64,000 bases of DNA. It comes from Salinimonas lutimaris. GTDB lineage: Bacteria; Pseudomonadota; Gammaproteobacteria; Enterobacterales; Alteromonadaceae. The first letter of the stretch is position 1. Every line of letters starts with the position of its first letter. A program made the translations under genes and the position numbers. Below are positions 1 to 64,000 of this stretch, piece after piece. The stretch lies in the NCBI RefSeq assembly GCF_005222225.1, contig NZ_CP036536.1:3620001-3684000 (forward strand). Reading direction: 5' to 3'. The notes beneath the pieces are model-generated. The model worked only from the letters and a program-made list of their open reading frames with translations, ran no database searches and was not told the DNA's origin.

Positions 1-408
1 ATCAGCCTGTACATAGTCAATATTGCTGACGAGCCCCTGATCGCGCAGTTTATCGCGCCCCACTTTAAGCATAGACAGGTTAATATCGGCCAGAGTGACT
101 GAGCCCGTCGGCCCGACCATGCGGGAAAATTTGGCTGTCAGATCACCAGTGCCACCAGCAATATCCAGTACCTTGTGACCTGTGCGTACGCCGGAGCAGT
201 CGATGGTATAGCGCTTCCATAAGCGATGAATGCCCATCGACATCAGATCGTTCATGACATCGTATTTGGCGGCCACAGAGTCAAACACATTAGCCACCAG
301 TGAGGCTTTTTGTGTTTTATCCACCTGCTTGAAGCCAAAGTGGGTTTGTTCCGTTGTGGTGCTGTCTGTTGCAGTAACTGCCTCTGACGGTCCGTTGGTA
401 TCGCTCAT
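1..408 (-). CDS. ubiE: Ubiquinone/menaquinone biosynthesis C-methyltransferase UbiE, 5' part (runs off left edge)
   Basis: SAM-dependent C-methyltransferase of ubiquinone and menaquinone synthesis, acting on the prenylated ring in the cytoplasm. The visible 136 N-terminal residues begin at the ATG at 408-406. They carry the UbiE entry region FGFKQV, then [19 protein letters not shown], and the SAM-binding motif [10 protein letters not shown]. The first ~20 residues (rich in Ser, Thr and Glu) are variable in this family. The C-terminal half lies outside the window. Family identification is firm. Confidence 0.95.
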
Positions 409-510
409 ACCGTTCCTGTCGACATAAAAAATGATGCTGGAAGTGTACCCAATAACGCTGCCAAGCAACAGTCATTTGCCGCCTAAATCAGCGCTTTTAA
501 TGGCTAATTA

Positions 511-546
511 ATAAAAAACCCCGGTCACTTTCGTCACCGGGGTTTA
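511..546 (-). terminator. Rho-independent terminator of the prlC-tag operon
   Basis: A GC-rich stem (AACCCCGGT paired with ACCGGGGTT around a short loop) is followed on the minus strand by TTTTTTATT. It lies about 25 bases after the stop codon of the glycosylase gene, so it should end the prlC-tag transcript before ubiE. Confidence 0.85.
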
Positions 547-569
547 CCTGCTAATTCACTCGTTTACGC

Positions 570-1256
570 TTATCTGCGATTGCTGCCCCAGCTGTAGGAC
601 AGGATCTGGCTTAGCTGCATCAGCGGCAATCCGCTTTCCTGCTGCCAGCTTTCAAACTGGGCATTCGCGGCCGCCAGGGTCTTTTTGGTGGCAATGCCCC
701 CATCAATCACCTCGTGCTTACGCAGATAGTCTTCATTGTCCTGCGATAACAAAAAGGTATCGATACCCAGTGCCCGCAGCATGTATGGTCCGGTATTCCC
801 CCCCAGCCGGGCACCATGACGTTTCAGTGCCTGCCACAGTTCGGTGATACGCTGTGCCTCAAACGAGGCAACATAGTGACCAAAGCTGCCGTGTTGCTGG
901 CGAATATCTGCAATCATCAGGGCATTGTCGCGCACCGTCATCACTTTTTTATAGTTGCGGACGATGCGCTTATCAGTGGCTTTTTGTTCCAGCATCTCGT
1001 CAGGCATCAACAGCACTTTTTCCAGATCGAAGCCAAAAAACACCGTTTCAAAGTCCGGCCATTTCTGTTCAATCACCCGCCATACAAATCCCGACTGAAA
1101 TACCTGTTTGGTCATAGCGGCCAGAAAACGGTCATCGGGAATCTTTTTTACCTGGGCGGGTGTTAGCGGCGTAGACAGCAGCGCTTTAAGCCCTGCCTCG
1201 CCACCTTTTCTTTCACACGCCCGCCGATAAATGGTGCTGAATGACTCAGCTCCCAT
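570..1256 (-). CDS. DNA-3-methyladenine glycosylase I family protein
   Basis: A 228-residue protein of the Tag/adenine glycosylase superfamily, which excises alkylated bases such as 3-methyladenine in base excision repair. Features seen are the FxxIYRRACERKGG start, the helical core around VFQSGFVWRVIEQKWP, and the segment LGGNTGPYMLRALGIDTFLLS that matches the helix-hairpin region of the family. The N-terminal zinc-binding Cys typical of E. coli Tag is not evident, so it belongs to a divergent branch. Its ATG overlaps the stop of prlC (TGATG, one shared base), implying translational coupling. The link between a peptidase and a repair enzyme is positional only. Substrate is inferred from family. 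Confidence 0.8.
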   Translation of the reverse strand: MGAESFSTIYRRACERKGGEAGLKALLSTPLTPAQVKKIPDDRFLAAMTKQVFQSGFVWRVIEQKWPDFETVFFGFDLEKVLLMPDEMLEQKATDKRIVRNYKKVMTVRDNALMIADIRQQHGSFGHYVASFEAQRITELWQALKRHGARLGGNTGPYMLRALGIDTFLLSQDNEDYLRKHEVIDGGIATKKTLAAANAQFESWQQESGLPLMQLSQILSYSWGSNRR

Positions 1257-3292
1257 CAGGCACGGATCCCGCTGTGACGCAGAAGCGCATCCACCTGCGG
1301 CTCACGGCCACGAAAGGCCACAAACAGATCCATAGGCTCGCGGCTGCCGCCCATTTCCAGTACGTTGTGCAGGAAAGCTTTGCCGGTTTCCCGGTTAAAA
1401 ATCCCCTCTTCCTCAAACTTACTGAATGCATCAGATGACAAGACTTCTGCCCACTTGTAGCTGTAATAACCGGCTGCATAACCACCAGCAAAAATATGCC
1501 CGAAGCTGTGCTGGAAGCGGTTAAATTCTGGTGGCGTAATCACCGCCACTTCTTGACGAACTTCATTCAGAACCGCCTGAACATCGACGCTGGCGCCATC
1601 GCGCTGATGCAGCAGGAAGTCAAACAGGCTGAATTCCAGCTGACGCACCATCTGCATGGCAGACTGATAGTCGCGGGCCGCCAGCATGCGATCAAGCAGG
1701 TCATTGGGCAGTGGCTCTTCGGTTTCATAATGACCCGAGATAAAGCTCAGGGCTTCTTCTTCCCAACACCAGTTTTCCAGAAATTGACTGGGCAGCTCAA
1801 CAGCATCCCACGGTACCCCGTTAATACCCGATACACCGGCTACCGACATTTTGGTCAGCATATGATGCAGGCCATGCCCAAACTCATGGAACAGGGTAAC
1901 CACCTCATCATGGGTAAACAGCGCTGGTTTGCCATCTACCGGGCCGTTGAAGTTGCAGGTCAGGTAGGCTACCGGAAGTTGCAGCTCGCCGTCCGGCTTA
2001 TGGCGTCTGACCCGGCACTCGTCCATCCAGGCACCACCACGCTTACTGGCGCGGGCATACAAGTCCAGATAAAAACTACCACGCAGGGCATCCGCTTCAT
2101 CGGTAATAGTGAAGTAACGCACATCCTCATGCCACGTATCGACCCCGGGCTGCTCGAGAATTTTCAGACCATACAGACGATGCACCACTTCAAATAAACC
2201 GTGCAGGGCTTTTTCTTCAGGAAAATACGGACGCAGCATTTCATCTGAGATCGTGTATTTTTCCTGTTTCAGCTTTTCGCTGTAGTAAGGAATATCCCAG
2301 GCTTTCAGTTCACTGACCCCGTGGGCAGTGCTGGCGTAATCTCGCACATCCTGCAATTCCTGCTGAGCCTGTGGCACTGACTTTTCAGCTAGGTCGCGGA
2401 TAAAGCCTACCACCTGTTCGGTAGAATTAGCCATTTTGGTTGCCAGCGAGCGTTCCGCATAGCTGTTAAAGCCCAGCAGCTGAGCGCCTTCTGTACGTAG
2501 GGCCAGAATTTCCTGAATAACCGGGGTGTTATCCCATTTACCCGCATTGGGCCCCTGATCCGACGCACGGGTTGTGTAGGCCCGGTACATCTCTTCGCGT
2601 AGTTCGCGGTTGTCAGCGTACAGCATCACCGGCAGGTAAGAAGGAATATCCAGGGTAAATAACCAGCCCTGCAAATCTTTGCCTGCGGCGGCCTGCTTAG
2701 CCGCTGCCAGCGCCGATTCTGGCATACCGCTAAGCTGCGCTTCGTCAGTGACATGCTTGCTCCACCCCATGGTGGCGTCCATCACATTGTTTGAAAAGGT
2801 AGAAGACAGCTCAGATAAACGGGCACTGATTTGTGCATATCGTTCTTTTTTGTCCTGCGGCAAAGCGACCCCGGATAAGGTGAAGTCGCGAATGGTATCT
2901 TCAATATATTTCTGACGCTGTTCATCCAGCGTGGCAAATTCATCACTGTCGCGCAGCGCGGTATAAGCTTTATACAGCCCTTCATGCTGCCCCACCCAGG
3001 TGCCGTATTCTGATAGCAGCGGCAAACAGCTGTCGTGGGCCTCACGTAACTCGTCACTACTGACCACAGAGTTCATGTGAGATACTGGCGACCACATCTT
3101 ACCCAACCGATCGTCGGCTTCTTCAATATGGGCGACCACATTGGCATAGCTGTAGTCACCAGAAGCCACCACCTCATCGATGGTTGCTTTACAATGGGCG
3201 ATTGCCTTTTCCAGCGCAGGTTTGATATCTGCTGGCTTAATCTGAGAAAAAACGGGTAAGCCGTCGACCAGCTCGATTGCAGGTTGTGTCAT
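1256..3292 (-). CDS. prlC: Oligopeptidase A (M3 metallopeptidase)
   Basis: Cytoplasmic zinc oligopeptidase that degrades short peptides, including cleaved signal peptides. The zinc motif HEFGHGLHHML sits in the C-terminal third with the downstream Glu in the following helix (ENWCWEEEAL). Length from the chosen start is about 678 residues, normal for PrlC/OpdA. I place the start at the ATG at 3292 (MTQPAIELVDGLPVFS), matching the family N-terminus and preceded by a GAGTGAG Shine-Dalgarno-like stretch. A longer reading would add 17 residues of low conservation. It is the first gene of a two-gene operon with the downstream DNA glycosylase. Confidence 0.95.
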   Translation of the reverse strand: MTQPAIELVDGLPVFSQIKPADIKPALEKAIAHCKATIDEVVASGDYSYANVVAHIEEADDRLGKMWSPVSHMNSVVSSDELREAHDSCLPLLSEYGTWVGQHEGLYKAYTALRDSDEFATLDEQRQKYIEDTIRDFTLSGVALPQDKKERYAQISARLSELSSTFSNNVMDATMGWSKHVTDEAQLSGMPESALAAAKQAAAGKDLQGWLFTLDIPSYLPVMLYADNRELREEMYRAYTTRASDQGPNAGKWDNTPVIQEILALRTEGAQLLGFNSYAERSLATKMANSTEQVVGFIRDLAEKSVPQAQQELQDVRDYASTAHGVSELKAWDIPYYSEKLKQEKYTISDEMLRPYFPEEKALHGLFEVVHRLYGLKILEQPGVDTWHEDVRYFTITDEADALRGSFYLDLYARASKRGGAWMDECRVRRHKPDGELQLPVAYLTCNFNGPVDGKPALFTHDEVVTLFHEFGHGLHHMLTKMSVAGVSGINGVPWDAVELPSQFLENWCWEEEALSFISGHYETEEPLPNDLLDRMLAARDYQSAMQMVRQLEFSLFDFLLHQRDGASVDVQAVLNEVRQEVAVITPPEFNRFQHSFGHIFAGGYAAGYYSYKWAEVLSSDAFSKFEEEGIFNRETGKAFLHNVLEMGGSREPMDLFVAFRGREPQVDALLRHSGIRA

Positions 3293-3369
3293 TGATATCT
3301 CACTCTTATTTTTAACTGTATGTCTTGAATGTAGGGCTGACATACCGCAAAAACAAGGCGTCAGCCTGT

Positions 3370-4992
3370 TTACTGTGTTTGCCAGCTTCGCTGTAATGGC
3401 TGCATCACCAGCTGCTGCCGGATTTTATCCCGCCCGGCAACCCGGCCGATACATTCACCGGCACCATAGCGAACGCCTCTCTGCCCCAGTTGCCGGGCCT
3501 GCGTAATGTCGGCAAGGTTGAGCGCGCTTACGCTGATATGATGTTCTACGCACCACGCCATAAACTGTTCAGTCTGGGGGTGGCGGGTGTGTCCGGTATC
3601 GGCAGTAAATAGCTCACTACGCAGACAAATCCCGGTCACACCCCGGGCCAGCAGCTGCCTGGCTATAGTCATATCAGGCTGCGACATCACTACCTGCAAA
3701 CTCATTCCGGCACCGGTTATCAGCGCCAGGTTGTGTAGCCCCTGTGCGGTCAACCCCATCGCGGTGGCATCGTCGCATTCAAGCACCAGCATGTGTGGCG
3801 CAATGTGATATGAGCTCAGCATCGTGTGTAGGTTAAGTGCAAAACCAAATTGCTGTAACTGTGCACTGGCCACCGGCAGCACCAGACGCTGTATATCCGG
3901 ACTAAAGCGAAGCAGGCGCTCGGCTTCTTTGAGCATATCTGCTATAGCCTGGTCGCTGTGCATCTGACAAACCTGCGCCAGTTCACTGAGCGAGACATAG
4001 CCTCCCGGAGCCGGCCATTTATGCAGCAACTGAAGGCTGCTGATAAGCCCGCTGGACAAATCAGCCTGCGGTATCACGCCAAAGCCGCTGAAATGATCTG
4101 TTTCTGTCACCCTGTCCGGCTCAGTCGCTTCGCGCAGCCGGGGTAACCAGACCGGAAAACCACCTACCACCTGGCTCAGCTGGCAGACCATGCCATCCAG
4201 AATATGGTCAGTTACCGCCAGCCCGTCGGTGCAGTGCAAACCGCACAGGTGATATACCTGCGCCAGTTGCTCACGATTTATATCGCTGTGACTGAGTAGG
4301 CGGCGCAGTTCGTTATCCAGCTGGCACAACAGTTCAGGTTTATACAGACCTATCTGTGCCCAGAATACCTGATGGCTATGCTCTGTCACCACGCAGTGCA
4401 GCCCGGTGACCCGGCTAATCACATTTTGCAGGGTGAAGCGGTCAAAGCCATGAATGATATGCGTGTCTGCATAACAGGCGATCAGTGTGTACTCATCAGT
4501 GTGTACAGATACAGTCGATATATCGTTGCAGGCCGGGCTGTTGCACAGCGTTACGTCGGGTAGGGAAACAGGCACTGCTGTAGCCTTGCCTGCTGCCAGC
4601 GCCATGGCCTGTGTAATCTGCGCAGTGAGCTGATCATTTTGCCAGGGCTTGGCAACAAACCGGTGAATAATTTGCTCGTTCAGCAATTCAATCACGGTGT
4701 CAAAGTCTTCCTCACCACTGAACATCAGGCCAATTACCGCCGGGAAATGCTGATGTACATGTCGAAGTAATGCGGCCCCGCTCATGCCCGGCATTTTATA
4801 ATCGGCCAAAATTACTGATACCGGCTGACGTGCCATAATCTCAAGTGCTTGCTGAGCGCTGTGTGCCGATACAATATGAAAGTCGTAGTGACGCAGAATA
4901 CGTTTTACCGACGCGACGATTGCCGCTTCATCATCTACTATCAGTAATGTGTTTGTTACCTGTTCTAAGGGTACGGATACTGCTGACATCAT
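3370..4992 (-). CDS. Response regulator with degenerate EAL output domain
   Basis: A 540-residue protein. Residues ~15-130 are a receiver domain with acidic pair VDDE (19-22), phospho-acceptor Asp64 (ILADYKMPGMSG), Ser in MFSGEE and Lys115 (VAKPW). Residues ~165-290 may be a very eroded GGDEF-like domain (uncertain). Residues ~300-535 have the fold pattern of an EAL phosphodiesterase, but the signature E-A-L is Q-L-L (321-323, in GLISSLQLLHKW). The LEITES-like strand is VLECDD. It should therefore receive phosphate but not hydrolyse c-di-GMP. It may instead bind the nucleotide or a protein partner. A second ATG at 4989 fits the GGAG ribosome site better. It is divergent from the HTH-receiver gene. 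Confidence 0.8.
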   Translation of the reverse strand: MMSAVSVPLEQVTNTLLIVDDEAAIVASVKRILRHYDFHIVSAHSAQQALEIMARQPVSVILADYKMPGMSGAALLRHVHQHFPAVIGLMFSGEEDFDTVIELLNEQIIHRFVAKPWQNDQLTAQITQAMALAAGKATAVPVSLPDVTLCNSPACNDISTVSVHTDEYTLIACYADTHIIHGFDRFTLQNVISRVTGLHCVVTEHSHQVFWAQIGLYKPELLCQLDNELRRLLSHSDINREQLAQVYHLCGLHCTDGLAVTDHILDGMVCQLSQVVGGFPVWLPRLREATEPDRVTETDHFSGFGVIPQADLSSGLISSLQLLHKWPAPGGYVSLSELAQVCQMHSDQAIADMLKEAERLLRFSPDIQRLVLPVASAQLQQFGFALNLHTMLSSYHIAPHMLVLECDDATAMGLTAQGLHNLALITGAGMSLQVVMSQPDMTIARQLLARGVTGICLRSELFTADTGHTRHPQTEQFMAWCVEHHISVSALNLADITQARQLGQRGVRYGAGECIGRVAGRDKIRQQLVMQPLQRSWQTQ

Positions 4993-5143
4993 TATCTCCG
5001 GGCCAGATGGAACTCACTGCCTTTCTTAACCGTAGACCAGAGTCACAAATGTCACAAAGTATTTTATCTGCGTCATTGTCATATCTACTTTTTCTGCTAT
5101 ACCTGTAAGAGTTGTCTATTTAACAAGCAGTCAGTATAGCCCT

Positions 5144-5704
5144 ATGAAAACATTGACCTCTGGTGAAATTGCCTCTTATTGCGATGTCAATTTACGCACT
5201 GTTATTCGCTGGATCGAAAGCGGAAAACTAAAAGGTTTTAAATTACCCGGCCGGGGGAATAACCGTGTGCTGGTTGATGATTTTATTGATTTTCTTGAAC
5301 GCCATGACATGCCAGTGCCCAGTCAGCTGCAGGGTGACGCCAACCCTAAAGTCCTGATTGTTGACGATGAACTGCCGGTAGCAAAATCGATACAGCGGGT
5401 CGCCCGGCGCACAGGCTACGATACCCTGGTGGCCACCGGCGGCTTTCAGGCCGGGGTCATGCTCAGCCAGCACAACCCCACTCTGATGACCCTGGATTTG
5501 AGCATGCCCGGCATGGACGGTTACAGTGTCATTCAGTTTACCCGTGAGCAGGCAAGATACAAACGCCTGAAAATTCTTGTTATTTCCGCGCTGGATGATA
5601 CCAGTCTGGAACGGGCCAGAGACCTGGGGGCGGATGCTACCCTGGGTAAGCCCTTTTCTAATCATGATCTGACCGAAGTGCTCGAACGGTTTATGACCCC
5701 ATGA
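5144..5704 (+). CDS. HTH (excisionase/MerR-type) - receiver response regulator
   Basis: A 186-residue protein with an unusual order. An N-terminal helix-turn-helix of the MerR/excisionase type (residues ~3-52: SGEIASYCDVNLRTVIRWIESG, then a wing KLPGRGNNRV) is followed by a complete receiver domain (~68-184). The receiver has the acidic pair VDDE (73-76), phospho-acceptor Asp118 (MTLDLSMPGMDG), Ser in VISALD and Lys in LGKPF. Classical response regulators have the receiver first. It is followed 22 bases later by a sensor kinase gene and probably forms a pair with it. DNA target unknown; autoregulation of the divergent promoter region 4993-5143 is possible. Confidence 0.85.
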   Translation: MKTLTSGEIASYCDVNLRTVIRWIESGKLKGFKLPGRGNNRVLVDDFIDFLERHDMPVPSQLQGDANPKVLIVDDELPVAKSIQRVARRTGYDTLVATGGFQAGVMLSQHNPTLMTLDLSMPGMDGYSVIQFTREQARYKRLKILVISALDDTSLERARDLGADATLGKPFSNHDLTEVLERFMTP

Positions 5705-5726
5705 CGGTGAAGAGGGACGGTTGCTG

Positions 5727-7352
5727 ATGAGACTGAGTTTTCAATGGAAAGTCATTGTGGTGGTTGCCCTGATCCAGACTCTGGTACTGGCCGGTGGGCT
5801 GGCCATATTTGCCAGCTATCAGCAGGAATGGAGTAGCCGCCAGCTGACCCTTGAAGCCCGGCATATTGCCAGCACTTTTGCCCGTGATAACAGCCTGCAA
5901 CTGATGCAAAAGAATATCAGCGAACTGGCCGAGCATGCCCAGGATTATATGTCGACGTTTGAGCTGGCTCAGTTCACTGTGCTGGACAATAAAGGCATGG
6001 CTCTGCTTAATCAGCAGGCCGCCAACATTGCTCCTGGCCAGCGGGAAGTACTCAATGTGCCCTACTCCACAGCGGATGGCATCGCCGGCAGTATCACCAT
6101 CGGGCTGTCACGCGCAGCATTTGACAGCTATTTTGAACAGTTGATGGTACTGGCAATTGGTGCCGGGTTTGTACAGGTTTTCCTGGTGAGTCTGGCCACC
6201 CGCTATCTCAGTCATGTGATTAATCGTAAACTCACTATTTTGCGCGAAGGCGCCCGCGATATCCGTCAATCGGTGGAACAAAGAGTCCCTCCCAAAACCC
6301 GTATCCCGCTAACAGGCAAAGGCGAACTGGCGCAGCTGGCGCTGGCTTTTAACGAGCTCAGCGATGCCCTGCAAGCCACCTCAGACAGCCGTTATCAAGC
6401 CCAACTGGATTTAGAAGCGCTGAACAAGAACCTGGAAAGCGAAGTGATGAAGCGTACCAGTCTGCTGCAGCATAAAACCCGCTTGCTGGAAGCGGCTAAT
6501 CGAGAGCTTAAGGAAACCCAGGCGCAATTGCTGCAGGCGGAAAAAATGGCATCTGTTGGTCAGCTTGCCGCAGGCGTGGCCCATGAAATAAATAACCCGG
6601 TGGGCTTTGTGGGCTCCAACATCTCAACGCTGGCCGACTATATCGCGGCATATCAACGTATCATCGGTCTGTTAAGTCAGGCGCTGGACAATGACGCGCC
6701 TACCCCGGCGCAATGGCAACAACTACAGCATATCTTTGATGAACTTGATATTGCCTTTATCAACGAAGATATAGGCCCGCTCATTGAAGAGTCCGGCGAA
6801 GGTCTGGAGCGAGTGGGTGAGATTGTCAGAGGCCTGAAACTATTCTCACGGGTCGACAGTGATGAGCGTCAGGCGGTGTCTGTCAACGATGTTATTCGTA
6901 CTACGTTGAGCATGGTTAATAACCAGCTTAAATATATCTGCACGGTAGAACTGAAATTAAGCGATATCCCACCAGTGACCATCAATGTGGGCAAGATTAC
7001 CCAGGTGCTGACCAACCTGTTTATCAATGCCGGTCAGGCCATCGAAGCCACCGAGAAGCAAGGCATGGTTACAATCACAACCGCCGTGGAAGAAGACATG
7101 CTCAGTATTCGGGTCACAGACACCGGACACGGCATCAAGCAGGAGCATCTGGATAAACTGTTTAATCCGTTTTTTACCACCAAACCTGAAGGTAAAGGAA
7201 CCGGGCTGGGACTGTCTATCAGCTACACCATTATTGAAGAACATGGCGGCACCATTAGCGCCGAAAGCCAGGAAGGTAAGGGTAGCGAGTTTATCGTCAG
7301 ACTGCCGCTTGTCACCAGCAATGAGAAAGAGACAGAAGACAGTCTTGCCTGA
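5727..7352 (+). CDS. Membrane sensor histidine kinase
   Basis: A 541-residue sensor kinase. There is a transmembrane segment at ~8-30, a periplasmic sensor region ~31-138, and a second transmembrane segment ~139-160. These are followed by a HAMP-like linker and a long coiled coil (~215-275). The phospho-acceptor is His286 in AAGVAHEINNPVGF. The ATPase domain shows N box NLFINAGQAI, G1 DTGHGI, F box FNPFFTTKP and G2 GTGLGLS. I chose the ATG at 5727, which has GAGGGA about nine bases upstream; a TTG six bases earlier is also open. It follows the HTH-receiver gene closely and precedes the receiver/HD-GYP-like gene, suggesting one phosphotransfer module. Signal unknown. Confidence 0.9.
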   Translation: MRLSFQWKVIVVVALIQTLVLAGGLAIFASYQQEWSSRQLTLEARHIASTFARDNSLQLMQKNISELAEHAQDYMSTFELAQFTVLDNKGMALLNQQAANIAPGQREVLNVPYSTADGIAGSITIGLSRAAFDSYFEQLMVLAIGAGFVQVFLVSLATRYLSHVINRKLTILREGARDIRQSVEQRVPPKTRIPLTGKGELAQLALAFNELSDALQATSDSRYQAQLDLEALNKNLESEVMKRTSLLQHKTRLLEAANRELKETQAQLLQAEKMASVGQLAAGVAHEINNPVGFVGSNISTLADYIAAYQRIIGLLSQALDNDAPTPAQWQQLQHIFDELDIAFINEDIGPLIEESGEGLERVGEIVRGLKLFSRVDSDERQAVSVNDVIRTTLSMVNNQLKYICTVELKLSDIPPVTINVGKITQVLTNLFINAGQAIEATEKQGMVTITTAVEEDMLSIRVTDTGHGIKQEHLDKLFNPFFTTKPEGKGTGLGLSISYTIIEEHGGTISAESQEGKGSEFIVRLPLVTSNEKETEDSLA

Positions 7353-7435
7353 AGCTTACTCTGGCCCTGTTTTATTTAAAATTTCGGTCTACACTCTAAT
7401 TAACCCTTGATAAGTAACTTCGTTCAGGAGAATCA

Positions 7436-8752
7436 ATGAGTTCCCCAACACAAGCAGAAGCGAAAAAATACACCGTGTTGTTCGTGGACGACGAGCCGAA
7501 TATTCTGCGTGCCATCAAGCGGGCACTGTTTAAAATGGATATCAATATGCTGCTGGCTGAAAGCGGCATGAAGGCACTGGAATTGCTTGAGACCAACACC
7601 GTCAATGTGGTGATTTCTGACATGAAAATGCCTCATATGTCAGGAGCTGAATTACTTGAACAGGTAGCCCAGAAGTACCCGAATACATTTCGGGTGGTGC
7701 TGACCGGCTTCGCCGATATTGACTCCACGATCAAAGCGGTTAACCAGGGTAAAATTCATCGTTATCTGCAAAAGCCCTGGGATAATCAGGAGCTTATCAA
7801 TACCATTGAAGAGGGTCTGGAGCGGGTTAAGCTTAAAGACGAGAATGAACGCCTGCAACTGCTGACCCGGGCTCAGAATAAAAAGCTCAAAGATATTAAT
7901 GCACTGCAGGAGCAGACCATTCAAAAGCGCACCAAGCAAATAAAAGCGGCGCTCAATCGGATAGAAAAAAATAACCATGCGCTGGAACAGGTACTGTTTA
8001 ACGTAATCAGTATAAATCCGTCAATTAACGGTAAGTTTGCCATTGAGGTCAGTGAACTGGCGGGTTTGCTGGCGCATCAGGCCGGCTGTGATAAAGAAAC
8101 CATTAAAGTGACCAAATACGCCGGGCTCATCTGTGAGCTTGGCTGTCTGGGGCTGGAGCCGGAAGAATTTAAACCTGCGTTTGCCAAACTTAACTATCAG
8201 CAGCAAAAAGCCTATTTATCGCAAACCCGCCAGGCTGCCCTGATTCTGGCACCGGCGGCTCACCTGCAACCGGTCTGCGATATTATTGAATACCAGTTTG
8301 AGCATTACAATGGGTCTGGGCTATACAACAAGGTGGCCAAAGAAATACCTGTTGGCGCTCGAATTCTGGCGGTAGCCAGAGATTACTGGCGGCTGGTTTC
8401 CGGACGACAGACTGGCATTGATATGACGCCCAGAGATGCCAAGCTGGAGCTTAAAAAGCACCGTAATACCCGCTATGACGCCGAAGTGCTGGATATTTTG
8501 CTGAACTCAGAAGAAGTCGGCCACCCTAAATATATTGAAAACTCATTTAACGCGAAACAGCTTAAAGAGGGCATGGTACTGGCGGCCAACCTGTATAATG
8601 AAAATCATCTGCTTATTTTACCCGAAGGCCACGTATTTACCGCCAGTACGATTGAAAAGCTGACCAAATTTGAAGAAGAAAAAGGTATACCATTCAGTAT
8701 TTTGATAAAGCCTGAAGCACAAACCACAGAAGAGCCGGAGCCGTCAGTCTGA
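7436..8752 (+). CDS. Response regulator with degenerate HD-GYP domain
   Basis: A 438-residue RpfG-like protein. The receiver (residues ~13-130) is intact: VDDE, phospho-acceptor Asp62 (VVISDMKMPHMSG), Thr in VLTGFAD and Lys in LQKPW. A coiled coil (~130-185) leads to an HD-GYP-shaped domain (~195-365) that lacks its catalytic motifs. The HD pair plus Lys (normally HDxGK) is Cys233-Glu234-x-x-Cys237. HHE is QFE (287-289). GYP is GLY (295-297). c-di-GMP hydrolysis is therefore not expected. Flanking conserved motifs such as EIPVGARILAVA are kept, so the fold is probably intact. A CAGGAG ribosome site precedes the ATG. Its last 9 bases overlap the 3' end of the convergent kinase gene. Confidence 0.85.
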   Translation: MSSPTQAEAKKYTVLFVDDEPNILRAIKRALFKMDINMLLAESGMKALELLETNTVNVVISDMKMPHMSGAELLEQVAQKYPNTFRVVLTGFADIDSTIKAVNQGKIHRYLQKPWDNQELINTIEEGLERVKLKDENERLQLLTRAQNKKLKDINALQEQTIQKRTKQIKAALNRIEKNNHALEQVLFNVISINPSINGKFAIEVSELAGLLAHQAGCDKETIKVTKYAGLICELGCLGLEPEEFKPAFAKLNYQQQKAYLSQTRQAALILAPAAHLQPVCDIIEYQFEHYNGSGLYNKVAKEIPVGARILAVARDYWRLVSGRQTGIDMTPRDAKLELKKHRNTRYDAEVLDILLNSEEVGHPKYIENSFNAKQLKEGMVLAANLYNENHLLILPEGHVFTASTIEKLTKFEEEKGIPFSILIKPEAQTTEEPEPSV

Positions 8753-10087
8753 GCTAACGGCAGACGCCTCATGAGCTCGGGGCAGGCGAATTGTGAACGT
8801 GGTGCCTTTTCCTGCCTCACTGATCACCTCAATGGTGCCACCGTGACTGTGAATAATTCCCTGCGAAATAGACAAGCCCAGACCAGTCCCCTGCCCTTTG
8901 GGTTTGGTGGTAAAAAATGGCGTAAATACACGCTTGAGCGTGGCAGTTTCCATTCCTTTACCGGTATCGGTCAGGGTTATCACCAGCCAGTCGCGCTGCG
9001 CACTGGCTTCGTCATCCACCTGAATAGTCAGTTCACCACCACCGGGCATGGCATGCGAGGCATTCACCATCAGGTTTACGATAACCTGCTCAAGTTGCGT
9101 TGGGTCCCCTTCCAGTTGCGTATCCTCTGTCTGAATTTTGAGCTCGATATGATGGGTTTCGTCAAAGCGACTGCGGGTCAGATTCAGACAGCGCTGAATG
9201 ACAGATTTCAGTTCCATCGGTTTAAAGTTGCCGTCGGCCCGGCGTGAGAATGCGTACAGATCGCTGATGATACCGCTGATACGGTCAATCCCTTTAAGAT
9301 TGGTATCTACAATCTCTTCGCAGTCTTCAAGCAAAAACTCACAGTCATGTTCGTTAAACAGGGTTTGCATCTTTACGGCGCACTCAGGATGCTGGGCAGC
9401 CAGTTCCCTGACCTGGTCAAACAAAAACCGAAACGTGGTGGTATATGCCGTCATCGATTCCAGATTTGAGCGAATATAGCCAATAGGATTGTTAATTTCA
9501 TGGGCGATACCGGCGGTTAGCTTACCCAGCTCAGACATTTTCTCAGCCTGAACCAGTTGCGCCATGGTTTCAGCCAGCCCCCGTGACATCTCTTCAATAC
9601 GATTCTGGCACTGGGTAAACGCGGCGTGCTGGCGTAAATCATTGAGCCGCAGCTGAATCATCCGATGCCAGCGAGAAAATATTGCCGGCGACAAATTGGC
9701 ATCTGGCTCCAGTTCAAATATCAGCCAGTTTTCAGGGTCAAACTTATCGGCTAGCCGAAACACCAGCAGACGGTTATCTTCAAGCAGACTGACTCCTTGC
9801 TCCTGACCCGGCGCAAGCACCTTCTGAATGCTGCGGCAGGCAGACGATAAGCCTTCATAGCCACTTTGCCAGCCACTGTTGCGCACATAGACACTGGTCA
9901 TCTGATGGACCGTTAACGGGTTTTTCCAGTGCGGTGTACACGCCCCCCAGCGTGCCACACCGTTGTCGACCAACGTGGTAACCGTGGCGCTTAAAAAGGT
10001 CGCCACCGTGTCAGTTTCACACATGGTATCAATCAAGGTGTTGGTAATACGCAGTTCGGCCCGATTATCTATGTGAGTAAGTGGCAT
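8744..10087 (-). CDS. Soluble sensor histidine kinase
   Basis: A 447-residue kinase without transmembrane segments. Residues ~1-150 form an unidentified sensor region that could be GAF-like. A coiled coil (~155-185) precedes the phospho-acceptor His196 in TAGIAHEINNPIGY. The ATPase core has the N box NLMVNASHAM, G1 DTGKGM, F box FTPFFTTKP and G2 GTGLGLS. The H-box and catalytic core closely resemble those of the kinase at 5727-7352 and the one at 32987-34423, so the three are paralogues of one subfamily. It faces the degenerate HD-GYP regulator and may phosphorylate one of the local receivers. Start ATG at 10087 is supported by length only. Confidence 0.87.
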   Translation of the reverse strand: MPLTHIDNRAELRITNTLIDTMCETDTVATFLSATVTTLVDNGVARWGACTPHWKNPLTVHQMTSVYVRNSGWQSGYEGLSSACRSIQKVLAPGQEQGVSLLEDNRLLVFRLADKFDPENWLIFELEPDANLSPAIFSRWHRMIQLRLNDLRQHAAFTQCQNRIEEMSRGLAETMAQLVQAEKMSELGKLTAGIAHEINNPIGYIRSNLESMTAYTTTFRFLFDQVRELAAQHPECAVKMQTLFNEHDCEFLLEDCEEIVDTNLKGIDRISGIISDLYAFSRRADGNFKPMELKSVIQRCLNLTRSRFDETHHIELKIQTEDTQLEGDPTQLEQVIVNLMVNASHAMPGGGELTIQVDDEASAQRDWLVITLTDTGKGMETATLKRVFTPFFTTKPKGQGTGLGLSISQGIIHSHGGTIEVISEAGKGTTFTIRLPRAHEASAVSSD

Positions 10088-10208
10088 TTAGTTTTAATCC
10101 CGGTATGCATATAGTAAAAGTAATGCTTAAATGCCAAATGCACCAATAAATAGGTTATTTTTTTACCGGTATGCCGGTGTATTTCTCCAAACCTGACAGT
10201 GAGACATT

Positions 10209-11558
10209 ATGAAAGAATTTGATTATATCTGTATTGGCGGCGGTAGTGGCGGTATTGCCTCAGCCAACCGTGCGGCCAAACATGGCAAAAAAGTCGCTAT
10301 CATTGAAGGAAACCTGATTGGCGGGACCTGCGTCAATGTAGGTTGCGTACCTAAAAAAGCCATGTGGTTTGGGGCAAATGTGGCTGAAGCCATTAACCGC
10401 TATTCTGAAGATTACGGCTTTGATGTCACGCTGAACCAGTTTAACTGGCCGGTCATGGTAGCCAACCGCCGCGCTTATATTCAGCGTATTCATGCCTCTT
10501 ACGACAAGGTGCTGGGCAATAACGATATTACGGTGATTCACGGGTATGCCAAATTTATTGACGACCACACGCTGGAAGTGAACGGAGAGCATATCAGTGC
10601 CCCGCATATCACGGTTGCCACCGGCGGGCGCCCCAACTTCCCGGATATTGAAGGAGCGCAGTATGGCATCGATTCAGATGGTTTCTTTGATTTGGAAGTA
10701 CAACCGGAACGGGCTCTGGTCGTTGGCGCCGGTTACATTGCGGTAGAACTGGCCGGGGTACTGTGCAGCCTGGGCACCAAAACCGACCTGGTAATCCGAC
10801 ATCATGCGCCACTGCGTCATTTTGATCCGATTATTCACGAGACCCTGGTCGAGATTATTGAGCAGGAAGGCCCGACCCTGCATAAACAATCCGGTGTTCA
10901 GAAAGTAGAGAAACTGGATAGTGGCGCGCTTAATGTGACCCTGACCAGCGGCGAAGTGGTGGAAACCGACTGTCTGATCTGGGCTATCGGGCGCTCGCCT
11001 AACACCGACAATATCGGCCTGGAAAATACGTCAGTAAAAACCGACGACAAAGGCTATGTGCTGGTTGATAAATACCAGAACACCGATGCTGAAGGTGTAT
11101 ACGCCATTGGTGATATTACCGGAAATGCAGAACTTACGCCGGTAGCGATTAAAGCCGGCCGTCTGCTCAGTGAGCGTTTGTTTAACGGCCAGAAAGACGC
11201 TCATCTGGATTACTCTCTGATCCCCACTGTCGTGTTCAGCCACCCGGCGATTGGCACGATTGGCCTGACTGAACAAGAAGCTAAGGACAAATATGGCGAA
11301 GATGATATCAAGGTTTACGCCTCATCATTTTCTGCGATGTACACAGCGGTGACCCGTCATCGCCAGGCCACCAAAATGAAACTGGTTTGTCAGGGCAAGG
11401 ACGAAAAAGTGGTGGGCCTGCATGGTATCGGACACGGTATGGATGAAATTCTGCAGGGTTTTGGTGTGGCAATGAAAATGGGCGCAACCAAAGCCGACTT
11501 CGATAGCTGCGTGGCGATTCACCCGACCAGCGCCGAAGAATTTGTGACGATGACCTAG
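10209..11558 (+). CDS. gor: Glutathione-disulfide reductase
   Basis: Flavoprotein that reduces oxidised glutathione with NADPH in the cytoplasm. It has 449 residues, the usual length. The N-terminal FAD motif GGGSGG is followed by the redox disulfide Cys41-Cys46 in [13 protein letters not shown]. The NADPH domain has [11 protein letters not shown] and an Arg-rich segment ([12 protein letters not shown]) matching the 2'-phosphate-binding part of GorA. The C-terminal dimer interface has the catalytic pair His438/Glu443 in HPTSAEEF. It appears monocistronic: divergent from the kinase gene, and followed by a hairpin and then a separate GntR gene. Confidence 0.96.
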
Positions 11559-11578
11559 ATAGTGAATTAAATCGCTAA

Positions 11579-11603
11579 AGTGCGTGCCTGACCGGCACGC
11601 ACT
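11579..11603. terminator. Hairpin downstream of gor
   Basis: A perfect stem AGTGCGTGCC / GGCACGCACT with a 5-base loop begins about 20 bases after the gor stop. There is no U-run after it, so it could be an mRNA-stabilising 3' hairpin or a weak terminator. Confidence 0.5.
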
Positions 11604-11691
11604 ACAGGGCTGATTCACCAATCTGCTGGCTGCAACTGCCTTTATCTGTAAGCTCCTGCGTGTTTTTACTCCATCTTACTTTGCAAAAAGT

Positions 11692-11728
11692 GTTTACCAA
11701 TTAACAGATATAAATTTACCAATATTCT
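11692..11728. promoter_or_regulatory. Tandem TTTACCAAT...GATA direct repeats upstream of the GntR gene
   Basis: Two copies of TTTACCAAT-N5-GATA lie exactly 22 bases apart in the AT-rich leader of the GntR regulator, two helical turns. The TTACCAAT core recurs at 15742-15749 in front of the TonB-dependent receptor, and inverted at 25256-25263 and 25269-25276 in the spacer before the DEH reductase, with a variant ATACCAAT at 25045-25052. The core also occurs by chance inside some coding regions, so this is only a candidate operator of the local regulator. Confidence 0.4.
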
Positions 11729-11798
11729 GATACTCTCTATAATCATTAAATACAGTGAAATCCATTACTGACTCATGTTGCGACATTAGGGGAAAACA

Positions 11799-12530
11799 AT
11801 GAAAAGGCGCAGACGTTTCTGGACGGTGGTAGACAAACTGGAAGCTCTCATCGATCAGGGTGTGTATCCGGTAGGAAGTCGCTTGCCGGCTGAAAGAGAG
11901 TTAGCCGAAGCCTACGGCGTGAGCCGGCCCACTATCCGGGAAGCCGTTATTGCTCTGGAAGTTCGTGAGCGCGTAGAGGTAAAAACCGGCTCCGGTGTCT
12001 TTGTTATCAATAACGGAAAGTCGGCTCTGCCTGCAAAGTCGATCAGTGCTTTTGAACTGACCCAGGCTCGCGCGCTGGTTGAAGCAGAAGCAGCCGCATT
12101 GTCGGCAGCAACCATTCAGGACGACGAACTAAAAGCCCTGGAACAAACGCTGGTAGATATGCAGTCAGCCGAAAAAGCGGATGAAGCCGATCAGCGCTTT
12201 CATGAAATCATCGCACAGTCGACCCGCAATAATGCCATGGTAATGACGATTCAGAATCTGTGGAATTTACGCCGTAACGAACCTCAGATAATAGCATCCT
12301 ATAAAGATGTCTGCTCCCGCGGTGAAGAACAACGTTTACTTGAGCATACGGCGATTTACGAGGCCATTGCCAAGCATGATACTGCTGCGGCAAGAAAAGC
12401 GATGCACAATCACTTTAATCGTCTGATTAATGCTTTATTTGATGCCAGTGAAGCTAAAGCCCTGGAAGAGATCAAACGTAAAACAGATGAAACCCGGGGG
12501 TTGTACTCCATTTCTCATTTAACCCAGTAA
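11799..12530 (+). CDS. GntR-family (FadR/FCD) transcriptional regulator, probable alginate-locus regulator
   Basis: A 243-residue regulator. The N-terminal winged helix (residues ~8-68) has the GntR signature GSRLPAERELAEAYGVSRPTIREAVIALE. The C-terminal FCD effector domain (~85-220) has the conserved Asp/His positions typical of metal-assisted carboxylate binding (RALVEAEAAALSA, RFHEIIA, HTAIYEAIAKHD, HFNRLI). FCD regulators commonly sense sugar acids. Placed at the edge of the alginate locus, this protein is likely to respond to a uronate or KDG-type intermediate. That role is inferred from context. It is convergent with the TonB-dependent receptor and separated from it by a strong terminator. 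Confidence 0.85.
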   Translation: MKRRRRFWTVVDKLEALIDQGVYPVGSRLPAERELAEAYGVSRPTIREAVIALEVRERVEVKTGSGVFVINNGKSALPAKSISAFELTQARALVEAEAAALSAATIQDDELKALEQTLVDMQSAEKADEADQRFHEIIAQSTRNNAMVMTIQNLWNLRRNEPQIIASYKDVCSRGEEQRLLEHTAIYEAIAKHDTAAARKAMHNHFNRLINALFDASEAKALEEIKRKTDETRGLYSISHLTQ

Positions 12531-12541
12531 TCAATCTTTCA

Positions 12542-12596
12542 AGGGGCGTCTTACGCCCCCCGTAAAGCAAAAAGCGAGCTACTAGCTCGCTTTTTT
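12542..12596. terminator. Double hairpin terminator between the GntR gene and the TonB-dependent receptor
   Basis: The first stem is GGGGCG / CGCCCC (12543-12559). The second is AAAAAGCGAGC / GCTCGCTTTTTT (12569-12596), with A- and T-runs on both sides. It can end transcription from both strands, as expected between convergent genes. Confidence 0.85.
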
Positions 12597-12608
12597 ATTG
12601 ATTGATGA

Positions 12609-15593
12609 TTAGAAGCGATAATTTACGCCGGCCAGAATTCGTCGGTCAGTCAGATCCTGGAAGCATAGCAGTGCGCCCTCGTTGATACAGGACTGCTCTG
12701 CATCAGACTGAGTAGCATTGATGACTTCCAGACCCACATTCAGCTGCTCATTAATGTCATAGTTAACACTCATATTCAGCTGACCACGGGCTTCCTGAAC
12801 GATATCGAGGCCAAAGAAGTCATCGTCGCTGGAGCGAAATGCGTCTCGCCACGTATACCTGGCCCGTGCAGACAACCCATATTTTTCATAGAAAATCGTG
12901 ATGTTATAGGCATTTTCGGAAAAGTTTCGCAAAATATTTCGCTGCGTAAGATTACTCAAATCGGCATCTACATACGGGTCCAGCTGATTAAAAATGTCCC
13001 GGCTTCCGCCGTCCACATTAAGAAAATCATCGCCTGACTCAAAGTCCTGAATGGTGTAGTTGGCAATTACACCAAAGCCTGATGCCCAGCCCAGCGTTTT
13101 TTCAAACATCGACAAGTCTGACTGAAACGCAAATTCAAATCCTGATTGCGTGGTTGAGCCTGTACCATTGAAAGTTGAACGAAACGGTACACAAATCCCA
13201 TTGCCTTCGCCGGGCGCATTGACCCCATAGTCGGCAACCGGGTTAAAAACACCGCCATCTTCACAGGGATCCGTGGTATCCCGGTTGACCTGTCCATCGA
13301 CAATATTTGCCGCTGGCTCCTGAGTAATCTGGGTAAACAGATTGGTACGGTCTTTGTGAAAATAGCCAACGCTGAGCACACTGGCCGGAGCAAAATACCA
13401 TTCGACAGAGATATCAAAAGAGGTAACTTCTTCGGGTAATAAATCAGGATTTCCCCGCTCTACCGCATCGTTGGAGCTGCCCGGGAATGTGGTTGAAGTA
13501 GACAGGTTATCAAAGCTGGCGCGGTTAATATCTTTCCCCCAGCCAGAACGGACCAGAACATCATCATAGGGTTCTGCCACCACATTGATTCGGGGTAGCC
13601 AGTAATCATAGTCACCTGTTGTGGTCACCGATACAATATCGCCGTTCAGGCTGGCATTCCCTGTCGACTCAATCGTAGTATCTATATAGCGCACACCAAA
13701 ATTACCGCGAAAAAAGCCATACTCAAAAGTGGCCTGGGCATACAGGGCATCAGTGGTTTCATCAATATCAAACAGAGACAACTGCTCAACATCAGGCGTT
13801 CCGATAAGGGGGATACTGTCTCCAGATGCTGCATTGGCAGCGGTAATCGCATTATTAAATGCAGATAGCACGGCATCAGAGTCGGTAAACGATAATTCCG
13901 GATTAACCAGTAAGAAATCGCGAATGTATAACTCACGATCATCTGCATCGTTAAAGTTTGTGGGGCCCGCCACCAGTACATCAGCAAACAGGTCGCCGGT
14001 CGGGCGGTTGGCATGTTCAGGATAATTTCGAAGACGGGTACTTTGTCCCTGATCCTGATTAAAGCTGCTGGTTTTATTATAGCGATAACCAATGTCAATT
14101 GCAGTGATGACATCCCAGTCAACATAATAGGTAAAGTCTACCCGAAACGCCGTTTCTTCATTTTTGGTGACATCTTGTCCAATGTTGACGTCGCGCAAGG
14201 CATAGTTAGCCGGATCAAGCAGTTCAGCCTGCGAGGGCGTATAGGCGCTACCTTCCAGTAACCCAAATGTCAGTGCACCACTGGTCAGGTCGAACGCTGT
14301 CGGTACCGCATTATCGACAGATTCCAGCTCATCGGGCTGAGCCGTACGCGGGTTGATAAAGTCGAGTGTCGTGGAAAAGTCTGGATTGGATGAATCTGCA
14401 TCTGAATAGGAAATTTCAGAGCTGATTTTAAATGTCTCACCGTACCACTCTCCCCCGAAACGGGTGATCGTGCTTTCGGTAACCCGTGAGCCAGTATCAG
14501 TCGACAAACGCATATTTGCATCGCCTCTGGGGTTATTCGGATCGTAATCCATAACGCCCGCAGTGGCTGCCAGTACTGAGCCGAGGTTACGCACACCGTT
14601 TTGTGTATCAAGCGTACCCAGATTCACTGTTTCAAAGCTGGTAATATTGGCAAACTCGGCAGTTTCCGCTACCCCGGATAGCTGCACCCGGTAACTTTCC
14701 TGAGAGCGCTGCTGATCGTTATAAATGGTATCAAGCCAAAGTTTACTATTTTGTGTGGGTGCCCACTCAAAAGAGGCTGCTACGTTTTTTGTTTCATATT
14801 CAATATTGTCATAATCCTGATTTAAGAACTGCACACGCAGGTAAGGATCATCAACAACATGGGGGCCGGTATCATCAGGCAGCACCAAACCGTCCCGGTC
14901 TACACGCGGTAAAAACGCAGTCACATCCTGTTCAACATAACTGGCACTGAATACCGCACCAAACTTTCCAAAATCTGTCTCCCAGTTATCTCCAAAGGTA
15001 CCTGATAAGCGTGGCATCACATCTTCATCTGCCGACAAGTCACTGTACTCACCCTGTAATCGGATGGCAGCAATTTGCTCACTTAGCTGTAATGGGCGAA
15101 GGGTTCGTAAGTTGATGGTACCACCCACCGAGCCTTCAATCGTTTTTGCTTCCGGTGCTTTGGTCACTTCAACAGCAGAAATCAGTGAGGCAGGAATATC
15201 TTCAAAACTGATCCCGCCACGGCCAGCCCCCGAGCCCACTGTAGATACCCCGTTTATTTCAACCCGGTTGGCGTCGGTTCCGCGAATTTGAACACCCGTG
15301 CCCACCCCGGCAGTCCGGTTTATTTGAATACCAGTCACATTTTCCAGTACCTCGGCCAGATTCTGATCAGGTAATTTACCAATATCTTCGGCCTGGATAA
15401 TTTCGACCAGATTATCTGATGATCGCTTTTCGGCCAGGGCGGTAGTCAGCGATTCACGAATACCTGAAACTTCGATCACTTCTACATCCTGGGTATTTTG
15501 CGGTTCAGCTTCCTGAGCTGAAGTCTGAGCAGATAATCCTGCTGCGGTAGCAGAAAGAATGACCAGAGTAATTTTGGATAATTTGTGTGCCAT
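12609..15593 (-). CDS. TonB-dependent receptor, probable alginate oligosaccharide uptake
   Basis: Outer-membrane TonB-dependent receptor of about 994 residues. I take the ATG at 15593 as start, preceded by AGGA and followed by a signal peptide (MAHKLSKITLVILSATAAG, cleavage near SAQ). A longer in-frame reading adds 23 residues that spoil the signal peptide. The TonB box region (EVIEVSGIRESL), plug domain (IGKLPDQNLAEVLENVTGIQI) and a C-terminal beta-barrel ending in NYRF are all visible. The motif set resembles the TonB-Xanth-Caul receptor family for carbohydrates. Being next to lyases and KDG enzymes, it probably imports alginate oligomers. It has its own 5' spacer and promoter region. Confidence 0.9.
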   Translation of the reverse strand: MAHKLSKITLVILSATAAGLSAQTSAQEAEPQNTQDVEVIEVSGIRESLTTALAEKRSSDNLVEIIQAEDIGKLPDQNLAEVLENVTGIQINRTAGVGTGVQIRGTDANRVEINGVSTVGSGAGRGGISFEDIPASLISAVEVTKAPEAKTIEGSVGGTINLRTLRPLQLSEQIAAIRLQGEYSDLSADEDVMPRLSGTFGDNWETDFGKFGAVFSASYVEQDVTAFLPRVDRDGLVLPDDTGPHVVDDPYLRVQFLNQDYDNIEYETKNVAASFEWAPTQNSKLWLDTIYNDQQRSQESYRVQLSGVAETAEFANITSFETVNLGTLDTQNGVRNLGSVLAATAGVMDYDPNNPRGDANMRLSTDTGSRVTESTITRFGGEWYGETFKISSEISYSDADSSNPDFSTTLDFINPRTAQPDELESVDNAVPTAFDLTSGALTFGLLEGSAYTPSQAELLDPANYALRDVNIGQDVTKNEETAFRVDFTYYVDWDVITAIDIGYRYNKTSSFNQDQGQSTRLRNYPEHANRPTGDLFADVLVAGPTNFNDADDRELYIRDFLLVNPELSFTDSDAVLSAFNNAITAANAASGDSIPLIGTPDVEQLSLFDIDETTDALYAQATFEYGFFRGNFGVRYIDTTIESTGNASLNGDIVSVTTTGDYDYWLPRINVVAEPYDDVLVRSGWGKDINRASFDNLSTSTTFPGSSNDAVERGNPDLLPEEVTSFDISVEWYFAPASVLSVGYFHKDRTNLFTQITQEPAANIVDGQVNRDTTDPCEDGGVFNPVADYGVNAPGEGNGICVPFRSTFNGTGSTTQSGFEFAFQSDLSMFEKTLGWASGFGVIANYTIQDFESGDDFLNVDGGSRDIFNQLDPYVDADLSNLTQRNILRNFSENAYNITIFYEKYGLSARARYTWRDAFRSSDDDFFGLDIVQEARGQLNMSVNYDINEQLNVGLEVINATQSDAEQSCINEGALLCFQDLTDRRILAGVNYRF

Positions 15594-16015
15594 TGCTGTG
15601 TCCTGTATGACCTGAAGAAATTTTGCAGTACCACTACATCCCAACAGGCACTTACAAATCATTTACCCAATATTTACAACCAATCCAGCAAAAGGTCAAC
15701 AAAATGGTTAATTAATTTTCAAATTTAAATTAATATTGTTATTACCAATTACATCCTCCGAAGCCATTAAAAATGGCAAAATTAGATGCACTGGAAAGAG
15801 AACCAAAGGGAAACAACGGCTTAGTAAAAGCTTATTGTAAGAATATCTTAAGCATTGAATAAAATCATATGCTCATGAATTATCGCACCTTAATTGGTTG
15901 ACCAAAATGACGAGATAACAACAAAGTGAGGGTAAAGGTGGGCGTGACTGAATAGTGCAAAGTCCATGAAAGTGAATAAGCAGCCCCCGATGTAAACCGG
16001 GGGAGATTCACTTTG
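15594..16015. other. Intergenic spacer: receptor promoter region and hairpin after eda
   Basis: A 422-base AT-rich spacer with no credible gene. It carries the leader of the TonB-dependent receptor, including TTACCAAT at 15742-15749. Near its right end lies a nested inverted repeat, AGTGAAT (15971-15977) with ATTCACT (16006-16012) outside, and CCCCCG (15984-15989) with CGGGGG (15998-16003) inside. This probably forms the 3' hairpin of the upstream alginate operon transcript. Confidence 0.6.
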
Positions 16016-16633
16016 TTACTGGTTTGCCAATTTGCAAGCCTGCGTAATGCCAGCCCAGTCCTCAGCTTCCACCATGACTTTGGGACTAATCCATGTTCCG
16101 CCAACAGCAAAAACATTGGGCAGGCTTAAAAAGTCCTGCTTATTATTCTGATTTACTCCGCCGGTAGGGCAGAATGTGACATCCTGAAATACCGAAGAAA
16201 TTGCCGATAAAAAGGCTGTGCCTCCTGACAGTTGTGCCGGAAACAATTTTTGCTCGGTAAAACCGTATTCTCTGGCCAGTAGTATTTCGCCGGTATTTGA
16301 TACACCGGGTAAGACAGGCACAGACACTTTGCTCAATGACTCAAGCAGTTGCGCGGATACCGCTGGAGTCACAATAAAATCGGATCCGGCTTCCAGTGCC
16401 TGGCTTAAGATATCGTCATTTAATACGGTTCCGGCGCCAACCATCAGCTCCGGCACTTGTGTTTTGATAGCGGTTAGCGCAGCCAGCGACGACGGTGTTC
16501 GTAATACTACTTCGACTAATTTGAGCCCGGCTTCTGCCATCGCTCTGGCAATATTAACGCCTTCCTCTGGCGAATTAGCCTGGATGATCGGGAGCAATGT
16601 CTGACTCGACATCAAAGATGAAAATGGGGTCAT
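16016..16633 (-). CDS. eda: 2-keto-3-deoxy-6-phosphogluconate aldolase
   Basis: Class I aldolase cleaving KDPG to pyruvate and glyceraldehyde-3-phosphate, the last step of the alginate route. The family core is visible: LPIIQ, VEVVLRTPSSL with the active-site Glu and Arg, GAGTVLN, DFIVTPAVS, the Schiff-base Lys in QKLFPAQ, and the phosphate-binding segment CPTGGV. I use the ATG at 16633 (205 residues); a TTG four codons earlier is possible. The ribosome site is weak (GAGAAA). It is the last gene of the minus-strand cluster before the receptor gene. Confidence 0.93.
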   Translation of the reverse strand: MTPFSSLMSSQTLLPIIQANSPEEGVNIARAMAEAGLKLVEVVLRTPSSLAALTAIKTQVPELMVGAGTVLNDDILSQALEAGSDFIVTPAVSAQLLESLSKVSVPVLPGVSNTGEILLAREYGFTEQKLFPAQLSGGTAFLSAISSVFQDVTFCPTGGVNQNNKQDFLSLPNVFAVGGTWISPKVMVEAEDWAGITQACKLANQ

Positions 16634-16733
16634 TGGTTTTCTCAATTTTGAACATTAAACAGCTGGATGAAAGCAGGCACTGTGCATGTGGGGTCGACAC
16701 GCGCACAATGCCCACTTTTGGGTTACTAAGCAT

Positions 16734-17663
16734 TTATTCGTTGAACTTCATTGCCTGACTGAATATCTGCAGAGGAATAATGGCTCCAGGATGCTGGATG
16801 ACTGTGCCTGCTGCTCTGGCCCCTAGCTGAACCGCCTCTGCAACCGATTTATTATTCATTCTGGCGCCAAGATACACACCATTAAATGCATCGCCGGCAG
16901 AAGTGGTATCGACAACATGACTAACCGGACAAATGGTATGCGTCTGCATTTGATTATCCGACCAGGTCAGCACTGATTCTGGCCCGTTTTTAACGACCAC
17001 TTCACTGATTTCGAATGTCTTACAAAAAGCAATGGCATTTTCAGCCGTATCAATACCATACAGTTCACTGAGATCCTCCACGCCAGGTAATGCTATATCA
17101 GCCACGGCAAATGCCTGATTGTACTGCTCGGCGGCGTAAGCAGGACTTCGCCACAAGCGGGCCCGATAGTTCGGGTCAAAGATAATTTTCACCCCGGCTT
17201 GCTGAAGTTGCTTAACCACACGCCAGAATTGTCGCCGGTCGCTTTCGTCAATGACAGCCAGTGAGATTCCGGAAAAAAACAGGCTGTCTCCGGGCTTGAT
17301 AGTGGCCAGGGACGCTGCATTTAAAAATTGCATAATCTGCCGGGCGGCTGCGTCACTTCGCCAGTACACAAAGCTGCGCTCACCCTTATCGTCCAGCTCA
17401 ATCAGGTACATACCAGGCACTTTCTCATCATGCCGGAACACCAGGTGGGTATCGAGTTCCTCCGAAGCAAATTGTTGGAGCATTTTATCACTGAGAGTAT
17501 CATGCCCCACCGCTGTAATAAGGCCGGTATTCAGCGACATGAAAGCACGTTTAAGGTATACCGCAGAGTTGTAAACATCTCCGGCAAATGACTGCTCGAA
17601 GGTACTGTTATGGCTTCCTCTGAGCTCCACCATGCACTCACCTAAAAAATAAATTGCGCGCAT
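16734..17663 (-). CDS. kdgK: 2-keto-3-deoxygluconate kinase
   Basis: PfkB/ribokinase-family kinase that phosphorylates KDG with ATP to KDPG in the cytoplasm. It has 309 residues, the usual length. The N-terminus has GECMVELRG, and the C-terminal signature DTTSAGDAFNGVYLG contains the catalytic Asp and anion hole. The segment FSGISLAVIDESDR and IFDPNYRARLW match KDG kinases. The start ATG at 17663 has AGGAAAA upstream. It lies between the transporter and eda, so kinase and aldolase are probably co-expressed. Confidence 0.92.
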   Translation of the reverse strand: MRAIYFLGECMVELRGSHNSTFEQSFAGDVYNSAVYLKRAFMSLNTGLITAVGHDTLSDKMLQQFASEELDTHLVFRHDEKVPGMYLIELDDKGERSFVYWRSDAAARQIMQFLNAASLATIKPGDSLFFSGISLAVIDESDRRQFWRVVKQLQQAGVKIIFDPNYRARLWRSPAYAAEQYNQAFAVADIALPGVEDLSELYGIDTAENAIAFCKTFEISEVVVKNGPESVLTWSDNQMQTHTICPVSHVVDTTSAGDAFNGVYLGARMNNKSVAEAVQLGARAAGTVIQHPGAIIPLQIFSQAMKFNE

Positions 17664-17694
17664 TTTTTTGTTTTCCTGTGTTCTGAGTCAGTCA

Positions 17695-18996
17695 TCAACG
17701 CTTTTTAAGCGGCGCAACATTGGGAATCAGTAACCAGACTGCCAGCATGGCGATAATGGCCAGCGATGCGCCGATAACAAATGCTGGTGTATAATTGCCA
17801 CCCGCCGTTAGCCAGGGTACCAGTGAGGTTAAACCCACCGCGCCTAACTTGGCCGCCATGCCGGAAAAACCTGACAGCGTACCAACGGCTTTTTTACCTA
17901 ACAGATCACTGGGCAGGGTTTGCACATTGCCAATCGCAGTTTGAAAACCGAACAGAATGACCGCCATAATCATAACGGCTATGTGTGGTTGTCCCGGATC
18001 TGCCATTGCCAGCAGTGCCGGTAGCATAATAAGGCAGCCAAGTGTGATAACCAGCTTACGGGTTTTGTTGATGCTCCAGCCGGCTTTGAGTCGATTCTGT
18101 GCCAGCAAGCCACCAAACCACGCACCAAACATCGCGCCTACATAAGGCACCCAGCCATAAATACCGATGGCTTTGACATCCATGCCATACACTTCGTTAA
18201 GATAAATGGGAATCCAGAAGACAAATAACCACCAGATAGGGTCAATAGCAGCCGAAGCGATGATGACGCCCCAGCTTTCTTTGCGGGTCAGCAATTCGCC
18301 AGTATCAGGGTTATATTCCTCATCGGTATTTTCTGTGCCATCCGCATTCTTACTGCGCTTCTGGCCAGTAAGAATATATTCTCGTTCTTCCTCGGTAATC
18401 CACGGATGCTCTCCCGGGGGAGCTTTTACAACGATAAGCCAGGGAATGAGCCACAGCAGGCCAAGTAAGCCCACCACCACGAATACCATTTGCCAGCTAA
18501 AGTAAATCGTCAGCATGGCAATCATCGGAATAGCCACGATCCCCCCAATCGCCGCCCCTGAGTTGAATAAGCCCTGCGCAAACGCTCTTTCTTTAACCGG
18601 GAACCATTCTGCATTGCCTTTGGCCGCACCCGGCCAGTTACCTGCTTCTGCGATACCAAGAATGGCTCTGAAAAAACTAAATGACAGCATACCCTGTGCA
18701 AAAGCATGTGCAGCCGTGGCCAAAGACCATACCCCGATAGACAGCACAAAACCGATTCGCGTGCCTACCCAGTCAAATATTTTGCCAAAAATAGCCTGAC
18801 CAAACGCATAGGAAAAAACAAACACAATAGAGATATTGGCGTAAATCTGCTTTCGCTCCAGCGCGGTTTTATCCGGAAACAGGTCTTCCTGTATTGCCGG
18901 CCACAAGACGCTAAGCGCCTGACGGTCGATATAATTGATAATAGTAGCCAGCGCAATCAGCGCGATTACCCACCAGCGTAAACCCTGCAGTTTCAT
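17695..18996 (-). CDS. MFS transporter (anion:cation symporter family, ExuT-like), probable DEH/uronate importer
   Basis: Inner-membrane permease of 433 residues with about 12 transmembrane segments. The N-terminus WWVIALIALATIINYIDRQALSVL is typical of the hexuronate/ACS branch of the major facilitator superfamily. A cytoplasmic loop around residues 205-235 is unusually acidic and polar. Its ATG sits two bases after the kdgF stop and uses the AAGGAG at the end of kdgF, so the genes are coupled. In the locus it most likely moves alginate-derived monomer or dimer into the cytoplasm. Substrate is inferred from context. Confidence 0.88.
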   Translation of the reverse strand: MKLQGLRWWVIALIALATIINYIDRQALSVLWPAIQEDLFPDKTALERKQIYANISIVFVFSYAFGQAIFGKIFDWVGTRIGFVLSIGVWSLATAAHAFAQGMLSFSFFRAILGIAEAGNWPGAAKGNAEWFPVKERAFAQGLFNSGAAIGGIVAIPMIAMLTIYFSWQMVFVVVGLLGLLWLIPWLIVVKAPPGEHPWITEEEREYILTGQKRSKNADGTENTDEEYNPDTGELLTRKESWGVIIASAAIDPIWWLFVFWIPIYLNEVYGMDVKAIGIYGWVPYVGAMFGAWFGGLLAQNRLKAGWSINKTRKLVITLGCLIMLPALLAMADPGQPHIAVMIMAVILFGFQTAIGNVQTLPSDLLGKKAVGTLSGFSGMAAKLGAVGLTSLVPWLTAGGNYTPAFVIGASLAIIAMLAVWLLIPNVAPLKKR

Positions 18997-18998
18997 AG

Positions 18999-19343
18999 CT
19001 ACTCCTTAAGAAAGTCTTCCCGGGGCGGGCTGAATGTATCGATCAGGATGCCACCGGTTGGGCAAACTGCACCGTGTTCTGCATACGGTGGAATCAGGCA
19101 GCTGTCACCCGCTTTGAGTACTTTCATTTCGCCATCAATACTGAAGTGAAACTCACCTTCCACCACAAACGTTACCTGGGAGTGACGGTGTTTATGGGTA
19201 TAGCCTTCTGCGCCTTTGTCGAAGAATACTTTGACCGCCATTAACTCCTCGTTGTATCCCAGCATCTGACGTTTAAGTCCACCACCAAGATCTTCCACTT
19301 CAGTTTCATTACCAAATAAAAACAGTTCGCTTTGCTTGTTCAT
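18999..19343 (-). CDS. kdgF: KdgF-type cupin, unsaturated uronate ring-opening enzyme
   Basis: A small 114-residue cupin. The metal-binding motif is THKHRHSQ with a second His in PPYAEHG, and the strand VVEGEFHFSIDGE between them is typical. KdgF homologues convert the 4,5-unsaturated monouronates released by alginate and pectin lyases to the linear ketonised sugar (DEH for alginate). It sits between the PL17 lyase and the MFS transporter with only a few bases on either side. An AGGAG precedes the ATG. Confidence 0.9.
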   Translation of the reverse strand: MNKQSELFLFGNETEVEDLGGGLKRQMLGYNEELMAVKVFFDKGAEGYTHKHRHSQVTFVVEGEFHFSIDGEMKVLKAGDSCLIPPYAEHGAVCPTGGILIDTFSPPREDFLKE

Positions 19344-19346
19344 GAT

Positions 19347-21551
19347 TTACTCCTGATGGTTACCGACCGCAAAAACCTCAAGGTGCTGACGCGCGGTATA
19401 AGATGAATGTTGAAGGGTGAAAGTGACTGGGACTGATGCCTGCTCGCTATTGATAGCAACAACAAAGTCCTGCCCGGCAAACGTCAGTGAAACCAACGTT
19501 AATGAATCTTTCTGCTCAATACTTAGCGCATTAAGCTGACTACTGGCATTCAGCGTATATTCTTCAGACGGGTTGTACTCACCGTGCGGCTCAAGCACCG
19601 ATACAAACTGATGTTTGTTAGCCTGCGAAACCCTGCGTATAAAGCCACTTTCCTGACGCAGATTGTAATTCGGATCGCCTGCCCCCAACTGCGTAAACAG
19701 AAAGTTCTCATCGGCATTAGCCAGGCTGGTCTGCGTGTAAAAACGACCGTTATCATTTAGCCAGGACACTTTAGCCAGTCCTCGCTCTGGCATACCCTGA
19801 CCGGTTAGCCAAAGATGCTGATAGCCATTTTTATCGCTCACGGTGTGTAAGGTTTGCGTACTGGCTTGCAGCTCAAAACTGGTTTCAATCAGTTGCCCTT
19901 TATAATGCAGTGGCAAGTCGAGCTGGTGTGGCTGGTCAGCATCGACGGAAAATATGTCCAGCAGCAGGGACTGATTCATTCCGGGCAGGTTAATCAGTGC
20001 CATGGTTCTGTCGAGGCTGACATCCTGATAAGCAGTATTAATAGACGCTCTTGCTATCGAACCTTTCTCGCTGGTCTCAAAAAAATGTAGTTTTGGTGCA
20101 TTCGCATTACCGGTCTTAACATTGCCGTTAAAGTGACTGGCTTCGTCCACCACTACCGTATTATGGGCTACGGTTTGCTTGGCGTATGTTTCGTTTTCAG
20201 GTAAATACCGACCGCCGTATTTTGCTTCAACATTCAAAAAGCGGGCAGCACCGTAATCTGACACAATTTCTGCGCCTTTGTCATAAAACTGCCAGGTCAG
20301 TTTATCAAAATGGCCATGCCCAAGACCTTGTGAGGCTGGCTTAAATACCACTGCCTGCTCGATCTCTTGCTGCCCACGCATGACCACTAAAGCGCCTTGT
20401 GTTCCATCGCTGCCATCACCATAAGCCACAGACTTAAATTCATATGGTTCAGCCAGGCCCTTGTCCAGTGCGTTAGCCACCTTCAGTCCGTCACCGGATA
20501 AAATAATGCGGTCCTGTTGTTGGGCAATATCCAGCAGCCCGGGATCTTCTGTGAGTCCATAGGCCACAGTGACACCATGCACCAGTTCGATAGTGTCAAT
20601 TCCCTTACTTTTTATCGCATCATTGAGTGGAAAAAAGAGCCCGTTATAACTGAGCTGTATCGTGGTATCGATAGCTTTCAGCAATACCCCGTCGCGATGC
20701 GCAAAAATATGACGCTCAGGGTCATTATTCTCAATGGCTTTAGCAAAAGTAACAAAAGGCAGCAGCGCAAAGCGCTGATAGTAAGGGCCTTCGTTATAAT
20801 ACCCCTGCGGCGAGAAAAGCTTATCCAATTGCTTTAGAAAGCCGCCTTTACCGGATTTGTCTAAATCTAACAGGGCTTTTTCTACCCATTCTGGCTCATC
20901 CATCACATAGCCAGCCATACCTACCCCTGCAGTGGCCCAGGTACCGTGGTTATGCACTTTATTAAAAGTTGACGGCTGACCTTCAGACAGAAACAAGGCA
21001 ACGGGTTTAAGCAACTGACTTTCAATCATCCTGCGCTTATCTTCTGCCAGCGCATCATAAACCATGTCATAAGCCTGAATGGTATAAACCAGCCACATTG
21101 CTTCGTTCAGGCTCTGCCAGAAAAGCTTGCCCGGGTTCTGCGCGTTTTCCTTACGTTTGGGATGAACATTCAGCGTAGGATATAACTCGGCGTAGGCCAC
21201 TAACATTGAGCCCACATAATCAGCGTATTTTTTGTCTTCACTTAGCTGATAAACCAGCCCGGCGTTATACATTTGCTGATAATTCTTTTTATGCCTTTCG
21301 TGGGTATAACCGCCACCACCATCTTTGGGCACCGGAACCGTTACCGGCATGGACATCGTTTTATCGACCTGCTGTTGCAACGCCTCAAAAGCATCGGTAA
21401 AGCGACCTGGCTGCGAAATAGCACTGCGCATATCCGCCACAGACTGACGGGTGATAACCAGATTCGGATGCTCGGCAAGGACCGGAAAAGACAACACACT
21501 ACATACCACAGCCAGGGCTGGGAGCACGCGGGAAAAAGAGATTCTGGCCAT
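19347..21551 (-). CDS. Oligoalginate lyase, polysaccharide lyase family 17
   Basis: Exolytic lyase that splits unsaturated monouronate from alginate oligomers. It has 734 residues with an N-terminal signal peptide (MARISFSRVLPALAVVCSVL, cleavage near VLA). The (alpha/alpha) barrel has Asn201-His202 (KVHNHGTW) and Tyr258 (NEGPYYQR), at positions matching the catalytic residues known for PL17 Alg17C. The C-terminal heparinase II/III-like beta domain has GLGHGHFDKL, and a Tyr-rich loop near 445-456. Export is predicted, so it probably acts in the periplasm or on the outer membrane. It lies directly downstream of the PL6 gene. Confidence 0.93.
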   Translation of the reverse strand: MARISFSRVLPALAVVCSVLSFPVLAEHPNLVITRQSVADMRSAISQPGRFTDAFEALQQQVDKTMSMPVTVPVPKDGGGGYTHERHKKNYQQMYNAGLVYQLSEDKKYADYVGSMLVAYAELYPTLNVHPKRKENAQNPGKLFWQSLNEAMWLVYTIQAYDMVYDALAEDKRRMIESQLLKPVALFLSEGQPSTFNKVHNHGTWATAGVGMAGYVMDEPEWVEKALLDLDKSGKGGFLKQLDKLFSPQGYYNEGPYYQRFALLPFVTFAKAIENNDPERHIFAHRDGVLLKAIDTTIQLSYNGLFFPLNDAIKSKGIDTIELVHGVTVAYGLTEDPGLLDIAQQQDRIILSGDGLKVANALDKGLAEPYEFKSVAYGDGSDGTQGALVVMRGQQEIEQAVVFKPASQGLGHGHFDKLTWQFYDKGAEIVSDYGAARFLNVEAKYGGRYLPENETYAKQTVAHNTVVVDEASHFNGNVKTGNANAPKLHFFETSEKGSIARASINTAYQDVSLDRTMALINLPGMNQSLLLDIFSVDADQPHQLDLPLHYKGQLIETSFELQASTQTLHTVSDKNGYQHLWLTGQGMPERGLAKVSWLNDNGRFYTQTSLANADENFLFTQLGAGDPNYNLRQESGFIRRVSQANKHQFVSVLEPHGEYNPSEEYTLNASSQLNALSIEQKDSLTLVSLTFAGQDFVVAINSEQASVPVTFTLQHSSYTARQHLEVFAVGNHQE

Positions 21552-21553
21552 AG

Positions 21554-23806
21554 TTATTTTCCTTTGCCTTTTACAATATTGTTATTTTGAATGGTGGCAG
21601 TATGGGAGCCGGTTACCCGAAGCTCTTCGACTGCTGGCTCGGGTGTGCGGGCAAATGTGTTCTTCGTAATCCGGGTTTCAGGTTCACCCACGGTATGCTC
21701 TACTTTGATTGGCGCACTATCTGTGAAGGTATTCGCGCTGATATCTGCCACCTGTACTCCATGCAAAAAAACAGATGCCTCAGTCTTGTTGCGCGAGCCG
21801 GTTCCCACTCCTGTCAGGGTATTTTCTGTTAGCGTAAAGTGAGGCCCGAAAGTACTTTCGTCAGTGCCTCCGCGACGCAGTTTCACCAGCGCGCCATCCA
21901 CCTGACTGAATGTGTTACCGGTTACCGTGACATATTCTGCGTTGTAAATGCCCAGGTCCTCAATTTCTCTGTTAAGCACGAGGATATCACCGGTAATATC
22001 GTTAAATGTGTTGTCGGTCAGAATGATGTTATCTGCAAATGCGCCTTTGCCTGATGTGAATACATCAAACGAATGATTGATATTAATATCCTGAAACACA
22101 CAGTTAAGTATCTCCAGGCGATAGTTACTCAGCATTCCCCACTTTTTTGTACGCACCACGCTATTGCCTGCTGAGTCAGGACTTTCCACCCCACTGATAG
22201 TCAGCCTCTGTAGTTTCAGGCTACCGCCGTCGTGAATTTCAAACAGCGCGGTGCGCTGAAATGACAGCTTAACGGTGTCAGCCGAGTCAGCTTTGATCGT
22301 GAGTACTTTATTAACGGTTAACAATTTAGGAATAATGTACTGACCCGCTTTGAGCACCAGTACATCACCGTCGTCGGCTTGCTCAATCGCTTTCACCAGG
22401 GCATCAGCACTGGCCTCAATACGGTGAATGCTGCCAGATTCAAATGGAATTTGAGCCGGTTTTTTGGGATACCAGCTAACCCCGGTTTCTGCTTTGCCCA
22501 GTTTGGTCAGTGACTGGCTTGCTCCTGCTTCCACCTTGTCTACAGGTTGCATCAGCCCGCTCGTATTACGTTGCAGTTTCACCTTTTGCTGGGTAAAACC
22601 CTGTTTCATTGTCTTATCTACCGGCTTATTGATGACGTTACCGGAAAAAGCAATGCCGCTGATATCGTCAAAAACCGTAAAGGGTTGTTGCTGGTCATTA
22701 ATTATTAAATTGTTGCGCATCACACTGTTTACAGGCACTGCAGTACGTTCTGCATCACTACCCGCTGCCAGATGAATGTTATCCACATTTATCAGTGTGT
22801 TGTTTTCAATCAGCGCATTGTCTACCTGATGATATCGGTTGATGGGTGAGTCAGGTACACCATTCATAACCGTTAATCCGCTACCAAAACGATACCCGGT
22901 TAACCCCTCAAGATAATTATTTCTGATCACCTGGTTTTTATTGATAACCCGGATACCGCCGGTATGCTCCACGCCATTGCCCAGAAAAATATTGTTTTCA
23001 ATCAGATTACCGTTGCCATGGCGCAACGTGAGTGTGCCCTGCGCTTCAAAAAATACATTATTACGCAATATGTTGTTGCCCGACTTCACAGAGATAATCT
23101 CTACTTCGCCGTTTGTTTTCTCAAAGTAATTAGACTCCACCAGAGTGTGTGAGTCTGTGAGTGAATAGTGACTAGTTCCAATGCGTAGTGTTTCAGCGCC
23201 ATTGGATCCAAAGGTGGGGCGGTAGCCAAAATAATTGTGGTCGATACGGTGGTGGTTTTGCTGACTCTGCTTGCTGTCCAGACGAACCGCCACGGTGACT
23301 CCACGGTTTTGTTTTCCTGTCAGGTGATTGTGGTCGAAACGATTATGCTGACCATACAGCGCAACCCAGTAATCCGACTCCTGCTTATCGGGATTGTTGT
23401 AGCTGTCAATGACAGTTTCGGTAACACGGGAGTGAAAAGCCAGTTTGTCTTTAGCGGTACGAAAGGAAATGACCGCACTGCTGGGAGTATATCCGTTGGT
23501 AAACACCAGTCCTGATACTATCAGGTGCTCGCCGCTCAGGCTCAGGTTTGACTTCCCGATTAACCGGACTTGTCCTTTTTCTTCGGCGGTTAACGTAATC
23601 GGCCGGTCTGCGGTTCCCTGTCCTTTAAACTGAATTTCAAAATCGCTCCAGTCACCGTTTTTTAAAATAACAGTATCACCAGGCTTTAACTTACCGGCAA
23701 TATCCAGATACGCTCGCTGGCTATCCACCCGGTACTCTGTGGCATGAATCGGCATACTTAAACATGCAATGCAAAGCACACAGATCGTCATTAGGTATTG
23801 GCGCAT
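21554..23806 (-). CDS. Alginate lyase, polysaccharide lyase family 6
   Basis: A 750-residue secreted lyase with a signal peptide (MRQYLMTICVLCIACLSM, cleavage near IHA). The sequence is a series of parallel beta-helix rungs (repeats of xxxIxxNxFxxxxG) like chondroitinase B. Lys241 (ISVKSGNN) and Arg262 (LTLRHGN) correspond to the Lys/Arg catalytic pair of PL6 enzymes, with the calcium-site acidic residues just before (NGEVEIIS). A second beta-helix domain follows from ~450. Two-domain PL6 enzymes are usually exo- or G-preferring; specificity here is not determined. First gene of the lyase-to-eda run. Confidence 0.92.
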   Translation of the reverse strand: MRQYLMTICVLCIACLSMPIHATEYRVDSQRAYLDIAGKLKPGDTVILKNGDWSDFEIQFKGQGTADRPITLTAEEKGQVRLIGKSNLSLSGEHLIVSGLVFTNGYTPSSAVISFRTAKDKLAFHSRVTETVIDSYNNPDKQESDYWVALYGQHNRFDHNHLTGKQNRGVTVAVRLDSKQSQQNHHRIDHNYFGYRPTFGSNGAETLRIGTSHYSLTDSHTLVESNYFEKTNGEVEIISVKSGNNILRNNVFFEAQGTLTLRHGNGNLIENNIFLGNGVEHTGGIRVINKNQVIRNNYLEGLTGYRFGSGLTVMNGVPDSPINRYHQVDNALIENNTLINVDNIHLAAGSDAERTAVPVNSVMRNNLIINDQQQPFTVFDDISGIAFSGNVINKPVDKTMKQGFTQQKVKLQRNTSGLMQPVDKVEAGASQSLTKLGKAETGVSWYPKKPAQIPFESGSIHRIEASADALVKAIEQADDGDVLVLKAGQYIIPKLLTVNKVLTIKADSADTVKLSFQRTALFEIHDGGSLKLQRLTISGVESPDSAGNSVVRTKKWGMLSNYRLEILNCVFQDININHSFDVFTSGKGAFADNIILTDNTFNDITGDILVLNREIEDLGIYNAEYVTVTGNTFSQVDGALVKLRRGGTDESTFGPHFTLTENTLTGVGTGSRNKTEASVFLHGVQVADISANTFTDSAPIKVEHTVGEPETRITKNTFARTPEPAVEELRVTGSHTATIQNNNIVKGKGK

Positions 23807-23929
23807 AAATCACTCTTTTCAGGCAATGAAAGTGACATGCAGAAAGCAATGAGTTGTTGTTATTTTGCTTTCTGCCACCGCATCACTTTTCCCTCTGCTT
23901 GTAGGGCACACAGGCTTGGGAAAACTCAG

Positions 23930-23965
23930 ACTGACCGCCGGTTACATCATTGAACCACGGTCAGT
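23930..23965 (-). terminator. Nested hairpin downstream of the DEH reductase
   Basis: Outer stem ACTGACCG (23930-23937) with CGGTCAGT (23958-23965); inner stem GGTT/AACC. A short T-run follows on the minus strand some bases later (GAGTTTTCCC). It lies just after the reductase stop codon and is probably its terminator or a processing hairpin. Confidence 0.6.
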
Positions 23966-23975
23966 CGCGTTAAAC

Positions 23976-24854
23976 TTACTTGTTCAGTTTGACAAAGTAG
24001 TCGAAAATCTCCGGTACGTTACCTTCGCCCATACCAGCATCGAATGCTGCTTGCAGGTTGGCAGAAGAGCCCTGAGCAATCTTAGACTCAGTACCAAGAT
24101 CACTGACCATTTGCAGAAAGTACCCCAGGTCTTTATTGGCATTTGCAATGGAGAAACCTAAGTCACTGACACCATCAACCGCATAGTTTTTGCAAAACTG
24201 CATAAACGGAGAGCTGGATGGACCGGTAGACATAATCTCGAACAGTTGCTGGCGATCAACACCGGCTTTTTCAGCTACGGCAAACGCCTGTGACATAGCA
24301 CACACCGTGGTCATCCCCATAAAGTTGTTAATAAGCTTGGTAGTGTGACCAGCGCCAAGTGCGCCCAGATAAAATACATTTTCGCCCTGCTCATCCAGCA
24401 CCGGTTTCACGCGCTCAAAGGTTGCTTTGTCGCCTGAGGCCATGATGTTCAGTTTGCCGTCTTTGGCGTGAGCAGGCGTACGCCCCAACGGTGCATCGAT
24501 CATTCCCACGCCTTTGGCAGCCAGGTCCTGACCAATCTTTCGAGTAGATGCTGGTATTGAGGTACCAAAATCAATCACCACTGCGCCTTCTTTGAGTCCG
24601 GCTATCACGCCATCTTCTGCATACAGCACTTTCTCAACGATAGTGGATGTTGTCAGGCACAACATAATAATGTCTGCCGCCTCCGCCAGGGCTTTACCTG
24701 TTTCTGCGGCCTTTGCACCGCGTTCAGTACAAGCAGCAACCGCTTCTTGATTCAGATCCATTACAATCAGGTCGTAACCTTTATTTTGCAGATTTTCGAC
24801 CATGTTTCCGCCCATAAGGCCCAGGCCTATAAATCCGATAGTAGGTTTTGACAT
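23976..24854 (-). CDS. NAD(P)-dependent beta-hydroxyacid dehydrogenase, probable DEH reductase
   Basis: A 292-residue member of the 6-phosphogluconate/beta-hydroxyacid dehydrogenase family. The Rossmann motif GFIGLGLMGGNM is at residues 7-18, the substrate loop IDAPLGRTPAHAKDG at 119-133 and the catalytic Lys173 is in GHTTKLINNFMG. In alginate loci this family reduces 4-deoxy-L-erythro-5-hexoseulose uronate to KDG. That step is otherwise missing here, so the role is inferred from context. GGAGAGG lies before the ATG. It is separated from PL6 by 169 bases that include a hairpin, so it may be transcribed on its own. Confidence 0.87.
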   Translation of the reverse strand: MSKPTIGFIGLGLMGGNMVENLQNKGYDLIVMDLNQEAVAACTERGAKAAETGKALAEAADIIMLCLTTSTIVEKVLYAEDGVIAGLKEGAVVIDFGTSIPASTRKIGQDLAAKGVGMIDAPLGRTPAHAKDGKLNIMASGDKATFERVKPVLDEQGENVFYLGALGAGHTTKLINNFMGMTTVCAMSQAFAVAEKAGVDRQQLFEIMSTGPSSSPFMQFCKNYAVDGVSDLGFSIANANKDLGYFLQMVSDLGTESKIAQGSSANLQAAFDAGMGEGNVPEIFDYFVKLNK

Positions 24855-25381
24855 TATCCTCTCCTAAAAGTAGCAAGGCGGTGCATCATATACACCCTAA
24901 CCTGTCTGACATGCTGAAGTTCAGCCTGAAAGCACTATCAGTAAACTACTGAGACAGCCTTTCAGAACATAATCTGGTAAAACCGATCTGTCTTACAGAA
25001 TGATAAAAATGACCAATCGGAATGGAGATTAAATTATAGACATAATACCAATCTGTCAACCAAAACACATGACAAATTATACTTACCATTCACTTATCAT
25101 TTACACGGTAACGTACACCCTCGATGGCGTAGATATTTTATAACTTCATTATCAATAGCTTACAGTAGTGGCGAGCGGGTACAGTGACTGTAATGCAAAT
25201 AATTTGTTGAGCGTCTGAGAGAGTCTCGCCACTTGAATATTGAACAGTACCGAATATTGGTAACAATAATTGGTAAAATCAATGATAAGAAAAGAGAGAG
25301 TAGTGTATTCCGCAAATCAGGAGATGAATTAGCGGTAGCTATTACGGTTTGAAAGCAATAGACGAAAAATTGTGTCCACAA
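24855..25381. other. Intergenic spacer rich in palindromes upstream of the DEH reductase
   Basis: About 527 AT-rich bases with no convincing gene. It contains GCTGAA-G-TTCAGC near 24912, CAGTA-AAC-TACTG near 24940, TCTGT-CTT-ACAGA near 24990, ATACCAAT at 25045-25052, two ATTGGTAA copies at 25256-25263 and 25269-25276, and a long inverted repeat at 25167-25233. The number of dyads suggests a complex control region for the reductase, or a small structured transcript. Confidence 0.5.
25167..25233. other. Inverted repeat AGTGGCGAG...CTCGCCACT with internal dyad
   Basis: A perfect 9-bp inverted repeat, AGTGGCGAG at 25167-25175 and CTCGCCACT at 25225-25233, encloses a second dyad TACAGT-G-ACTGTA at 25180-25192. 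It would form a stem of about 67 bases in RNA. It sits in the spacer between folA and the DEH reductase and no coding function is apparent. Confidence 0.5.
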
Positions 25382-25407
25382 AAAAGCCCACCAGTCGGTG
25401 GGCTTTT
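25382..25407. terminator. Terminator after folA
   Basis: Stem AAAAGCCCACC / GGTGGGCTTTT with loop AGTC. On the minus strand a further T-run follows. It ends the rplU-rpmA-obgE-folA block. Confidence 0.85.
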
Positions 25408-25433
25408 GCATAGGTTAACCAGCTAGCGGGTCG

Positions 25434-25937
25434 TCAGTCAGCTTTTTGCAACGTAACAAAGCTGTAGCCGTACTGATTTTTCTCGTCGGCTTCATGAGCA
25501 TGGCGACTGACTTCCTGCCAGTGACCACTGGCTTCATAATCAGGAAAATAAGTGTCACCGCTGACCTGTGCATCAATAAACGTAAGATACAGGGTATCGG
25601 CCTGCGACAGCATCGCCTCATACACCTTGCCGCCACCAATGATCATCAGCTCGTCAGCACCATTGGCCATCGCTTCAGCAACCGCAATGGCAGTGTCCAG
25701 CGAGTCGACCACTGTCGCATCAGGCAGAAAATAATCTCGCTGACCGGTGACCACAATGTTGAGGCGACCCGGTAACGCTTTACCAATAGACTCATAAGTT
25801 TTACGGCCCATCACAACAGGTTTACCCAGCGTGGTTTGCTTAAAGTGCCGTAAGTCTGCGGGCAAATGCCAGGGCATACTGTTGTCTGCCCCAATCACCC
25901 GGTTGTTTGCCATCGCGGCAATCATACCTATTTTCAT
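25434..25937 (-). CDS. folA: Dihydrofolate reductase
   Basis: NADPH-dependent reduction of dihydrofolate to tetrahydrofolate. Typical features are IGADNSMPWHLPADLRHFK with the substrate-binding Asp, VMGRKTYESIG, and the NADPH loop IIGGGKVYEAML. I take the ATG at 25937 (167 residues), which has AAGG five bases upstream. An earlier GTG at 25943 lies within the ribosome site and is unlikely. It is 19 bases downstream of obgE and probably shares its transcript. Confidence 0.96.
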   Translation of the reverse strand: MKIGMIAAMANNRVIGADNSMPWHLPADLRHFKQTTLGKPVVMGRKTYESIGKALPGRLNIVVTGQRDYFLPDATVVDSLDTAIAVAEAMANGADELMIIGGGKVYEAMLSQADTLYLTFIDAQVSGDTYFPDYEASGHWQEVSRHAHEADEKNQYGYSFVTLQKAD

Positions 25938-25956
25938 AACCACCTTAGTTTCGGAC

Positions 25957-27120
<1,164 letters not shown>

Positions 27121-27335
27121 TTACTCCGGCATTCAACTGTTTGCACCGTGACGGGCAATGACAGCGTCCGTCAATATAGAGAAGCTAAGTTTACACTAAT
27201 ACCAGTCTGCATAGTAGTACACGCACCAGCGCGCCCTTGTTGTGCAGCAGGAATGGCAATCATCAGCATCACGGAATTTCCCTAAATGTCTGAGGTTTAG
27301 GGTTAATACAGCGAAAAGTTATTTATTACAAAAAC

Positions 27336-27364
27336 AAAAAACCCCGCTTGCGCGGGGTTTTTTC
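27336..27364 (-). terminator. Terminator after rpmA
   Basis: Stem AAACCCCGC / GCGGGGTTT with a 3-base loop and T-rich flank on both strands, about 30 bases after the rpmA stop. It separates the ribosomal protein operon from obgE. Confidence 0.85.
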
Positions 27365-27392
27365 ATGCCTTGAAAGGCGTATTCGTGCGCGC

Positions 27393-27650
27393 TTATTCAG
27401 CAACGATGTTCACGAATTTACGGTTCTTAGGACCTTTTACGTCGAATTGGACCTTACCGTCTTTTAGTGCGAACAACGTGTGATCTTTACCGATACCGAT
27501 GCCGTTACCAGCGTGGAAACGAGTACCACGTTGTCTAACAATGATGTTACCAGCAAGAACAGATTCGCCACCGAAACGTTTAACACCTAAGCGTTTACTT
27601 TCGGAGTCGCGACCGTTTTTAGTACTACCACCAGCCTTTTTGTGTGCCAT
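27393..27650 (-). CDS. rpmA: 50S ribosomal protein L27
   Basis: Ribosomal protein L27 near the peptidyl-transferase centre. It has 85 residues starting [22 protein letters not shown], the standard gammaproteobacterial N-terminus without the cleaved extension seen in Firmicutes. It is 15 bases downstream of rplU, in the same operon. Confidence 0.98.
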
Positions 27651-27665
27651 GTGTTCGTGCTCCTA

Positions 27666-27977
27666 TTAAGCGTTGATACCAGTGATTTTCACTTCTGTGA
27701 ACCACTGACGATGACCCGCCTGACGACGAGAATGTTTACGACGACGGAACTTGACGATTGTTACTTTCTCGCCACGGCCGTGCTGTACAACTTCAGCAGT
27801 AATCTTACTACCTGCAACTAAAGGGGTACCGATCTTAACATCGTCACCATTGCTAACCATCAATACGTTATCGAATTCAACAGTCTCGCCTGGCGCGACT
27901 TCGATCTTCTCTAGACGAACGGTCTGGCCTTCAGCCACACGGTGCTGTTTACCGCCACTTTGGAAAACCGCGTACAT
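27666..27977 (-). CDS. rplU: 50S ribosomal protein L21
   Basis: Ribosomal protein L21, 103 residues, starting [18 protein letters not shown] with the C-terminal [19 protein letters not shown]-binding region. First gene of the rplU-rpmA operon, divergent from ispB across a 493-base spacer. Confidence 0.98.
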
Positions 27978-28470
27978 ATTCTACTCCGCTCTGCGTCTCT
28001 TTTAGACGCTTCAATTCAAAAAACAGGGCGCGAATTGTACGTGAAACATCCGCAAATCACAACCCCGAATTGCATAAAAAGTGACTCTTTTTTGCCGGGA
28101 GCGGGATCGCTTCACTAATCCGCTGGTTCAGGTTCACAAAAATACCATAAATGCCAACAAAGTGAACAAATATCTCCCTGAAAATTGGCAAATTTGGGGG
28201 ACTTAGCCCCCTTCCTTTGCCCTGTCGCGATCCCATCAGATCGCAGGATCGCAACTCACGATCCCGGTACAAATCTTGTACAAACAGGGATCCCGGCGGC
28301 ATCCGCCTCACCGGTGCGCAAAAACATCAATCTGTCTAATAAAGCATCGGTGTGAAAATAATTTACATGCTGACTGACAGCTTTTTGAGATAATCAGGTG
28401 GCAGTCGCGGGTGATTCCGGTACAATCGGCTGCAAACCCATTGTACCCTGTTTTATTTTTGCTGATGCAT
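27978..28470. other. Divergent rplU/ispB spacer with GATC cluster and palindromes
   Basis: A 493-base spacer holding promoters for rplU (minus) and ispB (plus). It contains GATC at 28105, 28229, 28239, 28247, 28260 and 28289, five of them within 64 bases. There is also a hairpin GGGGG-ACTTAG-CCCCC near 28195-28210, and a nested dyad with GATCCC (28260-28265) and GGGATC (28287-28292) around GTACAA-ATC-TTGTAC (28267-28281). An 84-codon minus-strand reading at 28057-28311 lacks family features and is not called as a gene. The composition suggests a small repeat element of unknown type. Confidence 0.55.
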
Positions 28471-29445
28471 ATGGACTTAGAGCAAATCCAAGAGCTTACC
28501 GCCGATGATATGCTGGCGGTAAATAAACTCATACAACAACAAGTCGACTCAGAAGTCAGTCTTATTAATCAGCTTGGTTTTTACATTGTAAACAGCGGCG
28601 GCAAACGCCTGCGCCCGCTGCTCAGTGTTCTGGCCTCTCGCGCGATGCAGATTGACAACAACGACCACCATACTCTGGCGGCAATCATTGAATTTATTCA
28701 TACCGCCACGTTACTGCATGACGATGTGGTCGATGAGTCTACGCTGCGTCGTGGCCGGGAAACCGCCAATGCCATTTTTGGTAACCAGGCCAGCGTGCTG
28801 GTCGGCGATTTTCTGTATACCCGCTCTTTTCAGATGATGGTTAGCCTTAAGCGTATGCGCGTGATGGAAATTCTGTCTGAGGCTACCAATCAAATTGCTG
28901 AAGGTGAAGTGTTGCAGTTGATGAACTGCAACGACCCGGATACCAGCGAAGCACGTTATTTTGATGTGATTTATGGTAAAACCGCTCGCCTGTTTGAAGC
29001 GGCGACTCAGCTGGCTGCGGTGTTAACCGATAAAGATGCGGCACTGGAAACCGCCATGCAGGACTACGGTAAACATTTAGGCACGGCTTTTCAGCTGGCA
29101 GACGACATTCTTGACTATGCGGCTGATGCCGACGAGATGGGCAAGAATGTGGGTGACGACCTGGCCGAAGGTAAACCAACCCTGCCCTTGTTATACGCCA
29201 TGTGGCATGCCCAGAGCGAACAGGACAGTACGCTGATTAAAGATGCGATTGAAAAAGCCAACGGCTTACCGCAGCTGGAACGTATTCAGGCGATCATGAG
29301 GCAAACCGGTGCGTTGGAATACACCCGTCAGTGTGCCAATAAAGAAGTGGATATGGCCATTAACAGTCTCTCGATTGTGCCTGACTCACCGTACAAAGAT
29401 GCCTTGATTGCGCTGGCTCAGATGTCTGTAGAACGCACAAAGTAA
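28471..29445 (+). CDS. ispB: Octaprenyl diphosphate synthase
   Basis: Trans-isoprenyl chain synthase that makes the ubiquinone side chain. It has 324 residues from the ATG at 28471 (MDLEQIQELTADDM), matching the family start. An in-frame extension 20 codons upstream is not conserved. The aspartate-rich motifs are LLHDDVVDESTLRRG and FQLADDILDYAAD, and GGKRLRPLL binds the pyrophosphate. It is divergent from rplU, as in many gammaproteobacteria. Confidence 0.96.
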   Translation: MDLEQIQELTADDMLAVNKLIQQQVDSEVSLINQLGFYIVNSGGKRLRPLLSVLASRAMQIDNNDHHTLAAIIEFIHTATLLHDDVVDESTLRRGRETANAIFGNQASVLVGDFLYTRSFQMMVSLKRMRVMEILSEATNQIAEGEVLQLMNCNDPDTSEARYFDVIYGKTARLFEAATQLAAVLTDKDAALETAMQDYGKHLGTAFQLADDILDYAADADEMGKNVGDDLAEGKPTLPLLYAMWHAQSEQDSTLIKDAIEKANGLPQLERIQAIMRQTGALEYTRQCANKEVDMAINSLSIVPDSPYKDALIALAQMSVERTK

Positions 29446-29460
29446 GCGTAGTGGTTAATG

Positions 29461-29503
29461 AAAAAGCCGGTGCATGACAAAACGTCACGCACCGGCTTTT
29501 TTA
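29461..29503. terminator. Bidirectional terminator between ispB and the ZIP transporter
   Basis: Long stem beginning AAAAAGCCGGTGCATGAC and closing with GTCACGCACCGGCTTTTTT. It serves the convergent ispB and ZIP genes and overlaps the TAA stop of the ZIP gene. Confidence 0.88.
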
Positions 29504-30211
29504 GTTCAGCATATAACCTGTCATGCCTATCAAAAATCCCAGCACAGCCCCCAGCGGAGGCAGCCAGCTGTTATCCATTCGCACATTGGGCGCAATGTCC
29601 TGAAACACAGAATAAAGAATGCCGCCAGCGGCAAACAGCATAATGCCGCCAATCACAACCGGATAAGCCGCCAGCACAAAGTAACCAATGAGCGCCATCG
29701 CCGGCCCCAGCAGTGCCAGCAGCGCAAATCGGACGATCAGATAACGCGGCCTGGCTGCCCCGGCTTGCTGCATTTCCCTGTACGCATTAAATCCTTCAGG
29801 CAAATTTTGCACCCCAATCAGTATACCAATGAGCAATGTATTGCCTGACATGGCCGCCGCTGTGCCCAGAGCCAGCGATTCGGGAATGAAGTCAGCCAAC
29901 ATTGCTGCCAGCTGACTGGCCGGGGTGTGATGTGCTGCCAGGTAGCGATCCAACGCCATAAAACTCAATGCACCGGCCAGAAAGCAAGCTGCTCCGCTAG
30001 CAGCAGTGTGATGCGCTGTACCCTCAGGAACCAACACCAGCGCTACCGCTGAGATAAGCGCACCGGCTCCCAGCGCCATAACACCATGACGCAGTTCTTC
30101 TTCCAGCCAGCGCGGCTGTATATGATCATTTTTTGCCAGCAACGCGCCAGCTGGCATTGCCAGCCCGGCAAGCAAAGCAATGAGCAGTACATTGATTAAA
30201 GGTAAATCCAT
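29501..30211 (-). CDS. ZIP-family metal transporter
   Basis: Inner-membrane divalent metal permease, 236 residues, with about seven to eight hydrophobic segments. The ZIP signature helices are seen as ADFIPESLALG and GVQNLPEGFNAYREM, which hold the metal-coordinating His/Asn/Pro-Glu residues. It follows pepQ by 27 bases on the same strand and is probably co-transcribed. Metal specificity (zinc, iron or manganese) cannot be told. It differs from the second ZIP gene at 62735-63514. Confidence 0.85.
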   Translation of the reverse strand: MDLPLINVLLIALLAGLAMPAGALLAKNDHIQPRWLEEELRHGVMALGAGALISAVALVLVPEGTAHHTAASGAACFLAGALSFMALDRYLAAHHTPASQLAAMLADFIPESLALGTAAAMSGNTLLIGILIGVQNLPEGFNAYREMQQAGAARPRYLIVRFALLALLGPAMALIGYFVLAAYPVVIGGIMLFAAGGILYSVFQDIAPNVRMDNSWLPPLGAVLGFLIGMTGYMLN

Positions 30212-30238
30212 TCAGTGCCCTCCCTGGCACGTCAGACC

Positions 30239-31672
<1,434 letters not shown>

Positions 31673-31808
31673 TCAGGCGTTGAATAACAGCACTGATGTC
31701 AAAAAAACCTGAGTTTGTTATAGCTTAACACGCATCCTTGACTATATTTACTCCAAAGGGTGGCATCTACACACCCGATAAGCAGAAATACTAAGTCAGA
31801 GGTAATAT

Positions 31809-32990
31809 ATGCAGATTCAGACGGCCTGGGCGTCAGGCTCCGCCACTGAAAGTCTTGTTAGTCAGATCGCCCAACAACTAGCCTGCAAGAGCACGCCTTC
31901 TGCGCTGTTTGTCTTTTTTAATGTTAATCACCCTGCTGTGGCCTTACGTAACGCCCTGAAATCTCACTTCAATTGTCCGTTTATGCTGGCATCGTCCTGC
32001 CAGGGTGCATTCGGTAACGGATACGGCGAAGCTGACGCCAAGGCCGATATTGTGGTCATGGCGCTGTTTGATGAGGATGGGCATATTGGTATTGGCCACA
32101 GCCCTGTGGATGAGCAGGCAGTGGAACAGTCTGCTCGTCAGGCCACCTTAAACGCCCTGACAGCCAGCGACGTTCCTTATGAAAGCCCCGCATTAATCTG
32201 GTGTGCCATGCCTCCGGGTAATGAAGAAAGCCTGCTTAAAGGTATCGCGGCTGTCGTCGGCCCGCACATTCCGGTGTTTGGTGGCAGTGTGGCCGATAAC
32301 TCGGTGTCGGGTGGCTGGTATTGCGGTGATAGCGACGACGGGGGCGCTAATACCATCACAGTAGCGGTCATGTACCCCAGCGGTACACTGGGGATGAGCT
32401 ACAGCTCTGGCTATCACCCCACCGAGCACAGTTGCGTTGTGACCGAAGTGGCTAACCGCACGCTACTGCGGCTTGATGGTGACAGTGCTGCTGAGGTGTA
32501 CAATCATCTTAGTGGTAATATTATCGAACCGTTTTTACAGGGCGGTGCTATTTTGTCATGCACCACACTGGCTCCGCTGGGCCGTGCGATTCCCTCACCA
32601 ACAGGGACCTGCGAGTACCTGCTGAGTCATCCAGACAGTGTGACCTGTGAAGGCGGGCTTTCTCTGTTTTCCAGGGTCGGCATTAATACCGAACTGGTCA
32701 TTATGCAGGGCAGTATCGACAGTCTGGTGCAGCGGGCAGAAAAAGTGATCAGTAATGCCATCAGCCTGTTGCCTGAAAACAGCACGCCGGCAGGCGTGTT
32801 ACTGGTGTACTGCGCCGGCTGTATGTTTGCAGTGGATGAACAGATTCATCAGATGCAGAAACTGGTCAGTGCGCAATTTCCGCAGCTACCAGTGTGCGGC
32901 ATGTACACCTTCGGGGAACAGGGGCGCTTTTTGGATGGCACCAACCGGCATGGCAATCTGATGATCTCAGCAGTGGCGTTTACCCAATGA
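31809..32990 (+). CDS. FIST domain sensor protein
   Basis: A 393-residue cytoplasmic protein with FIST_N (roughly residues 30-205) and FIST_C (roughly 220-365). Recognisable parts are SSCQGAFGNGYGEADAKADIVVMALF, VPVFGGSVADNS (as IPVFGGSVADNSVSGG), PLGRAIPSPTG and LLVYCAGCMFAVDEQ, then CGMYTFGEQG. FIST domains were predicted to bind small ligands, probably amino acids, for signal transduction. The stop codon overlaps the start of the following kinase (ATGA), so the two are produced together and likely form a sensor-kinase complex. Ligand unknown. Confidence 0.87.
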   Translation: MQIQTAWASGSATESLVSQIAQQLACKSTPSALFVFFNVNHPAVALRNALKSHFNCPFMLASSCQGAFGNGYGEADAKADIVVMALFDEDGHIGIGHSPVDEQAVEQSARQATLNALTASDVPYESPALIWCAMPPGNEESLLKGIAAVVGPHIPVFGGSVADNSVSGGWYCGDSDDGGANTITVAVMYPSGTLGMSYSSGYHPTEHSCVVTEVANRTLLRLDGDSAAEVYNHLSGNIIEPFLQGGAILSCTTLAPLGRAIPSPTGTCEYLLSHPDSVTCEGGLSLFSRVGINTELVIMQGSIDSLVQRAEKVISNAISLLPENSTPAGVLLVYCAGCMFAVDEQIHQMQKLVSAQFPQLPVCGMYTFGEQGRFLDGTNRHGNLMISAVAFTQ

Positions 32991-34423
32991 AGGAACGTTA
33001 CGAAAACCTGCTGGAGAACCTGAATCTGGTTTACCGCCTGAAAGAACAGGCGGAAGCAGCCCAGCATCAGTCTGAGCTTATGCTGCGGGGCGTGCGCTCG
33101 GTACTGGATGCTGAGTCCGCAGATGACCTGTACCGGCGTATGTTTCGTAACTTTCATAATCTTATCCCCTATGATATTTGCCTGATTCTGGAACAATCAG
33201 AGCCGGGCTATTTGCTATGTACCAGCGCCACCCTGGAACCGGTGGTGGGAGAACGCTGGCAAATTGGCGAAATGCTTAAAAAAGTCATTAATGGCGACAC
33301 ATTAGCGATGTTTAATGCCAGTGTGCATCCGGACTGGGCGTCCGTGCCACTGCCGGCCTCAGCCAATCTGAAAAGTATGCTGTTCAGCCCTTTCATCATC
33401 AAGGATGAACTGGCGGTGATTGTGTTTGCCCACACCGAGCTGGGGTTCTATACCCAGGAGCATGTACAAATCGCAAGACGCTACCGTGAATTCACCGAAC
33501 AAACCTTGCTGAGCGTGAGTGCCCGATTGCTGGCGCTGGAATCTGAACAGCTGAAGCGGGATAAGGCCCGGGTCGAACAGTCTCTTATTGCATCAGAAAA
33601 GATGGCTTCTGTGGGCCTACTGGCTGCCGGTGTGGCCCATGAAATCAATAATCCGGTGGGCTTTGTCAGTTCCAATATTGAGTATCTGAAGCAGTCGCTA
33701 CCGACCCTGAACGAATTTACCAGACACCTCAATGCCTTATTCAGGGCATCAGACGATGCCAGCAGGCTCAGCGCATTACATCAGTGCCAACAGTGGTACC
33801 GGGAACACGATGTAGACCAGTTACTGACTGATATCAGTGATATCTGCACTGAATCCGATGAAGGTTTACAGCGGGTGGCGGACATCACCACCAGCTTAAA
33901 AAGCTTTACCCGCACTGATCCCAAAGATAATGAAGCTTTTTGCGTTAATAAAACCATTACCGATACATTGCCTCTGGTGCGATCAGAGCTCAAGCACCAT
34001 GTGGACATCTTACAGAATCTGACTGAGGTGCCGGTGGTACTGGGAAGCCCTCGAAAACTGGGGCAGGTGCTGATTAACTTACTGGTCAATGCAGGCCAGG
34101 CTATTGCCAGTCACGGGGCTATCACTATTACTACCGGGACTGAATGCGATGATGCCGGCCTGACGTGGATCACCATTTCGGTGGCTGATACCGGAAGCGG
34201 AATCAGCCCCAAAGTGCTGGACAATATCTTTCAGCCCTTTTTCACTACCAAGCCGGTCGGTTTGGGCACTGGTCTGGGGCTGTACATATCGCTAACTATT
34301 ATGAAGACCATGGGCGGCGACATTAAAGTGACCAGCGTGGTAAATAAGGGCACCACATTCACCCTCTACCTGCCAGATGAAGACACCCGTCAGGCTCAGT
34401 CAGGCGCCAGCTGCAGTGACTGA
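32987..34423 (+). CDS. Sensor histidine kinase coupled to FIST protein
   Basis: A 478-residue soluble kinase. There is an N-terminal coiled coil (~1-40), a GAF-like region (~45-175), a second coiled coil and phospho-acceptor His218 in AAGVAHEINNPVGF. The ATPase core has NLLVNAGQAI, DTGSGI, FQPFFTTKP and GTGLGLY. I start at the ATG overlapping the FIST stop (32987); earlier in-frame codons lie inside the FIST gene. The catalytic region is closely related to the kinases at 5727-7352 and 8744-10087. No receiver gene is adjacent. Its last 28 bases overlap the convergent slt gene. Confidence 0.88.
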   Translation: MKERYENLLENLNLVYRLKEQAEAAQHQSELMLRGVRSVLDAESADDLYRRMFRNFHNLIPYDICLILEQSEPGYLLCTSATLEPVVGERWQIGEMLKKVINGDTLAMFNASVHPDWASVPLPASANLKSMLFSPFIIKDELAVIVFAHTELGFYTQEHVQIARRYREFTEQTLLSVSARLLALESEQLKRDKARVEQSLIASEKMASVGLLAAGVAHEINNPVGFVSSNIEYLKQSLPTLNEFTRHLNALFRASDDASRLSALHQCQQWYREHDVDQLLTDISDICTESDEGLQRVADITTSLKSFTRTDPKDNEAFCVNKTITDTLPLVRSELKHHVDILQNLTEVPVVLGSPRKLGQVLINLLVNAGQAIASHGAITITTGTECDDAGLTWITISVADTGSGISPKVLDNIFQPFFTTKPVGLGTGLGLYISLTIMKTMGGDIKVTSVVNKGTTFTLYLPDEDTRQAQSGASCSD

Positions 34424-36405
34424 CCCTGGTCACTGATCCGCTGTGATGAGGGAATAGCACTGTCCGCCAGCTGCTGAAACAACTCGCTGGGGCCGCTGAG
34501 CTGATGCTCATAAATATATCGATATGCCATCACCGCCTTCACATAGTGCCGGGTTTCCTTATACGGAATATTTTCAATCCATACATCGGTAGGCTGGTCT
34601 GCATCTTCAGGCAGCCACTGCAAGACCTTACGCCAGCCCGCGTTATATGAGGCTGAAATCAGAACCGGATTGTCGCCCAGTTTATTGGCCAGATAACGCA
34701 GGTACTGCACGCCAAACTGCAGATTTTGTTCAGGCTCAAATAAGATGTCACGACTCAGTTTTTTCTGTGCCAGATAGCGGGCTGTGCCAGGCATCAGCTG
34801 CATTAGTCCGGCAGCACCGGCGGGCGATATCGCATCAGAACGAAATGTACTTTCTCGCCGGGCGATTGCCATGGCAAAAGCCGGTTTTACATTATAGGTT
34901 TCCCCCATCACAGAAAACTCACTGGCGTAAGCCAGCGGAAAGCGTTTTTCCACATCATCCATAAACCCGCTGCGGGCAAAACTCATGATGGATTGATCGT
35001 ACCATCCCCACTGATTTGCCAGCAGTGCAGCATCCTTAATTTTGGCAGTATCAATATGGTTGATCAGATAATACCATTCACGACGGGCTTCAAAATTTCG
35101 CCCCATCTGCAAAAACTCAAAAGCCCGGCGCGCTGCCGGATGAGTAGCCACCTCATCCATCAGAGGCTGACTGAGCGGGGTTGGGGTATGTGCCAGATTT
35201 GGCGTCTTTCCAACTTTAGCACTAGCCATAAAGCCATAATAATGCCGCTGGCCGGCCAGCTGAGTATACAGCTCGTGGGCCTGTTTATGGTGGCCCAGCG
35301 CTTCCAGTGCCCGGGCCCGCCAGTAAATAAAATTGTCCTGCTGTTGTTGTTTTTCACTGGCCTGACTTATCAGGGTCAGCACCGGTTGCCATTGTTGATG
35401 GCGTAACAACAGCGCCAGATGCCAGCGTTTCACATCAGGCGCAGCATCGGGTACATCTGCCATCTGTAACCATTGCCGGGCATCAGGGGCATCATCGATG
35501 GCTTTGCTTAAAGCTATCGCACGCATCATGCTGACGGTATCACGCCGGGAAAATATCTTTTTGGGTTGCCAGTGCTGATAAGCCCGGGCTGCTTTGTCTG
35601 CATCACTCCAGGCCAAGCGCTCCAGCCCATAGCCCAGAATCGTACTTTCGTAAGTGTGCTTACGCAGCGGAAACTTACTGAAGTTCAGCACATAGGCAGG
35701 ATCATTGCGCACCGACATCCATAAATCAGCCAGGTAGCGGGACGCGGGTGGCAGCTTGCTTTTCAGATACGGGACCAGCCGCGGATTACCTTTACTGGCA
35801 GCACGCTCGATCCGCCCCAGAATCATGTCCTCAGTCATCATGCCGGCTTTTTCCCACTGCCGGAAAATAGGGTCACACTCATCTGGTTGGGACTGTCCGC
35901 TTAACCAGATTGGCGCGACCTTTTCCAGCCAGTACTTTGGATTAGCAGCCTGTTCAAGCTGGTAACTGAGATACTGGCATGTCAGGGTTGCCCCCATGCC
36001 TTCACGGTAATTGGCCAGAAATGCAGATTTAGCATTCTTATCAGCCAGATACCGTAACCAGGCGCCACGCAGGCCATAGCTGACCGGCTGGCCGGCATAA
36101 GCAGATAAAAACTGTTCAATATCAGCGCGGTGAGCCAGATTCAGGTGACGATAAAGAATCTGACGCTCCAGATAGGGATATAAGGGGTAGTCCTGCAGCG
36201 CAGACAGGGCGCCATCTAACCCGGACAGTTTTCTGTCAGAGGTTTTGCGAATCTTTTTTTCGAGCGCTTCAAACGCATTCCGGATGTCTTGCTTGCCATC
36301 ATCGGGTAAAACCTGAGCACCCACCGCCAGACTAAGCCAGCTGCTCACCAGAAGCGTTGTCCAGCCCAGAGTTCTGAACATCCATAAAACAGGGCGTTTA
36401 TGCAT
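34396..36405 (-). CDS. slt: Soluble lytic murein transglycosylase
   Basis: Periplasmic exo-lytic transglycosylase that cleaves peptidoglycan to anhydromuropeptides. It has about 669 residues with a signal peptide (MHKRPVLWMFRTLGW, then a hydrophobic run to VGA). A superhelical N-terminal U/L domain is followed by the catalytic domain near residues 490-640. That domain has the catalytic Glu in AIARRESTFRSDAISPAGA, then GLMQLMPGTA, SYNAGW and the Tyr in YVKAVMAYRYIY. The start at 36405 has AGGA upstream; 36414 and 36432 are alternatives. Convergent overlap with the kinase gene at its 3' end. Confidence 0.93.
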   Translation of the reverse strand: MHKRPVLWMFRTLGWTTLLVSSWLSLAVGAQVLPDDGKQDIRNAFEALEKKIRKTSDRKLSGLDGALSALQDYPLYPYLERQILYRHLNLAHRADIEQFLSAYAGQPVSYGLRGAWLRYLADKNAKSAFLANYREGMGATLTCQYLSYQLEQAANPKYWLEKVAPIWLSGQSQPDECDPIFRQWEKAGMMTEDMILGRIERAASKGNPRLVPYLKSKLPPASRYLADLWMSVRNDPAYVLNFSKFPLRKHTYESTILGYGLERLAWSDADKAARAYQHWQPKKIFSRRDTVSMMRAIALSKAIDDAPDARQWLQMADVPDAAPDVKRWHLALLLRHQQWQPVLTLISQASEKQQQQDNFIYWRARALEALGHHKQAHELYTQLAGQRHYYGFMASAKVGKTPNLAHTPTPLSQPLMDEVATHPAARRAFEFLQMGRNFEARREWYYLINHIDTAKIKDAALLANQWGWYDQSIMSFARSGFMDDVEKRFPLAYASEFSVMGETYNVKPAFAMAIARRESTFRSDAISPAGAAGLMQLMPGTARYLAQKKLSRDILFEPEQNLQFGVQYLRYLANKLGDNPVLISASYNAGWRKVLQWLPEDADQPTDVWIENIPYKETRHYVKAVMAYRYIYEHQLSGPSELFQQLADSAIPSSQRISDQGQSLQLAPD

Positions 36406-36820
36406 TACTGCCATCCTAAAATTACTCATCACACCGGCCTGCAGCGTGCCGTCCTGCCGCTGTTAAAAACAGACTCGGTGTTATGAGTAAGTATAGACAA
36501 AGAAAATAGTCCGGCTGCCGACTTCCCGGTTATTTTTATGATGGTTTTTCATAAGCATAAAACTGGCCGGGTAAGCCTTTTCAAACAGCAGGTTGCTTAC
36601 TGAATTATACTAGTCAGCCACATGATTTCGACCTTGAATTTGGCATTTACTGACACCATCTGTAAAAGAAATTAAAACGCTCGTTTGAATTTTTGTTGAA
36701 TTTTGTCGCAGATTTGTCAAAAATCAACTCACCCTAACGCGTTAATGTAAGACAGTGGATTAATTTTCGGGTTCAACTGAAACATCATTCGCAACCCGGC
36801 CATTGCCGAAGGAGAAGAAA
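36406..36820. other. Divergent slt/fadB spacer
   Basis: A 415-base AT-rich spacer holding the promoters of slt (minus) and fadBA (plus). It contains a fatty-acid regulator-like palindrome at 36672-36689. The AAGGAGAAG before fadB is a strong ribosome site. No small gene was recognised in it. Confidence 0.6.
36672..36689. promoter_or_regulatory. PsrA-like palindrome upstream of fadBA
   Basis: TTAAAACG/CGTTTGAA forms an 18-bp dyad with one mismatch and a core AAACG-CT-CGTTT. The PsrA fatty-acid repressor recognises AAAC-N2-4-GTTT-type palindromes, and the site lies about 130 bases before fadB. Assignment to PsrA is inference. Confidence 0.5.
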
Positions 36821-40152
<3,332 letters not shown>

Positions 40153-40178
40153 ACACCTGATTTTCGGCAGGTAGATTA

Positions 40179-40202
40179 AAAAGGGCCCTCGGGCCCTTTT
40201 TT
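40179..40202 (+). terminator. Terminator of fadBA
   Basis: Stem AAAAGGGCCC / GGGCCCTTTT with a 2-base apparent loop, followed by TTTTTATTATTT. It lies 27 bases after the fadA stop codon. Confidence 0.88.
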
Positions 40203-40280
40203 ATTATTTCATCTGTCGTCCCTGCACTAACAGCCCCCTAAGTACCCGTCGTCACTGCGCAAGTAGGAATCTCCTATTTT

Positions 40281-40401
40281 CCGTCTTCCCTGCGAAAGCA
40301 GGGATCTCCTTAACAGTCTGACTAATGCAAAAAGCCACTGAAAAAGGTTAGTCATGCTCCAAGGAGATCCCGGATATCGCTGCGCGATTCCGGGACGACG
40401 G
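40281..40401. repeat. BIME-like element 1 (two REPs in inverted orientation)
   Basis: The left REP (40281-40310) is read on the minus strand, AGGAG then stem ATCCCTGC/GCAGGGA. The right REP (40361-40401) is read on the plus strand, AAGGAG then stem TCCCGGA-ATCGC/GCGAT-TCCGGGA with one bulge, ending GACGACGG. A loop of 50 bases lies between. Each REP has a GGAG tetranucleotide followed by an imperfect palindrome, the layout of REPs mobilised by RAYT transposases. Confidence 0.75.
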
Positions 40402-40436
40402 AGTATTGCTGCATGCCCTTGGAACGACGACGCTTT

Positions 40437-40558
40437 CCGTCATCCCCGTGTAAACGGGGATCTCCTCAACAGTCTGGCTACACCAAAACAACCACTGGGT
40501 ATGGGTAGTCATGTTCCAAGGAGATCCCGGATATCGCTGCGCGATTCCGGGACGACGG
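40437..40558. repeat. BIME-like element 2
   Basis: Left REP 40437-40466 (stem ATCCCCGT/ACGGGGAT, minus-strand GGAG), right REP 40518-40558 identical to that of element 1. It directly abuts unit 1 on its right. Confidence 0.78.
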
Positions 40559-40954
40559 TGGGTGTATAAGCCGCATCGCCAATCATTGATCCAGGTTTAA
40601 GTGAGCACGAATACATCTTTTCTTCAATCGACCATCAAGGCCTGATGCTCAGACCGTGCTGACTGACACAGAAAAGTGCTGCTCTTCATCCCCTTAAGCT
40701 CAAGTGAGATGAATGAACAGATAAGCAATATCAAATCTCATCACGGATGATGAGATAAGGACAACAGGGACAGGGATGTCCCTTTTGGCCTGGTTGGTAT
40801 TGCCTGTTCAGGCAACTCACTGTTTTGAGCGCCAGGGGAAGCGCGGGAGTCCAGAGGGGAATCGCCATTCCCCTCTGGTTGCTGCCGGTCAACACCGGCA
40901 AAAGGTGATACTTCTGGTAAATCAGAACCCCTTAACAAGGGCCGTCACGTTCCC
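40559..40954. repeat. Hairpin-rich 395-bp repeat, copy 1
   Basis: Contains seven consecutive perfect hairpins in its 3' half: TCTCATC/GATGAGA (40736-40755), GGGACA/TGTCCC (40767-40782), TTGCCT/AGGCAA (40800-40815), CCAGAGGGGAAT/ATTCCCCTCTGG (40851-40878), TGCCGGT/ACCGGCA (40883-40900), TTCTG/CAGAA (40912-40927) and CCCTT/AAGGG (40929-40941). Its first ~100 bases are the most diverged among the four copies; the rest is nearly identical. Confidence 0.8.
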
Positions 40955-40995
40955 AAGAAGATCCCGGATATCGCTGCGCGATTCCGGGACGACGG
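40955..40995. repeat. Single REP after unit 1
   Basis: Same palindrome as the other plus-strand REPs, with AAGAAG replacing AAGGAG at its head. The 35 bases that follow (40996-41030) nearly match the spacer at 40402-40436. Confidence 0.75.
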
Positions 40996-41030
40996 AGTAT
41001 TGCTGCATGCCCCCGGGACGACAACGCTTT

Positions 41031-41152
41031 CCGTCATCCCCGTGTAAACGGGGATCTCCTGAACAGTCTGGCTATACCAAAACAACCACTGAACAAGGTT
41101 AGTCATGTTCCAAGGAGGTCCCGGATATCGCTGCGCGATTCCGGGACGACGG
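41031..41152. repeat. BIME-like element 3
   Basis: Left REP 41031-41060 identical to that of element 2; right REP 41112-41152 with one change in the head (AAGGAGG). It abuts unit 2. Confidence 0.78.
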
Positions 41153-41547
41153 TGGACGTATAGCCAATCCCCCACTCATTGCTCCAGGTTTAAGTGCATC
41201 CGAATACATCATTTCTTCAATCAACCATCAAAACCTGATGCTTACACCGTGCTGACTGACACAGAAAAGTGCTGCTCTTCATCCCCTTTAGCTCAAGTGA
41301 GATGAATGAACAGATAAGCAATATCAAATCTCATCACGGATGATGAGATAAGGACAACAGGGACAGGGATGTCCCTTTTGGCCTGGTTGGTATTGCCTGT
41401 TCAGGCAACTCACTGTTTTGAGCGCCAGGGGAAGCGCGGGAGTCCAGAGGGGAATCGCCATTCCCCTCTGGTTGCTACCGGTCAACACCGGCAAAAGGTG
41501 ATACTTCTGGTAAATCAGAACCCCTTAACAAGGGCCGTCACGTTCCC
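41153..41547. repeat. Hairpin-rich 395-bp repeat, copy 2
   Basis: Nearly identical to copy 1 over its last ~290 bases and to copy 3 throughout. One hairpin arm carries a change (TACCGGT for TGCCGGT) without compensation on the other arm. Confidence 0.8.
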
Positions 41548-41588
41548 AAGAAGATCCCGGATATCGCTGCGCGATTCCGGGACGACGG
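41548..41588. repeat. Single REP after unit 2
   Basis: Same plus-strand palindrome with AAGAAG head, as after unit 1. This shared change suggests the unit plus its right-hand REP were copied together. Confidence 0.75.
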
Positions 41589-41640
41589 TAGGTCGTGTAA
41601 GCCAATACCGCCCTCCTGCACTAGCAGAAATCTCAAAATA

Positions 41641-41764
41641 CCGGTCATCCCTGCGAAAGCAGGGATCTCGTCAACAGGCAGGCTGAGGCAAAACAACTAC
41701 TGAACAAGGTTAGCCATGTTCCTAAGGAGATCCCGGATATCGCTGCGCGATTCCGGGACGACGG
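41641..41764. repeat. BIME-like element 4
   Basis: Left REP 41641-41670 (stem ATCCCTGC/GCAGGGAT like element 1), right REP 41724-41764. The loop between carries a diverged version of the other BIME loops. Confidence 0.78.
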
Positions 41765-42159
41765 TGGACGTATAGCCAATCCCCCACTCATTGCTCCAGG
41801 TTTAAGTGAATCCGAATACATTATTTCTTCAATCAACCATCAAAACCTGATGCTTACACCGTGCTGACTAACAAAGAAAAGTGCCGCTCTTCATCCCCTT
41901 TAGCTCAAGTGAGATGAATGAACAGATAAGCAATATCAAATCTCATCACGGATGATGAGATAAGGACAACAGGGACAGGGATGTCCCTTTTGGCCTGGTT
42001 GGTATTGCCTGTTCAGGCAACTCACTGTTTTGAGCGCCAGGGGAAGCGCGGGAGCCCAGAGGGGAATCGCCATTCCCCTCTGGTTGCTGCCGGTCAACAC
42101 CAGCAAAAGGTGATACTTCTGGTAAATCAGAACCCCTTAACAAGGGCCGTCACGTTCCC
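41765..42159. repeat. Hairpin-rich 395-bp repeat, copy 3
   Basis: Nearly identical to copy 2. Hairpin arm ACCAGCA replaces ACCGGCA, again without a compensating change. Confidence 0.8.
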
Positions 42160-42200
42160 AAGGAGATCCCGGATATCGCTACGCGATTCCGGGACGACGG
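42160..42200. repeat. Single REP between units 3 and 4
   Basis: Plus-strand REP with AAGGAG head and one loop change (GCTACGCG). Here no BIME separates the two long units, so their spacing is 436 bases. Confidence 0.75.
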
Positions 42201-42595
42201 TGGACGTATAGCTAATCCCCCACTCATTGCTCCAGGTTTAAGTGAATCCGAATACATCATTTCTTCAATCAACCATCAAGGCCTGATGCTTACACCGTGT
42301 TAACTAACAATGAAAAGTACCGCTTTTTATCCCCTTAAGCTCAAGTGAGTTGAATGAACAGATAAGCAATACCAAATCTCATCACGGATGATGAGATAAG
42401 GACAACAGGGACAGGGATGTCCCTTTTGGCCTGATTGGTATTGCCTGTTCAGGCAACTCGCTGTTTTGAGCGCCAGGGGAAGCGCGGGAGTCCAGAGGGG
42501 AATCGCCATTCCCCTCTGGTTGCTGCCGGTCAACACCGGCAAAAGGTGGTACTTCTGGTAAATCTGACCCCCTTTAACAAGGGCCGTCATTATCC
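42201..42595. repeat. Hairpin-rich 395-bp repeat, copy 4
   Basis: All main hairpins are retained. A few scattered changes distinguish it (GATTGG, CTCGCTG, GGTGGTAC). It is followed by an eroded REP beginning AAGGAGTTCTCAGGG at about 42596. Confidence 0.8.
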
Positions 42596-42738
42596 TAAGG
42601 AGTTCTCAGGGTTGCACTGCGTGCCCCAACGTCAACGGCAACAGAAAAGATAAGCAGCTATAGACGCACAAAGCAGATTTGCTGGCTATTTTACCACCAC
42701 CCTGCTACTTTGGGCCTTAATAAAAGTGGAGCAGTGAC

Positions 42739-43017
42739 ATGAAAATACTGACAGGGATAGTGATGCTTGTGGCAGGTTTGCAGGGCTGTACTATTGTCGG
42801 CTCAGTACTTGACAGCAAGCTTGGTATTGAGCGTAGTCGGGCGCAATCTGCCACTTTATCAGATGCGGGTGGCTACCTCGACTCTGCGTTGTTCAAAGAG
42901 CTGCAGGAGGAGTCATCCGGCGGATGCTCAACACTAAGTGGAACCGAGCAAACAGCGTGTTATCAGCAAGCCAGTACGCTAAGCGACAAAATAAAAAAGC
43001 ACCGGCAGCAGCGCTGA
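42739..43017 (+). CDS. Small lipoprotein of unknown function
   Basis: A 92-residue protein with a lipoprotein signal peptide and lipobox LQGC (Cys17). The mature part is polar, with two more Cys near residues 64 and 75 (GGCSTLSGTEQTACYQQ) that could form a disulfide, and a basic C-terminus (KIKKHRQQR). GGAG lies seven bases before the ATG. No family recognised. It is the first gene after the repeat array and may be co-transcribed with the next lipoprotein gene. Confidence 0.7.
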   Translation: MKILTGIVMLVAGLQGCTIVGSVLDSKLGIERSRAQSATLSDAGGYLDSALFKELQEESSGGCSTLSGTEQTACYQQASTLSDKIKKHRQQR

Positions 43018-43071
43018 TACTCCCACTGCAAGACCACTGAAAAGATTTAACTAACTCAACTGTGTAGCATA

Positions 43072-43500
43072 ATGAAAATAGCGTTTTTTTTGCTTCTCTT
43101 AACCCTGACCGGATGCGCCTCGTTACCTGCGATGCAGCCTCACTCCAACACCTCTCAACTGGTGTCTGCAGTCAAACAAGCCCCGCGTGGGGTTCCCGGC
43201 GAATTTACCTTACAGATTAAAGCCTCCACGCTGCGCCGGGATACTGTCTATCTGACTACCGATGCAAATCTGCACAGCCCCACTGCTATCACTCTTGTGG
43301 TAGCACCGGACGTCGCCACTGAGCTCACCCAACAGTTTGGTATGCCGCCGCAACAGTATCTGCTGGAAAAGTCTGTTCAGGTCCGTGGGGTAGCCAAGCG
43401 GCGCAAGGTCGCCATGGTAGAAAACGGGCAGCCAACCAATAAATATTATCAGCAAACCCAGATCCGAATTGCCACCCTACAACAGCTCACCGTGCTTTAA
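43072..43500 (+). CDS. Putative lipoprotein
   Basis: A 142-residue protein with lipobox LTGC (Cys15). The mature region is predicted beta-rich and contains VQVRGVAKRRKVAMVENGQPTNKYYQQTQIRI, reminiscent of small OB-fold-like domains in exported proteins; no named family is assigned. No clear ribosome site is seen. It lies 54 bases after the other lipoprotein gene and ends four bases into the convergent DUF2855 gene's stop region. Confidence 0.65.
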   Translation: MKIAFFLLLLTLTGCASLPAMQPHSNTSQLVSAVKQAPRGVPGEFTLQIKASTLRRDTVYLTTDANLHSPTAITLVVAPDVATELTQQFGMPPQQYLLEKSVQVRGVAKRRKVAMVENGQPTNKYYQQTQIRIATLQQLTVL

Positions 43501-44615
43501 ACGGTGAGCGTCAGCAAATTAATCTGCCGGTTATTCAGGGTATTAGTTAAACCTTGCTGATACAGTGCCACTGCCGCATCCAACCCGTTATAGTGAACTA
43601 CATCTATCTGGGGCTGTATGTGTTTGATAAAGCTGTTCCAGGCTTGCGCGTATTGTAGGTTAAACTGCTCCCGGCCCCATTCTTCCATGCGCTTTTTAAC
43701 CTGATGCGGGGCAAAAAACAGCTGGCCTTTGAGCTTACCATCCGGTTTGTTTTGTTGTGATTTTACATCAGTTGCGCCGATAAACAGCGTCTGCTGTAGT
43801 GCATCGCCAAGGTCATTCTGCAAATCAAGTAATAAGCGCTTGTTGCCGGCAAAATCCAGTATCCAGGTGCTTGTGCGCTCCAGGCAAGCCAGTTCGTCAT
43901 ACACCACAACCTTGTCGTAACAGCCCAGCGACTCTGTAAATGCTTTATTTGCCTGACTGGTCAGGCCGATAACCTGATAATCGCTGTGACGGCTGGCTTG
44001 ATGCTGCTTTAGCAGAAATGCACAACCATAGGCGGTTTTGCTTGAAGCACTGGTCAGTACCACCTGCGACATCCGGCCTTCATCACCTACAAAATCATCA
44101 AGGACAAACGAAGTCATGAAAAGGGGGCGGTAATTTGCCAGCCAGGCTTCCATACCATCAACATGCGCCGGGTCGGTTTTGCACCGCAGATACTGATCGT
44201 AAACCGGTGAATTGCTCTGGCGCTGTGGATGGGCATCCATAAAACCAAATGTATTGGGTTTGTCGACCACGGCCGTCAGGTAACCGGCCATCGGGTAGTA
44301 CCCGTAAAAACGCTCGCCTACCTGAACTTGCTCACAGTTTGACGCGACCACGCTGGCAAATCCCCACATCGGCACAATTCCCCACTGCTCATCCGCCGGG
44401 AAAAAGCCCCAGTATCCCATTTTCTGGCCCGTCAGGGCATAGCTGATGTTGTTAGCAGAAAAGCCCACCTGCTCCACCTGCAACACCACTTCATTTTCAC
44501 TGAGTGTATTGAGTGATAACGGTTTTTCTTCAATTTTTGTCTGTGTGATATCCGCCTGATTAATCCATACCTGCCGGTTAATACGCTGGCTGTCTGACGA
44601 TGCTGCTCTGGACAT
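43497..44615 (-). CDS. DUF2855 family protein
   Basis: A 372-residue protein of the DUF2855 family, distantly related to medium-chain dehydrogenase/reductases. The segment VGFSANNISYALTGQKMGYWGFFPADEQWGIVPMWGFA near the N-terminus is diagnostic. A Rossmann-like part follows (VVLTSASSKTAYGCAFLL), with no classical GxGxxG. I take the ATG at 44615 after GGAGG; a longer reading adds 21 residues. Reaction unknown. Confidence 0.82.
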   Translation of the reverse strand: MSRAASSDSQRINRQVWINQADITQTKIEEKPLSLNTLSENEVVLQVEQVGFSANNISYALTGQKMGYWGFFPADEQWGIVPMWGFASVVASNCEQVQVGERFYGYYPMAGYLTAVVDKPNTFGFMDAHPQRQSNSPVYDQYLRCKTDPAHVDGMEAWLANYRPLFMTSFVLDDFVGDEGRMSQVVLTSASSKTAYGCAFLLKQHQASRHSDYQVIGLTSQANKAFTESLGCYDKVVVYDELACLERTSTWILDFAGNKRLLLDLQNDLGDALQQTLFIGATDVKSQQNKPDGKLKGQLFFAPHQVKKRMEEWGREQFNLQYAQAWNSFIKHIQPQIDVVHYNGLDAAVALYQQGLTNTLNNRQINLLTLTV

Positions 44616-44783
44616 TGTGACCTCCTGACTAAGATAATGTCGGTCAAATAATGTCCAGACCACAGCGGCCCTGACCAATCATTCTTTTGAATAGCTGGCG
44701 ATAAATGCGATCACTGGTTACTTTTTGATTAGTGGCAGTATTTATCTTACAGTAGAATTTTCATACGGATGGTGAGAGAAAAT

Positions 44784-44993
44784 ATGAATCTGCTTCAGTT
44801 ACTCGGTTTACTGGTCGGCGTGTCAGTACTGCTGCCAATGTCGTTAATTGGCTTTTCTTCCCGGGTCAGCGGCTGGGCCAAAGCCGGCTGGGTTATGGTA
44901 ACCATGCTGCTTTCATGGCTGGGTTTTGCCCTGTTTTTACTGATGACCGGCTACCGTCAGGCCAGCCATGACGATCACAAGCACTCATCATGA
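44784..44993 (+). CDS. Small membrane protein
   Basis: A 69-residue protein with two predicted transmembrane helices (~3-24 and ~35-57) and a His/Asp-rich tail (SHDDHKHSS). The ATG at 44784 has GAGAG upstream. Its stop overlaps the start of the DJ-1/PfpI gene (ATGA), so the pair is coupled. Function unknown. Confidence 0.65.
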   Translation: MNLLQLLGLLVGVSVLLPMSLIGFSSRVSGWAKAGWVMVTMLLSWLGFALFLLMTGYRQASHDDHKHSS

Positions 44994-45571
44994 ATATTGG
45001 TATTTATATTTACCCTGAGGCCGAGGTTCTGGACTTTGCCGGCCCGTTTGAAGTGTTCAGTACAGCCCGGCGGCTGGCCTGCCCTGACTGGCAGGTGTAT
45101 CTGATAGCCCAACAGCTGATGTCGGTATCTGCCAGAGGCAATTTTCCGGTTGTACCTCATTTTGATATTCACTCTCATCCGGCACTTGATGTACTGATTG
45201 TGGCGGGTGGCGTACACACCGATGAAATGTATAACCCTGAGGTGCTGGCCTGGCTGAAAGCGCAAAACAATCAGGTGCCGTTAATGGCAGCGGTATGTAC
45301 CGGCGTATTTATTCTGGCCAGCGCCGGCCTGCTGACCAACCAGCAGGTCACCACCCACTGGCAGGATACTGCTGAACTGGCCAGTTTATTTCCGGCCCTG
45401 CAGGTTAAACAGCATGTTCGCTGGATCACCGATGGTAAGGTTACTACCTCGGGAGGCATCTCGGCCGGTATTGATATGAGCCTGCAGCTGGTTTCTCATC
45501 TTACCAGTATTGAAACAGCACGACAGATCGCCCGACAGATGGAATACCAGTGGGTTGAGCAGGCTGATTAG
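44990..45571 (+). CDS. DJ-1/PfpI family protein
   Basis: A 193-residue class I glutamine amidotransferase-like protein. The N-terminus IGIYIYPEAEVLDFAGPFEVF and the nucleophile elbow AAVCTGVFILASAGLL (Cys103) match the branch that includes isonitrile hydratase and the N-terminal domain of AraC-like GlxA regulators. The following TSGGISAGIDMSL is also typical. No DNA-binding domain is present, so it is a stand-alone enzyme or sensor. Substrate unknown. Confidence 0.83.
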   Translation: MNIGIYIYPEAEVLDFAGPFEVFSTARRLACPDWQVYLIAQQLMSVSARGNFPVVPHFDIHSHPALDVLIVAGGVHTDEMYNPEVLAWLKAQNNQVPLMAAVCTGVFILASAGLLTNQQVTTHWQDTAELASLFPALQVKQHVRWITDGKVTTSGGISAGIDMSLQLVSHLTSIETARQIARQMEYQWVEQAD

Positions 45572-45681
45572 CGCAATCACCATGAGCCTGTCTTATCCTG
45601 TTGTTTTGCTAACTTTTTGTGGTGTTACCACCAGCACTATCTACATTTCTGCTGCAACGTATTACGACTGATATCTTTGAA

Positions 45682-45710
45682 CCGTCATATTCCATTAACC
45701 TAACCGTCAA
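45682..45710 (+). promoter_or_regulatory. Weak Pho-box-like repeat upstream of the TonB-dependent receptor
   Basis: CCGTCAT at 45682-45688 and CCGTCAA at 45704-45710 are 22 bases apart, twice the 11-base period of PhoB sites (CTGTCAT repeats); the middle position (CATTAAC) is poor. Interest comes from the two phosphatase genes downstream. Only suggestive. Confidence 0.3.
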
Positions 45711-45790
45711 AAAAAGTGACTCGTAGCGTCATCTTTGCCTCCCATACTCTGCCGCGTTTTCAAAATCACATAAAAAACCGGAACACACAT

Positions 45791-48121
45791 ATGACGCACA
45801 TCAATAAACTCAACATGCTTACCGCTGCGGTTGCTGTAGCGCTGAGTCAGCAGGCGGTGGCCAGTACCGCGCCCGCCAGTGAACAAACCATTGAAGAAGT
45901 GACTGTGGTTGGGCGCAGTGTTTCTTATGCTAACAACGCGGTAAGTTCAGAAATGGTCCAGCAGCAAAGCGCTATGACCAGCGCGCTGTCAGTGATTGAT
46001 AACCTGCCTGGCGTGATGATCAACGAAGGGGATACCTTTGGCTCTGATGACTGGTCTACTACCGTGTCAATTCGTGGTTTTCAGCTTAGTCTGGATGAGC
46101 AGCAAATTGGTATTACCATTGATGGTATTGCTAACGGCAACTCCAACTACGGCGGCGGCTCCAAAGCTAACCGGTATATTGATACAGAAAACCTGGGCAC
46201 GGTGGAAGTGTCTCAGGGTACGGCCGATGTGGCCTCTCGTTCCAACGAGGCGCTGGGTGGTACGCTTAATTTCACCACCATGGATCCGGGTAGCGATGAG
46301 CGCCTGACATTCAGCATTACTCAGGGTGATTTTGAAGCACAGAAGTATTTTGTACGTTATGAAACCGGTGAAATTGCTCCGGAAACCTATGCCTGGATTA
46401 GCGCATCCACATCCAGTAACACAGACTGGATTCAAGAAGTGGCAGACAATGAGCACGATCATCTGGCGGCCAAGGTTATCAGTCGTATCGGCAAGCTGGA
46501 TTTGACAGCATACGCCTCTTACGACGATGCTGTTGAAGCCAATTATCAGCGGGTCAGCCTGGAACAGTTTGAGCAGGATCCCACCTGGGACCGCCTGATT
46601 GGTCAGGTCACCGATGTGCCTTATATTAATCAGGTATATCGTAACGGCTGGCAAACACACCGCGAAAATACCTTTGCCTATTTACAGGGTGAGTACGCTC
46701 TGGACAATCTGGACCTGTCTGCCAATGTGTATTACCACCACAATGAGGGGAATGGCGATTGGGTGCCTCCGTATGTAGTGGATGTTAACGACGATGGCAG
46801 CAGCCCGAATACAGAGCTGCAATCTGGTACAACCTATTATGGGGGCGAAGCACTGGGGCGTCTGTACTATGTTGATGCCCAGGGCAACGCCCTGACACCC
46901 CAGGCCGGTTGTGAATCCAGCCTGACATTCCCTTACGGTGGCGCCGGCGCTGAGTATGACCCAGCCTGTTATGCCAACGGAGCAGTACCGGTCGCCTCTT
47001 ATCGCCATACTCACTATGGTAAGGATCGGGTGGGCATTAATGCTGATTTTTCCTGGTACACCCAAATTGGTGAGTTCGACAATACCCTGCGAGGTGGTTT
47101 CTGGTACGAAGATTACGAGCGTGAGGAATACCGTGACTGGCATCGCCAGATTGAACCACGGGTATCGGCTAACTTCGACAATTCGCCTTACTGGGTGCAG
47201 TACAGCCGTGAATTTACGGTTGATACCACGATGTTCTATCTGGAAGATGAAATTGACCTGGGTATGGCGCGTCTGCGAGTGGGCGCCAAAAAATTCCTGG
47301 TCGATCTGGAAGCCCGGGATGTTTTTGGTGAGCGCGATACTGTTAGTGTTGATTCAGACTCTGACACGCTGTTAAGTGCCGGTATTGTGGTGCCGCTGTT
47401 TGAGAATCTGGAAGTCTTTGCCGGTTATGCAGAAAACTTCGCAGCCATTAAAGACACCGTGCTGGAACGGGATGCATCTGCTCTTGAAAGTGTTGAGCCG
47501 GAAACAGCCGACAATATTGATGTGGGCCTGCGCTACAGCTCAAGCTTGTTTTCGGCCAGTATCACCTACTACGACATTACCTTTGATAACCGCCTGACCT
47601 TTATTGCTCCGGACTCGCCTGACGGCATCGATTTTCTGATTGGTACCAGCGGTCAGTTCGTCAACGTGGGCGGTATTGAGTCTGATGGTATTGAAGCGTC
47701 GGCGACCTGGTATGTAAACAGCAACTGGAGTCTGTACGGCTCCTACACATACAACGATTCAACCTATACCGGTGACCTGGACAGCTTCCCGAATGGCAAT
47801 ACCGTATTTGGCTCAGCCGAAGACCTGTTTGTACTGAGCGCCAACTGGGCCAAAGACAACTACTTTGCCGGACTGTCAGGTAAGTATGTGGGCGAACGCT
47901 TTATGGACGCACTGAATACCCAGCGGGTTGATGCCTATACCGCTGTTGATTTTTATGCCGGTGTCGCCTTACAGGCTCCTTTTGACGGAGTACAGGATTT
48001 AGAACTGCGCCTGACCATCAACAACCTGACCGATGAAAGCTATATCGGCGGGATTGCCGGTCAGTCTGGCTGGATAGGCGCACCGCGCACTGCTGCTGCC
48101 AACCTGAAATTCTCATTCTAA
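45791..48121 (+). CDS. TonB-dependent receptor, possibly for a phosphorylated substrate
   Basis: Outer-membrane receptor of 776 residues from the ATG at 45791, with signal peptide MTHINKLNMLTAAVAVALS (cleavage near AVA). The TonB box region is EEVTVVG; the plug has IRGFQLSLDEQQIGITIDGI and ALGGTLNFTT; the barrel ends in a C-terminal Phe (LKFSF). A GTG 25 codons upstream gives a poorer N-terminus. Downstream lie two exported phosphatase-like genes, so it may import the released ligand or the intact organophosphate. Substrate is inferred from context only. Confidence 0.87.
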   Translation: MTHINKLNMLTAAVAVALSQQAVASTAPASEQTIEEVTVVGRSVSYANNAVSSEMVQQQSAMTSALSVIDNLPGVMINEGDTFGSDDWSTTVSIRGFQLSLDEQQIGITIDGIANGNSNYGGGSKANRYIDTENLGTVEVSQGTADVASRSNEALGGTLNFTTMDPGSDERLTFSITQGDFEAQKYFVRYETGEIAPETYAWISASTSSNTDWIQEVADNEHDHLAAKVISRIGKLDLTAYASYDDAVEANYQRVSLEQFEQDPTWDRLIGQVTDVPYINQVYRNGWQTHRENTFAYLQGEYALDNLDLSANVYYHHNEGNGDWVPPYVVDVNDDGSSPNTELQSGTTYYGGEALGRLYYVDAQGNALTPQAGCESSLTFPYGGAGAEYDPACYANGAVPVASYRHTHYGKDRVGINADFSWYTQIGEFDNTLRGGFWYEDYEREEYRDWHRQIEPRVSANFDNSPYWVQYSREFTVDTTMFYLEDEIDLGMARLRVGAKKFLVDLEARDVFGERDTVSVDSDSDTLLSAGIVVPLFENLEVFAGYAENFAAIKDTVLERDASALESVEPETADNIDVGLRYSSSLFSASITYYDITFDNRLTFIAPDSPDGIDFLIGTSGQFVNVGGIESDGIEASATWYVNSNWSLYGSYTYNDSTYTGDLDSFPNGNTVFGSAEDLFVLSANWAKDNYFAGLSGKYVGERFMDALNTQRVDAYTAVDFYAGVALQAPFDGVQDLELRLTINNLTDESYIGGIAGQSGWIGAPRTAAANLKFSF

Positions 48122-48140
48122 TCATCCTGCTTTGATGACA

Positions 48141-48170
48141 AAAAGCAGCCTCACGGCTGCTTTTTTTATA
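48141..48170 (+). terminator. Terminator after the TonB-dependent receptor
   Basis: Stem AAAAGCAGCC / GGCTGCTTTT with loop TCAC and a T7 run. It separates the receptor from the phosphatase genes, which may be reached by read-through or by their own promoter. Confidence 0.8.
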
Positions 48171-48182
48171 AGGTGAATCTTC

Positions 48183-49322
48183 GTGTTACGTGCTTATTTA
48201 TTTATTTTGGGGCTGCTTACACTGCTGCCCCTGCCTGCCTTTAGCGCCAACAATCTGGTCATTGTTACCCTTGACGGGGTTCGCTGGCAGGAAGTGTTTC
48301 GCGGCATCGATGAAAGTCTGATTCAGCCGAACACCGTCAGTCAGCCCGACGCGCTGAAACAGGACTTCACTGGTGCCAGCACCAATGAAAAACGCCGCAA
48401 ACTGATGCCATTTTTATGGCAAACCCTGCAAGCCAGCGGCACCATTATTGGTAATCAGGACAAAGGTTCGGTGATGCAGGTGACAAACCCCTGGTATTTT
48501 TCTTATCCGGGCTACAATGAGCTGATTACCGGTCAGGTTGATAATGCTATCGACAGTAACGATAAAGTGCCCAACCCTAATGTTAGTTTTTTAGAATGGC
48601 TTCAGCCGCAGCCAGGCTTTAACAAGCCATTTGGTGTGTTTGCCAGCTGGGATGTCTTTCCGGCTATTTTTAATCGCGACCGTTCGGGGTTGCATATCAA
48701 TGCCGGCTTTGAGTCTGCCGCCGGCGATTCACCATCTATAGCACTGCTCAATACACTGCAACACCAAATTCCCAGCCCCTGGGATACGGTGCGTCTGGAT
48801 GCGTTCACCCATCACTTTGCCATCAATCACATCAAAACCCACCAGCCCCGCGTCATGTACATCAGCCTGGGCGAAAGCGATGATTTTGCCCACGACGGTA
48901 ATTATGCGCAGTACATACGGGCGATACATCGCGCGGATGCCCGGATTAGCGAGTTGTGGGACACCCTGCAGTCAATGGATGTCTATAAAAACAATACCGC
49001 GCTTATTATTACCACCGACCATGGCCGTGGCAGCACCCTGCAGGACTGGCAGCATCATAGCTCCCGTCAGGCGATTTTAAAAAAATATCCAGAGATGGCT
49101 GAGCAGGCGCCCGATGGCATTGTGGGCTCACAAAACATCTGGCTGGCAGCCGTGGGCGCGGATATCGCCGGCCACGGCGAGCTTAACAATACCGATACCA
49201 CGTATACGCTGTCTCAGGTTGCTGCCACCGCGCTGAAGCTGCTGGGTAAGCAACCTGAGCAGTTTCGTGCCGATATACACCCGCCCATTGAAATATTACT
49301 GACTACCGGAGACAAACCATGA
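48183..49322 (+). CDS. Exported alkaline phosphatase superfamily protein (phosphodiesterase-like)
   Basis: A 379-residue protein with a signal peptide (MLRAYLFILGLLTLLPLPAFS). The alkaline phosphatase superfamily fold is suggested by VIVTLDGVRWQEVF (metal Asp), FSYPGYNELITG (nucleophile region) and LIITTDHGRG (metal Asp-His), with a late HGELNNTDT. Start is a GTG at 48183 with AAGGTGA before it. The stop overlaps the ATG of the PhoD-like gene (ATGA), so the two phosphatases are made together. Probably periplasmic or lipid-face hydrolysis of a phosphoester; substrate unknown. Confidence 0.8.
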   Translation: MLRAYLFILGLLTLLPLPAFSANNLVIVTLDGVRWQEVFRGIDESLIQPNTVSQPDALKQDFTGASTNEKRRKLMPFLWQTLQASGTIIGNQDKGSVMQVTNPWYFSYPGYNELITGQVDNAIDSNDKVPNPNVSFLEWLQPQPGFNKPFGVFASWDVFPAIFNRDRSGLHINAGFESAAGDSPSIALLNTLQHQIPSPWDTVRLDAFTHHFAINHIKTHQPRVMYISLGESDDFAHDGNYAQYIRAIHRADARISELWDTLQSMDVYKNNTALIITTDHGRGSTLQDWQHHSSRQAILKKYPEMAEQAPDGIVGSQNIWLAAVGADIAGHGELNNTDTTYTLSQVAATALKLLGKQPEQFRADIHPPIEILLTTGDKP

Positions 49323-50374
49323 AGCCGATTATCTCTGCCGGTCTGGCACTACTGAGCAGTCTGCTCAGCGCTCAGGCTCTGGCGACTACACCGGATAAAA
49401 TACTGTTTGGCTCCTGCAGTCATCAGGCCAAGCCAATGCCTATTTTACAGGCTATCAATAAAGAACAGGCCGATGTTTTTCTGTTTTTGGGTGACAACAT
49501 CTATGGCGATACCCAGGACATGCACCTGTTGAAACAAAAGTATCAACAACTGGGGGCGCAGCCCGGCTTTAGTCAGCTAATGGGCAGGCACGAGGTCATG
49601 GCCATCTGGGACGACCATGATTTTGGCCAGAATGATGGTGGCGCCGAGTACCCGCAAAAAGAAGCGTCCCGACAGATCATGCTGGACTTTTTTAACACCC
49701 CGGCTGACTCTGCGCGCCGTCAGCGCCCCGATGGTATTTACACCAGCCGCCGGTTTGGTGAGGACGATAAGCGTATTGCGGTCATTATGCCGGATTTACG
49801 CTGGAACCGGCCGCCTATCAATGCTGTCAGTGAACAGGTCTACCAGCAGCAGCGTAAACCTGACCATCAGGGGCCTTATGCGGTGCATGACGACCCACAG
49901 GCCAGTATGCTGGGAGAGGCTCAGTGGCAATGGCTGGAAAGCGAGCTGAAAAAACCAGCCGAAATCAAAATTATTGCCTCGAGTTTGCAGGTGCTGCCCG
50001 AATTTACCGGCTGGGAAGCCTGGGCTAACTATCCTTACGATCGCCAGCGCCTGCTTAATTTTATCAACCAGCATCAGATAAGTGGCGTGATCATGATAAG
50101 TGGCGACACTCATTGGGGTGAAATATCCCGGGTAGATGACAATCTGCCCTATCCGCTGTGGGAAGTCACCAGCTCAGGACTGACCGAGGAGTGGAAACAT
50201 GTCAGTCCGAACCAGCACCGGGTGGGTCAGGCTACCTACCAGGTAAATTATGGCTTTATTAACATTGACTGGGAATCACCGGACCCGGCCATTGTTATTG
50301 GCTTAAAGGATGTAAAAGGACAGCGCGTGACCCAGCAGCAGTTGCATCTAAGTGAGTTGCAGGCAAAGGAATAG
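49319..50374 (+). CDS. PhoD-like alkaline phosphatase
   Basis: A 351-residue exported metallophosphatase with signal peptide (MKPIISAGLALLSSLLSAQALA). It shows the PhoD/metallophosphatase motifs FGSCSHQ, FLFLGDNIYGD, AIWDDHDFGQNDGG, a late ISGDTHWGEIS, and NYGFINIDW. Enzymes of this type hydrolyse phosphomono- and diesters using Fe/Ca. Translationally coupled to the upstream phosphatase-like gene. Confidence 0.87.
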   Translation: MKPIISAGLALLSSLLSAQALATTPDKILFGSCSHQAKPMPILQAINKEQADVFLFLGDNIYGDTQDMHLLKQKYQQLGAQPGFSQLMGRHEVMAIWDDHDFGQNDGGAEYPQKEASRQIMLDFFNTPADSARRQRPDGIYTSRRFGEDDKRIAVIMPDLRWNRPPINAVSEQVYQQQRKPDHQGPYAVHDDPQASMLGEAQWQWLESELKKPAEIKIIASSLQVLPEFTGWEAWANYPYDRQRLLNFINQHQISGVIMISGDTHWGEISRVDDNLPYPLWEVTSSGLTEEWKHVSPNQHRVGQATYQVNYGFINIDWESPDPAIVIGLKDVKGQRVTQQQLHLSELQAKE

Positions 50375-50448
50375 ATTTACTTTCACCGGCGGGATGTCCA
50401 TCATCAACCCTATTATTGAAATAACAGGCCGCCGGTCATTTTGGCTTA

Positions 50449-50922
50449 ATGAAAAAAATCACTATTTTTGTCGATGTTCAGAATGTGTATTACACCACCC
50501 GCAGCGCATTTAAAAAGCATTTTGACTACAACGCTTTCTGGGCACAGATAGCCGCTCAGGGCACCATCACTCAGGCTATTGCCTATGCCACTACCCGCGG
50601 CGATGAAAAACAAAAACAGTTTCAGAATATACTGCGCGGGATTGGATTTGAGGTAAAACTCAAACCCTTTATTCAGCGCTCCGACGGCTCGGCCAAAGGC
50701 GACTGGGATGTGGGAATTGCAGTAGACATGATGGAACTGGCTGCTGACTCAGATAAAATGATTCTGGTGTCAGGTGACGGGGATTTTGACATTCTGGTCA
50801 GCCGTATTCAGCACCGTTATCAGATTCCGGTTGAGGTTTACGGAGTCAGCGAGCTGTCTGCTGCATCCTTGCAACAGGCAGCCAGCCAGTTTACTGCTAT
50901 CGATTCAACACTGCTGCTTTAG
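50449..50922 (+). CDS. NYN-domain protein (LabA/DUF88 type)
   Basis: A 157-residue PIN-like nuclease-fold protein. Conserved acidic residues are visible in IFVDVQNVYY (Asp9), KGDWDVGIAVDMM and LVSGDGDFDILV, the metal-site pattern of NYN domains that often act as RNases. The protein is a single domain. It overlaps the convergent permease gene by four bases. Role unknown. Confidence 0.85.
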   Translation: MKKITIFVDVQNVYYTTRSAFKKHFDYNAFWAQIAAQGTITQAIAYATTRGDEKQKQFQNILRGIGFEVKLKPFIQRSDGSAKGDWDVGIAVDMMELAADSDKMILVSGDGDFDILVSRIQHRYQIPVEVYGVSELSAASLQQAASQFTAIDSTLLL

Positions 50923-52313
50923 TTTGCTTTAAGCTCTGCTTCGGCGCTTGATAGCATGGCAAACTCTTCTTCTGCCGAACCGGCTACCAGATGCCGTCTG
51001 GCATAAAATGCGTAGTAAAGGCCACCCGCCAGAAACAATCCGCCTGTTAAGAAAAAGGCTTTGGGGTCAAAAGCATAAACACCAGTTAGCGCGATTAGCG
51101 ATAGCACCAGTGCAATGGATGAGGTGACCATGCCACCGGGTGTTTTGTACGGACGGGCCATGTCCGGCTGCTTCACCCGCAGTAGAATATGACTTAGCGC
51201 CATGAGAGCATAAGAAATCGTGGCGCCCACCACTGCCATTGCCAGAATCAGGTCTCCTTCCCCGCTCAATGAAACCAGAAAACCAAAGATACCAGGCACC
51301 ACCAGCGCCCGTACCGGCGATTTATTCTGATTGGTCAGTGACAGACTCTGCGGAAAGTAGCCCGCCCGCGACAAGGCAAACACCAGACGGCTGTAACCAT
51401 AGATGATAGAGAAAAACGAGGCCACCAGCCCGGCCAGTCCCAGAATGTTTACCGAGGTTGCCAGGCCACCAAAACCACGGATGTTCAGTGCATCCACCAG
51501 CGGCACAGCGCTATTACCAATCACTTTGGCCCCCACCGCGCCTGCCAGTAAAACCACCACGGCCACCGCGGTGACCAGCAGAAACAGCATGGCGCCGATA
51601 ATGCCTTTAGGGACATCACGTTCAGGATTTTTGGCTTCCTCGGCGGCCAGCGGCACACCTTCAACAGCCAGAAATAACCACATGGCAAACGGTAGCGCCG
51701 CCCATACCCCATACCAGCCAAATGGCAGAAAGCTGTCGGTATTACCGGCAGTCGCCGCAATATCAAACAGATTATCAGCATCAAATGCCGGCAATAGCGC
51801 GGCCCCGGTAGCCAGTATCGCGAGCACTGCCAGTGCACTTATCACCATCATGACTTTGAGCGCTTCCCCCACGCCTTTACAGTGAATCGCAATAAACACC
51901 GCATAAAAAGCCGCGTAGACAAGCGGCCCGTCTATGCCCAGCAATTCATTCACCGCTGCGCCGATAAAAATCACGATAGCGGCCGGCGCCAGCGCGTATT
52001 CAATCAGTACCGCCAGTCCGGTAAAAAAGCCACCGGCCGGGCCCATCGCCTGTCGGGCAAAGCTGTAACCACCCCCGGCGGCAGGAATGGATGAGGACAT
52101 TTCGGCCAGTGACAGTACCAGGGTCAGATACATCACCGCCATGGCAATGGCTGCAATAACAAATCCGCCCCAGCCAGCCTGACCGATGCCAAAGTTCCAG
52201 CCGGCAAAGTCACCGGATATCACATAAGAGACGCCCAGTCCCGCCAGCATTAACCAGCCAGCGGAGCCCCGTTTTAGTTGCCGTTTGGCAAGATAGGTTG
52301 TTTGATCAGACAT
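50919..52313 (-). CDS. eat: Ethanolamine permease
   Basis: APC-family permease of 464 residues with about 12 transmembrane segments. The start (LKRGSAGWLMLAGLGVSYVISGDFAGWNFG) and AEMSSSIPAAGGGYSFARQAMGPAGGF are typical of the Eat type. It follows eutC directly (two bases between the genes) and imports ethanolamine, possibly in exchange for nothing else encoded here. The specific substrate is supported by eutBC next to it. Confidence 0.92.
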   Translation of the reverse strand: MSDQTTYLAKRQLKRGSAGWLMLAGLGVSYVISGDFAGWNFGIGQAGWGGFVIAAIAMAVMYLTLVLSLAEMSSSIPAAGGGYSFARQAMGPAGGFFTGLAVLIEYALAPAAIVIFIGAAVNELLGIDGPLVYAAFYAVFIAIHCKGVGEALKVMMVISALAVLAILATGAALLPAFDADNLFDIAATAGNTDSFLPFGWYGVWAALPFAMWLFLAVEGVPLAAEEAKNPERDVPKGIIGAMLFLLVTAVAVVVLLAGAVGAKVIGNSAVPLVDALNIRGFGGLATSVNILGLAGLVASFFSIIYGYSRLVFALSRAGYFPQSLSLTNQNKSPVRALVVPGIFGFLVSLSGEGDLILAMAVVGATISYALMALSHILLRVKQPDMARPYKTPGGMVTSSIALVLSLIALTGVYAFDPKAFFLTGGLFLAGGLYYAFYARRHLVAGSAEEEFAMLSSAEAELKAN

Positions 52314-52315
52314 GT

Positions 52316-53209
52316 TTATTCCTGTGTGTTAGTTGGCGCTGCCACTAAAAAGCTGGAGCCTGACTGCTGGCCCAGCGTGGCGTTGTTATCAAGGGTGGAT
52401 GAGCGATCTTTAAGGTTCACGCCGGTCAGTTGTCGGGTGCGCGCCTCACTCATCAGGTAAAAAGCTTTCTGACAGGCTTCGGGATAATTAAGCCCCTGCG
52501 GCCGTACATTGGAAATACAGTTGCGGGAGGACTCCCGGGCGCCTCGTCGGGCTTGCCAGGTCAGGTACATCCCCATACTGTCAGGTGAGGTCAGTCCGGG
52601 ACGCTCCCCAATGAGTATCAGTACCAGTGACGCATTCAGGCACTCTGCCACATCATCGCCCACAGCCACACGCCCCTGGCTGACCACGGTCACCGGCGCC
52701 ACCTGCCAGTGACGCTCATCATTGCCAAGTAAGCTCAGCAGCCCTTCAATGACCGGCTGAGCATGCCGGCTGACCGCTGTGGCAGACAGCCCGTCGGCCA
52801 CTACAATCGCTAAATCAAACGGGGTATCTGTGGTGGCGCGGTAGTCACATAATGCCTGCCAGCTATTTTCGTTAAGCTGACGGCCTTTATCCGGACGCTG
52901 CAGATAGTCAAACCGGTCCTGGGCGCGACTACTCAGCGCCATCGCCTCACCGGCACAATGCTGGCTGATAAGCGCACTGTCTTTCAGATTACCCAGCAAA
53001 GCGGGGATATCCAAAGCACCATGCACCGCATCCATCGCCCGGGCATGGTCCAGCTGAAACGCCAGCATCTGTTTGGTCGGGATACTGGTGCCGGCCCGGC
53101 CCAGCGCAATCCTCGCCGAGGTAAATGCTTTTAATTCTTGCCAGGGATTAGGCTGGGTCACGTCATCCTGAGATGACAACACTGACTCTGGCTGTGCGTT
53201 ATTTTTCAT
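52316..53209 (-). CDS. eutC: Ethanolamine ammonia-lyase small subunit
   Basis: Small subunit of the adenosylcobalamin-dependent ethanolamine ammonia-lyase, 297 residues. Family features are [34 protein letters not shown]-like N-terminus, [16 protein letters not shown] and [21 protein letters not shown], then ISNVRPQGL. Its start overlaps the eutB stop by one base (TGATG), so the two subunits are coupled. Confidence 0.96.
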   Translation of the reverse strand: [297 protein letters not shown]

Positions 53210-54612
53210 CAGACCTCCTGCCCCAGGCGTGTCAGTGAACGGGCCAGCGGTGACTGATTACTGTTACTCAGCCTGACCTCATCCACACTATCGAAAATCT
53301 GCATTTTGGTCAGCCACTGCTCGAACTCCGGCGCCGGCTTTAGTCCCAGCGCCTTACGTGCATACAGGGCATCGTGAAAAGAGGTGGTCTGGTAATTGAG
53401 CATGATGTCGTCAGAGCCGGGGATCCCCATGATAAATGAACAGCCAGCGGTGCCTAACAGGGTCAGCAGGTTATCCATATCATTCTGATCAGCATAGGCA
53501 TGGTTGGTGTAACAGATGTCGCATCCCATCGGCAGGCCCAGTAGTTTGGCGCAAAAATGATCTTCCAGGCCGGCACGGATAATCTGTTTGCCGTCAAACA
53601 GGTATTCAGGACCGATAAAGCCCACCACGGTGTTTACCAGCAGCGGGTTAAACTTGCGCGCTACCGCATAAGCCCGCGCTTCGCAGGTTTGCTGGTCGAT
53701 CCCGTGAAAAGCATCGGCCGATAATGCCGTGCCCTGCCCGGTTTCAAAGTACATGGCATTGTTGCCCACCGTGCCACGTTTAAGTGACTGGGCTGCATCA
53801 TACGCTTCCTGCAGAATCGACAGGTTGACCCCGAAGGTGTCGTTGGTGCCCTGAGTGCCGCCAATAGACTGAAAAACCAGATCTACCGGCGCGCCCAGTT
53901 CAATGGCCTCAATGGTATTGGTGACGTGAGTCAGCACGCAGGACTGGGTCGGAATGTCATAATGATTGATGACATCATCCATCAGTTTGAGTAAGCGCAC
54001 CGCCTGAGGCACATTGTCGGTGGCCGGATTAATGCCGATAACCGCATCGCCGTTGCCATACATCAGGCCATCAAAGATGGTCGCGGCAATGCCATTTTCA
54101 GAATCGGTCGGATGATTTGGCTGAAGCCGGGTGGATAGCCGGCCTGGCAGACCAATGGTATTACGAAACGCACTTTTAACATGGCACTTCTGGGCCACCA
54201 GAATCAGATCCTGGTTACGCATAATTTTGCTGACCGCCGCGGTCATCTCAGGAGTCAGTCCCGGACGGATGGCGGTAAGCACCTCAGGTGTTGCCGCATC
54301 TGACAATAACCAGTTTCGAAAATCGCCCACGGTTAAATGACTAATAGGGGCAAATGCCGCCTTATCATGGCTGTCGATAATCAGCCGGGTAATTTCATCA
54401 CTTTCATAGGGAATGACCACTTCCTGTAAAAATGTGCTCAACGGCAAATCCGCCAGCGCCATTTGCGCCACAACCCGCTCCTGTGCGCTGCCGGCGGCAA
54501 CACCAGCCAGTTGATCGCCGGAACGTTCAGGGGTGGCTTTGGCCATCAGGTCCGCCAGCGATGAAAACTGGTATGTTCTGGCACCCTGCCGGCATGTAAA
54601 TCGTGCTGTCAT
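53209..54612 (-). CDS. eutB: Ethanolamine ammonia-lyase large subunit
   Basis: Catalytic TIM-barrel subunit converting ethanolamine to acetaldehyde and ammonia with adenosylcobalamin. It has 467 residues from the ATG at 54612, which has GAGAG upstream. A longer reading of 26 codons is less likely. Recognisable parts are IPYESDEITRLIIDSHD, RLSTRLQPNHPTDSENGIAATIFDGLMYGNGDAVIGINPATD and GTNDTFGVNLSIL. No reactivating factor (EutA) or shell proteins are encoded nearby. Divergent from an AraC regulator. Confidence 0.96.
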   Translation of the reverse strand: MTARFTCRQGARTYQFSSLADLMAKATPERSGDQLAGVAAGSAQERVVAQMALADLPLSTFLQEVVIPYESDEITRLIIDSHDKAAFAPISHLTVGDFRNWLLSDAATPEVLTAIRPGLTPEMTAAVSKIMRNQDLILVAQKCHVKSAFRNTIGLPGRLSTRLQPNHPTDSENGIAATIFDGLMYGNGDAVIGINPATDNVPQAVRLLKLMDDVINHYDIPTQSCVLTHVTNTIEAIELGAPVDLVFQSIGGTQGTNDTFGVNLSILQEAYDAAQSLKRGTVGNNAMYFETGQGTALSADAFHGIDQQTCEARAYAVARKFNPLLVNTVVGFIGPEYLFDGKQIIRAGLEDHFCAKLLGLPMGCDICYTNHAYADQNDMDNLLTLLGTAGCSFIMGIPGSDDIMLNYQTTSFHDALYARKALGLKPAPEFEQWLTKMQIFDSVDEVRLSNSNQSPLARSLTRLGQEV

Positions 54613-54773
54613 AACTACTCTCAATGGTTTTTGTGCTGGTGCGCTGTTTGCAGCACCACAATCATCATGGGGTTGCCAGACACGTTCCACCGCAGTATCA
54701 ACAATCGGCAGCCCCGGTTAAGCCAGTAAAATCAGGGTGTTGACCAACACCGCACAGACATAGGGCAAAACAG

Positions 54774-55709
54774 GTGCAACAGTCTGACGACCAATCAAGG
54801 TGCAACTCACCAACGTGGTGCACTGCTATTACGCAGGATGTGAATGAACAGGCGGGGCAGCTGCCACAGTGGCAGCAGGAGTACAATCAGCTCTCCGACG
54901 GGGCGTTTAGCGGCGCCATGACGCATATTGAGCTGGGCGCTTTTCACCTGTTTGAAGAACAGACCAGTCAGGCACTTCAACAATATTGCCGGGTTCCCGA
55001 TGGGGCTATTTGGCTGGGATTCAGCGCCCGCCCCCAGCGGGTCAGCATTAACCAGCAGCAGGCCGATGCCAATACGATTATGGTGCGCCCCGGCGGCGTT
55101 GACTTTGAACTGGCAACCGACTGCCACAGCACATTATTCGGTGTGGTCATTGCACCGGCCACGCTGCCTGGTCAGGCTGAAACAGCGCCAGAGGATTTTG
55201 CCCAGACGCTGGTCAGCCCTCAGGCAGAGGCATTAAGACGCTATATGACGCTGCTGGTTGGCCAGTGTGAAAACCGCTGGCAAAGTAAAACGCATGAACA
55301 GTTACTGGTCAGCACACTCAGTCGTTTATTGCATGCCCCCGGTGACGCCATGCCCGGTCCGCACCAACGTCATCGCGCACTCACTGCACTTAACGATTAT
55401 CTGGCGCAGGTTGATGATGAAGCCAGTATTACTGTTGCAGAACTGGCCGCCATCGCGGGTATCTCGCCGCGGGCACTGCACCGGATATGGTGCAACCACT
55501 ATGGAGTCTCTGTGGCCCGCTTTTTACAGGCGCGCCGACTGAATCAGGTGCGCCGGGCCTTGCAGTCTAATGATACAAGGCGATGTATTGCCGATGTGGC
55601 ATTTGACCACGGGTTTTATCACCTTAGCCAGTTCAGCAAACAATACCATCGTCTGTTTGGCGAGTTACCTTCCCGGACAACATCGGACCACGCTTACACA
55701 GGTATATAA
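54774..55709 (+). CDS. AraC-family regulator, EutR-like
   Basis: A 311-residue regulator with a variable ligand-binding N-terminal part and a C-terminal double helix-turn-helix (~215-305: ITVAELAAIAGISPRALHRIWCNHYGVSVARFLQARRLNQVRRAL, then IADVAFDHGFYHLSQFSKQYHRLFGELPS). It is divergent from eutB across 161 bases, so it most likely activates the ethanolamine genes, as EutR does in enterics. The start is a GTG at 54774 and is uncertain; the first ~30 residues are not convincing. Confidence 0.85.
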   Translation: MQQSDDQSRCNSPTWCTAITQDVNEQAGQLPQWQQEYNQLSDGAFSGAMTHIELGAFHLFEEQTSQALQQYCRVPDGAIWLGFSARPQRVSINQQQADANTIMVRPGGVDFELATDCHSTLFGVVIAPATLPGQAETAPEDFAQTLVSPQAEALRRYMTLLVGQCENRWQSKTHEQLLVSTLSRLLHAPGDAMPGPHQRHRALTALNDYLAQVDDEASITVAELAAIAGISPRALHRIWCNHYGVSVARFLQARRLNQVRRALQSNDTRRCIADVAFDHGFYHLSQFSKQYHRLFGELPSRTTSDHAYTGI

Positions 55710-55805
55710 AAACATAACTAAAAAGGACGCCGGTTCGCTATAGTAAAAGTACAAATTTTAGCCAATGTGTACTTATACGGATTTGCTGTTATCAGGAGAA
55801 GCCCC

Positions 55806-56024
55806 ATGCCATATACTCAAGCAGAGCTTTTTATACTGGGCTGTATGTTACTGTTTATTGTTATTCCTCCGCTGTCTGTCATGCTCTCTGAGCGGGTGCA
55901 TAATTTTCAGAAGATGTTCTGGACCCTGATTGTTTTATTTACCTCCTGGCCCGGCTTAGTGGTATTTTTTTATACCCATAAGCGTACCCACGGCTTCTCT
56001 ATGCAACATTACGACTTCAGGTAA
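55806..56024 (+). CDS. Small membrane protein
   Basis: A 72-residue protein from the ATG at 55806 (AGGAG upstream) with two transmembrane helices (~8-27 and ~36-54) and a short polar tail. No family recognised. An upstream in-frame ATG at 55767 has no ribosome site. Confidence 0.6.
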   Translation: MPYTQAELFILGCMLLFIVIPPLSVMLSERVHNFQKMFWTLIVLFTSWPGLVVFFYTHKRTHGFSMQHYDFR

Positions 56025-56105
56025 TCCTAATAAACAGTTTTCAGCCTTGTGTGCTTACGCTACAGTGTGATTATAAATTAGTCACCCTGACACTAAAGGC
56101 AAGGC

Positions 56106-56726
56106 ATGCAGGTTTATGGCGATTTACATTCAGGTAACTGTTACAAGGTGAAGCTGGTTATGAACCTGCTTAACATTGCTCATGCCTGGATTCATACTGA
56201 TATTCTCAACGGCGATACACATACCACGTCCTTCAAACTGAAAAACCCCAACAGCAAGATTCCTTTGCTGGAGCTGGATGACGGTCGCTGTCTGAGCGAG
56301 TCCAATGCTATCATCAACTATCTGGCTGACGGCAGTCATCTTGTGCCGGATGACCCCTTTCTGCGCGCCCAGGTACAACAGTGGCAGTTTTTCGAACAGT
56401 ACAGCCATGAGCCGTATATTGCTGTCGCCCGTTACATCAACAAGTATCTGAAGCTGCCGGCTGAGCGTGTGGCAGAATATCAGGCCAAGCAGGAAGGCGG
56501 GCATAAAGCCCTCGCGGTGATGGAGCAGCAACTAGCCGGCCAGCCCTTTATTGCCGGGGATAGCTTTACCACAGCAGATGTTTCACTATACGCCTACACC
56601 CATGTGGCTGACGAAGGCGGCTTTGAACTGGCCATTTATCCGGCCATTGAACAGTGGCTGGCGCGGGTAGCAGAGCAACCCGGCTTTATCACTATGCAGC
56701 AAACACTTAGCGGACATCAGGTGTAA
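56106..56726 (+). CDS. Glutathione S-transferase family protein
   Basis: A 206-residue GST. The thioredoxin-like N-domain (~1-78) has YGDLHSGNCYKVKLVMNLL, the cis-Pro segment NSKIPLLELDDG and the glutathione-binding SESNAIINYL. The helical C-domain has FIAGDSFTTADVSLYAYT. Resembles the bacterial YfcG/beta-like group. The VOC gene follows after 12 bases and may be co-transcribed. Confidence 0.88.
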   Translation: MQVYGDLHSGNCYKVKLVMNLLNIAHAWIHTDILNGDTHTTSFKLKNPNSKIPLLELDDGRCLSESNAIINYLADGSHLVPDDPFLRAQVQQWQFFEQYSHEPYIAVARYINKYLKLPAERVAEYQAKQEGGHKALAVMEQQLAGQPFIAGDSFTTADVSLYAYTHVADEGGFELAIYPAIEQWLARVAEQPGFITMQQTLSGHQV

Positions 56727-56738
56727 GCAGGAGGGCAT

Positions 56739-57101
56739 ATGCAGCAGGTTACCGGTTTTGGAGGCTTTTTCTTTCGGGCAGATGATCCGGGCGCACTGGC
56801 CAGATGGTATGAAACGCATCTGGGAGTGAGTCTGGTACCGGATAATTACACTGATCCGGTCTGGACGCAGCAGGCAGGTCCGACAGTATTTGCGCCTTTC
56901 GCCCGGGACAGTGACTACTTTGGTAATGATAAAAAGCAGTGGATGCTGAATTTCAGGGTTGCTGACCTGGAAGCCATGATAGCCCAGCTCACCGCGGCGG
57001 GAATTACCGTGACACCAGACCCGCAAACCTACCCGAACGGCCGCTTTGCCCGCCTTTATGATCCTGAAGGCAACCCTATTGAACTATGGCAACCGGCCTG
57101 A
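56739..57101 (+). CDS. VOC (glyoxalase/bleomycin resistance) family protein
   Basis: A 120-residue single VOC domain with paired beta-alpha-beta-beta-beta modules. GGFFFRADDPGALARWYETHLGVSL opens the first and MLNFRVADLEAMIAQLTAAGI the second. It ends GRFARLYDPEGNPIELWQP with a typical metal-site Glu. GGAGG lies before the ATG. Substrate unknown; adjacency to a GST suggests a detoxification pair, which is inference. Confidence 0.85.
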   Translation: MQQVTGFGGFFFRADDPGALARWYETHLGVSLVPDNYTDPVWTQQAGPTVFAPFARDSDYFGNDKKQWMLNFRVADLEAMIAQLTAAGITVTPDPQTYPNGRFARLYDPEGNPIELWQPA

Positions 57102-57126
57102 GCACAGCATCACGGGAATTTTATTT

Positions 57127-57753
57127 ATGCCACATCCATTTTCTTGTCAGTGTCAAAAACTTCAGGGCGTTGTGCTTGAGGGTGGCACCTGTAGCCGGGT
57201 ACTGTGCTACTGCAAAGACTGTCAGGCATTTGCACGCTATTTACGCCGCCAAAGTGCAATGTTAAATGATCAGGGAGGCACCCATATTGTGCAGGTTGCC
57301 GCACACCGGGTGCGCTTTACCCGGGGCATGGAGCACCTGGCCGTGGTCAGGCTCAGCCCGCGGGGCCTGCTACGCTGGTATGCATCTTGTTGTAATACGC
57401 CAATAGGCAACACCCTGCCCAGCCACGCTCTGGCCTTTATTGGTCTGGTAGATAATCTTTTGACCACCCACCGTATTCCCAAAGATTTTCCCGGCCGGAT
57501 GGCAGTTGTTCACACCCATTCTGCAAACGGCTCCCCCAAGCCGGTAGCCAAAGGGCTGCCGGGCAATATCTGGCGCTTTATCAAAATTGTTGCCACCGCC
57601 CGCTTAAGTGGCAAACATGCCACATCGGCGTTTTTTAATGAGCATGGCCAACCGGTTGTGACCCCGCATGTACTGACCAAAGAAGAGCGCACCGCGCTGG
57701 CCAGCGCACCGGCACCGGAGATCATTGATGATGAACAAGAACCCCGTCCCTGA
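57127..57753 (+). CDS. DUF6151/GFA-like cysteine-rich protein
   Basis: A 208-residue protein. The N-terminal FSCQCQKLQG and CYCKDCQAFARYL match the Cys pattern of glutathione-dependent formaldehyde-activating (GFA) zinc folds; WYASCCNTPIGN supplies further Cys. This pattern fits the DUF6151 family. The start at 57127 is the ATG after the VOC stop; a longer reading overlaps that gene. Probably zinc-binding; activity unknown. Confidence 0.75.
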   Translation: MPHPFSCQCQKLQGVVLEGGTCSRVLCYCKDCQAFARYLRRQSAMLNDQGGTHIVQVAAHRVRFTRGMEHLAVVRLSPRGLLRWYASCCNTPIGNTLPSHALAFIGLVDNLLTTHRIPKDFPGRMAVVHTHSANGSPKPVAKGLPGNIWRFIKIVATARLSGKHATSAFFNEHGQPVVTPHVLTKEERTALASAPAPEIIDDEQEPRP

Positions 57754-57871
57754 AGGCCCGTCAAACCGGGCACAAAATAATATCAGCGACAGATAAGAGT
57801 CTGTACAGCGCACCGGAGTGAAAGTTTCTGCGCATCAGTGAGGTCTTTATCAGCAACCTGACTCACTAAGA

Positions 57872-58696
57872 ATGACTATGCCCCCGGTTTTGCTGATCCG
57901 TTTGCTTATCGCCATCCCTTTACTCGCCCTGTGCCTGAGCCTGTTTCATGATATCTCCCGCACACTGCCGGTGGTGCTTAACTGGTATTATCTGGCCAAT
58001 CTGCCCATGGGCCATTATGTCGCCGCAATAATATTACTGACAGGTGGCACCGCCATCCTTGTTGCGCACGCAATACCGCAACTGCACCATCCTGCCTGCT
58101 ATGTATTAATTGTTATCGCTGTATTGCCATTACTGACCCTGCTGGGGTCTGAGCACTGGATGGAAAGCTTAGGCGGTTTTCCGGCCATTGGCTCCGGTCA
58201 GGGGATTATCAAATATTTTGCGTTGCTGAGTCTGGCCTTGACCTTGTTGTTACCCGCCGGCCGCTATCACAATATTCGCAACATGCTGAATTACCTACCG
58301 GTTGCGCTGGTTTTATTATGGATTGGCGGCATGAAATTTACTTTGCCCGAAGCACAGGGTATCGAGCCTCTGGTGGCCAGCTCCCCGCTGATGAGCTGGA
58401 TGTATCTGTTGATGGATGTGCAGACCACGTCAAACGTGATTGGTATTTACGATTTACTGGCGCTGATTGTGCTGGGGACAGGGCTGTGTTTCCGTGCTCT
58501 TCTCATTCCCGGCTTGTTAATGTGCGCAGCAGTTTTTATCACTACCCAAACATTTTTAGTGTCATACCCCGGCGCACTGGACCAGGGCGTGTTATCGGGT
58601 ACCGGCATGTTTATCATTAAGGATATCTGGTTTATTGCCAACCTGACGGTACTGTATTACCTCAATACGCCGGGGCATATTGAACAGGAAAATTGA
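57872..58696 (+). CDS. DUF417 (RclC/YkgB-like) membrane protein with N-terminal extension
   Basis: A 274-residue inner-membrane protein. Residues ~135-270 match the DUF417 core (LPVALVLLWIGGMKFTLPEAQGIEPLVASSPLMSWMY, then a GTGMFIIKD motif). In E. coli RclC this core forms most of the protein and takes part in hypochlorous acid resistance. Here about 130 extra N-terminal residues with three or four more transmembrane helices precede it. The extra part looks like a diverged copy or another DoxX-type half. Role inferred only. Confidence 0.75.
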   Translation: MTMPPVLLIRLLIAIPLLALCLSLFHDISRTLPVVLNWYYLANLPMGHYVAAIILLTGGTAILVAHAIPQLHHPACYVLIVIAVLPLLTLLGSEHWMESLGGFPAIGSGQGIIKYFALLSLALTLLLPAGRYHNIRNMLNYLPVALVLLWIGGMKFTLPEAQGIEPLVASSPLMSWMYLLMDVQTTSNVIGIYDLLALIVLGTGLCFRALLIPGLLMCAAVFITTQTFLVSYPGALDQGVLSGTGMFIIKDIWFIANLTVLYYLNTPGHIEQEN

Positions 58697-58780
58697 TTCG
58701 TTGTTTAAAGCTGTGCCACACTAGCGTTTTTACAATGCAGGGCCGGGCGACTATCCGGCTCTATAGCTGGCACCGGAATA

Positions 58781-59602
58781 ATGCAACGACGCCCTCTTTC
58801 CTGTTTTTTGATTGTATGTAATGAAGCGGACCGAATAGAAACCTGCCTGCAAGGCCTGGCTGGTTGGGTTGACCAACTGATCATTCTGGACTCTGGCAGC
58901 ACCGACGGCACGGTAGAACTATGCCGTAAATATACTGATGAAGTCTATCAGACAGACTGGCCCGGCTATGGCCCGCAGCGCAACCGTGCGCTGCAGAAAT
59001 GCCGCCACGAGTGGGTGCTGAATCTGGATGCCGATGAGCTTGTCACACCGGCACTTCAGGCTGAAATTGAGCAGCTACTGGGTGAAGAAAATCTGACCGA
59101 TAATTTTATTAAGATTCCCTGGCAGACCTATCTGTTTGGTAAGCCAATGCAACGCGGCCGGTATTCAACCCCGCAGGGCAAGCTGTTTTTACATACCGAA
59201 GGCGTACAGTTCAAAAACTCTCAGGTGCATGAAGTGCTGCAAATCCCTGAGCCTAAGGTGCGCACCCTGACCCAGCCGCTCAAGCATTTCAGTTGGCGAA
59301 CCTACCAGCATTTGCAGGAAAAACACCTCAAGTATGCTTGCATCCTGGCCGAAGAAAAATTTGCCAGAGGCAAGCGTGGCTCGTTGCCTTACGCCGCCTT
59401 TCGCTTTATCACCGATTTTCTGCAGCAATATCTTATTCGTGGCGGCATTTTGGATGGCAAAGCCGGCTTTTTTATGGCGTTAGTGCTCGGCCAGTATGCC
59501 TTTCATAAATATGCTGCTCTGGCTGCACTGCAAATGCAGGACGAAGCCAAACAGCAGTGTGAACAGGATAAGGGTTCATCAGCCGACAGGAAGTCCGCAT
59601 GA
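58781..59602 (+). CDS. Family 2 glycosyltransferase (WaaE/KdtX-like)
   Basis: A 273-residue GT-A glycosyltransferase. Nucleotide-sugar motif features are LSCFLIVCNEADRIETCL, ILDSGSTDGT and the DxD-like LNLDADE. The later FSWRTYQHLQEKHLKYACILAEEKFARG is typical of the lipopolysaccharide core heptose/glucosyl transferases of the WaaE group. Its stop overlaps the start of a second, related transferase (ATGA). Target is probably LPS or another surface glycan. Confidence 0.85.
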   Translation: MQRRPLSCFLIVCNEADRIETCLQGLAGWVDQLIILDSGSTDGTVELCRKYTDEVYQTDWPGYGPQRNRALQKCRHEWVLNLDADELVTPALQAEIEQLLGEENLTDNFIKIPWQTYLFGKPMQRGRYSTPQGKLFLHTEGVQFKNSQVHEVLQIPEPKVRTLTQPLKHFSWRTYQHLQEKHLKYACILAEEKFARGKRGSLPYAAFRFITDFLQQYLIRGGILDGKAGFFMALVLGQYAFHKYAALAALQMQDEAKQQCEQDKGSSADRKSA

Positions 59603-60360
59603 GTCACACACCAATCAGTGTTTTTCTGATCACGCTCAATGAGGCTGCCACACTGGATGACGTGCTCAGCGCAGTGAGTCAGTTTGATGAAATTATTGTG
59701 GTAGATTCAGGCTCAACCGATGATACGGTCGACATCGCCAGGCGTCATGGGGCCACCGTCATTCATCAGCCGTGGCTGGGCTTTGCCCGCCAAAAAGCTT
59801 TTGCGTTGCAAGCCTGTCGCAATAACTGGTGCTTTAACCTGGATGGTGACGAGGTAGTACCCGCTTCTCTGGCCGCAGAAATACAGCACATGGTTGATGC
59901 CGGTCACTGCGATGCGATCCGGGTTTATTTTGATGATGTGTTTATCGGACAGTCTTTGCACAGCGCTGCCCACAAGCGCTCTATTGTCAGAGTATTCAAA
60001 CGTGACATGACCCACTACCCGCTGGATCGACTGGTTCACGAAAATGTCATTACCGCCGGTAAGGTGGCACATGCCAGCGGACTTATCAGGCATTACGGGT
60101 ATGATGATGTGGCGACCTATATGGGCAAGCAAAACAGTTACTCATCGCTGGGGGCACAGGAAAAGTTTCAGCGTGGTAAGCAATATTCGCTGCTCAAACT
60201 GTTCACGGTATTCCCGTTGATGTTTTTTAAAGAATATATCCTCAGAAAACAGTTTTTGTCAGGCCCGTCGGGATTAATTCACGCCACGATTGATGCCATG
60301 TATGCCTTTTTAAAAGAAGCCAAATTATACGAACAGCATAAACGCAGGCCCAGAGACTAG
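59599..60360 (+). CDS. Family 2 glycosyltransferase, tandem paralogue
   Basis: A 253-residue transferase with the same layout as the upstream gene: ISVFLITLNEAATLDDVL, VVDSGSTDDTVDIA, FNLDGDEVVP, and YMGKQNSYSSLGAQEKFQRGK near the C-terminus. Close in-order arrangement and overlap suggest an ancient tandem duplication followed by divergence and successive action on one glycan. Confidence 0.85.
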   Translation: MSHTPISVFLITLNEAATLDDVLSAVSQFDEIIVVDSGSTDDTVDIARRHGATVIHQPWLGFARQKAFALQACRNNWCFNLDGDEVVPASLAAEIQHMVDAGHCDAIRVYFDDVFIGQSLHSAAHKRSIVRVFKRDMTHYPLDRLVHENVITAGKVAHASGLIRHYGYDDVATYMGKQNSYSSLGAQEKFQRGKQYSLLKLFTVFPLMFFKEYILRKQFLSGPSGLIHATIDAMYAFLKEAKLYEQHKRRPRD

Positions 60361-60486
60361 CCACTAAACCGATCCAATTTCAGTCTAAAGTTCAGTTTCC
60401 CTGCGCTGCCTTTTGCTCTAACTTTCACTCTATACTCCGGGCCCAAAAGCGGGTCTGGTAGTTCAGGGGAATTTCAGGAGCGTGGC

Positions 60487-60960
60487 ATGATGAACAAACC
60501 GAATCAGATGCTGTCAGGGGTACCCAAATATCTGTTGTGCTGGCCGGTTATTGTTTGTGCCGGTGTCTTTACGGCAGTTTCCGCTATGTATTTTCAATCT
60601 ACCAGCTACTGGTGGCTGGCCATTGCCCCAGCCGCGTTGTCTTTTTTTATGCTGTGCCGAAGTATTCCTGACAGTGAAATTAAACCTGGCAGCCCGTGGA
60701 CGCTTTTATTTATCGACAGTGGTCATCTGAATATTGAAGAGCATGTCATTGCTATTGAACAGATTAATACGGTTTTTCTGCATCGTCAGCAAGACCGTGC
60801 AGTATTGCAGTTGCCCTATAACAGCCGTAACGGAGTGATACCAGAAATACAGTTTTGTTCATTGTATTTTCCGGCTGTAGAAGCTTTTTTGCGTTTGCGT
60901 ATTCCCAACGTCAGAGTTTGCATTCTGCCGTCAGCTTCCACAGCAGCAAAAACGCCTTAA
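60487..60960 (+). CDS. Hypothetical membrane protein
   Basis: A 157-residue protein with two adjacent hydrophobic segments (~15-36, ~42-58) and a soluble C-terminal region with beta-strand character (LLFIDSGHLNIEEHVIAIEQINTVFLHRQ). The layout of two helices and a PH-like beta domain is plausible but not proven. GGAG (TTTCAGGAGCG) lies before the ATG. Start at 60487 or the next codon. No family recognised. Confidence 0.6.
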   Translation: MMNKPNQMLSGVPKYLLCWPVIVCAGVFTAVSAMYFQSTSYWWLAIAPAALSFFMLCRSIPDSEIKPGSPWTLLFIDSGHLNIEEHVIAIEQINTVFLHRQQDRAVLQLPYNSRNGVIPEIQFCSLYFPAVEAFLRLRIPNVRVCILPSASTAAKTP

Positions 60961-61128
60961 TTGTTAAATTTTTGTATTAAACCCTGTAATTATAAGCTGT
61001 TGATAATTATTCAGATTATTTTTAAAACATTGCCATTTTTAAAGGCTCTCAGCTGGGTGGCTTAGCGAAAGATGAACTTTTTACGACAAATCTATTACTG
61101 ATAAGTAGGAATTAACGCGTAGATTGTA

Positions 61129-61134
61129 TATAAT
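61129..61134 (+). promoter_or_regulatory. Candidate -10 element upstream of the 61218 gene
   Basis: TATAAT in the AT-rich 257-base spacer between the two hypothetical membrane protein genes, 84 bases before the next ATG. A -35 element at correct spacing is weak (TAGGAA). Confidence 0.4.
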
Positions 61135-61217
61135 TTGTTAAGCATTTTTGTGAAACAACAAGCGTATTAAGTTTTTATTTTTTAATACATGTTTGAATTT
61201 CCAAGAGGGGCAAGCGT

Positions 61218-61565
61218 ATGTCTGTCTATCTTTGTGTAAGTGGTGCAATTTTTGGTTTTTATGTATTAGCAAACCTGTGGGCAATGAGTTCCAACCGGTT
61301 GAATCGCCCGGCCTACGTGCTGGCTGAAATGGATGGTGTGGTTGGCATCAGACACAACAGCCTATCCCGCCTGTTTGCCGGTTTTACCACCTTTGTTTCT
61401 AAGCAAAATATCAGTCGCATTCAGGTATCTCAGGAATGTCTGACATTGTTCACTGATGCAAATGACAGTGTTGAGATCTGGCTTTCAGATCGCTACCTGC
61501 GCTCCAATGCCAGTTATGCGCAATTACTTTTTCCCCGCGCAGAATTCGTAAACAAACCATTTTAA
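61218..61565 (+). CDS. Hypothetical membrane-anchored protein
   Basis: A 115-residue protein with one N-terminal hydrophobic helix (~3-25) and a soluble beta-rich part (FVSKQNISRIQVSQECLTLFTDANDSVEIWLSDRYL). AAGAGGGG precedes the ATG. The region resembles, in shape only, the soluble part of the protein at 60487-60960. Followed by a good terminator. Function unknown. Confidence 0.6.
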   Translation: MSVYLCVSGAIFGFYVLANLWAMSSNRLNRPAYVLAEMDGVVGIRHNSLSRLFAGFTTFVSKQNISRIQVSQECLTLFTDANDSVEIWLSDRYLRSNASYAQLLFPRAEFVNKPF

Positions 61566-61570
61566 TTGAT

Positions 61571-61594
61571 AAAGGCGTTGCAGGACGCCTTTTT
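61571..61594 (+). terminator. Terminator after the 61218 gene
   Basis: Stem AAAGGCGT / ACGCCTTT with loop TGCAGG and T-run, six bases after the stop codon. Confidence 0.8.
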
Positions 61595-61786
61595 ACTGTC
61601 TGCGCACCGCTTAATTTTACATCCTTAAAACACAATAAAAACACCTCCTTAAAATATCGTAAAGGTTCCTGACCACTGGTGGCTGTTGCACCAAAACGGA
61701 CACGGGGACCCGACTGCGGTTATCAGTAACAAGCACGTATAATCCGCTGGTCTTTTAATCAGAATAAATTTCGGATTAATTTAATT

Positions 61787-62443
61787 ATGCAAAAAGCCAG
61801 TCATGGATTTATTGAGGACCTGTTTGCACTTGTCAGTGCCGGGTTATTTGTCACATTCGGGGTATACCTGTTTCAGTCGCAAGACCTGATGGTCGGGGGC
61901 GCAGCAGGTCTGGCATTATTGGGCACCTATGCCTTTTCTGCTGACTTTGGTGCTTTGTTTTTTATTATTAATTTGCCTTTTTACGCTCTGGCATGGACCC
62001 AAATCAGTAAGCGCTTCACAATTAATACATTTGTTTCGGTTACTACGGTGTCGGTTCTGTCCGATCTCATCCCACGCTTTGTGGATATTTCCCATGCCGA
62101 TCCGATTTTTTCTGCGGTCTTTGGCGGGTTATTGATAGGCGTGGGTATGCTTATTATGTTCAGACACAGCTCCAGCCTGGGCGGCCTCGGCATTCTGGCG
62201 TTTTACCTGCAATCCAGATACAGCGTGCGAGCCGGTACATTTCAGCTCAGTGTAGACACTGTGATTTTACTTAGCGCCCTGGCTTTTATTGACTGGCCAC
62301 TGGTGATGATCAGTGTGCTGGCAGCCGTGTGTCTGAACATGGTGATTTCTCTAAACCACCGCCCGGAGCGTTATATCGCCAAGCCGCAAAGCAGCCATGT
62401 TGAGCCTGATATGACAGACGGCCAGGTGCAGCCCCAAAACTAG
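61787..62443 (+). CDS. YitT family (DUF161) membrane protein
   Basis: A 218-residue inner-membrane protein with five or six transmembrane helices. GLFVTFGVYLFQSQDLMVGGAAGLALL and GGLLIGVGMLIMFRHSSSLGGLGILA match the conserved Gly-rich YitT pattern. The family is widespread and uncharacterised. It ends convergent to the small ORF and ZIP genes. Confidence 0.85.
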   Translation: MQKASHGFIEDLFALVSAGLFVTFGVYLFQSQDLMVGGAAGLALLGTYAFSADFGALFFIINLPFYALAWTQISKRFTINTFVSVTTVSVLSDLIPRFVDISHADPIFSAVFGGLLIGVGMLIMFRHSSSLGGLGILAFYLQSRYSVRAGTFQLSVDTVILLSALAFIDWPLVMISVLAAVCLNMVISLNHRPERYIAKPQSSHVEPDMTDGQVQPQN

Positions 62444-62501
62444 CAGGTTGACAGCCATCGCTGTGCAGAATCTGGCGAGGATACGCTGGGTGCAGCAGAA
62501 C

Positions 62502-62530
62502 AAATAAAAAACCCGGCGCAAGCGCCGGGC
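62502..62530 (-). terminator. Terminator after the 25-residue small ORF
   Basis: Perfect stem CCCGGCGC / GCGCCGGG with a 2-base nominal loop; on the minus strand it is followed by TTTTTTATTTG. No T-run on the plus strand, so it is directed at the minus-strand small ORF, whose stop is 14 bases upstream. Confidence 0.88.
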
Positions 62531-62543
62531 AGGAATATGAGGA

Positions 62544-62621
62544 TTACTTGGTTGCTTTTTTCGGAATGGGCTTCGAAAACACACCCCTATTAACACGATG
62601 ACGAGAATAGGAAGTCCGCAT
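62544..62621 (-). CDS. Small basic protein of 25 residues
   Basis: Reads MRTSYSRHRVNRGVFSKPIP then KKATK and TAA. It has nine Lys/Arg residues and no acidic ones. AGAGG lies seven bases before the ATG, and a strong minus-strand terminator begins 14 bases after the stop, which together support a real, separately terminated gene. The leader holds inverted repeats (62639-62701). No family recognised. It could also be the incidental ORF of a small RNA. Confidence 0.6.
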   Translation of the reverse strand: MRTSYSRHRVNRGVFSKPIPKKATK

Positions 62622-62638
62622 AGAAAAACCTCTTGTTT

Positions 62639-62701
62639 GTTATTGACTGTATCCTTACAACAAAAAGGCATCCGAGTGTTGCGCAACACAGTCAATATAA
62701 C
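62639..62701 (-). promoter_or_regulatory. Inverted-repeat leader of the small ORF
   Basis: TATTGACTGT (62641-62650) and ACAGTCAATA (62688-62697) are a perfect 10-bp inverted repeat, extended outside by GTTA/TAAC with a 2-base difference. Overlapping it is a perfect 14-bp palindrome GTGTTGCGCAACAC (62676-62689). On the minus strand TTGACT (62695-62690) could be a -35 element, but no good -10 follows at 17 bases. Operator or switching leader structure possible. Confidence 0.5.
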
Positions 62702-62734
62702 GAGATAAAGAATGCTTTACCTTTATCCTTTAGG

Positions 62735-63514
62735 CTAAAGCGCAGTATCCAGTATCATCATAAGGACAAAGCCCCCCATCAACGTAAACGTTGCCAGGTT
62801 CTGATTCCCGTTGTTATGGGTCTCAGGGATAATCTCGTCACTGATGATAAACAACATGGCACCGGCAGCAAACGCCAATGCCCAGGGCATAAGAACAGCA
62901 GCACTGGATACGGCTGTTGCTCCTATTAACCCGCCTACCGGCTCAATCAGCCCGGAAGCAATCCCAATCAGCGCTGAACGTAGCGCGGTGTACCCTACTG
63001 AAAGTAAAGCCACTGCCACCGCCAGCCCCTCAGGAATATTCTGTAAACCAATACCAATGGCCAGGGTAACGCCGTTTTTCACTTCGCCACCGGCAAACCC
63101 CACCCCCACTGCCAGACCTTCCGGAAAATTATGCAGGGTAATGGCAATCACAAATAACCAGATGCGCCCCAGTTTGTACTTATTACTACCTTCCCGACGC
63201 GAATCAAAGTGCTGATGCGGCGCATACTGATGAATAGCGTATAACACAGCGGCTCCGAGCAGAGTCCCTGCCCCCACAGCCAGTGCCCCAATGAGCTCAG
63301 AGCCATAATCTCTACCGGCGTGCTCCAGTGCAGGTAGCAGTAAGGAAAAAAACGACGCTGCCAGCATAATCCCTGCCGCCAAACTCAACAGCCCGTCCTC
63401 CATCTTGCGCGAGAGTTGGCGAATGGTAAACACACCAAGACTCCCGACCGTGGTCCCAAAACTGGCACACAGACTGGCGAGAAATCCCATGTAAATTACA
63501 TCACTGGCAGGCAT
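62735..63514 (-). CDS. ZIP-family metal transporter (GufA/ZupT-like)
   Basis: A 259-residue inner-membrane transporter of about eight helices. The two metal-site helices are ITLHNFPEGLAVGVGFAGG and GIGLQNIPEGLAVAVALLS; a His-rich cytoplasmic loop (YAPHQHFDSRREGS) lies before them. It belongs to the larger GufA/ZupT type, distinct from the ZIP protein at 29501-30211. Broad divalent metal uptake is likely; specificity not determinable. Confidence 0.87.
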   Translation of the reverse strand: MPASDVIYMGFLASLCASFGTTVGSLGVFTIRQLSRKMEDGLLSLAAGIMLAASFFSLLLPALEHAGRDYGSELIGALAVGAGTLLGAAVLYAIHQYAPHQHFDSRREGSNKYKLGRIWLFVIAITLHNFPEGLAVGVGFAGGEVKNGVTLAIGIGLQNIPEGLAVAVALLSVGYTALRSALIGIASGLIEPVGGLIGATAVSSAAVLMPWALAFAAGAMLFIISDEIIPETHNNGNQNLATFTLMGGFVLMMILDTAL

Positions 63515-63575
63515 GAAGAAACGGCTTAAGCATGATGTATTAGTACCAGACTAGAGGGTGACTGGTTCAGTGTGA

Positions 63576-64000
63576 TTAAAGATATTTTACCACCCGTGGC
63601 ACCCGTAAAGAGACCCGGGTCACCAGTTCATAGGACACGGTACCGGCGTATCGGGCAATCTCATCAACAGCCAGATTCTGCCCCCAAAGCTCTACTTTGT
63701 CACCAATTTTAACTTCAGGTAAATCAGTCACATCCACACTGAGCATATCCATCGATACACGCCCGGCTAATGGTGCTCGCTGCTGATTGACCAATACTGG
63801 TGTGCCACTGGGGCAGTGGCGGGGATAGCCGTCAGCATAACCAATACCGATAGTGGCGATGCGACTGGGTCGTGAGGCTGTCCATACCTGCCCGTACCCC
63901 ACGCTCTGGCCAGCCGGAATATCGCGCAGGGCGATAACACTGGCGCGCAGCGTCATGGCCGGTGACAATGCCAGCCCGGTATCACGGTCGACCGGATTAC
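63576..64000 (-). CDS. alr: Alanine racemase, C-terminal part (runs off right edge)
   Basis: PLP-dependent enzyme making D-alanine for peptidoglycan. The visible ~141 C-terminal residues include RASVIALRDIPAGQSVGYGQ, IGIGYADGYPRH with the carboxylate-binding region, and GRVSMDMLSVDVTDLP, all characteristic of the C-terminal domain. An internal ATG at 63968 is not the start, since the frame continues to the window edge (VDRDTGLALSPAM). The PLP-lysine part lies outside. Confidence 0.95.
   Translation of the reverse strand, partial: NPVDRDTGLALSPAMTLRASVIALRDIPAGQSVGYGQVWTASRPSRIATIGIGYADGYPRHCPSGTPVLVNQQRAPLAGRVSMDMLSVDVTDLPEVKIGDKVELWGQNLAVDEIARYAGTVSYELVTRVSLRVPRVVKYL

Follow-up and report, generated by a model that had tools for sequence, protein, structure and literature searches.

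The window, which is the whole stretch of 64,000 nucleotides analysed from Salinimonas lutimaris, probably a marine bacterium, carries the fatty-acid gene fadA at 38989-40152. Downstream of this gene, direct reading and repeat finding revealed an array of REP palindromes and long units spanning 40281-42600, with seven plus-strand REPs, four minus-strand REPs and four units. The features are given below.

40178..40201, plus strand: intrinsic-terminator-like hairpin, 3' of fadA and 5' of the array
40281..40309, minus strand: short REP, eroded at the stem start (direct reading)
40361..40401, plus strand: REP, 41 nt (repeat finding, core search, reading)
40437..40465, minus strand: short REP with CGTC tag and AT stem start (pattern search, reading)
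40518..40558, plus strand: REP, 41 nt (repeat finding, core search, reading)
40559..40954, plus strand: unit 1, 396 bp; RNA core about 40671-40911, TwoAYGGAY domain 40687-40835, 3' domain 40819-40906
40955..40995, plus strand: REP, 41 nt, AGAAG variant at the 5' end (repeat finding, core search, reading)
41031..41059, minus strand: short REP with CGTC tag and AT stem start (pattern search, reading)
41112..41152, plus strand: REP, 41 nt, GGTCCC variant (repeat finding, core search, reading)
41153..41547, plus strand: unit 2, 395 bp; RNA core about 41264-41504, TwoAYGGAY domain 41289-41421, 3' domain 41412-41499
41548..41588, plus strand: REP, 41 nt, AGAAG variant at the 5' end (repeat finding, core search, reading)
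41641..41669, minus strand: short REP with eroded tag (direct reading)
41724..41764, plus strand: REP, 41 nt (repeat finding, core search, reading)
41765..42159, plus strand: unit 3, 395 bp; RNA core about 41876-42116, TwoAYGGAY domain 41901-42033, 3' domain 42024-42111
42160..42200, plus strand: REP, 41 nt (repeat finding, core search, reading)
42201..42595, plus strand: unit 4, 395 bp; RNA core about 42312-42552, TwoAYGGAY domain 42328-42476, 3' domain 42460-42547
about 42596-42640, plus strand: eroded REP remnant closing the array (by eye)
42376..42397, plus strand: hairpin H1 of unit 4 with hexaloop ACGGAT; also 40735-40756, 41328-41349, 41940-41961
42411..42420, plus strand: hairpin H2 core of unit 4, ACAGGGATGT, a full match to ACARGGAUGU (consensus from PMC7652899); also starting at 40770, 41363, 41975
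42492..42519, plus strand: hairpin P5 of unit 4; also 40851-40878, 41444-41471, 42056-42083

The eleven REPs of the original prediction and their division between the strands were borne out by reading and repeat finding, two of the four minus-strand copies being eroded. The four units of 395-396 bp were also recovered; the REP claimed on both sides of each is intact for three of them, while unit 4 ends in an eroded remnant. Repeat finding showed that the spacing of REP copies alternates between 157 or 176 for a BIME-like pair and 436-437 for a REP with its unit.

All four units matched the TwoAYGGAY RNA family (RF01731) over the whole model, scoring 49.4-52.4 bits against a curated gathering score of 43. 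The units are therefore not unknown, since each contains an RF01731 RNA, and the earlier statement that no described element has this design was wrong for the unit. In the host genome, RF01731 gave 12 matches (11 above the cut-off) at five places, the array included. REPs were present at all five; in a relative (G149) the RNA forms tandem arrays in which REPs were not detected. Multi-copy arrays thus occur both here and in related genomes. A 2010 study places TwoAYGGAY among RNA candidates of no known function (PMC2864571), and a few extra covarying pairs extending one RF01731 helix have been reported (PMC7657543, PMC11701678). When the AYGGAY loop pattern was taken from the family name and the RF01731 model consensus, the H1 loop ACGGAT fitted it in 4/4 units, and the H2 loop was AGGGAT (ANGGAY) in 4/4. 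The array differs from the family entry in its H2 loops, in the REP-spaced tandem copies and in a second, pseudoknotted domain behind the known one. The fold of unit 4 had an energy of -133.2 kcal/mol (z -11.7), and 25 of the 74 predicted pairs were changed on both sides among 18 full-length copies, kinship being ignored. Two open reading frames of 105 and 108 aa cross unit and REP; a protein-coding reading was rejected, as base-pair covariation fits an RNA better. A prophage or plasmid fragment was likewise rejected, with no blastn match in phage or plasmid collections. A literature search, limited in sources and terms, gave no recognised description of REP-TwoAYGGAY arrays or of the 3' domain.

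Only a portion of the RNA is modelled in RF01731; a second conserved domain lies behind that portion. This 3' domain consists of hairpins P5 and P6, and the P5 loop is predicted to form a pseudoknot with the strand directly before P5. In 20 sequences 93.6% of the cells were paired and 13 of 22 pairs were changed on both sides (kinship ignored). The covariation of 0.364, compared to 0.193 in shuffles, was reached by 0/500 shuffles when kinship is ignored; one of the five covariation measures, further pair types, was weak and was reached by 27/500. The pseudoknot helix showed double changes in 4/6 pairs with 89.2% paired, and its swap test gave 0/500, again ignoring kinship; in the array's own genome it has only 3-4 pairs. 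A model of the 3' domain, R1, was used for searches, and 32 genomes among 394 from the order had a match. The R1 domain follows RF01731 in only six of 20 further RF01731 loci. The 3' domain is more elaborate than a sponge requires, which counts against reading the RNA as a CsrA decoy.

The loops of the 5' domain were compared with the published features of CsrA sites. ANGGA is present in the H1 loop of 18/18 and the H2 loop of 17/18 aligned copies, and each unit holds seven GGA, of which four are ANGGA; 22 GGA are reported for E. coli CsrB (PMC7652899). The site rules given in the same source are an ANGGAN hexaloop and the consensus RUACARGGAUGU, and on sequence grounds the H1 and H2 loops are candidate CsrA sites fitting these rules. 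That source also suggests that very stable stems possibly disfavour CsrA, and the H1 stem of 8-9 bp was counted against the CsrA reading beside this suggestion. The csrA gene is present in the genome, and a CsrA role for the TwoAYGGAY family has already been proposed (PMC4333381). In 28 R1 matches belonging to a second subfamily, chosen by orientation and by eye, a GGA-loop hairpin lies upstream in 23/28, compared to 8/28 on the other strand. Among 18 R1 matches outside the family, a scripted count requiring stems of 5 or more pairs gave two GGA hairpins in six and one in four (two and three on the other strand) and no GGA-loop hairpin in 8/18; by eye, with 4-pair stems, 8/18 had two. Over all 114 R1 matches the hairpins precede 94, against 10 on the other strand, a count biased by the fetching of most loci via RF01731 or unit DNA. 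Support for the association is taken from the sets of 28 and 18, which were not found through GGA hairpins, and not from the 114.

A whole-genome search with the CsrB model RF00018, which covered the units, gave no match at E up to 1; among 59 genus genomes the model matched in 21, with none above the cut-off. The array unit resembles CsrB/CsrC, RsmX/Y/Z, Aln1a-c of Alteromonas (PMC5864184) and Pf1-3 of Pseudoalteromonas (PMC11882849) in carrying GGA in hairpin loops that look like CsrA sites. It differs from these CsrA-sequestering sRNAs in having two apical GGA hairpins, in that a promoter of its own was not found and in lying in a genome without an RF00018 match. The word TwoAYGGAY is not used in the accessible portions of PMC5864184 and PMC11882849. 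A simple consensus scan of 40100-42760 found no sigma-70-like promoter, where shuffles lead one to expect 2.5; behind 40201, the plus strand of the array region showed no terminator-like site. The region has 13 terminator-like sites, of which 12 are on the minus strand and 11 of these arise from hairpins within the array. The array was thus not found to have the own promoter and terminator of a CsrB-type sRNA. The DNA common to the loci begins at the closing stem, upstream of which no conserved promoter was seen by eye.

The many dispersed REPs expected in the host genome were present. Searched with up to 3 mismatches, the 4.12 Mb genome holds 63+45 copies of the 36-nt REP core (0+0 in the reversed control), and it holds 55+89 of the exact REP-type pattern (0+0 in the control); the strict pattern occurs eight times in the window, always inside the array. 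The GGAG tag described before the palindrome is not constant, being AGAAG in two of the seven plus-strand REPs. The opposite end, which on the minus strand reads CCGTCGTCCC, does not vary among the seven (7/7) and fits the CGTC superfamily; from their sequence, the array REPs look CGTC-type. The rules reported for this superfamily are a CGTC tag adjoining a stem that starts with AT, a stem of 8-9 bp and a loop of 4 or 5, and the superfamily is reported to have no dedicated transposase (PMC3733652). In agreement with the tag and stem rule, the sequence of two short REPs, those starting at 40437 and 41031, is CCGTC-AT-CCCCG..CGGGG-AT (2/4, the other two being eroded), and by eye the short REPs come near the stem and loop lengths. 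The long REPs have the CGTC end in 7/7 but GT at the stem start, and their stem exceeds the reported length. Opposed pairs are a further likeness to the CGTC REPs, as is the lack of an adjoining transposase gene, which was judged on the Y1_Tnp gene. The names Alteromonas and Pseudoalteromonas are absent from the text of PMC3733652.

The above observations were brought together in a reading to which we give about an even chance: the units would encode a modular CsrA-binding RNA present in tandem copies, recombination having its endpoints at the REPs. Each unit would give one copy of a two-domain RNA of ~240 nt, whose 5' TwoAYGGAY domain is a long arm branching into two ANGGA-loop hairpins and whose 3' domain is the pseudoknotted P5 followed by P6. 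One CsrA dimer may hold the two ANGGA loops, so that the unit could be a decoy for CsrA or form a transcript tail that responds to it, and tandem copies would offer more CsrA sites. The REPs would be a second, lineage-specific repeat occupying the same places, and unequal recombination between REP copies would duplicate or delete REP-unit blocks and build the array. Counted against the reading were the promoter scan, the terminator-like hairpin behind fadA and the predominance of minus-strand terminator-like sites, the smaller GGA number than in CsrB, the short pseudoknot of this genome, the R1 matches lacking a GGA-loop hairpin and the RF01731 loci lacking R1. Amplification in place, which had been predicted, agrees with copy spacings that share REP endpoints, as unequal recombination would leave them. 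A wider version, which we judge rather unlikely, makes TwoAYGGAY one half of a widespread bipartite pseudoknotted CsrA-binding module, by which the order would tune CsrA through tandem copy number, the arrays changing via REP or module recombination.

Other explanations were weighed against this CsrA-binding reading. The original prediction had RAYT proteins mobilising the REPs, with the units possibly as cargo. In its favour, REPs adjoin the RNA elements at 5/5 loci of the genome, and two loci lying 144 kb from each other have a REP-flank-unit-REP block in common, about 90% alike. The array also shares with RAYT/GTAG REPtrons and REPINs its many short palindromes in opposed pairs; it differs in that no Y1 transposase with an HUH motif, and none flanked by REPs, was found in the genome. 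The one Y1_Tnp found has TQVQ where 13 of 14 aligned genus relatives have NH[VT]H and the remaining one NYVH, and its 14 kb surroundings hold no complete REP and no GGGAYGACGG, only five isolated GATCCC/GGGATC hexamers. A search of solved structures with this Y1_Tnp gave only weak matches, to unrelated capsid proteins. Two genus genomes, G296 and G325, have 28 and 12 REP-like matches yet no Y1_Tnp match. Because the HUH motif is missing, no complete REP is near and the REPs look CGTC-type, RAYT mobilisation was not supported and was rejected as the main mechanism; with RNA arrays lacking detectable REPs in G149, cargo carried by a RAYT transposase is very improbable.

A selfish or hitch-hiking structured repeat spreading among intergenic regions, its GGA loops and pseudoknot serving its own maintenance (e.g. 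transcript protection) and not CsrA, is rather unlikely in our judgement. It would agree with a multi-copy and patchy distribution (RF01731 in 81/295 genomes of the family, besides the R1 counts for the order), with two RNA subfamilies alternating head to head in one array and with the tandem arrays of G149. It would also agree with the presence behind fadA here and the lack of any R1 match in the 35 relatives' fadA loci, out of 80, that were searched with R1; among these 35, the L105 sequence stops 63 bp past fadA and those of L084, L085, L099 and L109 within 1.9 kb. At all 80 loci no blastn match to unit or REP was found at E up to 1e-3, and Rfam on nine of them gave no TwoAYGGAY. Four genomes of the genus, however, have a copy next to der, which looks like long retention, and the stems change while the loops stay fixed. 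We consider it quite unlikely that the element acts in cis, folding at the ends of upstream messages, where it and the REP hairpins would block exonucleases or couple decay to CsrA. At four of the five loci in the genome it lies, by ORF positions, sense-strand and downstream of the neighbouring gene, the pseudoknot is near the 3' end and REPs are reported mostly 3' of coding regions (PMC3733652); against this, a terminator-like hairpin separates fadA from the array and the nearest upstream ORF found at the L047 locus is on the opposite strand.

The spacing of the array would record REP recombination, and its genome yielded no working RAYT. The TwoAYGGAY family gains a second domain and a pseudoknot, is seen to have subfamilies and arrays, and has one locus, next to der, that is conserved; these make its proposed CsrA role directly testable. 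Should the arrays titrate CsrA, a global post-transcriptional regulator would have its level set by the number of repeat copies, which would be unexpected. If the bipartite-module reading is true, a global regulator would be buffered by an RNA repeat of variable copy number.

The analysis revealed a conserved RNA with two domains, repeated in tandem. All four units of the array were assigned by cmscan to TwoAYGGAY RNA (RF01731; 49.4-52.4 bits, cut-off 43). The inventory in the original prediction (seven plus-strand REPs, four minus-strand REPs and four units of 395-396 bp) was correct; the REP placed there on both sides of each unit was present for the first three, while the last lacks an intact 3' REP. 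Copies recur at periods of 436-437 (REP and unit) and 593-612 (REP, unit and BIME, an opposed REP pair), hence the block boundaries in the arrays of this genome (G000; 4,123,530 bp, one contig, of which the window is C1:3620001-3684000) are set by REPs. The array follows fadA and a hairpin:

40178-40201, terminator-like hairpin between fadA and the array

Among 80 named loci, a set that may lack the host's nearest records, Salinimonas profundi had the best-matching FadA (92% identity), which makes a Salinimonas- or Alteromonas-like gammaproteobacterium the probable host. Further copies of the unit's RNA were found: the genome holds 12 RF01731 matches, 11 exceeding the cut-off, at five places, all five with REPs:

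1379-1380k, 3 RF01731 matches
1697k, 1 match
3323-3324k, 2 matches
3517-3518k, 2 matches
3661k (window array), 4 matches

Partial copies were also detected at 3517224 and 1697172 using blastn with unit 4. Every place shares a segment of about 238 bp, which in unit 4 corresponds to window 42314-42551. Only the 3517k and 3661k arrays have the roughly 113-bp 5' flank in common as well, along with the REPs (about 90%), therefore a REP-flank-core-REP block was copied between loci 144 kb apart. One internally deleted copy (locus L045, about 2677-2912) has kept hairpins P5 and P6 and lost the GGA-hairpin arm.

The fold of unit 4 had an energy of -133.2 kcal/mol (z -11.7). Eighteen full-length copies, 11 of G000 and 7 of three genus relatives, were given to RNAalifold, which predicted 74 pairs, 25 having at least one double change. 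The predicted architecture is a long arm, spanned by the RF01731 matches and bearing hairpins H1 and H2, followed by P5 and then P6; GRGUCCARAG, P5 and P6 were found again behind the arm in other genera. Among 20 aligned 3' domains, 93.6% of cells were paired, with double changes at 13 of 22 pairs and a covariation score of 0.364 against 0.193 in shuffles (0/500); further pair types, a less telling measure, numbered 24 against 21.0 (27/500 shuffles). The P5 loop was often complementary to the strand directly preceding GRGUCCARAG, the letters varying between elements:

CGCCG/CGGCG
CGCUGG/CCAGCG
CUCCG/CGGAG
GAGCGUU/AACGCUC
AGCGACGG/UCGUCGCU
CAGGGCGC/GCGCCCUG

For 62 distinct sense elements the matched mean complementarity was 14.3 against 12.2 with loops swapped (0/500 permutations). 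This pseudoknot carried double changes in 4 of 6 pairs of the 20 aligned domains, where the three class-2 rows lie one column off register and weigh against it; it is short in G000 (3-4 pairs), and some of the 62 elements have just 3 pairs.

R1, a model built for just the 3' domain, with the pseudoknot and the GGA hairpins excluded, recovered all four window units and the other G000 copies. At E up to 0.01, neither the transposase region (L049) nor any of five arrays of REPs alone (L048, L050-L053) gave an R1 match. Of 28 RF01731 loci from other genera, 23 have the domain behind the arm (12 of the 28 supplied rows to R1, and three matches were weak); it was also present in 6 of 20 RF01731 loci from 20 further genomes, and in 32 of 394 genomes of the order, two other families among them. 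In one genome of another family (G366, L278-L281) the matches are scattered, two in tandem, and GGA-loop hairpins are absent upstream. Two subfamilies stand head to head in opposite orientation at L218 1480-3210 (G143) and at L201-L204; in the L218 array they alternate. Each subfamily carries GGA hairpins, and their 3' domains are alike in kind. In a TwoAYGGAY subtype found at RF01731 loci of other genera (L249, L251, L261, L266) the GGA hairpin pair caps a long near-perfect palindromic stem, whose arms were estimated by eye at about 25-50 bp each and are otherwise unrelated in sequence. A third subtype (L064, L079, L081, L250, L255, L259, L262, L263, L265, L267) has a different 3' part, GGAGCGCGGCC-like at first and followed by a hairpin, U-rich and A-rich, around GGCUGUU, with additional GGA-loop hairpins downstream in several loci. 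At L164 1959-2037 a contig end within an element enters a long poly-G stretch, which is probably an artefact of assembly.

The element adjoins der in four genus genomes (G000, G268, G303, G314), which suggests an old position; xseA on its far side was confirmed in two, G268 being masked there and the G314 contig ending. The fadA loci of 35 relatives, five extending less than 2 kb behind fadA, gave no R1 match. REP-like palindromes were seen near elements in three of seven genus relatives fetched at length (G232, G310, G328); a relaxed pattern found none in the stretches fetched from G149, G268, G303 and G314, a scan that left out L207 of G268 and met L206 partly masked. REPs seem not to be needed for array formation, since G149 (L290; also L291, L292) carries the 3'-domain RNA in tandem copies with no REP match nearby.

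Dispersed REPs were abundant, as expected from the original prediction: the 36-nt core with up to 3 mismatches gave 63 forward and 45 reverse matches genome-wide against 0 and 0 in the reversed control. An exact REP-type pattern, which accepts the short partner too, gave 55 forward and 89 reverse matches against 0 and 0. At least about 28 clusters were counted by eye among the places listed. The proposed mobilisation by a RAYT protein was not upheld. The genome has one Y1_Tnp match:

L001 1180-1869, minus strand, Y1_Tnp-like protein, open frame retained, 229 aa

The Y of GRxYV is present, but TQVQ occupies the HUH position, which reads NH[VT]H in 13 and NYVH in 1 of 14 aligned genus relatives (the alignment drew on 16 of 30 genus loci, two of them IS200-like). 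The surrounding 14 kb lack GGGAYGACGG and hold just five isolated GATCCC/GGGATC hexamers. No Y1_Tnp match exists in G296 or G325, two genus genomes that contain 28 and 12 REP-like matches respectively. The HUH-less protein is possibly domesticated. In the long REPs of the window the GGAG end is replaced by AGAAG in 2/7 and the opposite end (minus-strand CCGTCGTCCC) is invariant (7/7); two of four short REPs read CCGTC-AT-CCCCG..CGGGG-AT-CTCC. The constant CCGTCGTCCC end and the CCGTC-AT short REPs resemble the CGTC superfamily described by Di Nocera and colleagues, for which that account reports a dedicated transposase as absent (PMC3733652), and the window REPs appear consistent with it.

The A-N-GGA loop was present in 18/18 H1 and 17/18 H2 hairpins of the 18-copy alignment, the N position being free. 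ACAGGGAUGU occurs in all four window H2 hairpins, the only ACARGGAUGU matches on either strand of the window. The SELEX consensus of CsrA is given as RUACARGGAUGU, the bound form being an ANGGAN hexaloop (PMC7652899), and the genome has one csrA match. CsrA binding by TwoAYGGAY has already been proposed from motif matching, as a Clostridia case (PMC4333381); the sources stated for this RNA are human gut, gamma-Proteobacteria and Clostridiales (PMC2864571). GGA hairpins were then scored on elements found independently of them, with the other strand as control. In the second subfamily (28 hits, just 1 touched by RF01731) at least one upstream GGA-loop hairpin was present in 23, against 8/28 on the other strand. 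Eighteen R1 hits outside the family had two, one or no GGA hairpins in 6, 4 and 8 cases, against 2, 3 and 13. All six two-hairpin hits belong to genus g57 of family f6, so this outside-family test came out positive in a single genus; in others (G366, G592) it was negative.

The reading of the units as CsrA elements is about evenly balanced, because no promoter was found for the array, a terminator lies upstream, the unit carries few GGA sites compared with CsrB, and the 3' domain is more elaborate than a CsrA sponge requires. The rival explanations are a selfish repeat and a 3'-end element. If the units are CsrA elements, the two GGA loops of each would bind CsrA, and unit copy number would set the dosage of CsrA sites.
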